From NCBI GenBank assembly GCA_947448795.1, contig CANFOZ010000009.1, positions 1 to 57,798 of the forward strand: a DNA stretch of 57,798 bases. Reading direction: 5' to 3'. Within the stretch, counting starts at the first letter, position 1, and each line of letters starts with the position of its first letter. The notes under the pieces were generated by a model. The model worked only from the letters and a program-made list of their open reading frames with translations, searched no databases and was not told where the DNA came from. Origin of the DNA: Bacteroidota bacterium (GTDB taxonomy: Bacteria > Bacteroidota > Bacteroidia > AKYH767-A > JAHEYN01). The translations under genes were made by a program, and so were the position numbers. Shown here piece after piece: positions 1 through 57,798 of the stretch.

Positions 1-810
1 ATGCACGGATCCATGTCGTATATGGCTAACCATTTCGACAAACGCCTAAACCCCGGCTTATTGGTGGATGGCGCGAAATCGGTGATATCGCTTTTGCTAA
101 ACTACTATCCCTCCGAACTTCAAGCCGAAGGCGCAGCCAAAATCTCAAAATACGCCTATGGCACCGATTACCACCTGGTGATCAAAGAAAAGCTCAAGGA
201 GTTATTGTCGAGCATGAACGACACGATTGGACAGGTCAATGGCAGAGCCTTTGTTGACTCTGCACCAGTGCTAGACCGTGCCTGGGCGAAAAAATCAGGA
301 CTTGGATGGATCGGCAAAAACGCCAACCTCATCACCAAAACATCAGGATCTTTCTTCTTTATAGCTGAGCTTATTGTTGATCTTGAATTGGCTTACGACC
401 ATCCAACAAGCGACCATTGCGGCACCTGCACACGCTGCATCGATGCCTGTCCAACCGATGCCATCGTCTCACCTATGGTGGTGGATGGAAGCCGCTGCAT
501 ATCATACTTTACGATCGAGCTCAAAGAGAGCATGCCGGCCGGACTTGCAACACAGTTTGACAATTGGCTTTTCGGCTGCGATGTTTGCCAAGATGTATGC
601 CCATGGAACCGCTTTAGCAAACCGACGCCAGTGAACGCATTTAAAGCCCAAAGCAAAGCCCTCGGGATGACCTTAAAAGACTGGACGGAAATCTCCGCAG
701 AGGTGTTTGGAAAAGTTTTTGAGAAATCAGCCCTGCAAAGGAAAGGCTTGCTGGGTATTCAGGAAACGGCCAAAGCATTAATGGCCGCAGCTGCCTTGAA
801 GGGTGACTAA
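1..810 (+). CDS. queG: Epoxyqueuosine reductase QueG, 5' end cut by the window
   Basis: QueG reduces epoxyqueuosine to queuosine in the wobble base of tRNAs, using cobalamin and two 4Fe-4S clusters in the cytoplasm. The visible 269 residues contain [15 protein letters not shown] (Cys 140, 143, 146 and 150) and, further on, [12 protein letters not shown], the two ferredoxin-like cluster motifs of the family. The reading frame is open at base 1. The sequence opening [12 protein letters not shown] is an internal QueG motif, so roughly the first 40-50 residues lie outside the window and the ATG at base 1 is not the start. The C-terminal HEAT-like part found in some longer QueG proteins is absent, as in many Bacteroidota versions. 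Family assignment is secure. Confidence 0.95.
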
Positions 811-820
811 GCGAAAAGAA

Positions 821-1009
821 TTAATGTACCTTTTTAAATACTTCGAAAATAACATCGTAGTAATGCCTTCCGAAGGTGGCTAGGCACCAAAGTTTCAGCA
901 TGTGCTTTTCCTCGTTTTTGAGCCAGAGCATCGCCTTAGACAATTCTTTCTTGAAAAGGGATTTATCAAAACTTACCTTAATCAGTATCTTCTTCGTGTA
1001 TTCAAACAT
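821..1009 (-). CDS. Small conserved-type protein of 62 aa, function unknown
   Basis: A 62-residue, lysine-rich, probably cytoplasmic protein with no signal peptide or membrane segment. It reads as two amphipathic helices (FDKSLFKKELSKAMLWL, then EEKHMLKLWCLATFG). I recall similar short proteins in other Bacteroidota genomes but cannot name a family. It stands 92 bases downstream of ubiX on the same strand and converges on queG. It has its own candidate promoter (TTG, 20 bases, TACTTTCG at 1035-1065), which supports it being a real gene rather than chance. No function is proposed. Confidence 0.6.
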   Translation of the reverse strand: MFEYTKKILIKVSFDKSLFKKELSKAMLWLKNEEKHMLKLWCLATFGRHYYDVIFEVFKKVH

Positions 1010-1034
1010 GGCATACCTGTTTTTAATCGTATTC

Positions 1035-1065
1035 CGAAAGTACTAATCTTCAAACAAAGCGTCAA
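1035..1065 (-). promoter_or_regulatory. Candidate promoter of the 62-aa gene
   Basis: On the minus strand TTG (1065-1063) is followed after 20 bases by TACTTTCG (1042-1035). This is one mismatch from the Bacteroidota -7 element TAnnTTTG. The start codon is at 1009. Confidence 0.35.
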
Positions 1066-1101
1066 GCATTTTTTATCAACAGGCACTCCGAAAGCCGTTC
1101 A

Positions 1102-1674
1102 TTAATTTCCCGATTCGCTCCAGCGGTATGTCTTAATACTGAATCCAGCCAAATCTAGCACTCTGTCCACGACAGTGGCTGCCAGCGCTTCAAAATCAGC
1201 CGGGCGGCTATAAAAAGAAGGCGATGCCGGACAAATTATCCCGCCGGCCTCAGTGATCGCTTTCATGTTGTTGATGTGGATGAGGGAGAGCGGAGTGTCG
1301 CGGGTAACGAGAATGAGCTTGCGGCGCTCCTTCAGCACCACATCAGCGGCACGGGTTATCAAATCGTTTGAAACGCCATGCGAAATCCGTGCCAATGTTC
1401 CCATTGAGCAAGGACAGACCACCATCGTTTCATACCGTGCCGACCCACTGGCAAAGGGCGCATAAAAGTTATTTTTATCGTAGAATGTGAAGGGCAGCTC
1501 ATCGAATTTACGATGACCCAGCTCATGTTCCCACACATCCTTGGCATTATCACTCATCACCACCCCAACCTCGGCGATTTGCTCAGGCATCGCCAGCAGC
1601 TTATCAAACAAAACCTTTGCGTAGATCGATCCACTAGCACCCGTTACGGCAATTATTACTTTCTTCTTTTCCAT
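1102..1674 (-). CDS. ubiX: Flavin prenyltransferase UbiX
   Basis: UbiX prenylates FMN to make the cofactor of UbiD-type decarboxylases. In organisms using the futalosine menaquinone route it can serve the UbiD-like step of that pathway, which fits mqnC lying 6 kb away. The 190-residue length is normal. The flavin-binding start reads VTGASGSIYAK (about residues 10-20). The family segments CPCSMGTLARISHG and RDTPLSLIHINNM follow. It sits 9 bases after rpoN on the same strand, so co-transcription with rpoN is likely. No UbiD partner is in the window. Confidence 0.93.
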   Translation of the reverse strand: MEKKKVIIAVTGASGSIYAKVLFDKLLAMPEQIAEVGVVMSDNAKDVWEHELGHRKFDELPFTFYDKNNFYAPFASGSARYETMVVCPCSMGTLARISHGVSNDLITRAADVVLKERRKLILVTRDTPLSLIHINNMKAITEAGGIICPASPSFYSRPADFEALAATVVDRVLDLAGFSIKTYRWSESGN

Positions 1675-1683
1675 GAGTACGTA

Positions 1684-3150
1684 TTAAATTTCTTTTCGCA
1701 TCCGCGCAACCGGAATATTCATATTCTCGCGGTACTTGGCCACCGTACGACGGGCCATTTTATAGCCTTTTTCTTTCAGTATATGCATTAACTCCTCGTC
1801 GGTGAGCGGATGGCGCTTATCCTCTGTAGAAATCACGTCCTGAAGGATTCTTTTCACTTCCCGGCTAGAGGCCTCCTCCCCGGAATACGTTTTAACACCT
1901 TCGGAGAAGAAGAACTTCAGCGAAATGGTCCCGTTTGGAGTTTGCACATATTTGCTATTGCTCACGCGAGAAATGGTGGAGATATCGTAACCCGTAATTT
2001 CGGCGATATTCTTTAGCACCATCGGCTTCAGCTTCGTTTCATCGCCATCGAGAAAATAATCGTATTGGTAATTCAAGATTGCCGTCATGGTGTTCATCAA
2101 GGTGTTCTGACGCTCGGTCAGCGCATCGATAAACCACTGTGCAGCATCCAATTTCTGTTTAACAAAAACGACGGCCTCTTTCTGGGCTTTGTTTTTGTCC
2201 TTGCTCTTCGAGTAATGCTCCAACATATCGCGATAAGCCCGGCTGATCTTCAGTTCTGGGGCATTACGCGAATTAAGCGACAACTCTAGCTTGCCTTCTA
2301 AATTGGTGATAACAAAATCGGGAATAATCTGCTGCGAGTTGCGCTGCGTATCCACAAAATTACCGCCAGGCTTAGGGTTGAGCTTGAGGATCTCGTTCAG
2401 TGCTGCCTTCAGTTCTTTGTCGCCAATCAGCAGCTCGTGCTCAATCTTATTATATTGCTTATTGGAAAATTCGTTGAAATGCTGATCTAAAATCCGCATG
2501 GCAAGAGCTTGGTCAGTATCGTGGTGGTTTTTACGATGCAACTGCAGCATCAAGCACTCACGGAGGTCGCGGGCACCAACACCGGCAGGCTCAAAAGTAT
2601 GTATGATATGAAGAATGGCGTTGAGCTCGGCGATTTCGCAATGCACATTTAGAGAGAATGCCAAATCGTTGGCAATCTGGTCCAAAGGGCGGCGCAGGTA
2701 GCCGTCGTCATCAATGCTGCCTATGATTTGTTGTGCTATCAATTCCTGGCGCTCGTCGAAGCTAAAGCCATGCAGCTGATCCAACAACAGGTCCTGAAAA
2801 GAGGCCGCATAAATAACCGTCTTGGTCTTGCGCTCGTCGTCAGGACTCGTATTGTTTACGCTGGTCTTGTATTCAGGAACCTCATCGTCTTGCAGGTATT
2901 CGTCGATATTGATCTCTATTTGATCATCGTCGTCGCCGTCGGCCTCAGCTAGCTCGGCCTCGTCTGGTCCATCGATTTCGTCTGCATTATCCTCCGCGTC
3001 ATCACCTTCTTCCAAGGCCGGATTCTCTTGTATCTCCTCTTTGATGCGCTGCTCCAGCTCCGTGGTAGGCAACTGAATCAACTTCATCAGCTTGATTTGC
3101 TGAGGCGATAGTTTCTGAAGCTGTTTTTGAAAAAGAGACTGCTTTAACAT
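1684..3150 (-). CDS. rpoN: RNA polymerase sigma-54 factor RpoN
   Basis: Alternative sigma factor that recruits RNA polymerase to -24/-12 promoters and needs an AAA+ activator to open them. The N-terminus has the glutamine/leucine-rich region I (QKQLQKLSPQQIKLMKLIQL). An acidic linker of Asp/Glu runs from about residue 48 to 90. The C-terminus carries the RpoN box ARRTVAKYRE close to the end. Its 488 aa is a normal length. It lies 29 bases downstream of asnS and 9 bases upstream of ubiX on the same strand. No sigma-54 activator is encoded in the window. Confidence 0.97.
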   Translation of the reverse strand: MLKQSLFQKQLQKLSPQQIKLMKLIQLPTTELEQRIKEEIQENPALEEGDDAEDNADEIDGPDEAELAEADGDDDDQIEINIDEYLQDDEVPEYKTSVNNTSPDDERKTKTVIYAASFQDLLLDQLHGFSFDERQELIAQQIIGSIDDDGYLRRPLDQIANDLAFSLNVHCEIAELNAILHIIHTFEPAGVGARDLRECLMLQLHRKNHHDTDQALAMRILDQHFNEFSNKQYNKIEHELLIGDKELKAALNEILKLNPKPGGNFVDTQRNSQQIIPDFVITNLEGKLELSLNSRNAPELKISRAYRDMLEHYSKSKDKNKAQKEAVVFVKQKLDAAQWFIDALTERQNTLMNTMTAILNYQYDYFLDGDETKLKPMVLKNIAEITGYDISTISRVSNSKYVQTPNGTISLKFFFSEGVKTYSGEEASSREVKRILQDVISTEDKRHPLTDEELMHILKEKGYKMARRTVAKYRENMNIPVARMRKEI

Positions 3151-3179
3151 AGCGGGGATACGGCGATTAGCCGATCAAT

Positions 3180-4577
3180 TTAAAACTCGGCATTCTTCGG
3201 TGTGCGTGGAAATGGGATAACATCGCGGATATTGCTCATGCCGGTAACAAAGAGAATGATGCGCTCGAAACCGAGACCGAAGCCAGCGTGCGGTGCAGAC
3301 CCGAATTTGCGAGTTTCAAGATACCACCAAAGATCCTTTTCATGAATGCCCATCGCGCGAACACGGGCCACCAGTTTATCGTGATCGTCTTCGCGTTGCG
3401 AACCACCAATCACCTCGCCGATACCTGGAAAGAGCACATCCATAGCGCGCACCGTCTTTCCATCCTCGTTCTGCTTCATGTAAAAAGCCTTGATGCCTAT
3501 CGGGTAATCGGTCAGTATAACCGGCTTTAAAAAGTGCTTCTCTACAAGGTACTTCTCATGTTCCGCCTGCAAATCGATGCCCCACTCTACTTTGAACTCG
3601 AACTTCTGTCCGGAAGCCAATAAAATCTCCACGGCCTTGGTATAGCTCAGGCGTTCAAAGCTCGACTCAACAACCATCTTTAATCGGCTGAGCAAATCGT
3701 TATCGTACATTTTATTCAAGAATTCAAGATCATCGGCACAATGCACGAGGGCATAATTCACCAAGTATTTCAAGAAATCCTCCGCCAGATTCATGTTGTC
3801 GGTAATATCGTTGAAAGCTACTTCAGGCTCGATCATCCAGAACTCAGCCAAGTGACGCGGTGTGTTTGAATTTTCTGCGCGGAAGGTTGGGCCAAAAGTG
3901 TAGATTTTTGACAAAGCCATAGCTGCTAACTCGCCTTCCAATTGTCCGGAAACAGTGAGGTTGGTGGCTTTTCCAAAGAAATCCTCTTCGAAATTAACAG
4001 TGCCATCAGGGTTAAGCGGCGGGCTGCCTGCATCCAAGGTCGTAACGCGAAACATCGCGCCAGCACCTTCGGCATCAGAGCCCGTAATTACTGGGGTGTG
4101 AATATAAAAGAATCCGTTATCGTTGAAGTATTTATGCACCGCAAAGGCCATAGCATGACGGATGCGTAGCACTGCTCCAAATGTATTGGTGCGCGGACGA
4201 AGGTGGGCGATCTCACGCAGAAATTCAAGAGAGTGTCCCTTTTTTTGCAAAGGATAGGTCTCGGGATCGGCTGTGCCATAAACCTGTATCTTACTTGCCT
4301 GTATCTCCACCGGCTGCCCAGCAGCAGGCGACTTCACTAATGTGCCGCTAACAGCAATGCAAGAACCGGTAGTAACGCCTTTCAGCTCCTCTTCGGTGAA
4401 TTTGGACATATCGGCAACCACCTGAATATTGTGGATAACCGAGCCGTCGTTCAAGGCAATAAACGAAACCTGCTTGTTGCCTCGGCGGGTACGAACCCAA
4501 CCTTGGATAAAGATTTCCGTTCCGTAATCGGTGGACTTAAGCAATGCACTTACTTGAGTGCGTGAAGATGTGGACAT
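3180..4577 (-). CDS. asnS: Asparaginyl-tRNA synthetase
   Basis: Class IIb synthetase that charges tRNA-Asn with asparagine in the cytoplasm. An N-terminal OB-fold anticodon-binding domain (about residues 15-110, including [14 protein letters not shown]) is followed by the class II catalytic core. Core motifs include [12 protein letters not shown] and the motif 3 stretch [15 protein letters not shown] near the end. Length 465 aa is usual. It is the first gene of a leftward group asnS-rpoN-ubiX. The 100-base gap to pdxA upstream may hold its promoter, but no good -7 element was found there. The genome also encodes GatA (53467-54885), so tRNA-dependent amidation may serve tRNA-Gln here. Confidence 0.97.
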
Positions 4578-4677
4578 ACGTGGCTGTTTTTTCTTCCGTA
4601 AAAATAGCGAATTTTTTTACGCCTCGAACGGAAAATCGGCAGATGCCAAAGAACTGGCGATGGCCTACGACGAAGAA

Positions 4678-5745
4678 TCAATAATCGCCCGTGAGCTTCG
4701 AAAAGCCGAGTGGCAGAGGATTGGCGGTAAGCTCTTTGTATTCTTTGCGCTTGATGAAGATGTCCTGCGCCAAGAAAAAGGCTTCGCGAAAGGAAGATTC
4801 GGAGGCTTCGTTCTTGCCTGCGATATCAAAGGCAGGGCCATGGTCTGGAGAGGTGCGTACAACAGGCAAACCCGCCGTGAAGTTAACACCAGAGCTAAAG
4901 GCCAAGGATTTAAAAGGAACCAAGCCTTGGTCGTGATACATGGCCAAGATGGCGTCAAATTTAGAATATGCAGCAGAGCCAAAGAAGCCATCGGCTGAAT
5001 ATGGACCGAAAGCCATAATTCCTTCTTTGTTCAAAGCTTGAATCGCCGGAGCGATAATGTCCTTCTCCTCACTGCCGATGAGTCCATCATCGCCTGCATG
5101 TGGGTTAAGCCCGAGAATGGCAATCTTCGGTTTGCTGATGCCGAAGTCTTGCTTCAAGGAAAAATGCATGACCCTAGCCTTCTCGATAATTTTTTCGGTG
5201 GTCAACAAAGAGGCCACCTTCTGAATCGGCACATGGCCCGTAACAACGCCAACGCGCAAGTTATCACTAACTAGCAACATCAGGTAGTTTTCAATTCCGT
5301 ATTGCTTAGCAAGATACTCGGTATGCCCAATAAACTCAACGCCCGATTGGGCAACAGTTTGCTTATTAACAGGCCCCGTAACGAGCACATCAATATGCCC
5401 ATTCTTCAAATCGGCTGCTGCTGCTTCGAAGGATCGAAAACCATACGAAGCGGCTTCGTTCGACGATTGACCGGGCGCTATCTTAACATCCTCTTCCCAA
5501 ACACTTTTTAAATTTATTTTGAAAGGCGCCAATGCCTCGTCCAAGCGGAGCTTCGTTGCATTAAAGTCGATGGCGTTTTGGGCGTTCTTATAAAATGAAA
5601 CAACCTTTGATGAACCATAAATTACGGGCGTACAGTTACTTAAGATACGAGCGTCTTCTAAGGTTTTTATAATAACCTCCAAGCCGATTCCATTCAAATC
5701 ACCAGTACTGATACCAACCCTTACATTTTCTGAACCTGCATTCAT
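4678..5745 (-). CDS. pdxA: 4-hydroxythreonine-4-phosphate dehydrogenase PdxA
   Basis: NAD-dependent oxidation of 4-phosphohydroxy-threonine in the DXP-dependent pyridoxal phosphate pathway; a cytoplasmic metal enzyme. Characteristic segments are GDLNGIGLEVIIKTL (about residues 16-30), FIGHTEYLAKQYG, GLNPHAGDDG and MYHDQGLVPFK with its metal/substrate histidines. The 355 aa length is normal. Its ATG overlaps the TGA of the upstream aminopeptidase gene (ATGA, 5742-5745), so the two are probably translationally coupled. Confidence 0.97.
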   Translation of the reverse strand: MNAGSENVRVGISTGDLNGIGLEVIIKTLEDARILSNCTPVIYGSSKVVSFYKNAQNAIDFNATKLRLDEALAPFKINLKSVWEEDVKIAPGQSSNEAASYGFRSFEAAAADLKNGHIDVLVTGPVNKQTVAQSGVEFIGHTEYLAKQYGIENYLMLLVSDNLRVGVVTGHVPIQKVASLLTTEKIIEKARVMHFSLKQDFGISKPKIAILGLNPHAGDDGLIGSEEKDIIAPAIQALNKEGIMAFGPYSADGFFGSAAYSKFDAILAMYHDQGLVPFKSLAFSSGVNFTAGLPVVRTSPDHGPAFDIAGKNEASESSFREAFFLAQDIFIKRKEYKELTANPLPLGFSKLTGDY

Positions 5746-7178
5746 TTCGCACGCTTGGATAAAAAGTCAAATAATAAACGAACACCTACTCCGGTACCAC
5801 CTTTCACACGATAGGCACTGTTACTATGCAAAAAACTTGGACCTGCGATGTCAAAGTGCATCCAAGGATATTTCACAAAGCGCTGTAGGAATTTACCTGC
5901 GGTTATCGACCCGCCGTAAGGGCCACCGATATTTTTAATATCTGCTATATCGGACTTTATTAGCTCGTCGTACTCTTCCCAGATAGGGAATTCTGCAAGG
6001 CGCTCATACACCTGTTCGCCACTTGCTTTCAGGCTGTCTTTTGTTTTCTCGTCGGCAGTGCCCATACATACTATACCGAATGTTCCTATTGCTGCTACTG
6101 CAGCACCGGTAAGGGTTGCAAGGTCAATAACGAGTTCAGGCTTGAACTGTTGAGCGAAACTCAATGCATCACCCAAAATCAAACGCCCCTCTGCATCGGT
6201 GTTAAGCACCTCTACAGTAATACCGTTGTGCATGGTAATGATGTCACCGGGCGTAATCGCATTGCCCGAAGGACGGTTGTCGGTAGCTGGCACCAAGGCA
6301 ATGACATGCACTGGAAGCTTGGCTTTGGCAATAGCGAACAGCGTGCAAGCAACAGCAGCAGCACCGGCCATATCGCTTTTCATGTAGTCCATGGAATTGG
6401 CGGTAGGCTTCAAACTCAAACCACCTGTATCATACACCACGCCCTTACCCACCAAAACGATAGGTTGCTTGTTTTTCGCCCCTTTTGGCTTGTATTCCAT
6501 AACCGAGAAGGTCGGATGATCAACGCTACCGAAGTTAACCGCTAGCAAACCACCCATCTTCAAACTTTCAATCTTGGATTTATTAAAAACCTCAACACGA
6601 AACCCTGCTTCTTTACCCAACTTCTGAAACTCCTTGGCCAGTTGTACGGCATTCAAATGCAACACAGGCGTATTCACTAAATCACGAGCGCGACAGGTGG
6701 CATCAACTAGAATATGCAATAGACTGATATCGGATGCTTTGATTTTAGTGCTCAGCACGCCGATCGCACGCAGCTCGTTTTTATCTTTTGCAGATTTGCG
6801 ATAACGCAGAAACTGATAATTCGACAAGGCCATGCCTTCAATAAAGGCCAGTGTCTCCGTGGCGTTATCCAAGGCATCCACCACAGTCACCTTTTCGGTT
6901 TTAAAGCGCGCGAAGCAATGGTGTGCTTGCTGACCAGCACGTCGGCACTCTTCGAGCGTGAGGTGGGCGGCCGATTTTTTTTCAAGGAAATAGATATAAA
7001 CCCATCTTTTCAAGTGATTGATCAGCAGGTGGTTCCGCTCTTTTTTATGCTCGGCCTGAATGTATGCGGCCTCAGCGGCAGACAATCCATAATCGCTCCA
7101 CCGTGTCTTCCCGTCAGAAAGCAGCACCAAGGAGTCATCGGCAGATGCCTTACTGACCTGTTTTATTGCTAAATCCAT
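5742..7178 (-). CDS. Leucyl aminopeptidase, M17 family
   Basis: Cytosolic di-metal aminopeptidase that releases N-terminal residues from peptides. The catalytic C-terminal domain shows VGKGVVYDTGGLSLKP (metal/lysine region), KSDMAGAAAV and the signature NTDAEGRLILGDAL. I place the start at 7178 (MDLAIKQVSK), giving 478 aa. An in-frame upstream Met at 7226 would add 16 residues that look unlike the family N-terminus. It is translationally coupled with pdxA by a 4-base overlap. Divergent from mqnC, with about 150 bases between the two start codons. Confidence 0.93.
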   Translation of the reverse strand: MDLAIKQVSKASADDSLVLLSDGKTRWSDYGLSAAEAAYIQAEHKKERNHLLINHLKRWVYIYFLEKKSAAHLTLEECRRAGQQAHHCFARFKTEKVTVVDALDNATETLAFIEGMALSNYQFLRYRKSAKDKNELRAIGVLSTKIKASDISLLHILVDATCRARDLVNTPVLHLNAVQLAKEFQKLGKEAGFRVEVFNKSKIESLKMGGLLAVNFGSVDHPTFSVMEYKPKGAKNKQPIVLVGKGVVYDTGGLSLKPTANSMDYMKSDMAGAAAVACTLFAIAKAKLPVHVIALVPATDNRPSGNAITPGDIITMHNGITVEVLNTDAEGRLILGDALSFAQQFKPELVIDLATLTGAAVAAIGTFGIVCMGTADEKTKDSLKASGEQVYERLAEFPIWEEYDELIKSDIADIKNIGGPYGGSITAGKFLQRFVKYPWMHFDIAGPSFLHSNSAYRVKGGTGVGVRLLFDFLSKRAK

Positions 7179-7325
7179 GATAATGTGGTATTTTTGAAGC
7201 GGTAAATGTAAATAATTAATTAACAATCCTTTGTCTCTAAGGCAGTTTTTTTCAGCTGCTTCGCATTTCTTTCCAAAATTGCTTGACCTACAAGTAGGAT
7301 AATGGCAGACCGATAAATTCAGATC

Positions 7326-8450
7326 ATGACAACGAAAGCACTTTTAAACCGCGCCCTAGCCTTCGATTTTCTTTCCGCAGAAGAAGGACAATTTCTATTC
7401 TTAAACGCAGCCACCTCCGAGCTGATGGAAGTCGCCCACGAATTGCGCATGAAGCAGGTTCCAGCTAAAAAAGTTACCTGGATCATCGACCGCAATGTAA
7501 ACACTACCAATGTGTGTATTGCCAATTGTAAATTCTGCAACTTCTACCGCATTCCTGGCCATGCCGATGCGTACATCACGAGTATCCCTGAATACAAACG
7601 CAAGATCGAAGAAACCTTTCGATACGGCGGCGAGCAGTTGCTGCTTCAAGGAGGCCACCATCCCGATCTGGGCTTGTCCTTTTACACCACTCTTTTTCGC
7701 GAGTTAAAACAGCTCTATCCTACCTTGAAGCTTCATGCACTCGGGCCACCCGAAATCGCCCACATCGCGAAGCTTGAAAAAATGACACACACGGAAGTTT
7801 TGCAAGCCCTGGTAGAATCAGGTCTCGACTCGCTTCCTGGCGCCGGTGCTGAAATACTTAGCGATCGTGTGCGCCGACTTATCTCCAAAGGCAAATGCTC
7901 AGGCCGTGAATGGCTTGATGTTATGCGCGCTGCACACCAGCTCCACATTACCACCTCGGGCACGATGATGCTCGGGCATGTGGAGACATTGGAGGAACGC
8001 TTCGAGCACCTTGTGTCGCTACGCCAGGTGCAGAGCGAGAAGCCCGCCGATGCGAAAGGCTTCCTAGCCTTTATCCCTTGGCCCTTCCAAGACGAAGGAA
8101 CCATGCTGAAAAATGTCAAAAACATTCGAAACGAAGTTGGTGCCGACGAATACATTCGAACCATTGCATTGAGCCGTATCATGCTGCCGAACATAAAAAA
8201 CATTCAAGCCTCATGGCTCACGGTGGGCAAGCAGGTAGCGCAAGTATGCTTGCATGCGGGCGCTAATGATTTTGGGTCGATCATGATTGAAGAGAATGTG
8301 GTTTCTGCTGCTGGAGCACCACACCGCTTTACATCAGCCGGGATACAAGAAGCCATACGAGAAGCCGGCTTCGAACCCCAGCTTCGCAATCAGCAATATG
8401 ACTACCGAGAGATGCCTGCAACCATGGAGCAGCAAGTGATCAACTACTAA
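7326..8450 (+). CDS. mqnC: Cyclic dehypoxanthinyl futalosine synthase MqnC (radical SAM)
   Basis: Radical SAM enzyme of the futalosine menaquinone pathway, which cyclises dehypoxanthine futalosine. The cluster motif is CIANCKFCNFYR (CxxxCxxC, about residues 63-74), preceded by the MqnC-type RNVNTTNV. Downstream segments LLQGGHHPDLGL, HALGPPEIAHIAKLE, GLDSLPGAGAEIL and FIPWPFQDEGT fit MqnC better than the sister enzyme MqnE. Length 374 aa is normal. It stands alone; the only other candidate menaquinone gene in the window is ubiX. Its presence implies menaquinone respiration, consistent with the oxidase operon at 43-47 kb. Confidence 0.93.
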   Translation: MTTKALLNRALAFDFLSAEEGQFLFLNAATSELMEVAHELRMKQVPAKKVTWIIDRNVNTTNVCIANCKFCNFYRIPGHADAYITSIPEYKRKIEETFRYGGEQLLLQGGHHPDLGLSFYTTLFRELKQLYPTLKLHALGPPEIAHIAKLEKMTHTEVLQALVESGLDSLPGAGAEILSDRVRRLISKGKCSGREWLDVMRAAHQLHITTSGTMMLGHVETLEERFEHLVSLRQVQSEKPADAKGFLAFIPWPFQDEGTMLKNVKNIRNEVGADEYIRTIALSRIMLPNIKNIQASWLTVGKQVAQVCLHAGANDFGSIMIEENVVSAAGAPHRFTSAGIQEAIREAGFEPQLRNQQYDYREMPATMEQQVINY

Positions 8451-8543
8451 GCTTCTAGACCTTACCTGTCGCCTTTCACCGTTTTTATCAAGGAAAACTC
8501 AGAAGAATTGCTTACTTTAGATGCTTGGCTTTAATGCCATTTC

Positions 8544-11192
8544 ATGAAAAGACTGCTTTTTTTATTGCTCCTGATCGGATTCACTTCCGTGGCTTTCGCT
8601 ACCCACAACAAAGCCGGAGAGATAACCTATCGCCATATCTCAGGGCTGACCTACGAAGTTACCATTACCACCTACACTGATTCGGGTGCAAATGCCGACC
8701 GCAATCAGCTGGAAGTGTTTTGGGGCGACATGTCAAGCGACTCACTCGGCCGTCACAATGGACCTCCGAACGGAGCTGGGTTTCATGATGGCGAGCTCCT
8801 TATTGGTTATCACACCAAAAAAAATATCTATACAGGGACGCACACCTATCCAGGCAGCGCCACGTATGTGATCTCCATGCAGGATTTAAATCGCGTGGAC
8901 GCAATCATCAACATGCCCAACTCGGTGAATATCCCTTTTTACATCGAAACCGTGTTAGTCACCAACGGTGCAATCAACCCCGAAAACAGCTCGCCGGTGC
9001 TGAATAACCCTGCCGTAGACAGAGCCTGTGTGAATAAGCTTTTCGTGCATAACCCCTGGGCTGTCGATCCGGATGGAGATAGCCTTTCCTACGAGCTTAG
9101 TTCCTGCGAATGGAACCACGACTCCGTTCCTCCTGGTTATAGCATTCCGCCCGGCGTGAGTATTAACTCGGTAACAGGCGATTTTGTTTGGAATACCCCC
9201 ACAAGCATCGGATGGTTTAGTTTTGCTTTTCGAGTTATCGAGTGGCGCAATGGTTTTAAAATCGGGTATGTCACCAGAGATATGCTTGTGATTGTACAAT
9301 CCTGTCCCGACGAGAATCCGCCGGTGATTCAGCCTCCTGCTAACCTCTGCGTATCCGCCGGTGATTCAGCCAACTTCTCCATTCACGCAACCGACCCTGA
9401 CTTAACCATAACAGGCAATCCAAGAGACAGCATCACCCTTAGTTCAACGGGAGCAACATACAACCTGCCGAATGCATCGGTGTTCACTCAAACCGTTAAA
9501 CTAAAAGGCTCCGCAGACGGTGTGTTCCAATGGAAAACCTCCTGTGCTGAAGTGCGCAAGCAGCCCTATGCGGTTTATGTAAAAGCCGTCGACAGCTACC
9601 CCGACCATCTTGCTGATTATAAAACAGTAAGCATCACGGTAGTAGGGCCTGCCCCTCAAAACCCAACGGCAGCGGCCTTTGGAACATCTATTTTCCTAAC
9701 TTGGGAAGCAAGTCAATGCAGCCAAGCAATTGGGTACAAAATATACCGGCGCAACGGCTTTTACACAGGTACCATAAGCTGTCCTTGCAATACCGGAGCG
9801 CCTGATGGTGGAGGCTTTGTAGAAATTATGCAGGTATCAGGACTGAATACAACCACCTACACCGATGATAACAATGGCGAAGGATTGATTCATGGAAACG
9901 ACTACTGCTACCTTATCGTTGCCGTTTACCCGGATGGCGCCTTGAGTTGTGCATCGCCACAGGTTTGTGCCGAATTGAAAAAAGATTTACCCGTTATTAC
10001 CAATGTTGATATACTAAGCACTGCTGCGGTTTCTGGAAGCATCTATCTGGCTTGGTCGCCACCCACCGAAATCGACACGATTTTAAATCCTCCGCCCTAT
10101 AAAATCAAGCTGATGCGCTCCGACAACGTGGGCATAAGTTATCAAATAGCCACCGAAATCAGCAATGTGTTTGTCGACACCACCTTCATAGATACCTACA
10201 ACACAGCGAGTGGAAAACTGATTTACAAAGCGATGCTCGTTAACAGCACAACTGCTGAACCGGAGCACCTATTGGGTTCTTCACACACCGCCTCGTCGAT
10301 TCTTTTGACCATCTCCCCTACCGATAAACGCCTCGATCTTAGCTGGAGCGAAGATGTGCCATGGACAAACGGGAGCTATGATGTGTTTAGACTCAATCCC
10401 TCCACCACGTTGTATGACTCTATTGGCAGGACAAGCAGTCGTGCTTTTTCCGATACCGGCTTGGTAAATGGAGTCGCCTATTGCTATGTGGTTCGAAGCA
10501 ATGGCGCCTATTCGGGCAGCGGCTTTGTGAATCCAATTGAAAACCGCTCGCAGCAAGCATGTGCATCGCCGATCGACAATGTAGCTCCGTGCAGCCCTGT
10601 CCTGCATGTACTCAACGATTGCGCAGAGTATAATAACACCTTGTCGTGGAACAACCCGAACCTTACTTGCGCAAATGATGTAATGAGCTACCTCGTTTAT
10701 TATAGTCCCACGCTAACGGGTGCGCCCTTGCAAATTGCAAGCATTAGTTCGGCTGAAGACACCGTTTTTCTGCATGAAAAACTTTTAACCACAAGTGCTG
10801 GATGCTATACAGTATCAGCTGTCGACTCAGCAGGAAACGAAAGTGAGCAAAGCGCTCCTGTGTGTGTCGACAACTGCCCTGAATACACACTTCCAAATGT
10901 CTTTACTCCCGATGGAAATGGCATCAACGACCTCTTCAAACCTTTTCCATATCGCTATGTCGAATCCATCGATTTGCATATATACAACCGATGGGGTGTC
11001 GACGTATTTCACACCACCGATCCAGAGGTAAATTGGGACGGAAGAAGTGAGTCAAGCAAAAAAGAATGTTCGGAAGGCGTTTACTTCTACACCTGCAAGG
11101 TTAACACCATACGGCTCGAAGGCATCGTGCCCGTTCAACTTCGCGGCTTCTTTCACTTGGTCAACAGCCAAGACAATGGCCCAGTAAAATAA
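8544..11192 (+). CDS. Secreted multidomain protein with type B gliding-motility C-terminal sorting domain
   Basis: Large exported protein of 882 aa with a signal peptide at residues 1-19 (MKRLLFLLLLIGFTSVAFA). The mature start THNKAGEITYRH, with an Ig/cadherin-like N-terminal domain, belongs to a recurrent Bacteroidota surface-protein type. Fibronectin-III-like modules occupy about residues 375-780 (for example NPTAAAFGTSIFLTWEAS and DKRLDLSWSEDV). The C-terminus has NVFTPDGNGINDLF and HIYNRWGVDVF, the signature of type B cargo of the type IX secretion system. Paired cysteines in the modules suggest disulfides. Predicted location is the cell surface or medium; the ligand is unknown. It precedes ribE by 11 bases, which may only reflect compact packing. 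Confidence 0.9.
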   Translation: MKRLLFLLLLIGFTSVAFATHNKAGEITYRHISGLTYEVTITTYTDSGANADRNQLEVFWGDMSSDSLGRHNGPPNGAGFHDGELLIGYHTKKNIYTGTHTYPGSATYVISMQDLNRVDAIINMPNSVNIPFYIETVLVTNGAINPENSSPVLNNPAVDRACVNKLFVHNPWAVDPDGDSLSYELSSCEWNHDSVPPGYSIPPGVSINSVTGDFVWNTPTSIGWFSFAFRVIEWRNGFKIGYVTRDMLVIVQSCPDENPPVIQPPANLCVSAGDSANFSIHATDPDLTITGNPRDSITLSSTGATYNLPNASVFTQTVKLKGSADGVFQWKTSCAEVRKQPYAVYVKAVDSYPDHLADYKTVSITVVGPAPQNPTAAAFGTSIFLTWEASQCSQAIGYKIYRRNGFYTGTISCPCNTGAPDGGGFVEIMQVSGLNTTTYTDDNNGEGLIHGNDYCYLIVAVYPDGALSCASPQVCAELKKDLPVITNVDILSTAAVSGSIYLAWSPPTEIDTILNPPPYKIKLMRSDNVGISYQIATEISNVFVDTTFIDTYNTASGKLIYKAMLVNSTTAEPEHLLGSSHTASSILLTISPTDKRLDLSWSEDVPWTNGSYDVFRLNPSTTLYDSIGRTSSRAFSDTGLVNGVAYCYVVRSNGAYSGSGFVNPIENRSQQACASPIDNVAPCSPVLHVLNDCAEYNNTLSWNNPNLTCANDVMSYLVYYSPTLTGAPLQIASISSAEDTVFLHEKLLTTSAGCYTVSAVDSAGNESEQSAPVCVDNCPEYTLPNVFTPDGNGINDLFKPFPYRYVESIDLHIYNRWGVDVFHTTDPEVNWDGRSESSKKECSEGVYFYTCKVNTIRLEGIVPVQLRGFFHLVNSQDNGPVK

Positions 11193-11203
11193 ACTAGAGA
11201 ATC

Positions 11204-11806
11204 ATGTTCACAGGAATTATAGAATCAGCAGGCGTTATCACAAACATCCAAAAAAATGGTGATAACATACGCTTCACCATTACTAGCGAATTTAGCAGCG
11301 AACTCGCCTTGGGTCAGAGTGTGGCGCATAACGGAGTATGCCTTACTATAGAAAAAACAGATACACCTAACTATACTGTTACGGCGATACAAGAGACCTT
11401 GAACAAAACCGATTTGGGTCAGTGGAAAATAGGCGACCGCGTAAACCTTGAGCGCGCCATGAAAATGGGAGATCGTATGGATGGGCACATCGTGCAAGGC
11501 CATGTTGACAAAACACTCGACTGCATCGCCGTTGAAAAACACGAAGGAAGCACCGTATTTACTTTCGGTTTAGAAGATAATGACGACACGCTGATCGTAC
11601 CCAAAGGCTCGGTTTGTATAAATGGAGTAAGCCTGACGGTTGCGGAAACGAAGGACGGGCAGTTTTCGGTGGCGATAATTCCCTATACCTTTGAGCACAC
11701 TAACTTCAGCACGTTAGCAAAAGGATCAAGGGTGAACATCGAATTTGATATCCTGGGCAAATACGCGGCACGACACATGGCCGCTTTTAAAAAAGAAAAT
11801 GCATAG
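11204..11806 (+). CDS. ribE: Riboflavin synthase, alpha subunit
   Basis: Converts two molecules of dimethyl-ribityllumazine into riboflavin and its pyrimidine precursor. The 200 aa contain the tandem lumazine-binding repeats of the family. The first begins MFTGIIESAGVI with VCLTIEK; the second begins GHIVQGHVD with CINGVSLTVAE. Length is typical. It lies 11 bases downstream of the large secreted protein gene. No other riboflavin gene is present in the window. Confidence 0.96.
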   Translation: MFTGIIESAGVITNIQKNGDNIRFTITSEFSSELALGQSVAHNGVCLTIEKTDTPNYTVTAIQETLNKTDLGQWKIGDRVNLERAMKMGDRMDGHIVQGHVDKTLDCIAVEKHEGSTVFTFGLEDNDDTLIVPKGSVCINGVSLTVAETKDGQFSVAIIPYTFEHTNFSTLAKGSRVNIEFDILGKYAARHMAAFKKENA

Positions 11807-11818
11807 GTGGATCGAATA

Positions 11819-11944
11819 CTAGATCCAACCCATAGACACCTTTTTCTTCTTGCGGCCTTTTAAGTCCTTTGGACCACTTCCGCATCCAACAGCAAGGATA
11901 AGGACCGCGAGAAAAAGAGTAATGATAGCGAGGGCTTTTTTCAT
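11819..11944 (-). CDS. Very small lipoprotein, 41 aa
   Basis: Reading the minus strand from ATG at 11944 gives a 41-residue protein beginning MKKALAIITLFLAVLILAVG, then Cys 21, GSGPKDLKGRKKKKVSMGWI and a TAG stop at 11819-11821. It has a short basic N-region, a hydrophobic stretch and a lipobox-like LAVGC, so a 21-residue mature lipopeptide with a lysine/arginine cluster is expected. A -7 element TAATTTTG lies 25 bases upstream. I believe similar micro-lipoproteins exist in other Bacteroidota, but I know no function. It converges on ribE and is divergent from RNase R. Confidence 0.6.
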   Translation of the reverse strand: MKKALAIITLFLAVLILAVGCGSGPKDLKGRKKKKVSMGWI

Positions 11945-11968
11945 GCGCTTAAGTATAAGGTTACATTC

Positions 11969-11976
11969 CAAAATTA
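11969..11976 (-). promoter_or_regulatory. -7 element upstream of the 41-aa lipoprotein
   Basis: TAATTTTG on the minus strand matches TAnnTTTG. No clear TTG is visible at the -33 position. Confidence 0.3.
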
Positions 11977-12058
11977 TTAAAAGATTACTGTTCTAAAAAA
12001 TTAAACTTAAAATTCAGCATCGAGTACTGCTAATAGCATGATCCGATGCACACCATAC

Positions 12059-14191
12059 ATGGCAAAAAAAAACACAAAAGAAACGGAGTGTAACCCCTAC
12101 GACCTGCAGAATATAACACGACTTATTCTTAAAATCTTTCAGGACATCCCGCGCCCGCTGAACTACAAGCAGGTGGCTAAGCAGCTCGGGCATCATGGCT
12201 TAGAACCAGGGCGTGATGTGGTTATTCAGTGCCTTTTAAAACTTGAGGCCTCCGAAGAAATCATGCTGATAGATCATTTCAAATATCGGCTGCGCCCAAA
12301 GCGTACCTATCTTGAAGGGTATATCGAGCTTACGCAAAAAGGATCTGGCTACGTTACTGTGGAAGGCCTTGAGAAAGACATTTTTATATCCCCAATAAAA
12401 ACGGCCAATGCCTTAAACGGCGACAAAGTAAAGATCATGCTTTATGACAGCGGTCGCGACCGGCAAGATGCCGAAGTGGTGGATGTGCTCGAGCGGGTCA
12501 AAACAGACTATGCAGGCATCATCGAAATCACGCCACGCTTCGCCTTTCTGAAGCCCGACAACAACAAGATGCCGGTGGATATCTTCATTCCGCTGAATCA
12601 TTTGAATAATGCGCAGCAGGGCGAAAAGGTGGTAGCACAGATTATCGAATGGAAGAAAGGCGAAAAAAATCCGACTGGAAAAATCATTCATGTGCTCGGC
12701 ATGCCGGGCGAAAATGACACCGAAATGCATGCGATTCTTTCGGAATACGGCCTCCCGCTCTCCTTTCCAAAGCTTGTTGAAGCAGAAGCCGATACGATCC
12801 CCGAAACAATCCCCGAAGAAGAAATAGCACGCCGACGCGACTTCCGTGGCACCACCACCTTCACTATCGACCCCGAGGATGCGAAGGATTTTGATGATGC
12901 GCTCTCCATAAAAAAACTTAAAAACGGCCTCTACGAAATCGGCGTTCACATTGCCGATGTAACCCATTACTTGCCCGAAGGATCGGTGATGGATAAGGAA
13001 GCCTTCGAACGGGCAACATCTATTTATCTCGTGGACCGCGTTATTCCCATGCTTCCGGAGAAACTATCCAACCATGTCTGCTCGCTGCGTCCCAACGAAG
13101 ATAAACTGTGTTTTTCGGCCGTCTTTCACATGAATGAGGATGGCAAGATTTCGGACGAATGGTTTGGTCGTACCGTCATTCATTCCATCAAACGCTTCAC
13201 CTACGAAGAAGCGCAAAGCGTAATCGAAACACAAGAAGGTCCTTTGAAAGAAGAGATACTGCTTATGGACAGCATCGCCAAAACACTGCGCGCTGAACGC
13301 TTTAAAAAAGGGGCCATTAGCTTCGAAAAGACAGAAGTGAAATTCCGTTTGGATGAGCGCGGAAATCCACTGAGCGTGTACACAAAAGAAAACAAGGACT
13401 CCAATAAGTTGATCGAAGAGTTTATGCTGCTAGCCAATCGCAAAGTAGCCGAATTCGCGAGCAAAAAAGCAGGGATAAAACGCACCTTCGTGTATCGGGT
13501 GCACGATGTGCCCGTGGCCGACAAACTGTTGGCCTTTACAGAGTTTGCTGGCAAGTTTGGATATCGCGTGAACACGGGCAACGAGAAAGAGATCGCGAGC
13601 TCGCTTAACAAACTCATGAAAGATGTGCGTGGAAAAAAAGAGCAGAATGTGCTCGAGCAATTGGCGATCCGCACGATGGCCAAAGCCATTTACACCACCG
13701 ACAACATCGGCCACTACGGCTTGGCCTTCGAATACTACAGCCACTTCACCTCACCGATCCGTCGTTATCCGGATGTGATGGTGCACCGCATCCTGCAACA
13801 CTATCTCGATGGCAAAGGGTCGGTGAACGCAAAGAATTTTGAGCTCAAATGCAAGCATGCTACCGACATGGAGATCAAGGCCTCACATGCCGAACGCGAT
13901 TCGATTAAATTCAAACAGGTGCAGTTTCTGCAAAGCCGCGTTGGACAGATTTTCGACGGCATCGTCAGCGGAGTTACCGAATGGGGTATGTTTGTGGAGA
14001 TCTCCGAAAACAAATGCGAAGGCATGATCCGCCTGCGCGACATGCGCGACGACTACTACCTGTTCGACGAACGCAATTTCTGCATTTCCGGGAAGCGCAA
14101 ACGCAAGAAGTTTCAACTCGGTGATAGCGTGAAAGTAAAAATCATTCGCGCCGACTTGCTGAAAAGACAGGTAGATATGGAGCTGGTATAA
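12059..14191 (+). CDS. rnr: Ribonuclease R
   Basis: Processive 3'-5' exoribonuclease of the RNB family that degrades structured RNA in the cytoplasm. Cold-shock-like OB domains occupy the N-terminal third. The catalytic RNB domain begins near TFTIDPEDAKDFDDALS with its metal-binding aspartates. An S1 domain (GQIFDGIVSGVTEWGMFVEI) lies at the C-terminus. I prefer ATG 12059 (MAKKNTKE, 710 aa); an in-frame ATG at 12038 would add seven residues. The gene ends at a strong hairpin shared with the convergent M16 peptidase. Confidence 0.96.
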   Translation: MAKKNTKETECNPYDLQNITRLILKIFQDIPRPLNYKQVAKQLGHHGLEPGRDVVIQCLLKLEASEEIMLIDHFKYRLRPKRTYLEGYIELTQKGSGYVTVEGLEKDIFISPIKTANALNGDKVKIMLYDSGRDRQDAEVVDVLERVKTDYAGIIEITPRFAFLKPDNNKMPVDIFIPLNHLNNAQQGEKVVAQIIEWKKGEKNPTGKIIHVLGMPGENDTEMHAILSEYGLPLSFPKLVEAEADTIPETIPEEEIARRRDFRGTTTFTIDPEDAKDFDDALSIKKLKNGLYEIGVHIADVTHYLPEGSVMDKEAFERATSIYLVDRVIPMLPEKLSNHVCSLRPNEDKLCFSAVFHMNEDGKISDEWFGRTVIHSIKRFTYEEAQSVIETQEGPLKEEILLMDSIAKTLRAERFKKGAISFEKTEVKFRLDERGNPLSVYTKENKDSNKLIEEFMLLANRKVAEFASKKAGIKRTFVYRVHDVPVADKLLAFTEFAGKFGYRVNTGNEKEIASSLNKLMKDVRGKKEQNVLEQLAIRTMAKAIYTTDNIGHYGLAFEYYSHFTSPIRRYPDVMVHRILQHYLDGKGSVNAKNFELKCKHATDMEIKASHAERDSIKFKQVQFLQSRVGQIFDGIVSGVTEWGMFVEISENKCEGMIRLRDMRDDYYLFDERNFCISGKRKRKKFQLGDSVKVKIIRADLLKRQVDMELV

Positions 14192-14194
14192 AAC

Positions 14195-14228
14195 AAAAGC
14201 CCGACAGAAAAATCTGCCGGGCTTTTTT
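14195..14228. terminator. Bidirectional rho-independent terminator
   Basis: A hairpin with arms AAAGCCCG-a-CAGA and TCTG-c-CGGGCTTT and loop AAAA is flanked by A and T runs. It sits 3 bases after the RNase R stop and 15 bases before the end of the convergent M16 gene, so it can end both transcripts. Confidence 0.85.
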
Positions 14229-14242
14229 ATGAAACCGTTCTT

Positions 14243-17077
14243 TTACTTCGCTTCTGTTGGAACCACCACGTTTCCGTCTGAATCCATATCGACAAGGGGA
14301 TAACCCAGTTTAGCAAGTCCCGCACGCACTTTCTTTTTATCACCAACAATCACGATGTTCATGGCGTTGTAAGGCAATTGCTTTTTGGCTATCGCATCCA
14401 ATTCCTCCAGCGTAATAGCGTTCAGCAACTTCGTTTGTTGGCTAACAAAATCTTTATCCAGGCCATAGGTAACTATCTGACGAAGAAAAAGCCCCTTCTG
14501 ACCATTCGACTCGTAGCGCAGCGCATCGCGCTGACCGATGGATTTACGCGTGAATTCAAGCTCTGCAGCCGTCATGCCTTTATCTGCATAGTTTTTTATT
14601 TCTTTCATAAACTCCACCGTTGCGCTATCGGTAACATCACCACGAATACCGGCTGATGCTACAAAAGGACCTTTAAGTTTATCTCCGTTGAAGGAGCTTC
14701 TCGCCCCATAGGTCCAGCCTTTATCTTCGCGCAGATTCAAGTTGATACGACTGTTGAAAGCACCACCCAGGCAAAAGTTCATCAAGCCGGTCTTAAAGTA
14801 CTCGCCTGTTGCATCATACGGAATAGACATGTATCCAATGCGAAACTCCGACTGCGGAGCGCGGTCTTTATCTACTAAGTAAATGGTTGTTTTACTGATA
14901 GCAGGTGCTTCGCCCAAAACAGGAATAGACACCTTCTGTGCAGGCCAATCGCTCAAGAAACGCAGTTTGGAAAGCACAGTCTCCTGCTCTACATCACCTA
15001 CAATCACTAGGCTTGAAACAGATGGAGAGAGGCGTTCTTTATAAAACGCTTTCACATCTTCCAGGGTCAGGTTTTTCACCGACTCGGCAGTGCCTATAAC
15101 AGGCATACTCAAAATATGCGCGCCGCCATACAGCAGCTTGTTAAACACATTGCTCGCCATTACAGTGGCTGAAGTGCGCTGATTGGCTATCGTTTCGAGC
15201 TGCTGCTTTTTAAGACGCTCAAACTCCGTTGCATCAAAGCGCGGATGAAAGAGTCGCTCCTGCATCAATTCAAGCGCGGCATCCACATTTTTTACCAATC
15301 CTGAAACGCTTACAGAAAGGTAATCGCCGGAGGCGCTCACGCTAACATCACTGCCTAATTTTTCGGTGCGATCAGCCAGCTCTTCCGCCGTGTATTTCTC
15401 GGTCGACTCATTCATCAAGGCAGCCGTCAGATAGGCCAAGCCCGCTTTAGAAACAGGCTCTACTTTATGGCCCGCTTCGATGGATAACAAAATGGAATAG
15501 GTCGGTATCTCATTGGTGTTTGCACCAATTACTTTCATGCCGTTCGAAAAGGTGCTCGACCAATAGGCAGGAACTTTAACAAGCGGAGCAGGTCCCGCAA
15601 CAGGCTTGTTGTTGCGATCGAAACTATCGTGTGCCTTTTTGTAAACGAGGCCACTGTAATCGGTCACATTCATCGCTGTGCCCGTTGTTAGTGGGGTAAA
15701 GTTATTCGGCTTAGCAACTTGCTCGGGCTTGCCTTTCGGATAAACACTAAGAATCACAGCTGGCTTGCCTTTGATATAGGTGTTGTAAACACGCATCACA
15801 TCCGCTTTCGTTACGCGCAGATAGCGATTGAGTTCGTTGCCGATTTGGTTTGGATTGCCGGTGAATGTTTGATAAGAAGCCAAAGAAGATGCTTTCCCAT
15901 TTACTGTAGATATGGAGTTTATCAAGTCCGCTTCATGACCTGCTTTGAAACGCTGCAAGTCATCGTCGGTCACCCCGCGCGCTTCAAACTCAGCCAACGA
16001 TGTACGCAGCATCGCCTCCATGTCAGTCAAACTCTTGTCGGGCATAGCACGCACACTGAGCTCAAAGTCGCCAGCCAGCTCCGAAGTCGGATGCATAGCA
16101 TCCGCTGATACAGCCAACTCTGTTTTTATAAAATTCTTATATAGAATCGAATTCTTGCCTCCGCCGATGATGTCGGCTAAGATATCCAACGGTGCCTCAT
16201 CTGCTGAATAGGACGCCACCGTTGGGAAAGACAAGGAGACCATTGGAAAACGGATGTTGTCCTCATACGAAATGTAACGATCGGCATCGATTGTCACAGG
16301 CAGTTTGGCCATCGGCTTCACCTCTGGGCATCGCGGAATAGAGCCAAAATAGATTTCGGCCAACTTCACCACCTCTGCCGGCTTCACATCTCCTGCAATG
16401 GTTAAAGTAGCATTGTTCGGTCCATACCAACGCAAGAAGAACTTCTTCAGGTCTTCCACATTGCTGCGATTTAGATCTTCGATGTATCCGATCGTGAGCC
16501 ACGAATAGGGATGTCCATAAGGAAATAAAGCTTGTGCAGTCTTCTCACGAGCAAGGCCATACGGGCGGTTGTCGTAATTCTGACCGCGTTCGTTCTTCAC
16601 TGTAGAGCGCTGTACTTCAAACTTCTGCTGTGTAACAGCATCCAGTAAAAAGCCCATGCGATCCGACTCTAGCCACATAGCCACTTCCAGCTGGTTACTC
16701 GGCATCGTCTCGAAATAGTTGGTGCGGTCTTGGTTGGTAGTACCGTTAAGGGTTCCACCAGCCTCCGAAACAATCTTGAAGTGCTGCTCGTCACCAACGT
16801 GATCACTGCCCTGAAACATCATGTGTTCAAAGAAATGCGCGAAGCCCGATTTACCAATCTCCTCTCTCGCTGATCCCACATGATAGGTCACATCGGTATG
16901 CACGATGGGATCAGAATGATCTTCGTGAATAATCAAGGTAAGTCCGTTGGACAAGAGGTATTTCTCGTAAGGAATAACCAACTCATTGCCTTTGCGCTCT
17001 ACTTTATCAACCAATCTAGTTTGGGCAAAGCTCAATGCGCTAAGCAGCATGAAGCTGGAAAAAATAAGTTTTCTCAT
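14243..17077 (-). CDS. Exported M16 family zinc metallopeptidase (double-unit)
   Basis: A 944-residue protein with a signal peptide (MRKLIFSSFMLLSALSFAQ) and two consecutive M16 units. The first unit carries the inverted zinc motif HFFEH (in GFAHFFEHMMFQGSDH, about residues 80-95) and the downstream glutamate in VKNERGQN. The second unit (from about residue 500) lacks the motif, as is usual for the partner half that closes the chamber. It is expected in the periplasm and degrades peptides. It has its own -7 element upstream and ends at the shared terminator with rnr. Confidence 0.93.
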   Translation of the reverse strand: MRKLIFSSFMLLSALSFAQTRLVDKVERKGNELVIPYEKYLLSNGLTLIIHEDHSDPIVHTDVTYHVGSAREEIGKSGFAHFFEHMMFQGSDHVGDEQHFKIVSEAGGTLNGTTNQDRTNYFETMPSNQLEVAMWLESDRMGFLLDAVTQQKFEVQRSTVKNERGQNYDNRPYGLAREKTAQALFPYGHPYSWLTIGYIEDLNRSNVEDLKKFFLRWYGPNNATLTIAGDVKPAEVVKLAEIYFGSIPRCPEVKPMAKLPVTIDADRYISYEDNIRFPMVSLSFPTVASYSADEAPLDILADIIGGGKNSILYKNFIKTELAVSADAMHPTSELAGDFELSVRAMPDKSLTDMEAMLRTSLAEFEARGVTDDDLQRFKAGHEADLINSISTVNGKASSLASYQTFTGNPNQIGNELNRYLRVTKADVMRVYNTYIKGKPAVILSVYPKGKPEQVAKPNNFTPLTTGTAMNVTDYSGLVYKKAHDSFDRNNKPVAGPAPLVKVPAYWSSTFSNGMKVIGANTNEIPTYSILLSIEAGHKVEPVSKAGLAYLTAALMNESTEKYTAEELADRTEKLGSDVSVSASGDYLSVSVSGLVKNVDAALELMQERLFHPRFDATEFERLKKQQLETIANQRTSATVMASNVFNKLLYGGAHILSMPVIGTAESVKNLTLEDVKAFYKERLSPSVSSLVIVGDVEQETVLSKLRFLSDWPAQKVSIPVLGEAPAISKTTIYLVDKDRAPQSEFRIGYMSIPYDATGEYFKTGLMNFCLGGAFNSRINLNLREDKGWTYGARSSFNGDKLKGPFVASAGIRGDVTDSATVEFMKEIKNYADKGMTAAELEFTRKSIGQRDALRYESNGQKGLFLRQIVTYGLDKDFVSQQTKLLNAITLEELDAIAKKQLPYNAMNIVIVGDKKKVRAGLAKLGYPLVDMDSDGNVVVPTEAK

Positions 17078-17097
17078 GGTGGGCTAATTTGTTTTTT

Positions 17098-17105
17098 CAA
17101 AAGTA
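17098..17105 (-). promoter_or_regulatory. -7 element of the M16 peptidase gene
   Basis: TACTTTTG on the minus strand matches TAnnTTTG and ends 20 bases before the ATG at 17077. A good -33 partner was not seen. Confidence 0.35.
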
Positions 17106-17136
17106 GTAAAAAGATGGATAGTGCTCGAGCGAGTAC

Positions 17137-18378
17137 TTATTCGTGTGCACGATGAACGGCTTTCGCAATCAGCCGCTGCCCCCCGCTCCACACCTCAAAG
17201 AAATAGGTGCCTGTTGCTACTGCTTTTGTTTCTAAAACAAAGGCGTCGCCGTTTCTAAAGCAGGTAAATGCGGCATTCACTTCGCGACCAAGGATATCGC
17301 GAACGATAACGCGTGCAGCTGGATCTAAGACACTAGTGCACTGTACCATTATTCGATCAGAAAACGGATTCGGCTGCACACTAAGTTTAGGCCTGGGTTT
17401 TATCTCGGCTACGCCGAAATAACCACTAATCAAACACGGCACCTCTTCAACACCCCATACACTATCGGTGTTCATGCTGATGTAGTGCACAGGAATGCTT
17501 CCGTTGAATTCAGCGTCGGGCGTAAGCATAATCCCGTAACGCTCACCAGGAGAAGTTTCCAAGGTGTCAGCATCCACAGCCATTGGCAAAGGGCGCCCGT
17601 CAGAATCGATGATGCGCGCATGAAAAGAGGATGGAAAAATAATTCGATTGTCGAAAAAACCGATGTTCGCTACTCGCAGATAGATGCGCTCACCTACCGC
17701 ACCGTTAATGCGCGTAGAGTCTTCATCCAGCTGCTGATGCGAATGTCCGTTCACCAAAAAATAATCGGGACGATAGGGAGGAATAGCAATCGTATGGGTG
17801 ATCGTATCTTCCACCGGAATCCCATCATGCCAAGAGCGGTCAATCTCGGAAGTAAGCCAATGCTTTGCCTGGTCGTATGCCGGACCACCCGTCCATGCTG
17901 TCTTGCCGCCATCCGCAGGACGTACGATTACCATGCCGTACATCCCCATCTGCACATGCACCACATCGGCCACATGGCAATGGTATAAATAGGTTCCGGC
18001 ATGACTGCATATCACTGTGTAGGTTGTATCTTGCCCATGACTCAACATGAACGATGTCGAAGGATCACCATCGTTTTGGGTATCCGCATCGAGTCCATGC
18101 AAGTGAATGGAATGATGGTCATTTTGAGAAATACTATACGCATGCACCACTAAGGTATCGCCTTCGTTGACAAACAAGGTTGGACCTGGAATAGTTGGAC
18201 TTGCACTCAGCATGGGCGCAAAACCAAAGATGCGCGTCACAACACCATCCCATAGCTGAATAGTGCCGACATTGCTGCGCAAGTAAATCTTGCAGGTTAC
18301 TTTATGCTGCGCAAAAGCAGAAGACAAGCTCACGAAAAGGACCGCAACTAAAAAGAAAATCGGTTTGATTTTACGCAT
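17137..18378 (-). CDS. Secreted multicopper-oxidase-like protein with type A sorting domain
   Basis: A 413-residue protein with signal peptide MRKIKPIFFLVAVLFVSLSSAFA. The first cupredoxin domain holds HLH (His 92/94) and the HCH motif (His 133, Cys 134, His 135), followed by His 141 and Met 144/146. These are plausible type 1 and trinuclear copper ligands. A second cupredoxin-like domain (about 185-325) has NGHSHQQ and few ligands. Residues from about 335 (LSVQPNPFSDRI ... GTYFFEVWSGGQ) are a type A sorting domain of type IX secretion. It starts 2 bases after the preceding cupredoxin gene, so the two are co-transcribed and may act as one split oxidase. Substrate unknown. Confidence 0.82.
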   Translation of the reverse strand: MRKIKPIFFLVAVLFVSLSSAFAQHKVTCKIYLRSNVGTIQLWDGVVTRIFGFAPMLSASPTIPGPTLFVNEGDTLVVHAYSISQNDHHSIHLHGLDADTQNDGDPSTSFMLSHGQDTTYTVICSHAGTYLYHCHVADVVHVQMGMYGMVIVRPADGGKTAWTGGPAYDQAKHWLTSEIDRSWHDGIPVEDTITHTIAIPPYRPDYFLVNGHSHQQLDEDSTRINGAVGERIYLRVANIGFFDNRIIFPSSFHARIIDSDGRPLPMAVDADTLETSPGERYGIMLTPDAEFNGSIPVHYISMNTDSVWGVEEVPCLISGYFGVAEIKPRPKLSVQPNPFSDRIMVQCTSVLDPAARVIVRDILGREVNAAFTCFRNGDAFVLETKAVATGTYFFEVWSGGQRLIAKAVHRAHE

Positions 18379-18380
18379 GC

Positions 18381-19247
18381 TTAATGAATATTCATGATGG
18401 TAAACATGCCGTTCGGATGAACACCGCCACCAGATACGGCAACCAAGTTGTGATCATGCACACTGTAACGACCCAATTTATCCGGAGTGATTTCTATGAC
18501 TACGCTCTCCATACTTTTAATTGGAAAGGTATCCTTGCTCGCATTCACTTGGATATTGCCTGCGCTGCTTCGTATAACAGTACCATGAAATCCATGGATA
18601 TGGATCGAATGTTTTGATTGGCCCGTGTTGCTTATATAGATGCGATAAGGCTGTCCTAACGACACATCAACCGTAGCCAAAGAATCGTTCTGAATATCCG
18701 GATAGCTTACACCATTTACCGTAAAAAAATCCGGGTCGTACACACTCCAATCGACAGCATTGCCAAGGGCTATCGCATTGTTATAGCTACTTTGATGCTC
18801 CTTTAAATTCCAACTGTAATTAAAAGATGTAGCTGCACTTAGCACCAAAATTTGTCCTGCCAATCCCATGTATCGATTGCTCGGCGCATCCGAAGGATCG
18901 TAATAAATAAAAGCCCCATCCTGCGGAAAATACCAAGTATGCTGCACAGAATCAGAAGGAGCGATGGTTAATAGGCCTGGAAAACCTTTAATCGCAAAGT
19001 CGTGAAAAGCGGTGTCCGTGTTATGCACATTCAGGCTCAAGGAATCGCCACTGTTAATTTGAAGAGTCGCATTAATTCCACTAAACAAAACGCTATCGTT
19101 ATAAGATAGAACAGGGAATGTGGTGCCGCTAACGGTTTGCATAAGGCCGCGGTTGATGAATACGTCAACATGCACCGTAGCGGCCCTGCCAACAAGGCAA
19201 TGCAGCATAATGACAAAAACAACGAGTGCGCACTTTCGCATGCTCAA
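18381..19247 (-). CDS. Exported two-domain cupredoxin protein lacking the type 1 copper cysteine
   Basis: A 288-residue exported protein (signal peptide up to about residue 22) with two cupredoxin domains resembling multicopper oxidases. The C-terminal domain has HIH (His 216/218) and HDH (264-266) followed by His 277 and Met 281. In normal oxidases the second motif is HCH; here the cysteine is replaced by Asp 265, so a classical type 1 copper site cannot form. There is no sorting domain, unlike the next gene. It lies 13 bases after the CstB-like gene and 2 bases before the sorting-domain cupredoxin gene. It may complement that protein structurally or bind copper only at the histidines. Confidence 0.75.
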   Translation of the reverse strand: MSMRKCALVVFVIMLHCLVGRAATVHVDVFINRGLMQTVSGTTFPVLSYNDSVLFSGINATLQINSGDSLSLNVHNTDTAFHDFAIKGFPGLLTIAPSDSVQHTWYFPQDGAFIYYDPSDAPSNRYMGLAGQILVLSAATSFNYSWNLKEHQSSYNNAIALGNAVDWSVYDPDFFTVNGVSYPDIQNDSLATVDVSLGQPYRIYISNTGQSKHSIHIHGFHGTVIRSSAGNIQVNASKDTFPIKSMESVVIEITPDKLGRYSVHDHNLVAVSGGGVHPNGMFTIMNIH

Positions 19248-19260
19248 TTTGTGTTGAAAA

Positions 19261-20658
19261 TTAGGCCATATTCAATGTCGGAACAACCACCGTTACATCG
19301 GTGTTTTTTATCTTTCCAAAGCCCCCGTAAACATTCTTCACATTATGAATACCATGGGCCTTAAGAATAGAAACAGCAATCATCGAACGATAACCACCGG
19401 CGCAGTGCACGAGGCATTCCTTACTATGATCGAAGAGGTTCAATTGCGAAGCAAGATCTTGCAAGCCCACAAGCTGCGCGCCTTTGACAAAGCCGCTTTG
19501 AACTTCACCCGGCTTACGAACATCGAGGATGCCGTGTTTTCCATCTTTGCAAAGCGTGGCAAATTCTTCGGGCGTAACGGATGAAACATGATCCATTCCT
19601 TTGCCCGCTGCTACCCAAGTAGCAAATCCACCGTCAAGATACCCAATCACCTTCTCAAAACCGACGCGAGTCATACGAAGAATAGCCTCCGCCTCGGTGC
19701 CCGGAGTGGTTACCAAAACCACTGCGCGATTGAAATCGAGCAGCGTACCCACCCAAACTGCGAACTGTCCATCTAAGCCGATATTGATGGCTCCTTTAAT
19801 GAAGCCTTGCTCAAACTCGTCTGCTTTTCGCGCATCTAAAACGATCGCCCCGTGTGCCACTTCATGCTCAAGCTCGGCTACAGTTAAGGATTTATTATTT
19901 CGAGCTACCACGGCCTCCACATTTTCATAGCCCATCTTGTTGATGCGTGCATCAGCGAAGAAATAAGCCGGTGGCTTTGGAATATCTGCTGTTAGCGTCT
20001 TGATAAACTCCTCACGCGTTGCCGCTTTGAGCGCGTAGTTCGTGCTCTTCTGATGACCAATAGTACTCCAGGTTTCTTTGCCAATGTTCTTTCCACAGGC
20101 AGAACCAGGACCGTGTGCAGGATATACCAACACATCGTCGGCAAGCGGTTTAATGTATTTTGCGAGCGAATCGTAAAGCATACCCGCCATATCGCTTGGC
20201 GTTAGCTTTACCGATGCATCCAACAAATCGGGGCGACCCACATCACCGACAAACAAGGTATCACCGGTAAAGATGCAATGCTCCTTGCCTGTCTCATCAG
20301 AAAGCAAGAAGCAAGATGATTCTTGGGTGTGCCCCGGTGTGTGCAATACTTTGATCGTTAATTTTCCAAGATGAAACACCTCTCCATCCTCGGCAACGTG
20401 ACTTTCGAAGCCTGTTTTGGCCGTAGGACCGTATATAATTGGAGCCCCTGTTTGCTTCGACAGATCGAGGTGACCAGAAACAAAGTCCGCGTGAAAATGC
20501 GTTTCGAAGATATACTTAATGGTCGCATTACGCTCCTTGGCGATAGCCAGGTAAGGTGCTGTTTCGCGCATCGGGTCGATGATGGCTGCGACGCCCTCAG
20601 ACTCGATATAATAGGCCGCTTCTGCAAGGCAATTGGTGTAAAGTTGCTGGATATACAT
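19261..20658 (-). CDS. CstB-like persulfide dioxygenase fused to two rhodanese domains
   Basis: A cytoplasmic enzyme expected to oxidise glutathione-type or low-molecular-weight persulfides to sulfite and to move sulfane sulfur. Residues 1-245 form a metallo-beta-lactamase fold with THFHADFVSGH (His 54, His 56, Asp 58, His 63), HTPGHT and FTGDTLFVGDVGRPD, typical of the ETHE1/CstB non-haem iron site. Two rhodanese domains follow. The first has no cysteine in its active loop (VLVTTPGTEAEA); the second has HCAGGYRS with Cys 419. This dioxygenase, dead rhodanese, live rhodanese order is that of CstB. It is the first gene of an operon with the two cupredoxins. Confidence 0.9.
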   Translation of the reverse strand: MYIQQLYTNCLAEAAYYIESEGVAAIIDPMRETAPYLAIAKERNATIKYIFETHFHADFVSGHLDLSKQTGAPIIYGPTAKTGFESHVAEDGEVFHLGKLTIKVLHTPGHTQESSCFLLSDETGKEHCIFTGDTLFVGDVGRPDLLDASVKLTPSDMAGMLYDSLAKYIKPLADDVLVYPAHGPGSACGKNIGKETWSTIGHQKSTNYALKAATREEFIKTLTADIPKPPAYFFADARINKMGYENVEAVVARNNKSLTVAELEHEVAHGAIVLDARKADEFEQGFIKGAINIGLDGQFAVWVGTLLDFNRAVVLVTTPGTEAEAILRMTRVGFEKVIGYLDGGFATWVAAGKGMDHVSSVTPEEFATLCKDGKHGILDVRKPGEVQSGFVKGAQLVGLQDLASQLNLFDHSKECLVHCAGGYRSMIAVSILKAHGIHNVKNVYGGFGKIKNTDVTVVVPTLNMA

Positions 20659-20675
20659 GGTGTGAATTTATCATT

Positions 20676-20707
20676 CAAAGGTACGCATTAAACCGCTTTT
20701 GGTCCAA
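20676..20707 (-). promoter_or_regulatory. Promoter of the CstB-like/cupredoxin operon
   Basis: On the minus strand TTG (20707-20705) is followed after 21 bases by TACCTTTG (20683-20676), a full match to TAnnTTTG. The operon start codon is at 20658. Confidence 0.5.
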
Positions 20708-20709
20708 TT

Positions 20710-20746
20710 TTTGAAAGTGCGGCTTCCATTATTATTAATACCTTTG
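20710..20746 (+). promoter_or_regulatory. Promoter of the lipoprotein/radical SAM pair
   Basis: TTTG (20710-20713) precedes TACCTTTG (20739-20746) with a rather long spacer of 25 bases. The ATG is at 20772. Its upstream element abuts that of the divergent operon. Confidence 0.4.
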
Positions 20747-20771
20747 AAAATCGGACAAAACCTTTGAAATC

Positions 20772-21959
20772 ATGAGAAAACCACTCATTTTACTCTTTCT
20801 GACCGCGCTCCTTTGGACCGCCTGCAGCACCTCGTCATCATTAGAGCGAAAAGGACGCTACGACGAATCGATCAGCAAATCCGTTAAAGCGCTGAAAAAA
20901 AACGCCTCCAAACAAAAAGAAATCCTGGTCATTGAAAAAGCGTATACCGAAGCCATGGAACGCGACAGCCTGCGCATTCTATTCCTAAAAAAAGAAGGCC
21001 GTCCCGACAGTTGGGAGCAAATCTTCTCGCTGTATTCGGACATGAAAAACCGCCAGAACAAGGTGCGCCCACTTCCTTTGCTGCGCATCACCGATAAAAA
21101 CTTCAAGACCCTGCGTGTCGTAAATTTTCACTTGCGCAGCTACGACGAAGAAATTATTCAATCGAAACAAAAAGCCGCCGACTACTACTACGCCCACGCA
21201 CTGAACTTGATGGAGCGCGGTGGCCGTCAGAACGGACGTGATGCCTACGAAGAACTTAGCAGAGTGAAAGCGTTTTATTCCGATTACAAAGACATCGACA
21301 CCCAACTCAACAAAGCCGAAGCCATGGGCATCAGTTATGTTTTGCTTCGCGTAAAGAACAACACCCATACGGTCATTCCGCAAGACCTTGAAGATGATTT
21401 GCTGAAAATCGCTCCAGGCGGCATGAACGAACGCTGGATTCGCTATTACTCAAAGGAAGCACAGGGTGTGAACTACGACTTCATTGTACTCATCAATCTT
21501 CGACAGATCGATGTTTCTCCAGAAAGCGTGCGCGAGCATAAGATGAGCGAAAGCCGCGAAGTGCAAGACGGTTGGCAATATGTGAAGGATGCCCGAGGCA
21601 ATGTGATGAAAGACAGTTTAGGCAACGATATTAAAGTACCAAAGACGAAAGTTATCAATTGCGATGTGATCGAAACGGTGCAAAACAAAACAGCCCGAGT
21701 TGGAGGAACCCTTGATTTCATAAATGCTGCAAACAACGCACTTTTGCGCAGCTTTCCACTGGCCGCCGACTCCAAGTTCGAAAACAACGCACTCGTTCCT
21801 TTTGGAAACATCGACGCGTTAAGCCCTGAAACGCGCAAACGATTAGGCGGTCAACCCTTGCCCTTCCCGAACGACCTAGACATGATTCATCAGGCCTGCA
21901 GCCATTTAAAGGATTTATCTAAGAGCATCGTGGTGCAGAACGACAACATCTTGAACTAA
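20772..21959 (+). CDS. Lipoprotein of 395 aa, function unknown
   Basis: The N-terminus MRKPLILLFLTALLWTAC is a lipoprotein signal with the lipobox cysteine at residue 18. The mature part is charged and mostly helical. TPR-like helices run to about residue 190 (RYDESISKSVKALKK; AADYYYAHALNLMERGG), followed by a mixed domain with YDFIVLINLRQIDVSPESV. I recognise the general type from Bacteroidota but no named function. The radical SAM gene begins 8 bases after its stop, so the pair is likely one transcript from the promoter at 20710-20746. Confidence 0.75.
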   Translation: MRKPLILLFLTALLWTACSTSSSLERKGRYDESISKSVKALKKNASKQKEILVIEKAYTEAMERDSLRILFLKKEGRPDSWEQIFSLYSDMKNRQNKVRPLPLLRITDKNFKTLRVVNFHLRSYDEEIIQSKQKAADYYYAHALNLMERGGRQNGRDAYEELSRVKAFYSDYKDIDTQLNKAEAMGISYVLLRVKNNTHTVIPQDLEDDLLKIAPGGMNERWIRYYSKEAQGVNYDFIVLINLRQIDVSPESVREHKMSESREVQDGWQYVKDARGNVMKDSLGNDIKVPKTKVINCDVIETVQNKTARVGGTLDFINAANNALLRSFPLAADSKFENNALVPFGNIDALSPETRKRLGGQPLPFPNDLDMIHQACSHLKDLSKSIVVQNDNILN

Positions 21960-21967
21960 GCATAGCA

Positions 21968-22990
21968 ATGAATAGAAACCTAGCCGATGGATTACGTTTT
22001 TTATCCAAACAAAGTCCACGGCGACTTTGGAACATCGCGCAGGTTGTAAGCAGTTTCTATGTGTCCAAATGGACGGGCAGGGTCATCCATAAAGGACTTC
22101 CTATTAGCATTTCCTTCGAGCCAACAACATCCTGCAACCTGCGTTGTCCCGAGTGCCCAAGCGGTTTGCGCTCCTTCACCCGCCCAACGGGCATGCTGCA
22201 GGAGACGCTGTTCAAAAAAACGATCGACCAGCTGGCACCTACCTTGTCGTACCTTATTTTTTATTTCCAAGGAGAGCCCTACCTGAATCCAAACTTCTTG
22301 GATTTAGTTAGCTATGCCGCTGGCAAAGGCATTTACACCGCCACCTCGTCGAACGCGCATTACCTCAACGACGACAACGCCCGTAAAACCGTGGAGTCGG
22401 GACTTGATAGACTTATCATCTCCATCGATGGTACCACGCAAGAAACCTACGAGCAGTACCGCATTGGAGGCAGCTTAGAAAAAGTTCTGGAAGGAGCTAG
22501 AAACATTGTGAAGTGGAAGAAAAAGCTAGGGTCAAAAACGCCACACACCATCTTCCAATTTTTGGTGGTGAAGCCCAACGAACATCAAATTGAAGAAGTA
22601 AAAAAACTGGCGCGCGAGATTGGTATCGACGAGGTGGGACTCAAGACCGCACAGATTTATGATTATGAGCAAGGCAGTCCGCTCATTCCCGAGCAGGAGC
22701 AATATTCGCGCTATGCAAAACAAGCCGATGGCAGTTACAACATTAAAAACACCTGGGACAACAGTTGTTGGAAGCTTTGGCATTCGTGTGTGATTACTTG
22801 GGATGGCACGGTGGTGCCCTGCTGCTTTGATAAAGATGCGCATCATCGAATGGGAGACCTCAAGACACAGACGTTCGAAGAGCTATGGACGAGTTCTGAA
22901 TACAAGACCTTTCGTTCTTCGGTGCTGCGCTCACGCAGCGAGATCGAGATGTGCAGGAACTGCACGGAAGGTACGCAGGTTTGGGGCTAG
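21968..22990 (+). CDS. Radical SAM/SPASM domain protein
   Basis: A 340-residue radical SAM protein. The cluster motif is CNLRCPECPSG (CxxxCxxC, about residues 57-67). The C-terminal SPASM-type domain has a cysteine set in SCWKLWHSCVITWDGTVVPCC and CRNCTEG that would bind auxiliary 4Fe-4S clusters. SPASM proteins modify peptides, sugars or other substrates. No small precursor peptide was found beside it, so the substrate is unknown. It is cytoplasmic and probably co-transcribed with the preceding lipoprotein gene. Confidence 0.85.
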   Translation: MNRNLADGLRFLSKQSPRRLWNIAQVVSSFYVSKWTGRVIHKGLPISISFEPTTSCNLRCPECPSGLRSFTRPTGMLQETLFKKTIDQLAPTLSYLIFYFQGEPYLNPNFLDLVSYAAGKGIYTATSSNAHYLNDDNARKTVESGLDRLIISIDGTTQETYEQYRIGGSLEKVLEGARNIVKWKKKLGSKTPHTIFQFLVVKPNEHQIEEVKKLAREIGIDEVGLKTAQIYDYEQGSPLIPEQEQYSRYAKQADGSYNIKNTWDNSCWKLWHSCVITWDGTVVPCCFDKDAHHRMGDLKTQTFEELWTSSEYKTFRSSVLRSRSEIEMCRNCTEGTQVWG

Positions 22991-22999
22991 AGCGGAGTG

Positions 23000-23018
23000 C
23001 GTCCCGAGGCCGCGGGAC
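23000..23018. repeat. Short GC-rich hairpin, possible terminator
   Basis: GTCCCG (23001-23006), a 6-base spacer and CGGGAC (23013-23018) form a 6-bp stem 10 bases after the radical SAM stop. No T-run follows directly. It resembles hairpins at 24249-24268 and 47534-47549. Confidence 0.4.
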
Positions 23019-23042
23019 TGACGAAGCCATCATTTTATTTGT

Positions 23043-23079
23043 AATCGGCTGTTTAATTTATACTTTTCACTTTCTACTC
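23043..23079 (-). repeat. Copy 1 of a dispersed purine-rich repeat
   Basis: Read on the minus strand it is GTAGAAAGTGAAAAGTATAA, then ATTAAACAGCC. Related copies lie at 25674-25712, 39925-39960 and 47377-47413. It directly precedes the acetyltransferase ATG at 23082. Confidence 0.55.
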
Positions 23080-23081
23080 CC

Positions 23082-23498
23082 ATGCTCCTACGCCCCGCCA
23101 ATGAATACGAGTTGCCCCTGATTCTCAGGGCAGCGGCGGCTTTCGACCTCGATGTGCAATGCCCTAACTACCGTCAGTTTATGGTTGCCTTAAAAGAAAA
23201 TGCAGTAGTTGGCTTCGGCCGCATTATCCAACACAGCGGATTTTCGGAGCTCGCCACGCTTGGCGTGATAGCAGAAGAGCAAGGCAAGGGAATCGGCAGC
23301 CAGCTAGTAAGGGCGCTTGCTGAAAGGGTACACCATGAACCGCTTTATATCGTTACTGTGCTACCTATCTTTTTTGAACGCTTGGGCTTTCAAGTAAGCG
23401 ATGCAAGCCTTGTTGAATTTATACCCAAAATTCGCTTCTGCGAAGCGTTTGGCTTTACACCCGACGAGATTAAGCTAATGCAGCTTTTGAAGGCTTAA
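23082..23498 (+). CDS. GNAT family N-acetyltransferase
   Basis: A 138-residue acetyl-CoA-dependent acetyltransferase. The acetyl-CoA loop is GVIAEEQGKGIGSQLVRALAE (about residues 65-85), fitting the Q/RxxGxG/A pattern. The C-terminal half has FFERLGFQVSDAS. The substrate cannot be predicted. Its last 29 bases overlap the end of the convergent FkbM-type gene. Confidence 0.88.
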   Translation: MLLRPANEYELPLILRAAAAFDLDVQCPNYRQFMVALKENAVVGFGRIIQHSGFSELATLGVIAEEQGKGIGSQLVRALAERVHHEPLYIVTVLPIFFERLGFQVSDASLVEFIPKIRFCEAFGFTPDEIKLMQLLKA

Positions 23499-24204
23499 AG
23501 AAGAAATTTTGAGTTTGCTGCGTACCGTTGAAATCAGCCAGCAATCCGTTTTCAAGCACCTGAATTTGATAGTCAAGCGAACGCATAATCGCAAAGCAGC
23601 GATGCCGATTTTCGTTGTCCCAAAGCTCGCAATAGATAAGCGGCTTGCAGCGCTTAAGCAAGGCGCGACCACCTTCCAACACCTGCGCCTCGAAATTCTC
23701 CACATCCATCTTGATTGCAGCGATTGAAATGGATTGAAGTTCGGCGATATCATCGAGTCGTTTTACAGGCACAGTAAACACATCACCTTGTTCATCGGAA
23801 GGACCTTGTACCATGTGCGATAGACCTTGCATGCGCACCGAAGCCATGCGAGGCATAATCATCTGCGCTTGTCCTTCGCGATCACCAAGCGCCACGTCCA
23901 ACACCTTTACGTTGTTTAAGCTATATCGAGAAACGACACTGCGAAGCGCTTTCAAATTATGCGGAATGGGTTCAAAAGCAAACACCTTGCTGTGTGGCAA
24001 ACGAGCCAAGGGAACTGTCATAATGCCGATGTTAGCACCGATATCCAACACCGTGCTGCCCTCTTCAATCATCCCCAGAAAGTGGAAGAAATCGTTCTCC
24101 TTGCGATCCATACGCAAGGTGCGGATCTTAAAAAGAGAAAAGCACAGCAGATAGGTATCGAAGCCAAGCAGGCGCTGCAAAAAGGCTTGTATGCGTTTTT
24201 TCAC
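23470..24204 (-). CDS. FkbM family methyltransferase
   Basis: A 244-residue S-adenosylmethionine-dependent methyltransferase. Motif I is VLDIGANIGIMTVPLA (about residues 53-68) and is followed by VFAFEPIPHNLKALRSVV. The acidic segment AAIKMDVENFEAQVLEGG is characteristic of FkbM proteins. These usually O-methylate sugars or polyketides; the substrate here is unknown. The glycosyltransferase 1.5 kb away could be linked functionally, but this is inference. The 3' end overlaps the convergent GNAT gene by 29 bases. Confidence 0.88.
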   Translation of the reverse strand: MKKRIQAFLQRLLGFDTYLLCFSLFKIRTLRMDRKENDFFHFLGMIEEGSTVLDIGANIGIMTVPLARLPHSKVFAFEPIPHNLKALRSVVSRYSLNNVKVLDVALGDREGQAQMIMPRMASVRMQGLSHMVQGPSDEQGDVFTVPVKRLDDIAELQSISIAAIKMDVENFEAQVLEGGRALLKRCKPLIYCELWDNENRHRCFAIMRSLDYQIQVLENGLLADFNGTQQTQNFFFKPSKAALA

Positions 24205-24248
24205 GCAGCGAAGGTAGAAAAAGGGATTGAGAAGCAGAATGGGATTAA

Positions 24249-24268
24249 GTTCCGATAGCTATCGGAAC
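24249..24268. repeat. 20-bp perfect palindrome
   Basis: GTTCCGATAGCTATCGGAAC is self-complementary over 20 bases. It lies 45 bases upstream of the FkbM-type gene and 150 bases past the end of the sulfurtransferase gene. It is either a terminator-like hairpin or a dispersed repeat. Confidence 0.7.
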
Positions 24269-24302
24269 GATAGCGCGGAACGATGGCGCGGAACGATGGC
24301 GC
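24264..24302. repeat. 13-bp tandem repeat, three copies
   Basis: GGAACGATRGCGC is repeated three times (24264, 24277, 24290). It overlaps the end of the palindrome and runs into a GC-rich stretch (GGGGCGGGCTTGGCGCAGGC) ending about 24325. AT-rich DNA begins immediately afterwards. Confidence 0.85.
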
Positions 24303-24418
24303 GGGGCGGGCTTGGCGCAGGCGGGGATAAAAGTACTAAAATTCAAATTTAGCAAAATGATCATTAGTATTCCGAATGCTCAATTTAGCACTAAAGCCCC
24401 ACTTTTGAAAAACCCACG

Positions 24419-25270
24419 TTAGTCGTTCGTTTTTTTAATCTGTTTATTATTTCTGCTCCACTCACTCCAAGAGCCAACGTATAAGTTTGGTATTTTCATT
24501 TCCGCATAGTCTAATGATAGTATAGTGTGGCAAGCTGTTACTCCTGAACCACAATGAATTACTATATTTTCAGCATTTATTTCTCCAAATAATGTATCAT
24601 ATTTAGCTCTTAATTCGTTTGGCTTAAGGAATAAACCACTTTCGTCTAAATTTTCCGTAAATGGAATATTTATCGCACCGGGAATGTGTCCTGCAATTAT
24701 ATCTATTGGTTCTGTTTTTCCATCATATCGGTCTTTGTCTCTAACATCAACTATTAAATATTTTGAATTTTGAGATGCTTTTTCAACCTCGTTAATTTTT
24801 ATTGTTGGCAAAGTCCATTGGTCAAATAGATATGGTTCGGAAGTTTTTTTAATGTTTTCAGTTTTCGAACTCATTGGGAAATCTTTTTCTTTTGCATTCA
24901 TTAATCCACCATTTATTACTTGTACTTTTTCGTGTCCAAATGATTTTAGCATCCACCAAAATCGTGCTGAAGCATTTGAGCCATTTTTATCGTCATAAAT
25001 AATAATATGCTTGTCAGCGGAAATGCCAAAATCTGTCAACGTTTTTGCAAAGTTTTCTAGTTCGGGTAATGGGTGGCGTCCACCGTCCGAAAAGTCTGTT
25101 TTAATATCTGCCAATTGAGAATTTAGGTCAACAAAAAAAGCACCTTCTAAATGTTCTGTTTCGTAGTTCGCTTTAGCATTTTTACTATTGCTTACATCGA
25201 ATATCATCACTTCTGGATTTTTGTATATTTTCATTAATTCTTCCACTTCTATTATTGGTGATATTCTCAT
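24419..25270 (-). CDS. Thiosulfate/3-mercaptopyruvate sulfurtransferase, AT-rich and probably acquired
   Basis: A 283-residue cytoplasmic sulfurtransferase with two rhodanese domains. The active-site loop in the C-terminal domain is HCGSGVTACHT, and CGSGVTA is the 3-mercaptopyruvate sulfurtransferase type. Base composition is much more AT-rich than in the neighbours, with many ATA, TTA and AAA codons visible, which points to recent transfer. The stop codon TAA is embedded in GACTAACG, and the upstream flank (minus strand) has GCAAACCGTTGTGC, a cassette-like arrangement described in the findings. It stands between the 13-bp tandem array and the 54-bp tandem array. Confidence 0.92.
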   Translation of the reverse strand: MRISPIIEVEELMKIYKNPEVMIFDVSNSKNAKANYETEHLEGAFFVDLNSQLADIKTDFSDGGRHPLPELENFAKTLTDFGISADKHIIIYDDKNGSNASARFWWMLKSFGHEKVQVINGGLMNAKEKDFPMSSKTENIKKTSEPYLFDQWTLPTIKINEVEKASQNSKYLIVDVRDKDRYDGKTEPIDIIAGHIPGAINIPFTENLDESGLFLKPNELRAKYDTLFGEINAENIVIHCGSGVTACHTILSLDYAEMKIPNLYVGSWSEWSRNNKQIKKTND

Positions 25271-25450
25271 GTTTTCTTTAAATTTCTATTTCTGTCGGTA
25301 GTTCTGCAAAATGAAGCACAACGGTTTGCTATCCGCCAAATATAAGCAAAAAACTGATTATCAAGGGATTACACTTGCGCTATTTTTTCACGCATTGCCT
25401 ATATTTTGCAAACCCGCTCCTGCTTTAGCGGTTGTCCGAAGTCGCAGGCC

Positions 25451-25643
25451 CCGATGGCTGAGTAACGAAGTGTATCGAAGTCCGGTGGCTGAGCCTGTCG
25501 AAGCCCGGTGGCTGAGTAACGAAGTGTATCGAAGCCCGGTGGCTGAGCCTGTCGAAGTCCGATGGCTGAGTAACGAAGTGTATCGAAGCCCGGTGGCTGA
25601 GCCTGTCGAAGCCCGGTGGCTGAGCGATGAAGTGTATCGAAGC
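25451..25643. repeat. 54-bp tandem array made of alternating 31-bp and 23-bp units
   Basis: Units of 31 bases (CCGRTGGCTGAGTAACGAAG, then TGTATCGAAGY) start at 25451, 25505, 25559 and 25613. Units of 23 bases (CCGGTGGCTGAGCCTGTCGA, then AGY) start at 25482, 25536 and 25590. Every unit shares CCGRTGGCTGAG at its start and TCGAAG near its end. The period of 54 is divisible by three, so open frames run through it, but these look non-coding. The whole 25271-25738 stretch holds no gene I can support; this array and a purine-rich repeat explain most of it. Confidence 0.9.
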
Positions 25644-25673
25644 CCAGGGACCGGCCTATTCATCATTAATATC

Positions 25674-25712
25674 GGCTGCTTCTTTCGACTTTTATACTTT
25701 CGACTTTATACT
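25674..25712 (-). repeat. Copy 2 of the dispersed purine-rich repeat
   Basis: On the minus strand it reads AAAGTCGAAAGTATAAAAGT, then CGAAAGAAGCAGCC. It lies 30 bases beyond the 54-bp array, separated from it by an AT-rich TAATGATGAAT segment like that in the other copies. Confidence 0.55.
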
Positions 25713-25734
25713 GAATAGAGGTTTCGTACCTTCG
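25698..25734 (+). promoter_or_regulatory. Candidate promoter of the glycosyltransferase, almost touching its ATG
   Basis: TACCTTCG (25727-25734) is one mismatch from TAnnTTTG and ends 4 bases before the ATG at 25739. The nearest upstream element is TTTCG at 25698-25702. If used, the mRNA would be leaderless or nearly so. Confidence 0.3.
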
Positions 25735-25738
25735 CTGC

Positions 25739-26869
25739 ATGCGCATCGCCGTGAACACTCGACTTTTGCAAAAGGATAAGCTCGACGGTATCGGTGTGTT
25801 CACCTGCGAAACACTAAAGCGCATCACCCGCGCGCATCCTGAGCACGAGTTCATCTTCCTCTTCGATCGCCCTTTTGATAAGGACTTTATCTTCAGCAAA
25901 AATGTTACTGGCCTTGTTGTTGAACCACAAGCAAGACACCCTTTCCTGTTCTACCTTTGGTTTGAGTGGTCGCTACCGAAAGTGTTAAAAAAACACAAGG
26001 TGGATCTTCTCCTCTCACCCGATGGCTACCTCTCCTTAAGCTCCGATATCCCCTCCCTAGCGGTGATGCACGACCTAAACTTTGAGCATGAAAAGTACGG
26101 CATGCCTTGGCTCATTCAAACCTACTACCGCTTCTTTTTTCCCCGCTTTGCCCGTAAAGCCAAGCGTATCGTCACCGTTTCTACATTCTCAAAAAACGAT
26201 ATCGCCACCCGTTACCACGTCGCTTCCGATACCATTGATGTGGTTTACAATGCTGCCACAGCTGATTTCAAACCACTTTCCCACAAGGACAAGCTCGAAA
26301 TACGCGAGAAATACCTTCTTGGCGCGCCTTATTTCCTCTTTGTGGGGACACTGCACGAAAGAAAAAATATCGTTCATCTGATGCGCGCTTTCGACCTTTT
26401 CAAAAAAGAAAGGGCATCGGCCATTAAACTGGTGCTGGCGGGTAACAAAATGTGGTGGACCGAGGCGATGGAAATGGCCTTCCAAGAAATGGAGCATGCT
26501 GCGGATGTGGTGTTCACCGGTCGCACCAAACAAAAGAAACTATGCGAACTAATGGGGGCAGCCACCGCGCTAACCTACGTTCCTTTTTTCGAGGGCTTCG
26601 GCATTCCCTTGGTGGAAGCCATGGCGAGCGGCGTTCCTATCATCGCTTCAAACACTACAGCCTTGCCTGAAGTTGTTGGCGATGCGGCTATTCTAGTCGA
26701 CCCCAACGATGTGCTCGCAATTAAACAAGCGATGCTACATATCGCTGCAGAAGAAAATCGGCAGGGTTATATAAGCGCAGGATTGCTGCGCAGCAAAGCA
26801 TTCTCCTGGGACAGGAGCGCAGAACTGCTCTGGGAAAGCATGATGCAGGTTATGAACCCGGCTGGGTAA
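25739..26869 (+). CDS. Glycosyltransferase family 4
   Basis: A 376-residue GT-B fold glycosyltransferase, cytoplasmic or membrane-associated, that transfers a sugar from a nucleotide donor. The start MRIAVNTRLLQKDKLDGIGVFT is typical of this subgroup. The C-terminal donor-binding half contains FVGTLHERKNIVHLMRAF and the E(x7)E motif in FEGFGIPLVEAMASGVPIIAS (about residues 282-305). The donor and acceptor sugars are unknown. Its 3' end overlaps the convergent small lipoprotein gene by 20 bases. No other polysaccharide gene is adjacent. Confidence 0.92.
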   Translation: MRIAVNTRLLQKDKLDGIGVFTCETLKRITRAHPEHEFIFLFDRPFDKDFIFSKNVTGLVVEPQARHPFLFYLWFEWSLPKVLKKHKVDLLLSPDGYLSLSSDIPSLAVMHDLNFEHEKYGMPWLIQTYYRFFFPRFARKAKRIVTVSTFSKNDIATRYHVASDTIDVVYNAATADFKPLSHKDKLEIREKYLLGAPYFLFVGTLHERKNIVHLMRAFDLFKKERASAIKLVLAGNKMWWTEAMEMAFQEMEHAADVVFTGRTKQKKLCELMGAATALTYVPFFEGFGIPLVEAMASGVPIIASNTTALPEVVGDAAILVDPNDVLAIKQAMLHIAAEENRQGYISAGLLRSKAFSWDRSAELLWESMMQVMNPAG

Positions 26870-27047
26870 CCACCGCAGGGGTATTCACTGTTGTGCTGTC
26901 GTGCTGGTTGTTTTTATCGCAGCCGCGGTGTTGATGCTCGCGCTCGCCTTTGCGACAGGGGCTGATGTTGAAATCATCGCCGCAACCGGTTAACACTGCT
27001 AAGCACAAAGCACACACTGGAAGGGCTATATAAAAATACTTTTTCAT
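26850..27047 (-). CDS. Small lipoprotein, 65 aa
   Basis: The ATG at 27047 gives MKKYFYIALPVCALCLAVLT, then G and the lipobox Cys 22 (LTGC). An upstream in-frame TTG at 27056 is not needed. The mature part of about 44 residues is polar, with CRKGEREHQHRGCDKN (two further cysteines and a His-rich patch) and a Thr/Val/Pro tail. No family is recognised. It follows frr by about 10 bases on the same strand and converges with the glycosyltransferase, overlapping it by 20 bases. Confidence 0.6.
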   Translation of the reverse strand: MKKYFYIALPVCALCLAVLTGCGDDFNISPCRKGEREHQHRGCDKNNQHDSTTVNTPAVVTQPGS

Positions 27048-27056
27048 GGCATTCAA

Positions 27057-27620
27057 TTAAACGGTCATGATGTCTTTTTCCTTCAATTCAATCAGCTTGT
27101 CGATTTTAACGCTGCATTCGTCGGTAAGCTTTTGAACGCGGGTCTCGCAGTCCTTGGCTTCGTCCTCAGGCAAGCCGGCTTTTAAAAGCGCTTTGCCCGC
27201 TTCCATTGCATCCTTACGGATAGTACGAATAGCTACACGACCACTTTCTGCTTCTGTCTTCGCTCTTTTAACGAGGTCTTTACGACGATCTTCAGTAAGC
27301 GCAGGCACGGCGATACGAACGAGAACACCGTCGTTCTGTGGATTAAATCCAAGGTTCGCAAGGGTTATGGCTTTTTCGATGGGTCCGAGCATGGCTTTTT
27401 CCCAGGGTTGGATAACCAGTGTGCGTGCATCGGCGTTGTTTACATTAGCCACCTGCGAGAGGGGCATCATGCTGCCGTAATAGTCAACACGTACGCTATC
27501 AAGTAAAGACGGCGTAGCTTTGCCAGCGCGTACTTTAGTCAGTTCTGATTCCATGTGGGTGATGGCTTTATCCATTTTGGATTTCGTCTCATCAAGCATT
27601 TTTTTAACCCTGTCGTCCAT
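27057..27620 (-). CDS. frr: Ribosome recycling factor
   Basis: RRF splits post-termination ribosomes together with EF-G. The 187-residue length is standard. Visible family segments are MDKAITHMESELTKVRAGKATPSLLD near the start, PWEKAMLGPIEKAI and NDGVLVRIAVPALTEDRRKDLVK. It lies 84 bases downstream of pyrH in the usual tsf-pyrH-frr order, and it has a -7 element of its own at 27647-27654. Confidence 0.98.
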   Translation of the reverse strand: MDDRVKKMLDETKSKMDKAITHMESELTKVRAGKATPSLLDSVRVDYYGSMMPLSQVANVNNADARTLVIQPWEKAMLGPIEKAITLANLGFNPQNDGVLVRIAVPALTEDRRKDLVKRAKTEAESGRVAIRTIRKDAMEAGKALLKAGLPEDEAKDCETRVQKLTDECSVKIDKLIELKEKDIMTV

Positions 27621-27646
27621 GTGATTTTTTCTTAAGTAGTGTGTGA

Positions 27647-27654
27647 CAAATGTA
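27647..27654 (-). promoter_or_regulatory. -7 element upstream of frr
   Basis: TACATTTG on the minus strand is a full match to TAnnTTTG, 26 bases before the ATG at 27620. The -33 candidate (TTG) is 25 bases further upstream, longer than ideal. Confidence 0.35.
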
Positions 27655-27704
27655 AAAAATAATTTTCAAAAAGACACGCCAAGCAGCAGGTGCTTGCGGG
27701 CGTA

Positions 27705-28412
27705 TTATGCTTCCACCAAAGTGCCAATAGCTTCGCCATTGACGATTCTGCCGAGGTTTCCGGTCTTGTTCATATCAAACACGATCAAGGGCAATTTATT
27801 CTCGCGGCACAACGTAAATGCCGTGAGGTCCATTACATTCAGGCCTTTCTCATACACCTCGGTGAAAGAGATGGTGTCGTATTTACTTGCGTTAGGGTCT
27901 TTCTCTGGATCGGCGGTATAGATGCCATCCACACGCGTGCCTTTTAAGATAACGTTGGCTTCAACCTCAATAGCACGTAAGGTTGCGGCCGTATCCGTGG
28001 TGAAATACGGATTTCCTGTTCCTGCTCCGAAAATCACTACACGGCCTTTTTCCAGATGCCTTACAGCCCTGCGGCGAATAAAGGGTTCGCAAATCTGCTC
28101 CATCTTTATAGCCGACATCAAACGGGTGTTCACATCGAGGTTTTCAAGCGCCGCTTGCAAAGCCATGGCGTTGATAACCGTGGCTAGCATGCCCATATAG
28201 TCGCCGTGCACGCGATCGATTCCTCCTTCCGAGCCTTGTATACCACGAAAGATGTTCCCTCCTCCGATAACAACAGCAACCTCAACACCCATCTGCACAA
28301 TGCTTTTTATCTCGTGTGCATATTGCGACACCAAGGCAGGGTCGATACCGTATTGGCGACTGCCCATGAGGGCCTCGCCGCTGAGTTTTAAGAGGATGCG
28401 TTTGTATTTCAC
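27705..28412 (-). CDS. pyrH: UMP kinase
   Basis: Phosphorylates UMP to UDP in pyrimidine biosynthesis. It is the bacterial hexameric enzyme of the amino-acid-kinase family. The start is [17 protein letters not shown], followed by [11 protein letters not shown] and later [22 protein letters not shown]. The 235-residue length is standard. It is separated from tsf by a strong terminator and has its own -7 element immediately after the T-run. Confidence 0.98.
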
Positions 28413-28437
28413 GTTTTGTGTTGGCTTGATTTGCGGT

Positions 28438-28445
28438 CAAAAGTA
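28438..28445 (-). promoter_or_regulatory. -7 element of pyrH, directly after the tsf terminator
   Basis: TACTTTTG on the minus strand matches TAnnTTTG and begins at the end of the terminator T-run. The pyrH ATG is 25 bases further on at 28412. Confidence 0.45.
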
Positions 28446-28480
28446 AAAAAAAAGAGAGAATTAAATTCTCTCTTTTTTTT
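28446..28480. terminator. Terminator between tsf and pyrH
   Basis: The GAGAGAA and TTCTCTC arms (28454-28460 and 28466-28472) are extended by an A-run on one side and a T-run on the other, so the signal works in both directions. It closes the rplM-rpsI-rpsB-tsf transcript. Confidence 0.8.
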
Positions 28481-28486
28481 ATTGGA

Positions 28487-29326
28487 TTAAGCTCCGATTC
28501 GTATCCGCTTAAATGCGGTGGCTGTTAGCCCTTTCGATGTACCTTCAAGGTACTGACGAATGGTTTTCTTTTCATCCTTGATGAAGGACTGATTGAGGAG
28601 CGTATTTTCGTTATAGAATTTCTGCAGTTTACCTTGCGCGATTTTCTCGAGCATCGCTTCCGGCTTGCCTTCTTGGCGGGCCTGATCCATACCGATTTCA
28701 ATTTCGCGTTCGATCATTTTAGAATCAACACCCTCTTTGTCGATAGCTACAGGCGCCATGGCTGCAATCTGCATGGCCACGTTCTTACCAACTTCTTCGA
28801 TGCCTTCTGGTGAGCCATTGAAACCTACCATTGCAGCAAGTTTGTTGCCTGGGTGGTTGTATGCAATCACTTTTTCGGCACTGATGTGCTCGTATGCATT
28901 AAGATCAATCTTCTCGCCGATTTTACCGATCAAATCAAACAATTTCTCGCTAACAGTACCGTTGCCGATTTTCATCGCCTTAAGTTCGTCGAGGTTTGCT
29001 GGTTTGTTATCGATAGCGAGTTGGAGAAGCGCATTTGCTTCGCCCATGAAGTCGGCATTTTTAGCAACGAAATCAGTTTCGCAGCTAATCATAATCATCG
29101 CCGCGTGTTTGCCATCGGCAGTAGAGCCGGCGATCACGATGCCTTCGTTTGCTTCTTTGTCGGAACGGTTAGCGGCAACTTTCTGCCCTTTTTTACGAAG
29201 GTTGTCAATCGCTGCTTCAAAATCGCCATTCGCTTCCAGGAGGGCTTTTTTGCAATCCATCATGCCTGCGCCTGTTTGCTGGCGCAACTTGTTCACATCT
29301 GCCGCTGTAATTGTAACTGTGCTCAT
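28487..29326 (-). CDS. tsf: Translation elongation factor Ts
   Basis: EF-Ts exchanges GDP for GTP on EF-Tu. The UBA-like N-terminus reads VNKLRQQTGAGMMDCKKALLEANGD in part (residues 13-37), followed by the TDFV segment in ISCETDFVAKNADF. The 279-residue length is normal. It lies 28 bases downstream of rpsB, the conserved rpsB-tsf order. A terminator lies 6 bases past its stop. Confidence 0.98.
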   Translation of the reverse strand: MSTVTITAADVNKLRQQTGAGMMDCKKALLEANGDFEAAIDNLRKKGQKVAANRSDKEANEGIVIAGSTADGKHAAMIMISCETDFVAKNADFMGEANALLQLAIDNKPANLDELKAMKIGNGTVSEKLFDLIGKIGEKIDLNAYEHISAEKVIAYNHPGNKLAAMVGFNGSPEGIEEVGKNVAMQIAAMAPVAIDKEGVDSKMIEREIEIGMDQARQEGKPEAMLEKIAQGKLQKFYNENTLLNQSFIKDEKKTIRQYLEGTSKGLTATAFKRIRIGA

Positions 29327-29354
29327 GCTATCTCTGTTTTCCGATATAAATCAA

Positions 29355-30215
29355 TTATTTTCTAGTCACTGGCTTGCGAGCGCGCTTTGGCTTGTCGCCG
29401 TCAGCTGATGGAGCTACTTTATCGCCTTTGGCGTTCATGCCATCTTCGCTATCATCCATAGCTGTCATGGATTTTTCGCCAGACTCGTCTTCACCGTCTT
29501 TCTCCTTGTTCTCGATGTCTTTCTCGTCCTTACGCTCAGCGAGGCCTTCCTCGATAGCTTTGGCGATCGTTTTCACGATGAGGGAGATAGATGTTGATGC
29601 ATCGTCGTTTGCTGGGATAGCAAAATCAACGAGTGAAGGATCGCTGTTAGTATCTACCATAGCGATGGTCGGGATACCCAATTTCAGGGCCTCGGCCACG
29701 GCGATGTGTTCGCGCATGATATCTACGATAAAGATAGCGGCAGGAAGACGGGAAAGATCCGAGATAGATCCGAGGAACTTCTCGAGCTTCGCCTTTTGAC
29801 GGGTGATTTGCAGACGCTCTTTTTTAGAGATGTTTGCAAAGGTTCCATCGGTCTCCATTTTCTCATACCCCGACATCTTCTTAACCGACTTACGTACGGT
29901 TGCAAAGTTCGTGAGCATGCCACCCGGCCAACGCTCAGTGATGAAGGGCATGCCTAAGCGTTTTGCTTCTGCTGAAACCACTTCCTTGGCTTGTTTCTTG
30001 GTAGCCACGAAAAGAATCTTTTTGCCAGACTTCGCCATCTGCTTAACAGCAGCGGCAGCTTCGTCCAACTTAGCGATTGTCTTGTTCAGGTCGATAAGGT
30101 GGATTCCGTTTTTCTCCATGAGAATATAAGGAGCCATTTTCGGATTCCACTTCATGGAAAGGTGTCCGAAGTGAACACCTGATTCCAGCAATTCCTGATG
30201 TTTAGGTAATGTCAT
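29355..30215 (-). CDS. rpsB: Ribosomal protein S2 with a charged C-terminal extension
   Basis: S2 of the 30S subunit. The start LLESGVHFGHLSMKWNPKMAPY is diagnostic, followed by FVATKKQAKE and ERWPGGMLTNFAT. The canonical S2 ends near residue 230. About 55 further residues are highly charged, first acidic (EKDGEDESGEK) and then basic (KPKRARKPVTRK). Such tails occur in Bacteroidota S2 proteins but vary between species. Gene order rplM-rpsI-rpsB-tsf is conserved. Confidence 0.98.
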   Translation of the reverse strand: MTLPKHQELLESGVHFGHLSMKWNPKMAPYILMEKNGIHLIDLNKTIAKLDEAAAAVKQMAKSGKKILFVATKKQAKEVVSAEAKRLGMPFITERWPGGMLTNFATVRKSVKKMSGYEKMETDGTFANISKKERLQITRQKAKLEKFLGSISDLSRLPAAIFIVDIMREHIAVAEALKLGIPTIAMVDTNSDPSLVDFAIPANDDASTSISLIVKTIAKAIEEGLAERKDEKDIENKEKDGEDESGEKSMTAMDDSEDGMNAKGDKVAPSADGDKPKRARKPVTRK

Positions 30216-30260
30216 TTGATATAGGGATAAAGTAGTAGTAGATGTAATTGAGATAACCGA

Positions 30261-30647
30261 TTAACGCTTGCTGAATTGGAAACGCTTTCTTGCCTTCTTC
30301 TGACCAGGCTTCTTACGCTCCACCATACGTGGATCACGTGTCATAAGTCCTTTTGCTTTGAGCAGGGTCTTGTACTCCGGGTTAATCTCCACCAGGGCAC
30401 GAGCGATAGCCAATTTAATGGACTCGGCCTGACCGCTGATACCACCGCCATCAACATTCGCACGAATGTCGTAGGTTCCCAACACGCCAGTTATTTCGAG
30501 CGGGTGGTGCAGTTGGTACTGCAAAGGCATGGTCGGGAAATACTCTTTGTAGTCCTTATCGTTGACAGTGATCTTGCCGCTGCCGCTCGTCATATAAATA
30601 CGAGCAACCGAAGTTTTTCTTCTGCCGATGGTGTGTGTTACTTCCAT
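30261..30647 (-). CDS. rpsI: Ribosomal protein S9
   Basis: S9 of the 30S subunit, 128 residues. It starts with GRRKTSVARIYM, has the GGGISGQAESIKLAIARAL core, and ends with the conserved GQKKARKRFQFSKR tail that reaches the P-site tRNA. It lies 15 bases downstream of rplM. Confidence 0.99.
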   Translation of the reverse strand: MEVTHTIGRRKTSVARIYMTSGSGKITVNDKDYKEYFPTMPLQYQLHHPLEITGVLGTYDIRANVDGGGISGQAESIKLAIARALVEINPEYKTLLKAKGLMTRDPRMVERKKPGQKKARKRFQFSKR

Positions 30648-30662
30648 GATGTATTGAAAATA

Positions 30663-31106
30663 TTATAATTTGATTTCTTTTGGTGATTGCGCTGCGTGCG
30701 GATGTTCAGAACCAGCATATACATGCAAGTTTTTGAAAAGAGCATCGCCCAATTTGTTGCCAGGAAGCATGCCCTGCACTGCATATTCAACAACACGCTC
30801 AGGATGCTTTGCAAGCAACTCAGCCGGTGTAGCGAAACGCTGTCCACCTGGGTAGCCCGTGTAGCGAATGTATTCCTTTTCGGTCATTTTTTTGCCGGTG
30901 AGACGAATCTTCTCAGCATTGATGACAATCACATTATCGCCGCAATCTACGTGCGGGGTAAAGTTTGTCTTGTGCTTACCACGCAGCATTGTTGCAACGC
31001 GTGAGCTGAATCGTCCGAGGGTCTGGTTTTCTGCATTCAGAACGACCCATTCTTTGTTTACCGTTGCACTGTTGGCAGAAACGGTTTTGTAGCTTGGTGC
31101 TTTCAC
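30663..31106 (-). CDS. rplM: Ribosomal protein L13
   Basis: L13 of the 50S subunit, 147 residues. Family segments are KEWVVLNAENQTLGRFSSRVA, HVDCGDNVIVINAEK and AVQGMLPGNKLG with YAGSEHPHAAQ. It is the first gene of the rplM-rpsI-rpsB-tsf operon and has a good promoter about 70 bases upstream of its ATG. Confidence 0.99.
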   Translation of the reverse strand: MKAPSYKTVSANSATVNKEWVVLNAENQTLGRFSSRVATMLRGKHKTNFTPHVDCGDNVIVINAEKIRLTGKKMTEKEYIRYTGYPGGQRFATPAELLAKHPERVVEYAVQGMLPGNKLGDALFKNLHVYAGSEHPHAAQSPKEIKL

Positions 31107-31174
31107 TGTATTTTATTTTTAAATGTACTTTCTTTTTCGATCCGGTCTCACGACGCGGATTTAGAAAAGGGCTG

Positions 31175-31205
31175 CAAATGTAAATTTAATATTTGTAAAG
31201 TGCAA
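31175..31205 (-). promoter_or_regulatory. Promoter of the rplM-rpsI-rpsB-tsf operon
   Basis: TTG (31205-31203), a 20-base spacer and TACATTTG (31182-31175) on the minus strand match the Bacteroidota consensus. The leader to the ATG at 31106 would be about 60-65 bases. Confidence 0.5.
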
Positions 31206-31287
31206 GGATATCCTCGGATTTTTATCAAATAATATTGCACAGCGGTCTTTTTTCTTCAATTTTCGAACACAAAATCGTTATTTTATG

Positions 31288-31295
31288 TAAATTTG
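31288..31295 (+). promoter_or_regulatory. -7 element of the membrane histidine kinase gene
   Basis: TAAATTTG matches TAnnTTTG and ends 8 bases before the ATG at 31304, implying a leader of only a few bases. TTTC at 31261-31264 could serve as a weak -33 element (23-base spacer). Confidence 0.4.
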
Positions 31296-31303
31296 CAGTC
31301 CCG

Positions 31304-32266
31304 ATGCGCCCCCTTTTCGCCTTTTATATCTTGGTTTTTTACATTTTTATCCAACTGGGATGGTGGGGCTTCCTACTTGTAGCACTCAATAACGAGGTGG
31401 ATCATCTGAAGACCGAAATCCTCTATTACAACCACAACGACCCCGCAATCATCGCGGCGAAACAACTTGAGCTAAAAGACAAGTTGCATAAACGATGGAT
31501 GATGGTGATGGGTGAAGGTACGGTATTTCTCCTGTTTATGACCTCGGGAATCTTGATCACGCGCCGGGCGTTCAGAAAAGAAGAAGAAGTGAATCGACAG
31601 CAGAAAAACTTTCTCTTGTCGATTACCCACGAACTTAAATCGCCGATCGCATCCATAAAGCTGTATATGCAGACCCTGCAAAAGCACGATATCCCGATCG
31701 ATAAGCAACAACACTTTATCCGCCAGGCAGTGACCGATGCAGACCGGCTCAACCTCCTCGTAGAAAATATTCTTTTGGCCTCCCAACTGGATGGCAGCAA
31801 CCACAGCTATCACAAAAGCCTCATTAACCTTAGCGAGCTTTTCAAGGATAAGCTCAACAGCAACCTCGTACATGAAGAGCGTAAAATCAAGCTACTATAT
31901 ACGCTTGACGAAGCGGTTGATGTGCTTGCCGACCCCGTGGCGATGATCTCGCTACTTAATAACCTCTTGGAAAACGCAGTAAAATATTCCCCCGCTCAAT
32001 CCAGCGTCAAGATTGAACTCCAAAAGGTACGCGACAAGGCCGTGCTCCGCGTTATAGACGAAGGCGCAGGTATACCCGAAGATAAAAAGAGGCTTGTTTT
32101 CCAAAAATTCTACCGCATTGGTAACGAAGAAACACGAAAAACAAAAGGAACAGGACTCGGTCTATATATAGTTAAGCACATTGTGAACGGCCACCTGGGT
32201 ACTATTCAAATAATAGACAATAAACCCCAAGGCACTATTTTCGAAGTGCGGCTTCCTTTGGCCTAA
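31304..32266 (+). CDS. Membrane-bound sensor histidine kinase, orphan
   Basis: A 320-residue kinase. Transmembrane segments lie at about residues 4-26 and 66-84, with a short periplasmic part of about 40 residues between them. The cytoplasmic part has the H-box SITHELKSPIASIKLYMQ, the N-box LLENAVKYSP, the G1 box DEGAGIPEDK and GTGLGLYIVKHI. The start is ATG 31304; an in-frame TTG at 31235 would add 23 unlikely residues. No response regulator is adjacent. The next gene, gpmI, begins 24 bases later. Confidence 0.92.
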   Translation: MRPLFAFYILVFYIFIQLGWWGFLLVALNNEVDHLKTEILYYNHNDPAIIAAKQLELKDKLHKRWMMVMGEGTVFLLFMTSGILITRRAFRKEEEVNRQQKNFLLSITHELKSPIASIKLYMQTLQKHDIPIDKQQHFIRQAVTDADRLNLLVENILLASQLDGSNHSYHKSLINLSELFKDKLNSNLVHEERKIKLLYTLDEAVDVLADPVAMISLLNNLLENAVKYSPAQSSVKIELQKVRDKAVLRVIDEGAGIPEDKKRLVFQKFYRIGNEETRKTKGTGLGLYIVKHIVNGHLGTIQIIDNKPQGTIFEVRLPLA

Positions 32267-32290
32267 ATCTCACAGACAAACACCAACGTT

Positions 32291-33811
32291 ATGAAGAAAG
32301 TCATGCTGGTTATTTTAGATGGATGGGGCATCGCCCCAGCTGGACCTGCTAATGCCATCAGTGCCGCTCGAACACCGTGTTACAAGGCCTTGCTAAAAAA
32401 GTATGCGCACAGTCAACTGATCACGTCTGGTGAAGATGTTGGACTTCCGGCGGGTCAGATGGGCAATTCGGAGGTAGGACACTTGAATATTGGTGCAGGC
32501 CGCGTTGTTTACCAAGACCTCGCCAAGATCTCCAAAGCAGTGCGCGAGCATACCATCGACGATAACCTTGTTTTGCAAGACGCTTTCCGCTATGCGAAAA
32601 CAAAGGACAAAGCCCTACATCTATTGGGCTTGGTGTCGGATGGAGGCATTCATTCGCACGAAGAACATCTCTATAAAATTTGTGAACTAGCTGAAAAGGC
32701 AGGTGTAGAGCGCGTTTATATCCATGCATTCACAGACGGCCGCGACTGCGACCCAAAGAGCGGCATCACGCACATCGAGCGCCTGGAGAACCGAATCGCA
32801 AACATGCATGCCCGCATCGCAAGTATATGCGGTCGCTATTATGCCATGGATCGCGACAAACGCTGGGAGCGTGTAAAAAAGGCCTACTCCATGCTCGTTC
32901 ATGGCGAGGGAATGAACGTGCAGTCTGCACACGATGCCGTGCTCGCAAGCTACAAGGCCGGCATAACAGACGAGTTCATTGAACCGGCTGTTATAATCGA
33001 TGCGCAAGGTAAGCCCTTGGCCACCATCAAAGAAGGAGATGCGGTGATTTGTTTTAACTTCCGCACCGACCGTTGCCGTGAAATCACCGAAGTGCTCACG
33101 CAAAAAGACATGCCTGAACAAGGCATGCAAACACTACCCTTGCATTTTGTGACCATGACCAATTACGACAATTCGTTCAAGAATATAGAGGTCGTTTTTC
33201 ACAAAGACAACTTGACCATGACCCTGGGCGAAGCCGTTGCGGCAGGACACAAGACGCAGTTACGCATTGCAGAAACAGAAAAATACCCGCACGTGACCTT
33301 CTTTTTTTCAGGAGGTCGCGAAGAGCCCTTTGCTGGCGAGCAACGCATTATGATTCCCTCCCCAAAGGTGGCCACTTACGACCTTAAACCATCCATGAGT
33401 GCTATTGAACTGAAAGACGCACTGGTGAACGCCATCAGCACCGAAGAGCCCGCCATCGATTTTGTCTGTGCTAATTTCGCCAACCCCGATATGGTCGGCC
33501 ACACAGGCGTTTTCCCGGCTGTGATTGAGGCGCTAGAAACCGTGGATGCGTGCCTTCAGGAAGTTATCGACGCAGCCACGGCACGCGACTATGTCGTTCT
33601 TGTTATCGCCGATCACGGCAACGCCGATCACATGCTAAACGACGACGGTTCGCCAAATACAGCACACACAACGAATCCTGTTCCGTGTATCCTTGTTGAT
33701 TCAAGCATTCAAAAAATACAAAACGGCAGGCTCTGCGACCTTGCTCCCACTATCCTCCAACTGATGGGACTACCTGTTCCGATGGAAATGAGCGGCAAAG
33801 TATTGATTTAG
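32291..33811 (+). CDS. gpmI: 2,3-bisphosphoglycerate-independent phosphoglycerate mutase
   Basis: Interconverts 3- and 2-phosphoglycerate in glycolysis/gluconeogenesis; a cytoplasmic di-manganese enzyme. LVILDGWGIAP holds the first metal ligand. GQMGNSEVGHLNIGAGRVVYQ contains the catalytic serine (about residue 62). HAFTDGRDCDP, CGRYYAMDRDKRW and VIADHGNADHM follow. The 506-residue length is standard. A terminator follows the gene. Confidence 0.98.
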   Translation: MKKVMLVILDGWGIAPAGPANAISAARTPCYKALLKKYAHSQLITSGEDVGLPAGQMGNSEVGHLNIGAGRVVYQDLAKISKAVREHTIDDNLVLQDAFRYAKTKDKALHLLGLVSDGGIHSHEEHLYKICELAEKAGVERVYIHAFTDGRDCDPKSGITHIERLENRIANMHARIASICGRYYAMDRDKRWERVKKAYSMLVHGEGMNVQSAHDAVLASYKAGITDEFIEPAVIIDAQGKPLATIKEGDAVICFNFRTDRCREITEVLTQKDMPEQGMQTLPLHFVTMTNYDNSFKNIEVVFHKDNLTMTLGEAVAAGHKTQLRIAETEKYPHVTFFFSGGREEPFAGEQRIMIPSPKVATYDLKPSMSAIELKDALVNAISTEEPAIDFVCANFANPDMVGHTGVFPAVIEALETVDACLQEVIDAATARDYVVLVIADHGNADHMLNDDGSPNTAHTTNPVPCILVDSSIQKIQNGRLCDLAPTILQLMGLPVPMEMSGKVLI

Positions 33812-33824
33812 GCATACCTTAAAA

Positions 33825-33862
33825 AGCAACAAGCCCACAGGTTTGCTGCAGGCTTGTTACTT
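33825..33862. terminator. Terminator between gpmI and the convergent cargo protein gene
   Basis: AACAAGCC (33828-33835) and GGCTTGTT (33851-33858) form an 8-bp stem with a 15-base loop, flanked by an A-run and a T-rich stretch. It sits between two convergent genes. Confidence 0.6.
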
Positions 33863-33876
33863 ATTTAATACGCGTC

Positions 33877-36504
33877 TTATTGCATCACCGTAACCATGCC
33901 ATGAAAGGCGGTGCCATCAAATAACAACAAAGTGTAGTAATACACTCCACCACCAACGGTGTTTTCACCACGCCAATCGTTCTGGTAGTTATCGGAGTGA
34001 TATACCACATTACCCCAGCGGTTATAAATGGTGAGCTGGCTATTCGGGTTGTACGCAATCATATCAATAATGAAGGAATCGTTTTTCCCATCGCCATCGG
34101 GCGTGAACACATTGGTCGTTTCAACCGTGCAATCAATAACATCGAAATTGTATTCCACACGAGCAGATGGGCAGCCGTAATCTTCTACTACCAGGGTTAC
34201 CATTTTTTTACCTAAAGAATTCCATTGGAGCGTATAGGGTCCTGGGCCCGAGCCTGTTCCAGCACCGAGTGCGGTTCCGAAATCCCAGTTATAGGTAGGA
34301 CTGTTTAACACCAAGCCATCATACTCCACGACGGCAAAGTTGTTCGAACATACTGTATCCATCGGATCACTGACAATACCTGCAATTGGGGAGTTACGAA
34401 TGGTAACTAAAACACTGTCAGAGGAAGTGCATCCACTAAGTGTGGAGGTTAGGTGGTACGTTATTCCTTGGTAGCTTGTTGTGTTGTTAGCAATGGAAAC
34501 AACAGCCGTCGGAACGTTTGTGCTTAACAAGCCATCCGGAGGCGACCACAAGTAGGCGTAGCCAGGGGTTGCGGTTGGTCCGATGTATGCTGTTTCTCCT
34601 GGGCAAACCGTAATGTCATTGCCCGCATTGGTGAATGGTATTGGCTTTACATAGATATTGACGGAATCTTTATCGGTACAGCCATTCATTTCGGCATTCA
34701 AAACATAGGTAAGCATAACGGTGCTTGTACTTGGGTTGTTCGGCGTCAATTGAGGGTTGTAATAATTTGGATCTGATAATCCATTAGCAGGCACCCAGAG
34801 ATAGTTATACCCACCGCTAATCGTTGTACCGAGCGCCGCCGCGATTCCCGAACAAACCGTTTGATCAGCCCCGGCATTGGCATTCGGTATGGGGTTTACC
34901 GTAACCTGCACCGTATCAAAGACTTCACAAGAGCCGACGGCGCCATGCAAGATATAGTCAGAAGTAACGGGCAAATTAGTTGCATTTGTTAATGAAACAT
35001 CCGTTTGGGATGAATCGACATAAACGATGCCTGTAATTGGCGACCAAGCATAGGTTATTCCATTGTAATTGGGCGTGCCTATTTGCCCAATAGCCCCCGA
35101 ACAGATAGAAATATCTGCACCCGCTTGAGGCTGTGGCTGGGCATGCACAACAACATAGATGCTATCTGTATTGTAGCATCCGTTGATGGTATCGCTGCGA
35201 TACAACATATAACTTATCGGAGTGAGGCCTGTATTAATGCCCGTAAAGGTTGGATCGGAAATAAAGGGATTACTAATATCAAATGGAGGAGACCAAAAAT
35301 AACTCGTTCCAGGATAACTGGGTGTTCCAATCTGAACCGTATCGCCGGAGCAAATGTGCAAGTCGGGACCTGCATCCACAGTATACAGATCCTGAATGTT
35401 GATATAGGCAGAGTCGATACTGGCACAAAGACTTGGCAGGTAATACAGCATAATAGACTCAGGTCCTTCGGCGATACCGTCAATCGTTGGGGTAACGGAG
35501 AAATTCACACAGGTTTGACCTGCCGGAAAGACTACGCTATCTGGAAAGAGCGGATAATCCACATCCGGAGTGGCTGTGCCTCCGATGGTAAAATGGAAGG
35601 TGAAATCGGTAGCGAGCGGGTTGCTCAGACAAAGCTGAAACTCGCCGTTCTGGCAGCTTTCCACAGCATCCACACCGCTGCTGCCGGTAGCAGAAGCCAC
35701 GATGGATATGCCAAAGCAGTTAAGCGTGCCTTTCTTTAAAAAAATACCCGTGTCGTAGATGCCGTCGGTGCCATCAGCAACGACTAGCTTCACGTGATAC
35801 GGCTGGCAAGAGGAGACAATCTTTTCGGCCACGAGCACAGAGGTGTATCCGTCGTAAACAAAGCTGGAGCCACTACAGTTATCGATGTAATAGCTACAGT
35901 TGTTGCAACCTGTAGTTGGGCCAGGACAAGAGTAGTTGCCGGCATTGATGCTGTTGATGTTTACGGGCGTTGTGGATGCTGGAACAAGCGCGATATTCTC
36001 AACACCTACAATACCTGGACCGCTAATAAAGAAAGCAAAGGCATCTGCCCACTGGGTATTGGCGAATTCGGGATACTCTTCAGAACCAAAAACATACTGA
36101 AAGCGAAGGGTATCGCAGATTGGAATTACATCGAAGGATAATGCACAAGCGTCATTGGTTACGCTTGCTGTTGTCACACCATAGGTTATCAAATCGGCAT
36201 CACCCGGGGCCAGGTTGTCGGTGCTGTTAAACGAACTCGAGGCGCTGCTTAAAGGGAAAGGGGTGTTATTCACCTTGCCCGTTGAAAGAACAATGCCGCT
36301 ATCTAAACCGAGACTAATCAGTCCGCTGCCAAAAATGCCAGATGCGCCGTTGGGACAGACAAGCGTTGCATTGCTAAAGGCAACGCCTGCTCCTACCAAG
36401 GTTGACACCATTTGAGTGGCCGTGGCGTTTGGGGCTACCGTAACTTGAGCAAAGCCAGCTTGCATGATTACAAAGAAAGCAAGTAGCGATAGGATTTTTT
36501 TCAT
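33877..36504 (-). CDS. Secreted choice-of-anchor L protein with type B sorting domain
   Basis: An 875-residue exported protein starting at MKKILSLLAFFVIMQAGFAQ (ATG 36504); a longer frame from 36558 is unlikely. Residues about 25-230 match the choice-of-anchor L domain (FGSEEYPEFANTQWADAFAF). A Calx-beta-like segment follows (about 265-385). Then come four repeats of about 85 residues, each with a DAGPDLHICSG or NAGADQTVCSG opening and a YLWSPP core. The C-terminus has NVFTPDGDGKNDSF and TIYNRWGNVVYHSD, a type B sorting signal for type IX secretion. The product is expected at the cell surface; its ligand is unknown. Confidence 0.92.
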   Translation of the reverse strand: MKKILSLLAFFVIMQAGFAQVTVAPNATATQMVSTLVGAGVAFSNATLVCPNGASGIFGSGLISLGLDSGIVLSTGKVNNTPFPLSSASSSFNSTDNLAPGDADLITYGVTTASVTNDACALSFDVIPICDTLRFQYVFGSEEYPEFANTQWADAFAFFISGPGIVGVENIALVPASTTPVNINSINAGNYSCPGPTTGCNNCSYYIDNCSGSSFVYDGYTSVLVAEKIVSSCQPYHVKLVVADGTDGIYDTGIFLKKGTLNCFGISIVASATGSSGVDAVESCQNGEFQLCLSNPLATDFTFHFTIGGTATPDVDYPLFPDSVVFPAGQTCVNFSVTPTIDGIAEGPESIMLYYLPSLCASIDSAYINIQDLYTVDAGPDLHICSGDTVQIGTPSYPGTSYFWSPPFDISNPFISDPTFTGINTGLTPISYMLYRSDTINGCYNTDSIYVVVHAQPQPQAGADISICSGAIGQIGTPNYNGITYAWSPITGIVYVDSSQTDVSLTNATNLPVTSDYILHGAVGSCEVFDTVQVTVNPIPNANAGADQTVCSGIAAALGTTISGGYNYLWVPANGLSDPNYYNPQLTPNNPSTSTVMLTYVLNAEMNGCTDKDSVNIYVKPIPFTNAGNDITVCPGETAYIGPTATPGYAYLWSPPDGLLSTNVPTAVVSIANNTTSYQGITYHLTSTLSGCTSSDSVLVTIRNSPIAGIVSDPMDTVCSNNFAVVEYDGLVLNSPTYNWDFGTALGAGTGSGPGPYTLQWNSLGKKMVTLVVEDYGCPSARVEYNFDVIDCTVETTNVFTPDGDGKNDSFIIDMIAYNPNSQLTIYNRWGNVVYHSDNYQNDWRGENTVGGGVYYYTLLLFDGTAFHGMVTVMQ

Positions 36505-36641
36505 TTTATAAAATAACACATCGGCGAAACAGATTTCGCTAATAAAATTAATAATCAAGCAGACTTAATCAGCTCAAACTTAAGAATAAGCCATAAAAGA
36601 AACAAATCAGCTCCGTTTTTTAAGCATTTATACTAGCAAAC

Positions 36642-36672
36642 TTGAAGGAGGAGATTGAAAATTTTACTTTTG
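36642..36672 (+). promoter_or_regulatory. Promoter of the M20 dipeptidase gene
   Basis: TTG (36642-36644), a 20-base spacer and TACTTTTG (36665-36672), 29 bases before the ATG at 36702, fit the Bacteroidota consensus fully. The rest of 36505-36701 is AT-rich and shows nothing else. Confidence 0.5.
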
Positions 36673-36701
36673 TCAGATAAAAAGGACCTTATTATAAAAA
36701 C

Positions 36702-38078
36702 ATGGAACATCTCAAACCTCTTATCAAAGAAAATACAGATCGCTTTATAAATGAGCTGATGGATCTATTGCGGATTCCATCGGTGAGCGCTGATTCAAAA
36801 TACAAACCGGATGTTTTGCGTGCGGCTGAATTTATTCGTGATAAATTCAAGGCTGCCGGCGCCGATAGCTGTGAGGTTATTCCAACAGCGGGGCATCCTG
36901 TCGTTTATGCGGAAAAAATTATCGATCCTTCAAAGCCAACGATTCTTGTTTATGGCCACTACGACGTGCAGCCACCCGACCCGATGGATCTTTGGCACTC
37001 CCCTCCTTTCGAGCCGGTGATCAAAGATGAAAAAATTTACGCCCGTGGTGCCTGCGACGACAAAGGTCAGGTGTACATGCACATCAAGGCTTTTGAGCTG
37101 ATGATGAGCACCAACTCCCTGCCTTGCAATGTGAAGTTTATGATTGAAGGAGAAGAAGAAGTGGGCTCTGAGAACCTCGGTCCTTTCGTTATAGCAAATA
37201 AGGAGCGCTTGAAGTCGGATGTGATTTTGATATCCGACACCAGCATCATTGCTAACGATGTGCCTTCCATCACAACTGGCCTGCGCGGGCTTGCCTACCT
37301 CGAGGTGGAGGTAACTGGCGCCGACCACGACCTGCACTCTGGCACTTACGGAGGTGGTGTTGCCAACCCAATCAATGTGTTGTGTAAGATGATCGCCGCT
37401 TTGAAGGATGATAACAATCACATCACCATCCCTGGCTTCTATAATGACGTGGAGGTGATTTCGGAGGAGGAGCGCAAAGCGATGGCGCGGGCTCCTTTTA
37501 GTATGGATGCCTATAAAAAACACCTTGGCATTGATGAGGTGGAGGGCGAAGCAGGCTACTCCACCTTGGAACGCACCACCATCCGTCCTACCTTGGATGT
37601 GAATGGCATCTGGGGCGGCTACATCGGCGAAGGGTCAAAAACCGTCTTGCCTTCCAAGGCTTTTGCTAAGATTTCGATGCGTTTAGTGCCGCACCAAACG
37701 GTGGACAATACGGTGGAGCAGTTCATCGCCTATTTCAAATCCTTAGCTCCCCCATCGGTGAAAGTGGAAGTGCGCCCGCACCACGGTGGTGCGCCTGTGG
37801 TAACGCCAACAGACTCGCTCGCCTACCGCGCGGCAAGCATGGCCATGGAAAAAACCTTCGGCGTAACGCCTATTCCAGCGCGTGCTGGCGGCAGCATCCC
37901 GATTGTAGCGCTGTTCGAAAAAGAGCTCGGACTTAAATCCCTCATGATGGGCTTTGGCTTGAACACCGACCTGATCCACTCGCCAAACGAACATTACGGC
38001 ATCTTCAATTTCTTGAAAGGCATTGAAACGATTCCCTACTTCTACGAGCACTTCACCGCTATCAGTGCGGAGAAATAA
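36702..38078 (+). CDS. M20 family dipeptidase/metallopeptidase
   Basis: A 458-residue cytoplasmic di-zinc peptidase of the M20 family. Metal-binding segments are VYGHYDVQPPDPMDLW (about residues 85-100), ARGACDDKGQVYMH and the catalytic glutamates in EGEEEVGSENL (about 150-160). A dimerisation domain occupies about 200-350. The subgroup hydrolyses dipeptides, such as carnosine-type substrates, but the actual substrate is not determined. No signal peptide was seen. A peptide transporter ATPase follows 90 bases later on the same strand, which fits peptide use. Confidence 0.94.
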   Translation: MEHLKPLIKENTDRFINELMDLLRIPSVSADSKYKPDVLRAAEFIRDKFKAAGADSCEVIPTAGHPVVYAEKIIDPSKPTILVYGHYDVQPPDPMDLWHSPPFEPVIKDEKIYARGACDDKGQVYMHIKAFELMMSTNSLPCNVKFMIEGEEEVGSENLGPFVIANKERLKSDVILISDTSIIANDVPSITTGLRGLAYLEVEVTGADHDLHSGTYGGGVANPINVLCKMIAALKDDNNHITIPGFYNDVEVISEEERKAMARAPFSMDAYKKHLGIDEVEGEAGYSTLERTTIRPTLDVNGIWGGYIGEGSKTVLPSKAFAKISMRLVPHQTVDNTVEQFIAYFKSLAPPSVKVEVRPHHGGAPVVTPTDSLAYRAASMAMEKTFGVTPIPARAGGSIPIVALFEKELGLKSLMMGFGLNTDLIHSPNEHYGIFNFLKGIETIPYFYEHFTAISAEK

Positions 38079-38168
38079 ATCCAAACTTGTTGACAAATCA
38101 AGTCCTTGCTATATGCACCTGCTCAACTGATTAGCTACCTTGCATCACCCACAAGCCGACTACACACG

Positions 38169-39923
38169 ATGACCAAACAAGCCCTCTTAGAAGTTCGCAA
38201 CCTCGTTACCGAGTTCAGCACCGAAGAGGGTTGGGTACGTGCGGTGAACGCTGTTTCTTTCACCCTGCACAGAGGCGAAATCATTGGCATCGTGGGTGAG
38301 TCGGGCTCCGGCAAATCGGTGACGTCGTTGTCGACCATGCGTTTAATTCAGAGCCCGCCTGGAAAGATCAGTGGTGGCGAGATTCTCTTTCATGAGCCGG
38401 GCAAATCGCCCGTCGACCTTTTAAAGCTTAGCGAGCAAGAGATGCGCGGCTACCGTGGCAACCGCATCGCGATGATCTTCCAAGAGCCGATGACTTCACT
38501 AAACCCGGTGTTCAGCTGTGGAGAGCAGGTCACGGAAGCGCTTGTTCTGCACCAAAATCTAGATAAAAAAACAGCCAAGGAGAAAACGATACAGCTCTTT
38601 GAAAAAGTTAAACTGCCAAGGCCAGCGGATATTTTCGATGCGTATCCGCATCAGCTTTCTGGCGGACAGAAGCAGCGCGTGATGATCGCCATGGCGATGA
38701 GTTGCAACCCTGCCGTACTGATTGCCGATGAACCTACAACGGCTTTGGATGTGACCGTGCAAAAAACGATTCTGGAGCTGATGCAGGAGTTGCAACAACA
38801 GAATGACATGGGCATTCTGTTCATCACGCACGACCTGGGCGTTATTGCCGAGCTTGCCGACCGCGTGATCGTGATGTACAAAGGCCACATCGTGGAGCAA
38901 GGGTCGGTGCTGGATATTTTCAAAAACCCACAACACCCTTATACGAAAGGCCTTCTGGCCTGCAGGCCGCCTCTAAACAAGCGCCTGAAGAAGATGCCAA
39001 CCATCGCCGATTTTATGCGTGAAGATGATCAAGGGCAACTTATTGGCATTGAAAAAAGCGTGGATGATGCTCTTGCTGAGCAGGAGGAATCGACAGCAGA
39101 TCGCGCTTCAAGACATAAACTGCTGTATAGTCAAAAGCCAATTTTAGAGGTGCGCAACCTGAACACCCATTTCCCTATACGCAAAGGATTATTAGGTCGC
39201 GTGCGCGATTATGTAAGGGCTGTGGATGATGTTACGCTGGATGTCTATCCTGGCGAGACGCTTGGCTTGGTAGGTGAGTCGGGATGCGGCAAAACAACCT
39301 TGGGCCGAAGCATCCTGCGCCTCATCGAACCAACCTCCGGACAGATTCTTTTCAAAGGCCAAGACTTAGCCACGCTCAACCCGAAAGAGATGCGTGCCAT
39401 GCGCAAGCATATCCAAATCATTTTTCAAGATCCGTATTCCTCGTTGAATCCGCGCATGACCATCGGCAACGCCATCATGGAGCCGATGCAGGTGCATGGC
39501 ATCTTAGCCAACGACAGCGAACGCAGACGAAAAGTGATTGAGCTGCTGGAGCGCGTGAGTATGAAAGAAATGCATTTCAACCGCTATCCACACGAGTTCT
39601 CGGGGGGCCAACGACAACGTATCTGCATCGCCCGTGCCTTAGCACTCAGTCCCGAGTTCATCATCTGCGACGAATCGGTTTCGGCGCTGGATGTGTCGGT
39701 GCAGGCGCAAGTGCTTAATCTGCTGAACGAATTGAAACGCGACTTCGGCTTCTCGTACATCTTTATCTCACACGACTTATCGGTGGTGAAATTCATGTCA
39801 GACCGCATGGTAGTGATGCAGAAAGGACGCATCGAAGAGATGGGGGATCCAGAAGAAATTTACCGCGCTCCGAAATCCGAGTACACCAAGAAATTGATTG
39901 CGGCGATTCCGAAAGGGATTTGA
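38169..39923 (+). CDS. Peptide ABC transporter, fused double ATPase (DppD-DppF type)
   Basis: A 584-residue ATP-binding protein with two complete nucleotide-binding domains. The first has Walker A GESGSGKS, signature LSGGQKQR and Walker [10 protein letters not shown]. The second has [17 protein letters not shown] and [12 protein letters not shown]. Both have the C-terminal extension of oligopeptide importers (HPYTKGLL and SEYTKKLI). This is the fused form of DppD and DppF. Start ATG 38169 ([11 protein letters not shown]); an in-frame TTG at 38106 is rejected. Permease and binding-protein genes are not in the window, so the subunits must be encoded elsewhere. Confidence 0.95.
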
Positions 39924-39924
39924 G

Positions 39925-39990
39925 TAGAAAGTGGAAAGGTAAAAGAGGAAAGTAACAGCCTGTTATAATTACTTTTACTAATGATGAATT
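39925..39990 (+). repeat. Copy 3 of the dispersed purine-rich repeat
   Basis: It reads GTAGAAAGTGGAAAGGTAAA, then AGAGGAAAGTAACAGCC, followed by an AT-rich segment with ACTAATGATGAATTATGAAT. It begins directly after the stop codon of the ABC ATPase gene. This matches the position of copy 4 after the last gene of the oxidase operon. Confidence 0.6.
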
Positions 39991-40037
39991 ATGAATGAAA
40001 TCCGTTGGAGCTAAGTCGGTCAGGAGCATTTTCAAAA

Positions 40038-40064
40038 TTACGACACCGTTTCGCGAAGTCGTAA
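40038..40064. terminator. Weak hairpin between convergent genes
   Basis: TTACGAC (40038-40044) and GTCGTAA (40058-40064) form a 7-bp stem with a 13-base loop that contains TTCGCGAA. It sits 12 bases before the end of the histidine kinase gene. No clean T-run follows in either direction. Confidence 0.35.
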
Positions 40065-40076
40065 ACTTGGATGTCT

Positions 40077-41279
40077 CTATTTTTTCAGCGTGAAGATGAA
40101 GTTGGATCCTGCACCAAGAGCCGACTCTACACGCAGCTCGCCGCCTTGTTTTTCAACTATCTTTTTAACGGTGGCTAAGCCAATACCATGGCCCTTTTTA
40201 CCATAGCGATCCACAGTGCCAGACGTTTCAAAAATGCGAAAAATCTTCTCCTGATTTGCGGGCGCTATACCGGGGCCGTTGTCTTTTACATAAAATATAT
40301 ACGCTGCCTCATTTTCATGAATTCCAACTTCTACTTCGGCAATAAGCTTGTCGTTGTATTTTAAGGCGTTGGTCATAAGGTTAGCCAAGGACTGTTCGAG
40401 CGCTGTTTTATTTACAAGCAGTGTAGTAATCGTCGTCACGAATTTGAGTTGGCAGTTTTTGTCGGCCGCAAACAAAGAAGACAGATACACCTCCAATTGA
40501 GCTACATCCACCGCAATTTTATCTTCGCCTAAAATCTTTTCAAGACGACTGTATTCCAACAGTTCGGAGATGAATCCGGCAAGCTTGGATGTTGATCCTT
40601 TGATGGTATCCATAATCTTCATACCATCGGCATCAAACTGCCCTTTATACTTTTGCATGAATAGATCGGAAAGACCAATAATCACATTCAATGGTGATTT
40701 TAGATCGTGTGCCACGGTAAAGGCAAACTGCTCGAGCTCTTGGTTCTTCTTTTCTAGCTTAACAAAAGATTGCTCCAACTCTGCTTTCTTTTTGCGAAGC
40801 TCCAACAAGTGAATGACTTGCTTCGAAAGCATTTTTAAAGAATCAATCTGACCTTGGTTGAGCGCCTTGGGTTTGTCGTCGATGACGCATAATGTACCCA
40901 AGGCAAAACCGTTATCGGTAAGCAAAGGCATCCCTGCATAAAAGACCACATGGGGCTCTCCAACAACCAAAGGATTGTCGTGAAAACGATCATCAATGCG
41001 GGCATCCTCAACCACAAAAAGTTCTGTTGGCATGTTGATGGCATGCGCACAAAAGGCCTGTTCGCGCGGTGTTTCGGTCGCATTTAATCCGTGGTGCGAC
41101 TTAAACCACTGTCGTTCTTGATCAATCAGGGAGATCAAGGCGATTTTAGTGCCGCAAATAGATGATGCGATGGCGGTTAGATGATCGTAATCCTCCTCCG
41201 ACAACGTATCTAGGATATTATACGATTGCAGCTCGGCTAAGCGGGCTTTTTCGTCGGTCGGAATAGTCGGATTAATCAC
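40077..41279 (-). CDS. Cytoplasmic GAF-domain sensor histidine kinase, orphan
   Basis: A 400-residue kinase without membrane segments. A GAF domain (about residues 25-160) includes KIALISLIDQERQWFKSHHGL and a cysteine in EQAFCAHAI. A coiled linker leads to the H-box FTVAHDLKSPLNVIIGLSD. The ATPase part has LMTNALKYND, KDNGPGI and GHGIGLATVKKI. The start codon is GTG at 41279, followed by INPTIPTDEKARLAEL, the usual opening for this Bacteroidota kinase group. No response regulator is adjacent. The signal sensed is unknown. Confidence 0.92.
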   Translation of the reverse strand: MINPTIPTDEKARLAELQSYNILDTLSEEDYDHLTAIASSICGTKIALISLIDQERQWFKSHHGLNATETPREQAFCAHAINMPTELFVVEDARIDDRFHDNPLVVGEPHVVFYAGMPLLTDNGFALGTLCVIDDKPKALNQGQIDSLKMLSKQVIHLLELRKKKAELEQSFVKLEKKNQELEQFAFTVAHDLKSPLNVIIGLSDLFMQKYKGQFDADGMKIMDTIKGSTSKLAGFISELLEYSRLEKILGEDKIAVDVAQLEVYLSSLFAADKNCQLKFVTTITTLLVNKTALEQSLANLMTNALKYNDKLIAEVEVGIHENEAAYIFYVKDNGPGIAPANQEKIFRIFETSGTVDRYGKKGHGIGLATVKKIVEKQGGELRVESALGAGSNFIFTLKK

Positions 41280-41378
41280 TGCTTTTGCATTTGAGGCCGC
41301 AATTTAGACATTTAATAAGAATGAAACGAGTTTCAAGCATAACTTATTGATTAGAAGCATGCTTTTTTTACCTTGGAG

Positions 41379-42356
41379 CTAAAACTTGTACGAAAAGCCA
41401 ACACCGAGAATCTCTTTAAACTGCACTCGCGGTCCACTCGCCTCAAGGAGTCCATCCTTGTTTTTATCAACCGCAATGTTAATGTCGTCGTCGTAAAGCA
41501 GATGCGTGTTTACATTGGCGGTGATGTATTTATTAACCTTGAAAGCAAGCTGTGTCTCCCAGCTCACATCGATGTTCTGAGGATTCTTTAGATAATTAGA
41601 GAAAAAATCGGCTTTGGTAGTGAGCGCCATGTTTTTCAGCGCTTCGCTTTTGAAATCGTTCTTGCTATAAATAACCCGAAGGTATCCGCCAAACTCACTG
41701 CGTAAACGTTCGCCATCGGTGATTTTAACACCCAAAGCATCGTAGGTTGCGGCAGTTACACCATAAGCGCCAGCATCCGCCAGGTCTTGGTCGTTGACGA
41801 TCGTGACTTTACCGGTGAGCGGCGCGATAAATGCACTCAAGTGACTGTTCGGCTTGTAATCCAAACCGAGGGCTAGCAAGGTATATGCTGGTGCTAAAAA
41901 GTTCGAGATCTTTGACGTGTCGGTCTTGTAGTCACGACCTACCGTCATCTGCGTTTTAAAATTCATCAGCACCGCATAGTAAAAACCATCGAATGCCTTG
42001 TAGCCGTATTTCGAGAGCAGATCGAGCTTGTCATCGGTTTTCATGACATCGGCATTCTTTCCTTGCTTAAGAACACCGTAACCAACATCCAAGTTGTTGT
42101 CCCAAGCATGCTTGCCGTGTTTATAATTTGCAAAGGTGCTGAAAAGGCCATTGGCAGATAGCGAATTCTGTCCGCCCGCGGCCCAATTGGTAAGCCCGGT
42201 TTGTGCCATGCTAAGCGATATAACGCCGCCTTTTTTCCATCCCTCAAGCGTGTCAGCCGACACCTTGCGAAGCTTGGCTTCGCCATCAACGGTTTGTGAA
42301 TAGGCAGCATGGATTAAGCCAAAGGCCAGGAGGCTAAGAAGCAGTTTGGGTTTCAT
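41379..42356 (-). CDS. DUF3078 outer-membrane beta-barrel protein
   Basis: A 325-residue exported protein with signal peptide MKPKLLLSLLAFGLIHAAYSQ. The mature part has alternating polar/aromatic strands (GGVISLSMAQTGLTNWAAGG; DNNLDVGYGVLKQG) and ends in a terminal Phe (GVGFSYKF), as outer-membrane barrels do. The TNWAAGGQNSLS segment is typical of DUF3078. Function is unknown. It stands 22 bases past the TerC gene stop-to-start gap on the same strand order TerC then DUF3078 reversed; that is, DUF3078 lies downstream of TerC. Confidence 0.85.
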   Translation of the reverse strand: MKPKLLLSLLAFGLIHAAYSQTVDGEAKLRKVSADTLEGWKKGGVISLSMAQTGLTNWAAGGQNSLSANGLFSTFANYKHGKHAWDNNLDVGYGVLKQGKNADVMKTDDKLDLLSKYGYKAFDGFYYAVLMNFKTQMTVGRDYKTDTSKISNFLAPAYTLLALGLDYKPNSHLSAFIAPLTGKVTIVNDQDLADAGAYGVTAATYDALGVKITDGERLRSEFGGYLRVIYSKNDFKSEALKNMALTTKADFFSNYLKNPQNIDVSWETQLAFKVNKYITANVNTHLLYDDDINIAVDKNKDGLLEASGPRVQFKEILGVGFSYKF

Positions 42357-42376
42357 GGTATAGAATTTTAGATGGT

Positions 42377-43084
42377 TTAATTTTTCTTTGTTGCTGTTTT
42401 GGGATTCGCCTTCATTTGTATCACATCCACCAAAAAAGCAAAGGCCATAGAGAAGTAAATGTATCCTTTAGGGATAACAAAATGAAGTCCTTCGGCAATG
42501 ATAGACACGCCTATCATCATTAAAAAACAGAGTGCCAAAATCTTAAAGGAGGGGTGTTTGTGAATGAAGTTTGCAATCGGTTTTGATGCTATCAGCATGA
42601 TACAGACCGTAACGATCACCGCCGTGTACATCACCCATAACTCGTTTACCATACCCACAGCGGTGATGATAGAATCGATGGAAAAAACCAAGTCGAGCAG
42701 AATAACTTCAATAAGCATCGACGTAAAATTACGCTTGCTGGGAATGGTAGGTTGATCATCCATGTTCACCTCGGTCTTCTGATAAATCTCTTTGGTGCTT
42801 TTGAAAATCAAGAAGAGCCCGCCTGCAATAAGGATCATTCCTTTGCCAGAGATGTCGATATCCAACACCTGAAAAAGGGTGGCGTCAAGTTTTAAAACGA
42901 ATGAAATCGTTGCCAGCAGACCCAAACGCAACAACATCGCCAAGAGGATTCCCCAAACACGAAGGGTGTTGCGCTGCTTCTCAGGCAGCTTGTCGGCAAG
43001 AATGGATATAAAGATGATGTTGTCGATACCCAGGATGAGCTCCAAGCCAATCAGCGTAACAAGAGGAATTAGTGCGTTGAACAT
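42377..43084 (-). CDS. TerC family integral membrane protein
   Basis: A 235-residue membrane protein with about seven hydrophobic segments. The two conserved acidic motifs of the family are visible: LELILGIDNIIFISIL near residues 14-29 and LLDLVFSIDSIITAVGM near 128-144. TerC/Alx proteins are linked to metal (manganese) export and tellurite resistance; the Bacteroidota members are uncharacterised in detail. A promoter with TATATTTG lies 27 bases upstream. Confidence 0.92.
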   Translation of the reverse strand: MFNALIPLVTLIGLELILGIDNIIFISILADKLPEKQRNTLRVWGILLAMLLRLGLLATISFVLKLDATLFQVLDIDISGKGMILIAGGLFLIFKSTKEIYQKTEVNMDDQPTIPSKRNFTSMLIEVILLDLVFSIDSIITAVGMVNELWVMYTAVIVTVCIMLIASKPIANFIHKHPSFKILALCFLMMIGVSIIAEGLHFVIPKGYIYFSMAFAFLVDVIQMKANPKTATKKN

Positions 43085-43110
43085 ATAAATAGCTAGTGCT
43101 AGATGGTTGG

Positions 43111-43140
43111 CAAATATACAAGAAAAGAGACTTCGTTAAA
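43111..43140 (-). promoter_or_regulatory. Promoter of the TerC gene
   Basis: TTTA (43140-43137), an 18-base spacer and TATATTTG (43118-43111) on the minus strand. The -7 element is a full match and the -33 element is weak. Confidence 0.4.
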
Positions 43141-43193
43141 TTTACACGCAAGGCCTTTGGGGCCATGGACAAAATCTGTTTAAGACGTTCCGA

Positions 43194-43226
43194 TTGACTT
43201 TATCTTGCAAAAAAAGCGTAAACTTG
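43194..43226 (+). promoter_or_regulatory. Candidate promoter of the cytochrome oxidase operon
   Basis: TTG (43194-43196), a 22-base spacer and TAAACTTG (43219-43226), one mismatch from TAnnTTTG, 25 bases before the ctaB ATG. Confidence 0.35.
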
Positions 43227-43251
43227 CAGCCTATTAGGGATAGCTCGCGCG

Positions 43252-44163
43252 ATGGAAGCAAAAACAATCAACGACATGCATTTGAGCAACAAAACAACCG
43301 TGTCCGGCAAGTTAAAGGACGTTGGTCAGTTTTTTAAGTTGCGCTTGTCCTTTCTTGTGCTTGTTTCTGCTGGTGCCGGTTTTCTAATTGCACCCATAGA
43401 GCATCCCGATTGGACCCGCTTTCTGTGGTTGTTACTGGGTGGATTTTTAGTTACCGCCTCCTCCAACGGGTTCAACCAAGTTATCGAAATCGAGACGGAT
43501 AAGTTGATGAAGCGCACCAGCAACCGTCCGCTTCCTGCGGCTCGCATGACGCCTTTCGCAGGGCTTGTCTTGGCAGCACTAACGGGCTCCGTTGGCGTGT
43601 TCACACTGATGTATTTTGTTAATCCCCTCTGCGGAATTTTAAGTGGCTGCTCGCTTCTCTCCTACGCATTGCTTTATACGCCACTGAAAAAAGTGAGTCC
43701 GTTCGCGGTCTTCGTCGGTGCTTTTCCAGGCGCTGTGCCTCCCTTGCTAGGCTGGGTGGCGGCTACAGGCGAGCTATCTTTGGGTGCTTGGGTGCTTTTC
43801 TTCCTGCAGTTTATCTGGCAGTTTCCGCATTTCTGGGCCATCGCTTGGGTTTTGCACGAAGATTATACGCGGGCCGGGTTTCGTATGCTGCCTTCAGCGG
43901 GCGGCCAAAACAGCACCTCGGCCTTCCAAACGCTGATGTATGCAGGAAGTCTTATTCCGCTTGGCTTGATTCCCTATGTCTTCGGCATGGCGGGCATGTA
44001 TTCAGCCGTTTTTATCACCCTGTGCGGAATTTTATTTACCTACCAAGCGCTTGATCTTTATCGCAAACTAGACGAAAAGGCAGCAAGGCGTTTGATGTTC
44101 GGATCCTTCTTTTATCTGCCTTTGGTACAAATTGCATTGATTTTGGATAAAATCATAAAATAA
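43252..44163 (+). CDS. ctaB: Protoheme IX farnesyltransferase (haem O synthase)
   Basis: Membrane prenyltransferase of the UbiA family that adds a farnesyl group to haem B, making haem O for the terminal oxidase. The first Asp-rich motif is NQVIEIETDKLMKRTSNRPLP in part (about residues 83-102). About eight or nine membrane segments are visible. The length of 303 aa is normal. A nearby in-frame Met at 43276 is an alternative start. It is the first gene of the oxidase cluster, 26 bases upstream of the first subunit III gene, which favours haem O synthase over menaquinone or chlorophyll prenyltransferases. Confidence 0.94.
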   Translation: MEAKTINDMHLSNKTTVSGKLKDVGQFFKLRLSFLVLVSAGAGFLIAPIEHPDWTRFLWLLLGGFLVTASSNGFNQVIEIETDKLMKRTSNRPLPAARMTPFAGLVLAALTGSVGVFTLMYFVNPLCGILSGCSLLSYALLYTPLKKVSPFAVFVGAFPGAVPPLLGWVAATGELSLGAWVLFFLQFIWQFPHFWAIAWVLHEDYTRAGFRMLPSAGGQNSTSAFQTLMYAGSLIPLGLIPYVFGMAGMYSAVFITLCGILFTYQALDLYRKLDEKAARRLMFGSFFYLPLVQIALILDKIIK

Positions 44164-44189
44164 GTCCTTGTTTATAAAGCAACATCCTC

Positions 44190-44780
44190 ATGAAAATAGA
44201 CCATCAAAAGGCTGAATACGCCTCCACCCCATTAAACACAAAGAAAATCCTTCTTTGGTTGGCCATGGTGAGCATGATTATGCTCTTCGCGGGATTGACT
44301 AGTGCCTATATGGTGCGCCAAGCAGAAGGCAATTGGCTAAACTTCCAGCTACCTGGCCTCTTTACCGCCAGTACAGTTGTTTTGGCCCTCTCCAGCGTTA
44401 CGATGCAACTGGGTGTTCGGGCTGCAAAAAAAGGCAAGATTGATCTGCTGCGCAATCTGCTGATGGTTACCCTAACTTTAGGAATCCTCTTTGTGGCGCT
44501 GCAATTTCAAGGTTGGAAAGCCTTGGTGCACGACAACGTATTTTTCGGGGGCACTAAATCCAACCCTTCAGGATCTTTCTTATATGTGCTAACGGGCTTA
44601 CACTTGGCCCATTTGGCAGGCGGAATCCTCTATCTGATGTATGTACTTTTGGTAACAATCAAAAATTCTCAGATATTTGGACCGAAAAATGTTTTAAGCG
44701 TGGAACTGTGTGCCACCTTCTGGCATTTCCTCGATGGATTGTGGATTTACCTATTTTTATTCCTGCTATTTGTCAAATAA
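44190..44780 (+). CDS. Cytochrome c oxidase subunit III-like protein, short form
   Basis: A 196-residue membrane protein with five predicted segments, of the haem-copper oxidase subunit III family. Characteristic features are LWLAMVSMIMLFAGLTSAYMV near the start and HLAHLAGGILYLMYVLL and FWHFLDGLWIYLFLFLL near the end. It is the first of two subunit III paralogues in a row, an arrangement common in Bacteroidota. It supports the caa3/aa3-type oxidase whose catalytic subunits are elsewhere. Confidence 0.93.
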   Translation: MKIDHQKAEYASTPLNTKKILLWLAMVSMIMLFAGLTSAYMVRQAEGNWLNFQLPGLFTASTVVLALSSVTMQLGVRAAKKGKIDLLRNLLMVTLTLGILFVALQFQGWKALVHDNVFFGGTKSNPSGSFLYVLTGLHLAHLAGGILYLMYVLLVTIKNSQIFGPKNVLSVELCATFWHFLDGLWIYLFLFLLFVK

Positions 44781-44821
44781 GAAATAATAACCCTAAATTT
44801 ACGCCCAAATAACCAAGACCT

Positions 44822-45550
44822 ATGTCATCATCAGTATCATCAGTAAGCTCAGAAGAAGCTATCGTTCGCGATAAAAAGAACATGTGGGGTGGCGGACAGT
44901 CGCCCTATGGCGTGAGCTGGGGAAAGCTCTATATGTGGATTTTTCTTCTCTCCGATGCCTTCACCTTCTCCGGACTGCTCATCGCCTACGGCACCATGCG
45001 TCACAGCCATGCCGATGTTTGGCCTGCAGCAAACAGCGTGTTTCACCATTTTCCATTCATCGAAAAAGAGATGCCATTGGCCTATGTAGGTTTAATGACA
45101 TTCATCCTGATCATGAGCTCAGTGACAATGGTATTGGCTGTTGAAGCCGGACACCGTAACTCCAAAAAAGAAGCCGGTATTTGGATGATTCTAACCATCA
45201 TCGGTGGTTTCATGTTCTTAGGTTCACAGGCTTGGGAGTGGTATCACTTTATCACAGGCACTGAGCACGGTCGTGTGTTGGCTGATGGAACGGTGTTCCA
45301 CGGTGCAAACATGGTCATGAACGAATACGGCACAACTCCGCTTTTTGGCGACTTCTTCTTCTTCATCACCGGATTCCACGGATTCCACGTATTCAGCGGT
45401 GTTTGTATTAACATAATGATTTTCTTCAACGTCATTAATGGTGTATACGAAAAACGCGGTCACTACGAACAGGTGGAGAAAGCTGGTCTCTACTGGCACT
45501 TTGTCGATCTCGTTTGGGTGTTTGTCTTTACCTTCTTCTATCTCGTTTAA
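44822..45550 (+). CDS. Cytochrome c oxidase subunit III, long form
   Basis: A 242-residue subunit III paralogue. It has an early hydrophobic segment (LYMWIFLLSDAFTFSGLLIAYG in part), an FHGFHVFSGV histidine motif and the terminal YWHFVDLVWVFVFTFFYLV, the most diagnostic part of subunit III. A polar N-terminus of about 35 residues precedes the first membrane segment. It lies 41 bases after the short form and 20 bases before subunit IV, in the same operon. Confidence 0.95.
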   Translation: MSSSVSSVSSEEAIVRDKKNMWGGGQSPYGVSWGKLYMWIFLLSDAFTFSGLLIAYGTMRHSHADVWPAANSVFHHFPFIEKEMPLAYVGLMTFILIMSSVTMVLAVEAGHRNSKKEAGIWMILTIIGGFMFLGSQAWEWYHFITGTEHGRVLADGTVFHGANMVMNEYGTTPLFGDFFFFITGFHGFHVFSGVCINIMIFFNVINGVYEKRGHYEQVEKAGLYWHFVDLVWVFVFTFFYLV

Positions 45551-45570
45551 TCCAATAAACCGCTATAAAC

Positions 45571-45924
45571 ATGTCAAGTAATAACCACGAAGCTTCAGCT
45601 GATCACAGCCACGATACCGTTGGGCCAGCAGCCCGCAAACGTCTTTGGAGAGTGTTTTGGCTCCTTTTAGGAATCACTCTTTTCGAGGTAGGCATCGCCT
45701 TTTCTTCCATTCCACACGATTGGCTTATCAAGCTTTTCATCGCGCTGACCATTGTTAAAGCATATTATATCGTGTTCTACTTCATGCACATGAAACACGA
45801 GACAACATCCTTGGCTTGGACCCTTTTACTGCCCTTGGCCTTGTTGATTTATTTTGTGTTTATGATGATGAATGAAGGCAATGCACTTAACTGGGCACGT
45901 ACCATCTTTGACATGGCTGTTTAA
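45571..45924 (+). CDS. Cytochrome c oxidase subunit IV-type membrane protein
   Basis: A 117-residue protein with three hydrophobic segments and a His-rich N-terminus (NNHEASADHSHD). The second segment region VKAYYIVFYFMHMKHE is the family signature of prokaryotic subunit IV (CyoD/CtaF-like). It follows the long subunit III by 20 bases and precedes the SCO gene by 23 bases. It probably stabilises the oxidase. Confidence 0.9.
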   Translation: MSSNNHEASADHSHDTVGPAARKRLWRVFWLLLGITLFEVGIAFSSIPHDWLIKLFIALTIVKAYYIVFYFMHMKHETTSLAWTLLLPLALLIYFVFMMMNEGNALNWARTIFDMAV

Positions 45925-45947
45925 GGATTTCCTTGAGCAATCAAACG

Positions 45948-46598
45948 ATGAGTAAAATATCTAGGTGGCAGTTTTTAGGCGTCCTTTTTGCGATCCTATT
46001 ACTGCCATCTTTAGTTTATCTTTTGCTCATAATGGGCAAAAATCACTTCAAACCGCTACCCATCATCGGCGAGCGTGAAGTGGCTGCCAACGGCGATACA
46101 ATTTACCACACCATCCCTCCTTTTCGCTTTCAAAACCAAGAGGGCAAGTTCATCTCCGATACGTTCTACGACGGTAAGATCTACGTGGCCGATTTCTTCT
46201 TCACCAAATGCACCACAATCTGCCCTAAGATGAGCGGCTCGCTGCAGCGTGTTCAGGATAAATTCAAGGCGCAGCGCGACCTTAAGCTTGCCTCTTTCAC
46301 CGTCGATCCAGAAGCCGATTCGGTACCCGTTCTAAGAGCGTACGCCAAACGCTTTATAGTGAATTCAGCAAAATGGAACCTGATGACCGGCAAAAAGGAA
46401 GACCTTTATAAATTAGGGGTCAATGGCTTTCTGCTTCCTGCCCAAGAAGACGCTCTCGATCCAGAAGGCTTTCTGCATAGTGAATATTGTGTGCTCATTG
46501 ACAAACAAAAACGCATACGCAGCATGCGCGATGCCACCGACCCAGCACAGGTTGACACCCTGATCGATGAGATCATGGTTCTTCTCCAAGAAAAATAG
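45948..46598 (+). CDS. SCO family copper chaperone (SenC/PrrC)
   Basis: A 216-residue membrane-anchored thioredoxin-fold protein that delivers copper to the CuA centre of oxidase subunit II. It has an N-terminal anchor (about residues 8-28), the copper motif FFTKCTTICPKM (CxxxC) and the later conserved histidine in GFLHSEYCVLID. The start is ATG 45948 (MSKISRWQF); an in-frame TTG at 45933 is not needed. Its position in the oxidase cluster matches its role. Confidence 0.95.
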   Translation: MSKISRWQFLGVLFAILLLPSLVYLLLIMGKNHFKPLPIIGEREVAANGDTIYHTIPPFRFQNQEGKFISDTFYDGKIYVADFFFTKCTTICPKMSGSLQRVQDKFKAQRDLKLASFTVDPEADSVPVLRAYAKRFIVNSAKWNLMTGKKEDLYKLGVNGFLLPAQEDALDPEGFLHSEYCVLIDKQKRIRSMRDATDPAQVDTLIDEIMVLLQEK

Positions 46599-46606
46599 CA
46601 TTTTCC

Positions 46607-47134
46607 ATGAAAGAATCCAGCTTCCTTCGCCTTGTAACAATCGTATCGATTGCCATCCCGGTAGCAGTCGCGGTTATTTTTTATCTGCCGCTCGGACTCA
46701 CTGGTGGGCCTTTATGGCTTTCCAAATTACCGGCCTTTCATGCCACGCTAAATGGCGCCTGTTTCGTGTTATTGCTTTTGGCCTTGATGTTCATCAAAAA
46801 TAAACGCATCGACCTGCATAAAACCTGCATGCTGATTGCCACCAGCCTGTCCTTGGTGTTCCTCTTGTCGTATGTGTTTTATCATATATTGGCACCGCAA
46901 TCGCACTACGGCGGCGAAGGTGTAATCCGAACGGTGTATTTCACCATCCTCCTTACGCATATCGCATTGGCGGCAATCATCCTTCCTTTCGTATTAATCT
47001 CCCTCTATCGCGGACTCACTGGCCAAATCGACAAGCATCGCAAAATAGCTAAAATCACCCTTCCGATGTGGTTGTATGTTACCCTCACCGGTGTGATTGT
47101 GTATCTGATGATGAGCCCTTATTATCCTGCCTAA
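46607..47134 (+). CDS. DUF420 membrane protein, oxidase-associated
   Basis: A 175-residue protein with four or five membrane segments and conserved histidines near segment ends (KLPAFHATLNGAC, HKTCMLIA, SYVFYHIL, THIALA, KHRKIAK). This histidine pattern is the DUF420 family, members of which (CtaM-like) help mature haem-copper oxidases. It begins 8 bases after the SCO gene and its stop codon overlaps the start codon of the next gene. Confidence 0.9.
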   Translation: MKESSFLRLVTIVSIAIPVAVAVIFYLPLGLTGGPLWLSKLPAFHATLNGACFVLLLLALMFIKNKRIDLHKTCMLIATSLSLVFLLSYVFYHILAPQSHYGGEGVIRTVYFTILLTHIALAAIILPFVLISLYRGLTGQIDKHRKIAKITLPMWLYVTLTGVIVYLMMSPYYPA

Positions 47135-47379
47135 TGAAACGTTTTTTCGCCTCCCTCCTCTTGATCGTGATGCTTGCTCTTGGCAGCATCTGTTCTTCCT
47201 ATGCCCAGTGCGCGATGTGCAAAGCCGTGGCCAAATCCAACCTCGACTCCCATTCCAATGCTGTTGGAAAAGGCATCAACCGTGGCGTTCTTTATCTATT
47301 GGCAATTCCTTATGTGCTTGCTGGTGTTGGCGGTGTTATTTGGTACCGCAACCGCAATAAGCCGGTAGGGGTTCAGTAG
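47134..47379 (+). CDS. 81-aa exported/membrane protein with a CxxC motif, end of the oxidase operon
   Basis: The start ATG 47134 shares its A with the TAA of the DUF420 gene, so the two are translationally coupled. Residues 1-24 form a signal peptide (MKRFFASLLLIVMLALGSIC, then SSYAQ). The mature part begins QCAMCKAVAKSNLDSHSNAV with a CAMC motif and ends in one membrane segment (VLYLLAIPYVLAGVGGVIW) and a basic tail. I have seen such small proteins beside oxidase genes in Bacteroidota; no function is known. A role in copper, haem or thiol handling is only inferred. Confidence 0.8.
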   Translation: MKRFFASLLLIVMLALGSICSSYAQCAMCKAVAKSNLDSHSNAVGKGINRGVLYLLAIPYVLAGVGGVIWYRNRNKPVGVQ

Positions 47380-47413
47380 AAAGTGGAAAGTAAAAAGTAG
47401 AAAGCAAGCAGCC
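47377..47413 (+). repeat. Copy 4 of the dispersed purine-rich repeat
   Basis: It reads GTAGAAAGTGGAAAGTAAAA, then AGTAGAAAGCAAGCAGCC, and starts at the stop codon of the 81-aa gene. An AT-rich ATTAATTATTGATGACTAAT segment follows, then the 24-bp repeats. Confidence 0.65.
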
Positions 47414-47447
47414 AATTATTAATTATTGATGACTAATTATTAATTAA

Positions 47448-47718
47448 CCGGTGGCTGAGCTTGTCGAAGCCCCGTTGGCTGAGCCCCGCGTGGTGAATGA
47501 GAATGGGAATGGGAAAGCGGTGGCTGTCCTTCGTCCCGATGCCTCGGGAGGCTCAGGAACCAAGCGCTTGAAGTCAGCTTTCGGATGGAGTTTGTCGAAG
47601 CCCCGGTGGCTGAGCTTGTCGAAGCCAGGAGCAGCCAATTATTTTTACTAATTATTAATGATTAATTAAACCGGTGGCTGAGCTTGTCGAAGCCCCGGTG
47701 GCTAAGCTTGCAGAAGCC
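47448..47718. repeat. Cluster of 24-bp GTGGCTGAGC repeats with a duplicated flank
   Basis: CCGGTGGCTGAGCTTGTCGA, then AGCC, occurs exactly at 47448, 47603 and 47671 and in a degenerate form at 47695. Partial copies lie near 47470 and 47584. The AT-rich flank GCAGCCAATTATT ... TTAATTAA occurs before the copies at both 47448 and 47671, showing a duplication of flank plus repeat. A TCCCGA-TGCC-TCGGGA hairpin lies at 47534-47549. No gene is supported in 47380-47732; short frames through it are repeat translations. Confidence 0.85.
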
Positions 47719-47732
47719 CCAATTCGGAAAGT

Positions 47733-48023
47733 TTACAAATCAATCGAGATTTTCACTTTGCCGCCAAAGCCAAGTTCAACAATATCGAATAGTGTTTTCA
47801 AGGTGATGTTGCCGCTGTCATTTTCAAGGCGGGAGATATAGGATCTTTTTTTGTCCACCCTATCGGCAAGTTCCTCTTGCGTGAGTTGTTTTTTCTCGCG
47901 CGCCTGTTTGATTAACAAACCGATCTTAAAGCTATCGAACTCTCGCTCCAAAGCGTCTCTCCGTGCAGTGCCTTGCTTGCCGTAAACTTCATCTTTTATC
48001 TTTTTCCATGATCTCGTGCTCAT
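47733..48023 (-). CDS. XRE family HTH regulator (HigA-like), orphan
   Basis: A 96-residue DNA-binding protein. The HTH is about residues 43-80: REKKQLTQEELADRVDKKRS in part, then YISRLENDSGNITLKTLFDI. The C-terminal GFGGKVKISID is typical of antitoxins that pair with RelE/HigB-type toxins in Bacteroidota. I chose ATG 48023 (MSTRSWKKIKDE); an in-frame ATG at 48065 would add 14 residues. No toxin-like frame lies upstream or downstream, so it is an orphan here. Its promoter carries a 16-bp palindrome, which suggests autoregulation. Confidence 0.88.
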   Translation of the reverse strand: MSTRSWKKIKDEVYGKQGTARRDALEREFDSFKIGLLIKQAREKKQLTQEELADRVDKKRSYISRLENDSGNITLKTLFDIVELGFGGKVKISIDL

Positions 48024-48076
48024 AATCCCTGTTTTTGTATGTAATAGAGACTCATCAAGCTGCATGCATAATACGG

Positions 48077-48107
48077 CAAAGGTAACTTATAAGTTACGTT
48101 TCTCCAA
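48077..48107 (-). promoter_or_regulatory. Promoter of the HTH regulator
   Basis: TTG (48107-48105), a 20-base spacer and TACCTTTG (48084-48077) on the minus strand match the Bacteroidota consensus fully. Confidence 0.6.
48082..48097. promoter_or_regulatory. 16-bp palindromic operator overlapping the HTH promoter
   Basis: GTAACTTATAAGTTAC is a perfect palindrome lying in the spacer and reaching into the -7 element. This is the expected place for a repressor dimer site. Confidence 0.6.
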
Positions 48108-48232
48108 CATCGGATTAGCACAAAAATGCTCAATCCACATACGTCTTTTGCTTCAAATCAAAAATCCGGTCGAAAAACATAAAAATTCGGCATGTATTTC
48201 ATAGAGCTGCAAGGTATTGCGGCTCTTCAGCA

Positions 48233-48994
48233 TTACGCCAACTCCAAAAGAGTCGGGCAATGGTCGGAATGGCGGGCTTCGGGCAGAATGAGTGCGCGTT
48301 TCATCGATTTGGCCAAGGGTTCGCTCACCATCTGGTAATCGATACGCCAGCCCAAGTTCTTGTCGCGGGCACCGCCGCGCTGGCTCCACCAGGTGTAGTT
48401 GTGCGGCTCGGGATTGAACTGCCGGAACGAATCCACGAATCCGCTGTCGATGAATTCGCCGATCCACAAGCGCTCCTCGGGCTTAAAACCGGAGGCGTTG
48501 GCATTGTTTATCGGATTATGGATATCGATAGACGTGTGGCAAATGTTGTAGTCGCCCACCACAACCAAATTCGGTCTTTTCTTTTTCAGGGTATCGATGT
48601 AGCGCTGAAAATCATCGAGAAAGCCTATTTTAAACGCTTGGCGCTCGTCGCCGCTCGTTCCTGAGGGGAAATAGGCGCTCATCACCGAAAGGTCGCCAAA
48701 ATCGGCTCTAATGACACGACCTTCGTCGTCGTAGGCGTCGATGCCCATGCCCAACTCGATGTGGTCGGGGCGTTTTTTGGATAACACAGCCACGCCGCTA
48801 TACCCCTTCTTTACCGCAGGAAACCAGGCGTGGTGATACCCCGCCTCTTCAAAAACCCCTAACTCCAGCTGCTCGGGATGCGCCTTGATCTCCTGCAAAC
48901 AGATAACATCCGGCGACACCGCACCGATCCAGTTGAGCCATTCTTTTTTCAAGGCGGCACGGATGCCGTTGACGTTGTAGGAGATGATTTTCAT
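48233..48994 (-). CDS. xth: Exodeoxyribonuclease III
   Basis: AP endonuclease and 3'-5' exonuclease of base-excision repair. The 253-residue endonuclease/exonuclease/phosphatase fold has MKIISYNVNGIRAALKK at the start, CLQEIKAHPEQ with the metal-binding glutamate, VVGDYNICHTSIDIHNP and the terminal SDHCPTLLEL. It lies 6 bases downstream of the omega-amidase gene, so it is probably the last gene of that transcript. Confidence 0.95.
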   Translation of the reverse strand: MKIISYNVNGIRAALKKEWLNWIGAVSPDVICLQEIKAHPEQLELGVFEEAGYHHAWFPAVKKGYSGVAVLSKKRPDHIELGMGIDAYDDEGRVIRADFGDLSVMSAYFPSGTSGDERQAFKIGFLDDFQRYIDTLKKKRPNLVVVGDYNICHTSIDIHNPINNANASGFKPEERLWIGEFIDSGFVDSFRQFNPEPHNYTWWSQRGGARDKNLGWRIDYQMVSEPLAKSMKRALILPEARHSDHCPTLLELA

Positions 48995-49000
48995 GTTTTT

Positions 49001-49798
49001 TTATTTCAGATTAAAATCGTCGGCGTCCATCCAAGCCGGAAAGGTCTTGCGCCAATTAATCAGCTCATCGTAGGATAAATGCACCGTCTCCACGCCGGTT
49101 TCATTGGCCTGCAGCGCGCTCAGGGCTTCGCCTTTGGGGTCGAGCACCACCGAATCGCCGCTGTGCGCGATGCCTTTGCCATCCTCCCCGATGCGGTTCA
49201 CACCCACGGTGTAACACTGGTTCTCCATGGCGCGGGCCATCAACAAGGTTTTCCAAGGGTGACTGCGCCGCGCAGGCCAGTTGGCCACAAACAAAAGCAG
49301 GTCGTAAGTGGCTTCGCCATCGGCTTGGTAACGGTTGCGAATCCACGCCGGAAAGCGCAAATCGTAACAAACCAAAGGACAGATTTTCCATCCATGCAGT
49401 TCCACCACAAGCTTTGAATTACCTGCGGTGTAATGGTCTTGTTCGTTCGCATAGCGGAACAAATGACGCTTGTCGTAGGATTCAAAACTGCCGTCGGGAC
49501 GCATCCAGATCAAGCGGTTGTAATGCAAGCCGTTTTCAGTGATCATCAAACTTCCTGTGATCACGGCTTGTTTCGCGGCCGCTAGGGCGCGCATCCACTG
49601 CATCGTCATACCGTTCATCGGTTCGGCCAAGCGCTGCGGCTCCATGCTGAAACCCGTATTGAACATCTCCGGCAACACGATGAGGTCGGTGGAGCCGGGA
49701 GTTATTTGCGTAAGCAAATGATCAAACAACAAACGGTTCTGCTCGGGTTGTTCCCAGTGCAAATTCGCTTGTACGATGCTGACGCGCAAATCCTTCAT
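49001..49798 (-). CDS. Omega-amidase (nitrilase superfamily, YafV type)
   Basis: A 265-residue carbon-nitrogen hydrolase. The catalytic triad is visible: Glu in VLPEMFNTGFS (about residue 43), Lys in YDKRHLFRY (about 110) and Cys in LVCYDLRFPAW (about 143). YafV-type enzymes hydrolyse alpha-ketoglutaramate or ketosuccinamate left by glutamine or asparagine transamination. The gene starts 2 bases after the methionine aminotransferase gene ends, and the two enzymes make a known functional pair. Confidence 0.9.
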   Translation of the reverse strand: MKDLRVSIVQANLHWEQPEQNRLLFDHLLTQITPGSTDLIVLPEMFNTGFSMEPQRLAEPMNGMTMQWMRALAAAKQAVITGSLMITENGLHYNRLIWMRPDGSFESYDKRHLFRYANEQDHYTAGNSKLVVELHGWKICPLVCYDLRFPAWIRNRYQADGEATYDLLLFVANWPARRSHPWKTLLMARAMENQCYTVGVNRIGEDGKGIAHSGDSVVLDPKGEALSALQANETGVETVHLSYDELINWRKTFPAWMDADDFNLK

Positions 49799-49800
49799 GA

Positions 49801-50961
49801 TCAGCTGATTTTACGAAGGCGCTCGGCGGCTTTCTCCAGCGTCTCTTCTTTTTTTGCGAAGCAAAAACGAAGCAGTTTATTATCCACCGGCTTGTGATAA
49901 AAGACAGAGGTGGGAACCGAGGCCACGCCATGTTCTTTGGTGAGCTGAATGGCGAAGTCGGTGTCTTTGGCTTTGCTTATGGCTGAATAATCGAGCAACT
50001 GAAAATAGGAGCCGGGCGAAGGGATGCAGGTGAACTTTGATCCTTTGATCTGCTCCAAAAAGAAGTCGCGTTTTTTCTGATAAAAGGCAGGCATTTCCAA
50101 GTATTGTTGCTCCTGCTTCATGAAGTCGGCGAGGGCGTATTGGATGGGTGTGTTGGAGGTGAATACCAAGAATTGGTGGTTCTTACGAAACTCCACCATG
50201 AGGTTCTCCGGCGCCAGCACATAACCCATCTTCCAGCCAGTGACATGATAGGATTTACCATACGAATACACCACGAAACTACGCTCGGCGAGCTTCGGAT
50301 AACGGCACACGCTCTGGTGTTGTGCGCCATCGAAAATCACATGTTCATACACCTCATCGCTCAGGATGATGATCTCGCTGTTGTTGGTGAGTTTCTCGAG
50401 CTGCTTCATGTCGGCCTCGCTCATCACCGCACCCGTTGGGTTGTGCGGCGAGTTGATGATGATCATCTTGGTGCGGCGTGTGATGCGTTTCTTCACCTCG
50501 TTCCAATCGATGCGGTATTCGGGCGCTTTGAGTTGGATATAAACAGGCACGCCGCCGTTGAGCTCGATGGCGGGCACATAGCAGTCGTAAGCGGGTTCGA
50601 ACACGATCACCTCGTCGCCTTCGCGGATGACGGCGGTGATAGCCGAATAGATGGCCTGCGTGGCCCCCGAAGTGATGTTGATCTCGTTGGCGGGATGATA
50701 GCTAATGCCATACAGCGCCTCCATCTTAGCCGAAATGGCTTCGCGAAGCTGCATCACCCCTTGCATCGGGGCATACTGATTCATGCCCTTTTTCATGTAT
50801 TGATTAACCAACTTCACCAACTCCTCCGAACACTCAAAATCAGGGAAGCCCTGCGAGAGGTTGATGGCTTTATGCTCGTTAGCAAGCTGCGACATCACCG
50901 TAAAAATGGTAGTGCCTACTTTGGGTAATTTGGATACTATCTGACTCGGGTATTGGGGCAT
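49801..50961 (-). CDS. Methionine/glutamine-type aminotransferase (YbdL/MtnE-like), PLP-dependent
   Basis: A 386-residue class I aminotransferase. The start SKLPKVGTTIFTVMSQLANEH and INLSQGFPDFE are typical of the YbdL/kynurenine-glutamine transaminase group. NSPHNPTGAV and the PLP lysine in YSYGKSYHVTGWKMGY follow (Lys about residue 232). Such enzymes transaminate ketomethiobutyrate with glutamine in methionine salvage. The omega-amidase 2 bases downstream would remove the ketoglutaramate product. A -7 element TATTTTTG lies 26 bases upstream. Confidence 0.92.
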   Translation of the reverse strand: MPQYPSQIVSKLPKVGTTIFTVMSQLANEHKAINLSQGFPDFECSEELVKLVNQYMKKGMNQYAPMQGVMQLREAISAKMEALYGISYHPANEINITSGATQAIYSAITAVIREGDEVIVFEPAYDCYVPAIELNGGVPVYIQLKAPEYRIDWNEVKKRITRRTKMIIINSPHNPTGAVMSEADMKQLEKLTNNSEIIILSDEVYEHVIFDGAQHQSVCRYPKLAERSFVVYSYGKSYHVTGWKMGYVLAPENLMVEFRKNHQFLVFTSNTPIQYALADFMKQEQQYLEMPAFYQKKRDFFLEQIKGSKFTCIPSPGSYFQLLDYSAISKAKDTDFAIQLTKEHGVASVPTSVFYHKPVDNKLLRFCFAKKEETLEKAAERLRKIS

Positions 50962-50986
50962 ATTCTTTGTGCTGAAAAAGGGAATG

Positions 50987-50994
50987 CAAAAATA
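50987..50994 (-). promoter_or_regulatory. -7 element of the aminotransferase-amidase-exonuclease transcript
   Basis: TATTTTTG on the minus strand matches TAnnTTTG, 26 bases before the ATG at 50961. No clear -33 partner was seen. Confidence 0.35.
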
Positions 50995-51029
50995 GTAAAA
51001 GGATGGCCGCTTCTACGGTGTGTGCATAA

Positions 51030-51521
51030 CTATTTAAAAACGACCTGCATCATCTGCACAGAAAGGTAGCGATCGAACTTTTTGCCTGCGTCTTGGATAA
51101 TGCCAATCATCGCGTAACCAAGGCTTTCGTGCAAATGTACACTCACCGGATTGCCTTCGGTGATGCGCGACAAAATGCAGCGCAAACCAACTGTTTTTCC
51201 TTCTCGGGTAATGATCTCCAACAGCTGCTTGCCGATTCCTTTCCCGCGGTGTCCTTCGCGTACATAAAAAGAAATCTCGGCAGTAGTATCGTACGCCTTA
51301 CGATCAGACCAACGCGACAAGGAAGCCCAGCCGAGCACCTGCTCATTTTCTACCGCTACAATAGCTGGATATTGACCCACATGCTGTTGCAACCAAACGT
51401 GCATCTGCTCTATCGTTTTTGGATCGGTGTCGAATGTCGCTGTCGAATATAAAATAGCATCGTTATAGATCTCCCTAATTCCTGGAAGATCTAGTTCAGC
51501 GGCTGGACGAATGACAAGCAT
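51030..51521 (-). CDS. GNAT acetyltransferase, phosphinothricin acetyltransferase-like
   Basis: A 163-residue acetyltransferase. IREIYNDAILYSTATFDTDP near the start is the hallmark of the Pat/YncA group. The acetyl-CoA loop is VREGHRGKGIGKQLLEIIT (about 87-105), and the C-terminal NPVSVHLHESLGYAMIGII is also typical. Members acetylate amino-acid analogues such as methionine sulfone; the natural substrate here is not known. It starts 9 bases after the yeiH gene. Confidence 0.9.
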   Translation of the reverse strand: MLVIRPAAELDLPGIREIYNDAILYSTATFDTDPKTIEQMHVWLQQHVGQYPAIVAVENEQVLGWASLSRWSDRKAYDTTAEISFYVREGHRGKGIGKQLLEIITREGKTVGLRCILSRITEGNPVSVHLHESLGYAMIGIIQDAGKKFDRYLSVQMMQVVFK

Positions 51522-51530
51522 GTGAAACGA

Positions 51531-52466
51531 TTAAAGGAGTCGACTTAAAATAACAGTGAGGGAGCCGACCGAGATAATTATCCACAATAAAATACCCAGG
51601 AGAAATGGCTTGAAACCAACGGCCTGCATGGTTTTGCGAGTAAGTCCGGCACCAATGAGAAACAGCGTGAGAGTCAGCCCTTTCTTTGAAGCCAGCACGA
51701 TAAGATGACTCAGCGGCTGCATCGCTGGCAAGAACGTGTTCAAGGCCATGGCCGCCACAAACAAAAAGATAAACCAAGGAATGTTAACCTTACTGGAATT
51801 TTTACGAAAAACAAGGGCGGTTACCAAGGATAAAGGGATGATCCAAAGCGCACGCTCGAGCTTCACGGTGGTAGCAATTTTTAGTGCTTCTTCGCCATAT
51901 TTCTGTGCGGCGCCTACCACCGAGCTTGTGTCGTGTATGGCAATGGCCGACCACAGGCCAAACTGGGCGTTGCTCATGGCAAAATAGTGCCCAATGAAGG
52001 GAAACAAAAGCAGGGCGATGGAGTTTAGAATAAAGACCGTGCCGAGCGAAACCGAAATTTCTTCTTCTTTCGCATCAATCAATGGCGATACGGCAGCGAT
52101 GGCGCTTCCCCCGCAGATGGCGGTGCCTGCGGCAATGAGGTAGGTTATTTTGTCACCGATTTTAAACATCCGGCCAAAGAAAAGTCCGGCCAACATGGTT
52201 ATGCTGATCGATGCGACGGTAAAAATAAATCCTTCCTTCCCGGCCTTCGCAGCTTCAAAAAGATTCATCCCGAAACCCAATCCAACCACACAAACCTGCA
52301 GCAATATTTTTGTAGCTTTCTTGTTGTGTTGGATAAATGGATGACCGATCGTTTGTGACAGGAGTAAGCCTAGCAAAAGCCCGAGTGGTGGGTCGATGAA
52401 AGGCGTTAGACAGGCAATGGCCCCTAGCAGAAAGAGTGCTTTTTTTACATTTTCAGTTAGAACCAT
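51531..52466 (-). CDS. YeiH family (UPF0324) putative sulfate/sulfite exporter
   Basis: A 311-residue inner-membrane protein with about ten hydrophobic segments. Family motifs are GLGFGMNLFEAAKAG, AAGTAICGGSAIAAVSP and AIHDTSSVVGAA. Members have been annotated as sulfate or sulfite exporters, but direct proof is limited. It lies between meaB and a GNAT gene on the same strand (gaps of 18 and 9 bases). A link with the sulfite-producing CstB-like enzyme 31 kb away is possible but inferred. Confidence 0.9.
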   Translation of the reverse strand: MVLTENVKKALFLLGAIACLTPFIDPPLGLLLGLLLSQTIGHPFIQHNKKATKILLQVCVVGLGFGMNLFEAAKAGKEGFIFTVASISITMLAGLFFGRMFKIGDKITYLIAAGTAICGGSAIAAVSPLIDAKEEEISVSLGTVFILNSIALLLFPFIGHYFAMSNAQFGLWSAIAIHDTSSVVGAAQKYGEEALKIATTVKLERALWIIPLSLVTALVFRKNSSKVNIPWFIFLFVAAMALNTFLPAMQPLSHLIVLASKKGLTLTLFLIGAGLTRKTMQAVGFKPFLLGILLWIIISVGSLTVILSRLL

Positions 52467-52484
52467 GTTGACGTTATAATGGGT

Positions 52485-53399
52485 TTATTCTTTTTTGTTC
52501 GATGCTCTTTCGGAGGCGAAACGATAGATGTTGAATTCGCCGGACTTGCTTTTTTCTAAAAGCGCTTGCTCCAACTCTTCGATGTGGAGGTCTTTCATGC
52601 GTTGCTCGCGGATGAGACGATAGGCCTTCTCAGCCAACAGATGCAGCTTAGTTGAAGGCACAAGCGCTGCATAGTGCGCATCGATTGCATCGGCGAGTTC
52701 GGAAATACCGCTTGCTGTGTGCGCGGCAGTTTTAAGCACGGGCACATGGCTATTGACAGAGCGCAGGCCTAGCATCTCTTGGATATGACGCACGTAGGCA
52801 TCGGCACCTTCGCGGTCTGCCTTGTTCACTACAAAAAGATCGGCTATCTCCATGATGCCCGACTTCAGCGCCTGCACCTCATCGCCAGCGCCAGGCACTA
52901 AAACCAGCACGGTGGTATCGGCAAGCGAGGCGATTTCCACCTCACTCTGCCCCACGCCTACTGTTTCGATGAGGATGTGGTCAAAGCCCGCCTGCTTCAT
53001 GAGGTCGGTGATCTCGAGCGTTTTGGCCGACAGGCCACCCAAAGAACCCCGTGTGGCTATGGAGCGAATAAAGATGTTGGGGTTTCGGAAGTGGTCGCCC
53101 ATGCGCACACGATCGCCCAGAAGGGCGCCGCGCGAAAAGGGCGAGGTGGGATCGACGGCTAGTATGCCGACTTTTTTACCTGCATTGCTAAGGTGATTAG
53201 CGAGTGCGTTGATGAGCGTGCTCTTGCCTGCACCCGGCGGGCCTGTAATGCCGGTAACGGGCACCAGTCGATCAAAGCGCAGGGCGTTAAGAATATCTTG
53301 GTAGCCCTCGGATTCGTTCTCCACCAATGAGATGGCGCGCGCCAGAGCGAGCATATCGCCATTGCTGACTTTCTCCAGAAGTTCAAGTGCAGTGTTCAT
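52485..53399 (-). CDS. meaB: Methylmalonyl-CoA mutase-associated GTPase MeaB
   Basis: A G3E-family GTPase that protects and loads methylmalonyl-CoA mutase with adenosylcobalamin. The 304 residues show Walker A GPPGAGKSTLINAL (about 57-70), ETVGVGQSEVEIA (switch/base region), VLVPGAGDEVQALKSG and the NKAD specificity motif. The mutase genes are not in the window. It lies 67 bases downstream of gatA and 18 bases upstream of yeiH. Confidence 0.95.
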   Translation of the reverse strand: MNTALELLEKVSNGDMLALARAISLVENESEGYQDILNALRFDRLVPVTGITGPPGAGKSTLINALANHLSNAGKKVGILAVDPTSPFSRGALLGDRVRMGDHFRNPNIFIRSIATRGSLGGLSAKTLEITDLMKQAGFDHILIETVGVGQSEVEIASLADTTVLVLVPGAGDEVQALKSGIMEIADLFVVNKADREGADAYVRHIQEMLGLRSVNSHVPVLKTAAHTASGISELADAIDAHYAALVPSTKLHLLAEKAYRLIREQRMKDLHIEELEQALLEKSKSGEFNIYRFASERASNKKE

Positions 53400-53466
53400 C
53401 CACTACAAAGAAACGAAGTTAAATTCGGATTTGAACGATAAAAATGATGGTGAAGCGAAGAGCAAT

Positions 53467-54885
53467 TTACAGTGCTTCGAGCTCGCTTGCGAAGGCTAGC
53501 ATCTGTTGCTCCGAAAATTTGCGGCCGATCAACTGCAAGCCAAAAGGCATGCCGTTGCTGTGTGTACCGAGCGGGATGGAGATGGCTGGCAATCCAGTAA
53601 GGTTGGCTTGCACAGTAAAAATATCTTCCAGGTACATCGTTACTGGATCGCTTATTTCGCCCAGTTTAAAAGCCGTTTTAGGTGTTGTCGGCAAGAGGAT
53701 GAAATCAAATTTTTCGAGGATCTCGTTGGTCTTGTCGCGCAGGATGCGGCGCACTTTCTGTGCGTTGGAGTAATAGGCGTCGTAGTAGCCGGAGCTCAAA
53801 ACGAAGGTGCCAAGCAGGATGCGGCGTTTTACTTCAGGGCCAAAACCCTCGCTACGCGATTTGCGGTAGGTGGAATCGATATCTGTAGCATTCGGACTGC
53901 GGTAGCCATACAACACGCCGCCGTAACGGGATAAGTTCGATGATGCTTCAGCCGTGGTGAGCACGTAGTAAGCGGGTACCATGTGATCGAGATACGGGAA
54001 ACTGGCTTCGCCGGTGGTGTGCCCATTGTCTTGCAGCAGCTTAACGATCTTTTGAATTTTGTGATGAATCTCGCGGTCCCAGCGCGTATCGTTCATGAAC
54101 TCGGTAATCAAGGCCACCGACGGTTTATTTTTCGGATTGAGATTGGCGCTATATGCTTCAACAGGCAAGGATGAGGCGGTGCTGTCGTAACCATCAGCGC
54201 CTGCAATAACTTCGAGTAGCAGCGCGGCATCAGCAATCGTGTGGGTGAGCGGTCCAATTTGATCAAATGAGGAAGCATAGGCGATCAAGCCATAGCGAGA
54301 GATGCGTCCATAGGTTGGTTTCATGCCAACGAGTCCGCAGAAAGAAGCGGGTTGACGGATCGAGCCACCGGTATCGGAGCCCAAGGCCACATGACAGAGT
54401 CCAGCGGCAACAGCTGCGGCAGAGCCACCGGATGAGCCACCCGGACTGCGTTGCTCATCGATGGGGTTGAGCACAGGGCCGAATGCGGAGTTCTCGTTGG
54501 AGCTACCCATTGCAAACTCGTCGCAGTTGGCACGACCGATGATAATGGCATCTTCATGCAGCAGTCGTTCAACCACTGTAGCGGAGTATATAGAAGAAAA
54601 AGAGCCTAAGATTTTCGACGCAGCAGAGATGCGATGTCCTTTGAAACAGATGTTGTCTTTCAGTGCCACAACCATACCGGCAAGCTTCCCGGCCTTACCC
54701 GTCCGCACGCGCTCGTCCACTTCTTTTGCGCGAAGCAAGGCTTCGTCGCCAAACACCTCGAGAAAACAATTGAGCGACTTTCGCTCCTCGATGCGGTTTA
54801 GGAAATAGGTGACCTGCTCGACACAGCTGGTTTTACCAGCCTCCAGGTTAGTACGAAAAGCAAGAAATGTGGGATGATTGGACAT
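53467..54885 (-). CDS. gatA: Asp/Glu-tRNA amidotransferase subunit A
   Basis: Amidase subunit that releases ammonia from glutamine for the GatCAB-catalysed amidation of mischarged Glu-tRNA(Gln) or Asp-tRNA(Asn). The Ser-cisSer-Lys triad is visible: Lys in MVVALKDNICFKGH, Ser in RSPGGSSGGSAAAV, and the nucleophile Ser in GSDTGGSIRQPASFCG. The 472-residue length is normal. Since asnS is present, the complex probably serves tRNA-Gln. gatB and gatC are not in the window. Confidence 0.96.
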   Translation of the reverse strand: MSNHPTFLAFRTNLEAGKTSCVEQVTYFLNRIEERKSLNCFLEVFGDEALLRAKEVDERVRTGKAGKLAGMVVALKDNICFKGHRISAASKILGSFSSIYSATVVERLLHEDAIIIGRANCDEFAMGSSNENSAFGPVLNPIDEQRSPGGSSGGSAAAVAAGLCHVALGSDTGGSIRQPASFCGLVGMKPTYGRISRYGLIAYASSFDQIGPLTHTIADAALLLEVIAGADGYDSTASSLPVEAYSANLNPKNKPSVALITEFMNDTRWDREIHHKIQKIVKLLQDNGHTTGEASFPYLDHMVPAYYVLTTAEASSNLSRYGGVLYGYRSPNATDIDSTYRKSRSEGFGPEVKRRILLGTFVLSSGYYDAYYSNAQKVRRILRDKTNEILEKFDFILLPTTPKTAFKLGEISDPVTMYLEDIFTVQANLTGLPAISIPLGTHSNGMPFGLQLIGRKFSEQQMLAFASELEAL

Positions 54886-54932
54886 AGCAATTGCATTATG
54901 CCTTTGGGCATATGGCTTTTAAGAAAGAAAAA

Positions 54933-55100
54933 TTACTTCTTCTCTTCCTGCTTCGCCTCTTCCTCTCCGCCTTTGTAAGAGTCTTTGAAGTCGCGAATCC
55001 CTTTACCAAGTCCTTTCGCCAATTCAGGAATCTTTTTGCCGCCAAAAAGGAGGACTACGATAACTAGGATAAGGATGATTTCTTGAGTGCCTAAACGCAT
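54933..55100 (-). CDS. tatA: Twin-arginine translocase subunit TatA/TatE
   Basis: A 55-residue pore-forming subunit of the Tat export system. The start ATG 55100 gives [20 protein letters not shown], followed by [20 protein letters not shown], the family's membrane helix, hinge and amphipathic helix. The tail is acidic then lysine-rich. An in-frame Met at 55124 would add eight polar residues before the membrane segment and is less likely. A -7 element TATCTTTG lies 22 bases upstream. It precedes gatA by 47 bases. Confidence 0.95.
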
Positions 55101-55121
55101 TTTTGTAGGTATTAATTTACA

Positions 55122-55129
55122 CAAAGATA
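55122..55129 (-). promoter_or_regulatory. -7 element of tatA
   Basis: TATCTTTG on the minus strand matches TAnnTTTG, 22 bases before the ATG at 55100. If used, this excludes the alternative start at 55124. Confidence 0.4.
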
Positions 55130-55174
55130 GTATTTCTCCAGTTCATGAGCAGATTTTGCATAAACAAGTCCTTT

Positions 55175-56434
55175 TTACTTGTTCACTCGATACAACCAGA
55201 TCTCCGGATTCATTTTTATTGTGCCTTTCCAAATTTGAAGATTCATCTCCGTTTTGGAGTCCTCCTCGTTGTTACGAATAGATCCCAGTGACTGCTTGGT
55301 ACTTACCTTTTGGCCCGATTTTACAAAGACATCATCGAGGTTGGAGTACACGCTGAGGTATTCGCCGTGGCGCACCAAAACGGCCTTTCCTGAACCCGGA
55401 ATCACAATCACGCCGGACACTTCCCCATCGAAGATGGCCCTAGCATTGGCACCTGTTTTAGTACCGATGTCGATGCCGTTGTTATTGGTTTCGATCCCTT
55501 TTAACACCGGGTGGGGGTGAACGCCAAAGGTTTCAGTGATCACTCCTTGCTCCACAGGCCACGGCAATTTTCCCATGTTGCTTGCAAAACCATCAGACAG
55601 CTTCTGGGCTTCAGGAGTAAGCGCGAAGCCACCCGTTTTTGCAACCGGCCTTCCTTCTTTCTCCGCTTTCTTACGTGCATCGTCTATCTCCTTGCGAATA
55701 ATATCCTCGATGGCTTTGTTCAGTTTCTCTTCTGCTCGCTGCTTCTCGCGCAGTTGCGCTTTGAGTTGCTGCTCCTTCTGTTGCAAGGTGTTCACCACCT
55801 CAACCTGCTCGGTCTTTTCCACCGTTAGCTGCTTCTTCTCGCCTTCCAGGTTCATAAGCAAATCCATCTTTGCTTGTTTCTGACTGATGAGTTCTTCGCG
55901 TTGTTTGGTGAGCTCTAGCTGTGTTTTTTCGATGTTCGCTTTCTGCTGCTTGCGGTAATCGCTGTATTGCTGCATATAGCGCAAGCGTTTATAGGCCTGG
56001 TTAAAATCGCTTGAAGCAAAAATGAACATCAAGCGTTGATAGGCACTTTGGTTTTTATAGGCGAAGTAAATCATCTTCGCGTATTCCTCCTTCAGTTCCT
56101 TCATTTCCTGCTCGAGCGTTGCGATTGATGCATTTGTCTGATCAACTTGATACTGCAGGATAAGACTCTCGCGTGTGATGGTGGAGATAAGCTCCTGACG
56201 CATGCCGATTTTTTTGTTTAGCGCTACAAGCTGATTGAGCGACACCGACTTGTTTTTGCGCGTCTCCTCTAAAATTTTATTGGTAATCTCAATGTCTTTA
56301 CGAAGCTGGTCTTTCTTCTTCTCAAGCTCTTTCTTGGTTTGGGCAAAACCGAGCATGGATGCGCCAAGACTTAGCAGCAATGCAAGAAGAAGAAAAAGTG
56401 AACGAAGCATGTGGTTGTGTTTGATAAAGCGCAT
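55175..56434 (-). CDS. EnvC-like murein hydrolase activator (coiled coil plus degenerate M23 domain)
   Basis: A 419-residue exported protein. A signal peptide (LRSLFLLLALLLSLGASMLG) is followed by a long coiled coil (about residues 33-260) rich in Lys, Glu and Gln. The C-terminal LytM/M23 domain (about 290-415) has GVHPHPVLKG, NNGIDIGTKTG and VRHGEYLSVYSNLDDVFVK. The HxH zinc ligand pair of active M23 enzymes reads VYS here and HGxD reads NGID, so it is probably a non-catalytic activator of amidases, like EnvC. An alternative ATG at 56410 gives 411 aa. It lies 7 bases after the DUF4292 gene. Confidence 0.88.
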   Translation of the reverse strand: MRFIKHNHMLRSLFLLLALLLSLGASMLGFAQTKKELEKKKDQLRKDIEITNKILEETRKNKSVSLNQLVALNKKIGMRQELISTITRESLILQYQVDQTNASIATLEQEMKELKEEYAKMIYFAYKNQSAYQRLMFIFASSDFNQAYKRLRYMQQYSDYRKQQKANIEKTQLELTKQREELISQKQAKMDLLMNLEGEKKQLTVEKTEQVEVVNTLQQKEQQLKAQLREKQRAEEKLNKAIEDIIRKEIDDARKKAEKEGRPVAKTGGFALTPEAQKLSDGFASNMGKLPWPVEQGVITETFGVHPHPVLKGIETNNNGIDIGTKTGANARAIFDGEVSGVIVIPGSGKAVLVRHGEYLSVYSNLDDVFVKSGQKVSTKQSLGSIRNNEEDSKTEMNLQIWKGTIKMNPEIWLYRVNK

Positions 56435-56441
56435 GGTCAGC

Positions 56442-57290
56442 TTATTTCGCCCGTTCGTATTTATCCGGTATATTAAATGGAAACTCTAGTGTTTTATTAA
56501 CGACCACCTTCGACAATTGCAGATCGATTGTAGCCGGTTTTTCGGCTTCTAATTTAAGGGTAACATGATGCGCAATCGACAAGGAGTCTGAGCCCGTTTC
56601 GCTTTCTGCTGCAAAGAAGTCGTTTCGGCTTATAAGTAATTTCTTAGCCACTTTGTTATCATCGATAGCCATCTTTACTATATGGTAGGTCAGTGGGTCG
56701 AGCCACACATCTTGAATGATTCTCTTCATACTTTCCTTTTCCTCCATTGCTCGCTTCAGTTTTCTTTTACGAAGAGTACTCAAAATATAGTACTGTTCAT
56801 CGACATAGGCGGAGCGCATTTTTTTTGCGTCGAAGTACGGAAAGTAATTACCTAGCAAAAGCTCCTGCAACATGGCGAAATCGACGCCGATCTCCAAGAG
56901 GTTATTGAGGTAGGAATAATCCGTTATGGTATAACGCGCATCGATACGATCCAGCATCTTGATCGAATCCCTCGTGATTACAACACGTGCAGCTTCAATT
57001 CCCAAAGCAGAGATACTGAGCCAGATGATGCTATCGGTGCGCATACGCAAATTGACTGTGAACGATTGGCTCTTTTCATTCACATCGGCTGTGGCTGCAA
57101 TTTTTGCACTTATCGTCTTGCAGTGCACCGCGGCGGAGTCCATTTTTTCGATGAGCGTTTCGGCTCGCATTTCTGGCAAGGGTTGCGCGGTCGTTATTTT
57201 TCGTGATGGAAAGCAAGCAGAAAAAGCAAGCAGCACCGACATCAACAAGCAGCTGCGAAGAACAAAGGAGTTAATCTTGAACAACGGCAT
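56442..57290 (-). CDS. DUF4292 lipoprotein
   Basis: A 282-residue envelope lipoprotein with a signal sequence ending in the lipobox cysteine 26 (LLAFSAC). The mature part has ISAKIAATADVNEKSQSF, LRMRTDSIIWLSISALGIEAAR and MLQELLLGNYF, features of DUF4292, a Bacteroidota family thought to be related in fold to LolA/LolB-type lipoprotein carriers. The function is unproven. It lies between a TPR protein gene (2 bases upstream) and the EnvC-like gene (7 bases downstream), which suggests a cell-envelope operon. Confidence 0.85.
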   Translation of the reverse strand: MPLFKINSFVLRSCLLMSVLLAFSACFPSRKITTAQPLPEMRAETLIEKMDSAAVHCKTISAKIAATADVNEKSQSFTVNLRMRTDSIIWLSISALGIEAARVVITRDSIKMLDRIDARYTITDYSYLNNLLEIGVDFAMLQELLLGNYFPYFDAKKMRSAYVDEQYYILSTLRKRKLKRAMEEKESMKRIIQDVWLDPLTYHIVKMAIDDNKVAKKLLISRNDFFAAESETGSDSLSIAHHVTLKLEAEKPATIDLQLSKVVVNKTLEFPFNIPDKYERAK

Positions 57291-57292
57291 CC

Positions 57293-57798
57293 TTACTCGA
57301 TTAACTTTTTCTCCGACAATTTACGATCCAACAGCTTCGATGCATCGCCCACTATCTTGGCCTTTTCCCAGTATTCAAGGGCACGATCGGGCATTTTCAA
57401 ATGCCAAAGCACATCGCCATAATGTTCTAGGATTACACCGTGGGTATCGCCGCCGTTTGCCAAGGACTTTTCAATCCATCGTTTGGCCTCGTCGTATTTT
57501 TTCTGGACGTAGAGAATCCATCCATAGGTGTCTTGAAAATTGACATTGTCTGGCTCCAATTGGTTGGCTTGCAAGGAAAGCTTCTCCGCCTTATCCAAGC
57601 TGTCTCCGCGCAGCGAGAGGTAGTAGCTGTAGTTGTTAAGAACGTAGGAGTTAACGGGGTTCAATTCGAGGGCTTTGTTAAAAGCCTCGTCCGACTTGCG
57701 ATAGGCCTTGAGCTTATGTTGTGCATCGCCGATGCTTGCGTAAAACTGCGCCTCAAAATCTTTATTGTCGACCACCAGTTTTACGCCGCTAGTGAGCG
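57293..57798 (-). CDS. TPR repeat protein, 5' end outside the window
   Basis: The frame is open to the right edge of the window, so the visible 160-odd residues are the C-terminal part of a longer protein. TPR units are recognisable: YASIGDAQHKLKAYRKSDEA with FNKALELNP, then SYYLSLRGDSLDKAEKLSLQ, then YGWILYVQKKYDEAKRWIEK and YGDVLWHLKMPDRALEYWEK. The GTG at 57775 is an internal valine rather than a start. It is the upstream member of the TPR-DUF4292-EnvC-like operon. Partner proteins are unknown. Confidence 0.88.
   Translation of the reverse strand, partial: LTSGVKLVVDNKDFEAQFYASIGDAQHKLKAYRKSDEAFNKALELNPVNSYVLNNYSYYLSLRGDSLDKAEKLSLQANQLEPDNVNFQDTYGWILYVQKKYDEAKRWIEKSLANGGDTHGVILEHYGDVLWHLKMPDRALEYWEKAKIVGDASKLLDRKLSEKKLIE

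Follow-up and report, generated by a model that had tools for sequence, protein, structure and literature searches.

In three- and six-domain multicopper oxidases the cluster lies between the first and last cupredoxin domains, the two-domain oxidase trimers are, as far as is known, built of identical chains, and in the heterodimeric fungal laccases the second chain is small and is not a multicopper oxidase. Two solved two-domain structures, a blue copper oxidase of Nitrosomonas europaea (3g5w) and a metagenomic two-domain laccase (2zwn), are enzymes that we take to be of type C. Two-domain oxidases are described as trimers in which the trinuclear cluster is assembled from residues of two protomers (PMC13151041) and as forming the cluster between two protomers (PMC3192119). 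Here we analyse a Bacteroidota locus that encodes two such two-cupredoxin proteins, P2 and P3, side by side.

Gene content of the locus

The window, the whole 57,798-nucleotide stretch of DNA that we analysed, carries three ORFs on the minus strand at 17137-20658, as the original prediction described. The first is a CstB-like persulfide dioxygenase/rhodanese gene (19261..20658, 465 aa), a neighbour of the other two here only. The second encodes P2, an exported two-cupredoxin protein that lacks a type IX secretion system (T9SS) tail (18381..19241, 286 aa from an ATG at 19241), and the third P3, an exported two-cupredoxin protein with a C-terminal T9SS-type tail (17137..18378, 413 aa). By sequence, a hydrophobic signal-like stretch opens both P2 and P3. 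The P2 ORF is 288 aa when read from a TTG (19247..18381), and the ATG is the likelier start. The gap of 2 bases between P2 and P3 was given correctly at the outset; the 13 bases given for the gap between the CstB-like gene and P2 hold only for the TTG start and become 19 with the likelier ATG. Pfam agreed with the gene content initially assigned, giving the first gene one metallo-beta-lactamase domain plus two rhodanese regions, and P2 and P3 matches to Cu-oxidase families.

The best solved relatives of the first gene product are 3tp9 and 3r2u, which match it over its whole length, and its C188 and C419 align to cysteines of 3r2u. Its metallo-beta-lactamase domain has the HxHxD motif (THFHADF at 53) and C188. 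The first rhodanese has no cysteine at its active-site loop LVTTPGTEA (315-323) and the second carries C419 in CAGGYRS, bearing out the earlier description of one dead and one live rhodanese. With every sequence feature of the CstB type present (HxHxD and a cysteine in the metallo-beta-lactamase domain, two rhodaneses, a cysteine only in the second), the gene is predicted to encode a CstB-like persulfide dioxygenase.

Mirror-image loss of copper ligands in P2 and P3

Profiles of both P2 and P3 ranked 3g5w and 2zwn first among solved structures. An AlphaFold model of P2 (pLDDT 93.6, pTM 0.90) adopted a two-cupredoxin fold that Foldseek placed closest to 3g5w (E 5.5e-21) and 2zwn; by VIA-align, 3g5w (Z 25.4, 2.9 A, 254 residues) and the copper nitrite reductase NirK (5zl1, Z 25.5) were tied. 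Judged from their sequences, and for P2 from its fold as well, P2 and P3 are descendants of type C two-domain multicopper oxidases.

To locate the copper ligands, we took as reference a type C enzyme of 422 aa from a Bacteroidota locus (L021), complete in one chain, and mapped its ligand columns onto 81 P2 and 81 P3 sequences. A complete enzyme of this type also exists in a second Bacteroidota locus (L085), a few kb from a split pair. The N domain of P3 keeps all type 1 and cluster ligands: motif HSIHLHG (18097..18114, minus strand) supplies H89 for type 1 copper and H92 and H94 for the cluster, and a second stretch (17941..17982, minus strand) supplies cluster histidines H133 and H135 on either side of the type 1 ligand C134, followed by type 1 ligands H141 and M146. 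The four C-domain cluster histidines of P3 are gone. P2 is the reverse, with its N-domain copper ligands gone and C-domain H214, H216, H262 and H264 kept, plus H211 and H219; half of these cluster ligands lie in motif HSIHIHG (H211..H216, 18594..18611, minus strand) and the other half in the HDH motif H262-D-H264 (18450..18458, minus strand). The type 1 set (H, C, H, M) is found in the N domain of P3 only, and neither polypeptide holds all eight cluster histidines, P3 having the four of the N domain and P2 the four of the C domain.

The same division runs through the family. All eight N-domain ligands (H, H, H, HCH, H, M) are kept in 80 or 81 of 81 P3 rows, one row being cut by a contig end, and at each C-domain cluster column of P3 no more than 3 of 81 rows have histidine, mostly showing R/I/S/F/L-type residues instead. 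In P2 the N-domain type 1 and cluster set has been replaced (the C149 column, for example, is D in 75 of 81). A histidine remains at the type 1 His position in 76 of 81 rows, without the cysteine, and 16 and 13 of 81 rows retain one at individual cluster positions. The four C-domain histidines of P2 are present in 81 of 81 rows, a count that is partly circular because the contig scan that yielded 80 of the loci used patterns covering these motifs; P3 was never a selection criterion for those loci. The same ligand residues are invariant in 16 pairs that came from a whole-protein search and were not chosen by motif. Together P2 and P3 would thus supply one complete active-site ligand set, and the suggestion of a split secreted copper oxidase is strongly supported by the mapping, in which the two proteins complement each other as halves of a single two-domain multicopper oxidase of type C.

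The structural tie with NirK raises the alternative that the pair is a split copper nitrite reductase instead of an oxygen-reducing oxidase. The type 2 copper of NirK needs only three histidines, however, and P3 and P2 have each retained four cluster histidines, eight in all, like the intact type C oxidases; sequence profiles put 3g5w and 2zwn first, and scores against the NirK family TIGR02376 are 52.8 bits for P3 and 22.6 for P2 against a cut-off of 296.3. We consider this alternative extremely improbable.

P2 and P3 occur as a unit

The original prediction proposed searching Bacteroidota genomes for conserved adjacency of the genes, and for P2 and P3 the search confirmed it. In the loci of the best 80 of 169 relatives, which were found with P2 alone, P2 is followed immediately by a relative of P3 in every case (80 of 80), always in this order and on P2's strand or, in one frameshifted locus (L098), within the same ORF. 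The spacing between the genes in the 79 loci measured is -4 (a 4-base overlap) in 45, -1 in 14 and at most 14 bases in all but one. In a sample of 395 genomes of the class, 16 have both genes, none has P2 only and one has P3 only (Fisher p 1.4e-27). P3 was counted at E<=1e-20, which gave 17 of the 395: the 16 genomes that also carry P2, and G174, where a decayed P3 fragment with a stop codon covers the C-terminal part of P3 and the region has no convincing P2. P2 at E<=0.001 matched 27 of 395 genomes, of which 11 (best E 2.6e-8 to 6.6e-4) were treated as other multicopper oxidases, with motifs checked in five of them (L004, L021, L022, L029 and L031). The class regions and the contig loci overlap, 7 of 15 regions apparently being among the 80 loci.

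Relatives of the pair, among the matches listed, come from Flavobacteriales, Crocinitomicaceae, Cytophagales, Sphingobacteriaceae, Saprospirales, Aureispira, one Ignavibacteriae MAG and others; Lishizhenia tianjinensis (L051) is an example of a host that can be cultured. No P2 was found in the other sampled genomes of the window's own order, and the distribution is therefore patchy. Viral contigs yielded no relative, and plasmids yielded only weak matches to haloarchaeal oxidases at 24-27% identity, none covering 80% of P2.

Two further lines were pursued and not used as evidence. A single 689-aa ORF spanning P2 and P3 (L098/L038) resembled a natural fusion and was rejected as a sign of one enzyme, since it arises from a frameshift at a run of G's; it reads through the end of P2 and leaves the signal peptide of P3 inside the ORF. 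A model of both chains as this one ORF (L098) was poor (pLDDT 63.7, pTM 0.55) and uninformative on the interface, and its structure comparison was not used. The alignment behind it (A5, 8 P2 and 5 P3 rows) is one of those row mixes, out of many, in which each row landed on its proper half; in alignment A4 and in most test mixes, MAFFT assigned the whole P2 set or the whole P3 set to the half of the other protein. A comparison of P2 and P3 distances (78 pairs, r 0.79) was set aside because linkage alone could explain it; the ligand tally includes two P3 rows cut by contig ends (L082, L104), which this comparison omits.

The CstB-like gene and promoters of the locus

Conservation of the three-gene order, which the original prediction had offered for checking, fails at CstB. 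No full-length CstB was found near P2 relatives in the 15 class genome regions or in the 80 contig loci (best 80 of 169 relatives). All that these best 80 of 169 offer is six matches, at 5 of the loci, to rhodanese or lactamase proteins of a single domain. Among 46 genomes of the window's relatives, its own genome included, 43 contain a strong match to CstB (E below 1e-130); G014 has none, and G038 and G041 have weak matches only. A P2 search of 60 relatives returned one match, a weak one. In six relatives whose CstB flanks we compared, a relative of the window gene at 52466..51531 (presumably YeiH-like, from its sequence) adjoins CstB in three, a relative of the gene at 12038..14191 (presumably RNase R-like, on the same basis) is close in three, and P2, P3 or an M16 peptidase lies beside CstB in none. 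Since CstB has other neighbours in the relatives and is missing at other pair loci, the trio is a local arrangement.

We weighed this against the reading that the three genes form a functional operon, with CstB and the cupredoxin proteins acting jointly to oxidise sulfur or under sulfide/copper stress. That reading fits the short gaps in this genome and the promoter-like box that precedes CstB, and nevertheless has to contend with the lack of CstB at all 15 and 80 other pair loci (the latter the best 80 of 169), with CstB-like genes placed elsewhere in relatives that lack the pair, and with recurrent neighbours of the pair that are instead a T9SS protein and MbnP-like and MauG-like genes. We regard it as highly unlikely. 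Because CstB is near-universal in relatives without the pair and absent at the other pair loci examined, the joint sulfide/copper role proposed earlier is unsupported, and the CstB-like gene looks like a chance or local operon neighbour of P2 and P3. It is an ordinary member of the CstB / metallo-beta-lactamase-rhodanese persulfide dioxygenases, with no conserved tie to P2/P3.

The claim that all three genes run from one promoter was not established. For promoter-like boxes we used what we take to be the Bacteroidota-type consensus, TTG, 19-21 bases, TAnnTTTG. A box exact to this consensus (TTG-N21-TACCTTTG, 20676..20707, minus strand) lies just upstream of the CstB-like gene, where about one exact box is expected per strand of the window. 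A weak box with one mismatch (TTG-N20-TAATTTTC, 19256..19286, minus strand) lies 15-22 bases upstream of the P2 ATG and is of a kind frequent by chance, with about 24 expected per strand. Given this second box, P2 may have its own promoter besides the one suggested before the CstB-like gene. A sigma-70 scan gave no more matches than shuffled sequences, and a search for RNA structure at the CstB-P2 junction found none beyond chance.

Predicted export of the pair

The T9SS-type sorting tail of P3 spans residues 336-406 (17161..17373, minus strand) and scores weakly, below cut-off for both Pfam (20.7 bits, cut-off 27) and TIGR04183 (18.6 bits, cut-off 23). At E<=0.01, TIGR04183 matches 16 of 16 P3 family members and 0 of 16 P2. 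P3 is a candidate T9SS cargo. The same genome encodes one larger T9SS-tailed oxidase with all its Cu-oxidase domains in one chain. P2 has no T9SS tail to account for its route out of the cell, and this counts against a heteromer of the two proteins. The T9SS review examined contains no co-secretion terms.

Neighbourhood and copper

Genes around the pair were compared across the best 80 of 169 loci; because loci are related, the neighbour counts given here are not independent. A T9SS protein of about 220-245 aa is present at 66 of 80, usually just upstream of P2, and has two invariant cysteines (16 aligned). A Pfam scan of two such small T9SS proteins returned the sorting tail and no other family. 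MbnP-like and MauG-like genes, identified by Pfam scan of one representative per cluster, occur together beside the pair at 20 of 80 loci, and one or both at 20 of the 63 that have at least 4 kb after P3. An HMA-domain cluster is found at 8 of 80 and a cluster at 4 of 80 whose members we take, from the sequence, to be copper-ATPase-like. In the window's own genome, one MbnP gene and one MauG-like gene lie together on another contig, and one full-length relative of the small T9SS protein on a third. Copper also figures in pairs related to these, those of MopE, CorA and their partners, although a 2013 paper states that no data at that time tied close MbnP homologues to copper (PMC3621798; PMC3912023). 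A link of the pair itself to copper is probable from its MbnP/MbnH-type neighbours, although these occur at a minority of loci, of which many are related to each other.

The same neighbours bear on another reading, in which P2 and P3 are separate, non-catalytic copper-binding or carrier proteins and P3 transfers electrons by its type 1 copper only. Neither protein alone has a full cluster, and MbnP-type copper proteins adjoin, both of which would suit such carriers. The four C-domain histidines of P2 and H92, H94, H133 and H135 of P3 would then have no obvious use, yet they are invariant in the 16 pairs; the P3 cluster histidines are kept in 80-81 of 81 rows, and P2 and P3 strictly co-occur. 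We think this reading unlikely.

A proposed heteromeric oxidase

With a live N domain only in P3 and a live C domain only in P2, we infer that the two are probably subunits of one obligate heteromeric multicopper oxidase, a complex and an activity that we predict with good though not high confidence. The ancestor would have been a type C two-domain oxidase whose cluster formed where the N domain of a protomer meets the C domain of the next, and after duplication each copy would have lost the ligand set that the other keeps. P3 would contribute the type 1 copper together with the cluster ligands of the N domain, and P2 those of the C domain. P2 would bind P3, most simply 1:1, placing the trinuclear cluster at the interface of the P3 N domain and the P2 C domain, and each P2-P3 pair would have a single cluster and a single type 1 copper. 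Substrate electrons would enter at the type 1 copper of P3 and O2 would be reduced to water at the shared cluster. Tail-less P2 could leave the cell in association with P3, and the natural substrate may concern copper, as it would if Cu(I) were oxidised at the surface. Three equal clusters cannot form in a trimer that mixes two subunit types, and this stoichiometry counts against the proposal.

A broader reading is offered tentatively, and we hold it at somewhat less than even confidence: that the pair represents a new quaternary class, an obligate heteromer in which two non-identical, mirror-degenerate subunits share the trinuclear cluster, one that is widespread in Bacteroidota but escapes surveys requiring all four copper motifs within a single protein, with P2 carried through the type IX system by P3 and the enzyme handling copper at the surface with MbnP/MbnH-type proteins.

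Comparison with known systems

A search of the open-licence literature found no heteromeric, split or bipartite multicopper oxidase of the P2/P3 kind, and nothing on point that joins the T9SS to a multicopper oxidase. Through duplication and complementary loss, it seems, a homo-oligomer that shared its sites became an obligate hetero-oligomer. The pair would be a clear example of subfunctionalisation, legible in the metal ligands themselves, and should P2 be exported solely together with P3, it would also test whether the type IX system can move a complex.

Like the type C oxidases 3g5w and 2zwn, the pair consists of chains with two cupredoxin domains each, has its type 1 copper site in an N domain and uses HxH/HCH plus HxH/HDH cluster ligands. 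As in three- and six-domain oxidases, the cluster would lie between cupredoxin domains; those enzymes are monomeric according to PMC13151041, with all domains in one chain, whereas P2 and P3 are two chains. With the heterodimeric fungal laccases they would share the making of a laccase from two different chains, but P2 and P3 are both multicopper-oxidase chains and it is the active site itself that is divided. Finally, the two-domain oxidases are trimers with a site shared between protomers, according to PMC13151041, whereas in P2/P3 the ligands sit on two different chains, one of them T9SS-tailed.

Secreted T9SS proteins of a family that has no name, all sharing a pair of invariant cysteines, are encoded near P2, the exported two-cupredoxin protein without a T9SS tail, at L051:9274-9960 and at 65 other loci among the best 80 of 169 relatives. 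The usual place of the family's gene is directly upstream of P2. The member in the window's own genome (L135:7332-8063) adjoins a TonB-receptor-like gene, not P2.

P2 and its partner P3, the exported two-cupredoxin protein with a sorting tail, also occur in altered forms. At L126 the pair is present in an enlarged version, in which P2 makes up the C-terminus of a protein of 1092 aa (L126:3540-6818) and P3, at 680 aa, carries additional sequence ahead of its sorting tail (L126:6831-8873). At L186 the pair has decayed, leaving a C-terminal part of P3 that contains a stop codon (L186:4597-5085) and no convincing P2. We rejected an apparent P2-P3 fusion at L098:9944-12013, since the two frames are joined by a frameshift in a G homopolymer that probably reflects an error in the sequence or its assembly.

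In the window, a second predicted rhodanese-type (sulfurtransferase-like) gene lies at 24419-25270, about 4 kb past the CstB-like persulfide dioxygenase gene, and a putative SCO1/SenC-like gene sits amid respiratory genes at 45933-46598; SCO1/SenC proteins function in copper insertion into oxidases. Elsewhere, L085:14506-15774 encodes a type C two-domain oxidase that is intact in a single chain, and a split pair lies a few kb away.
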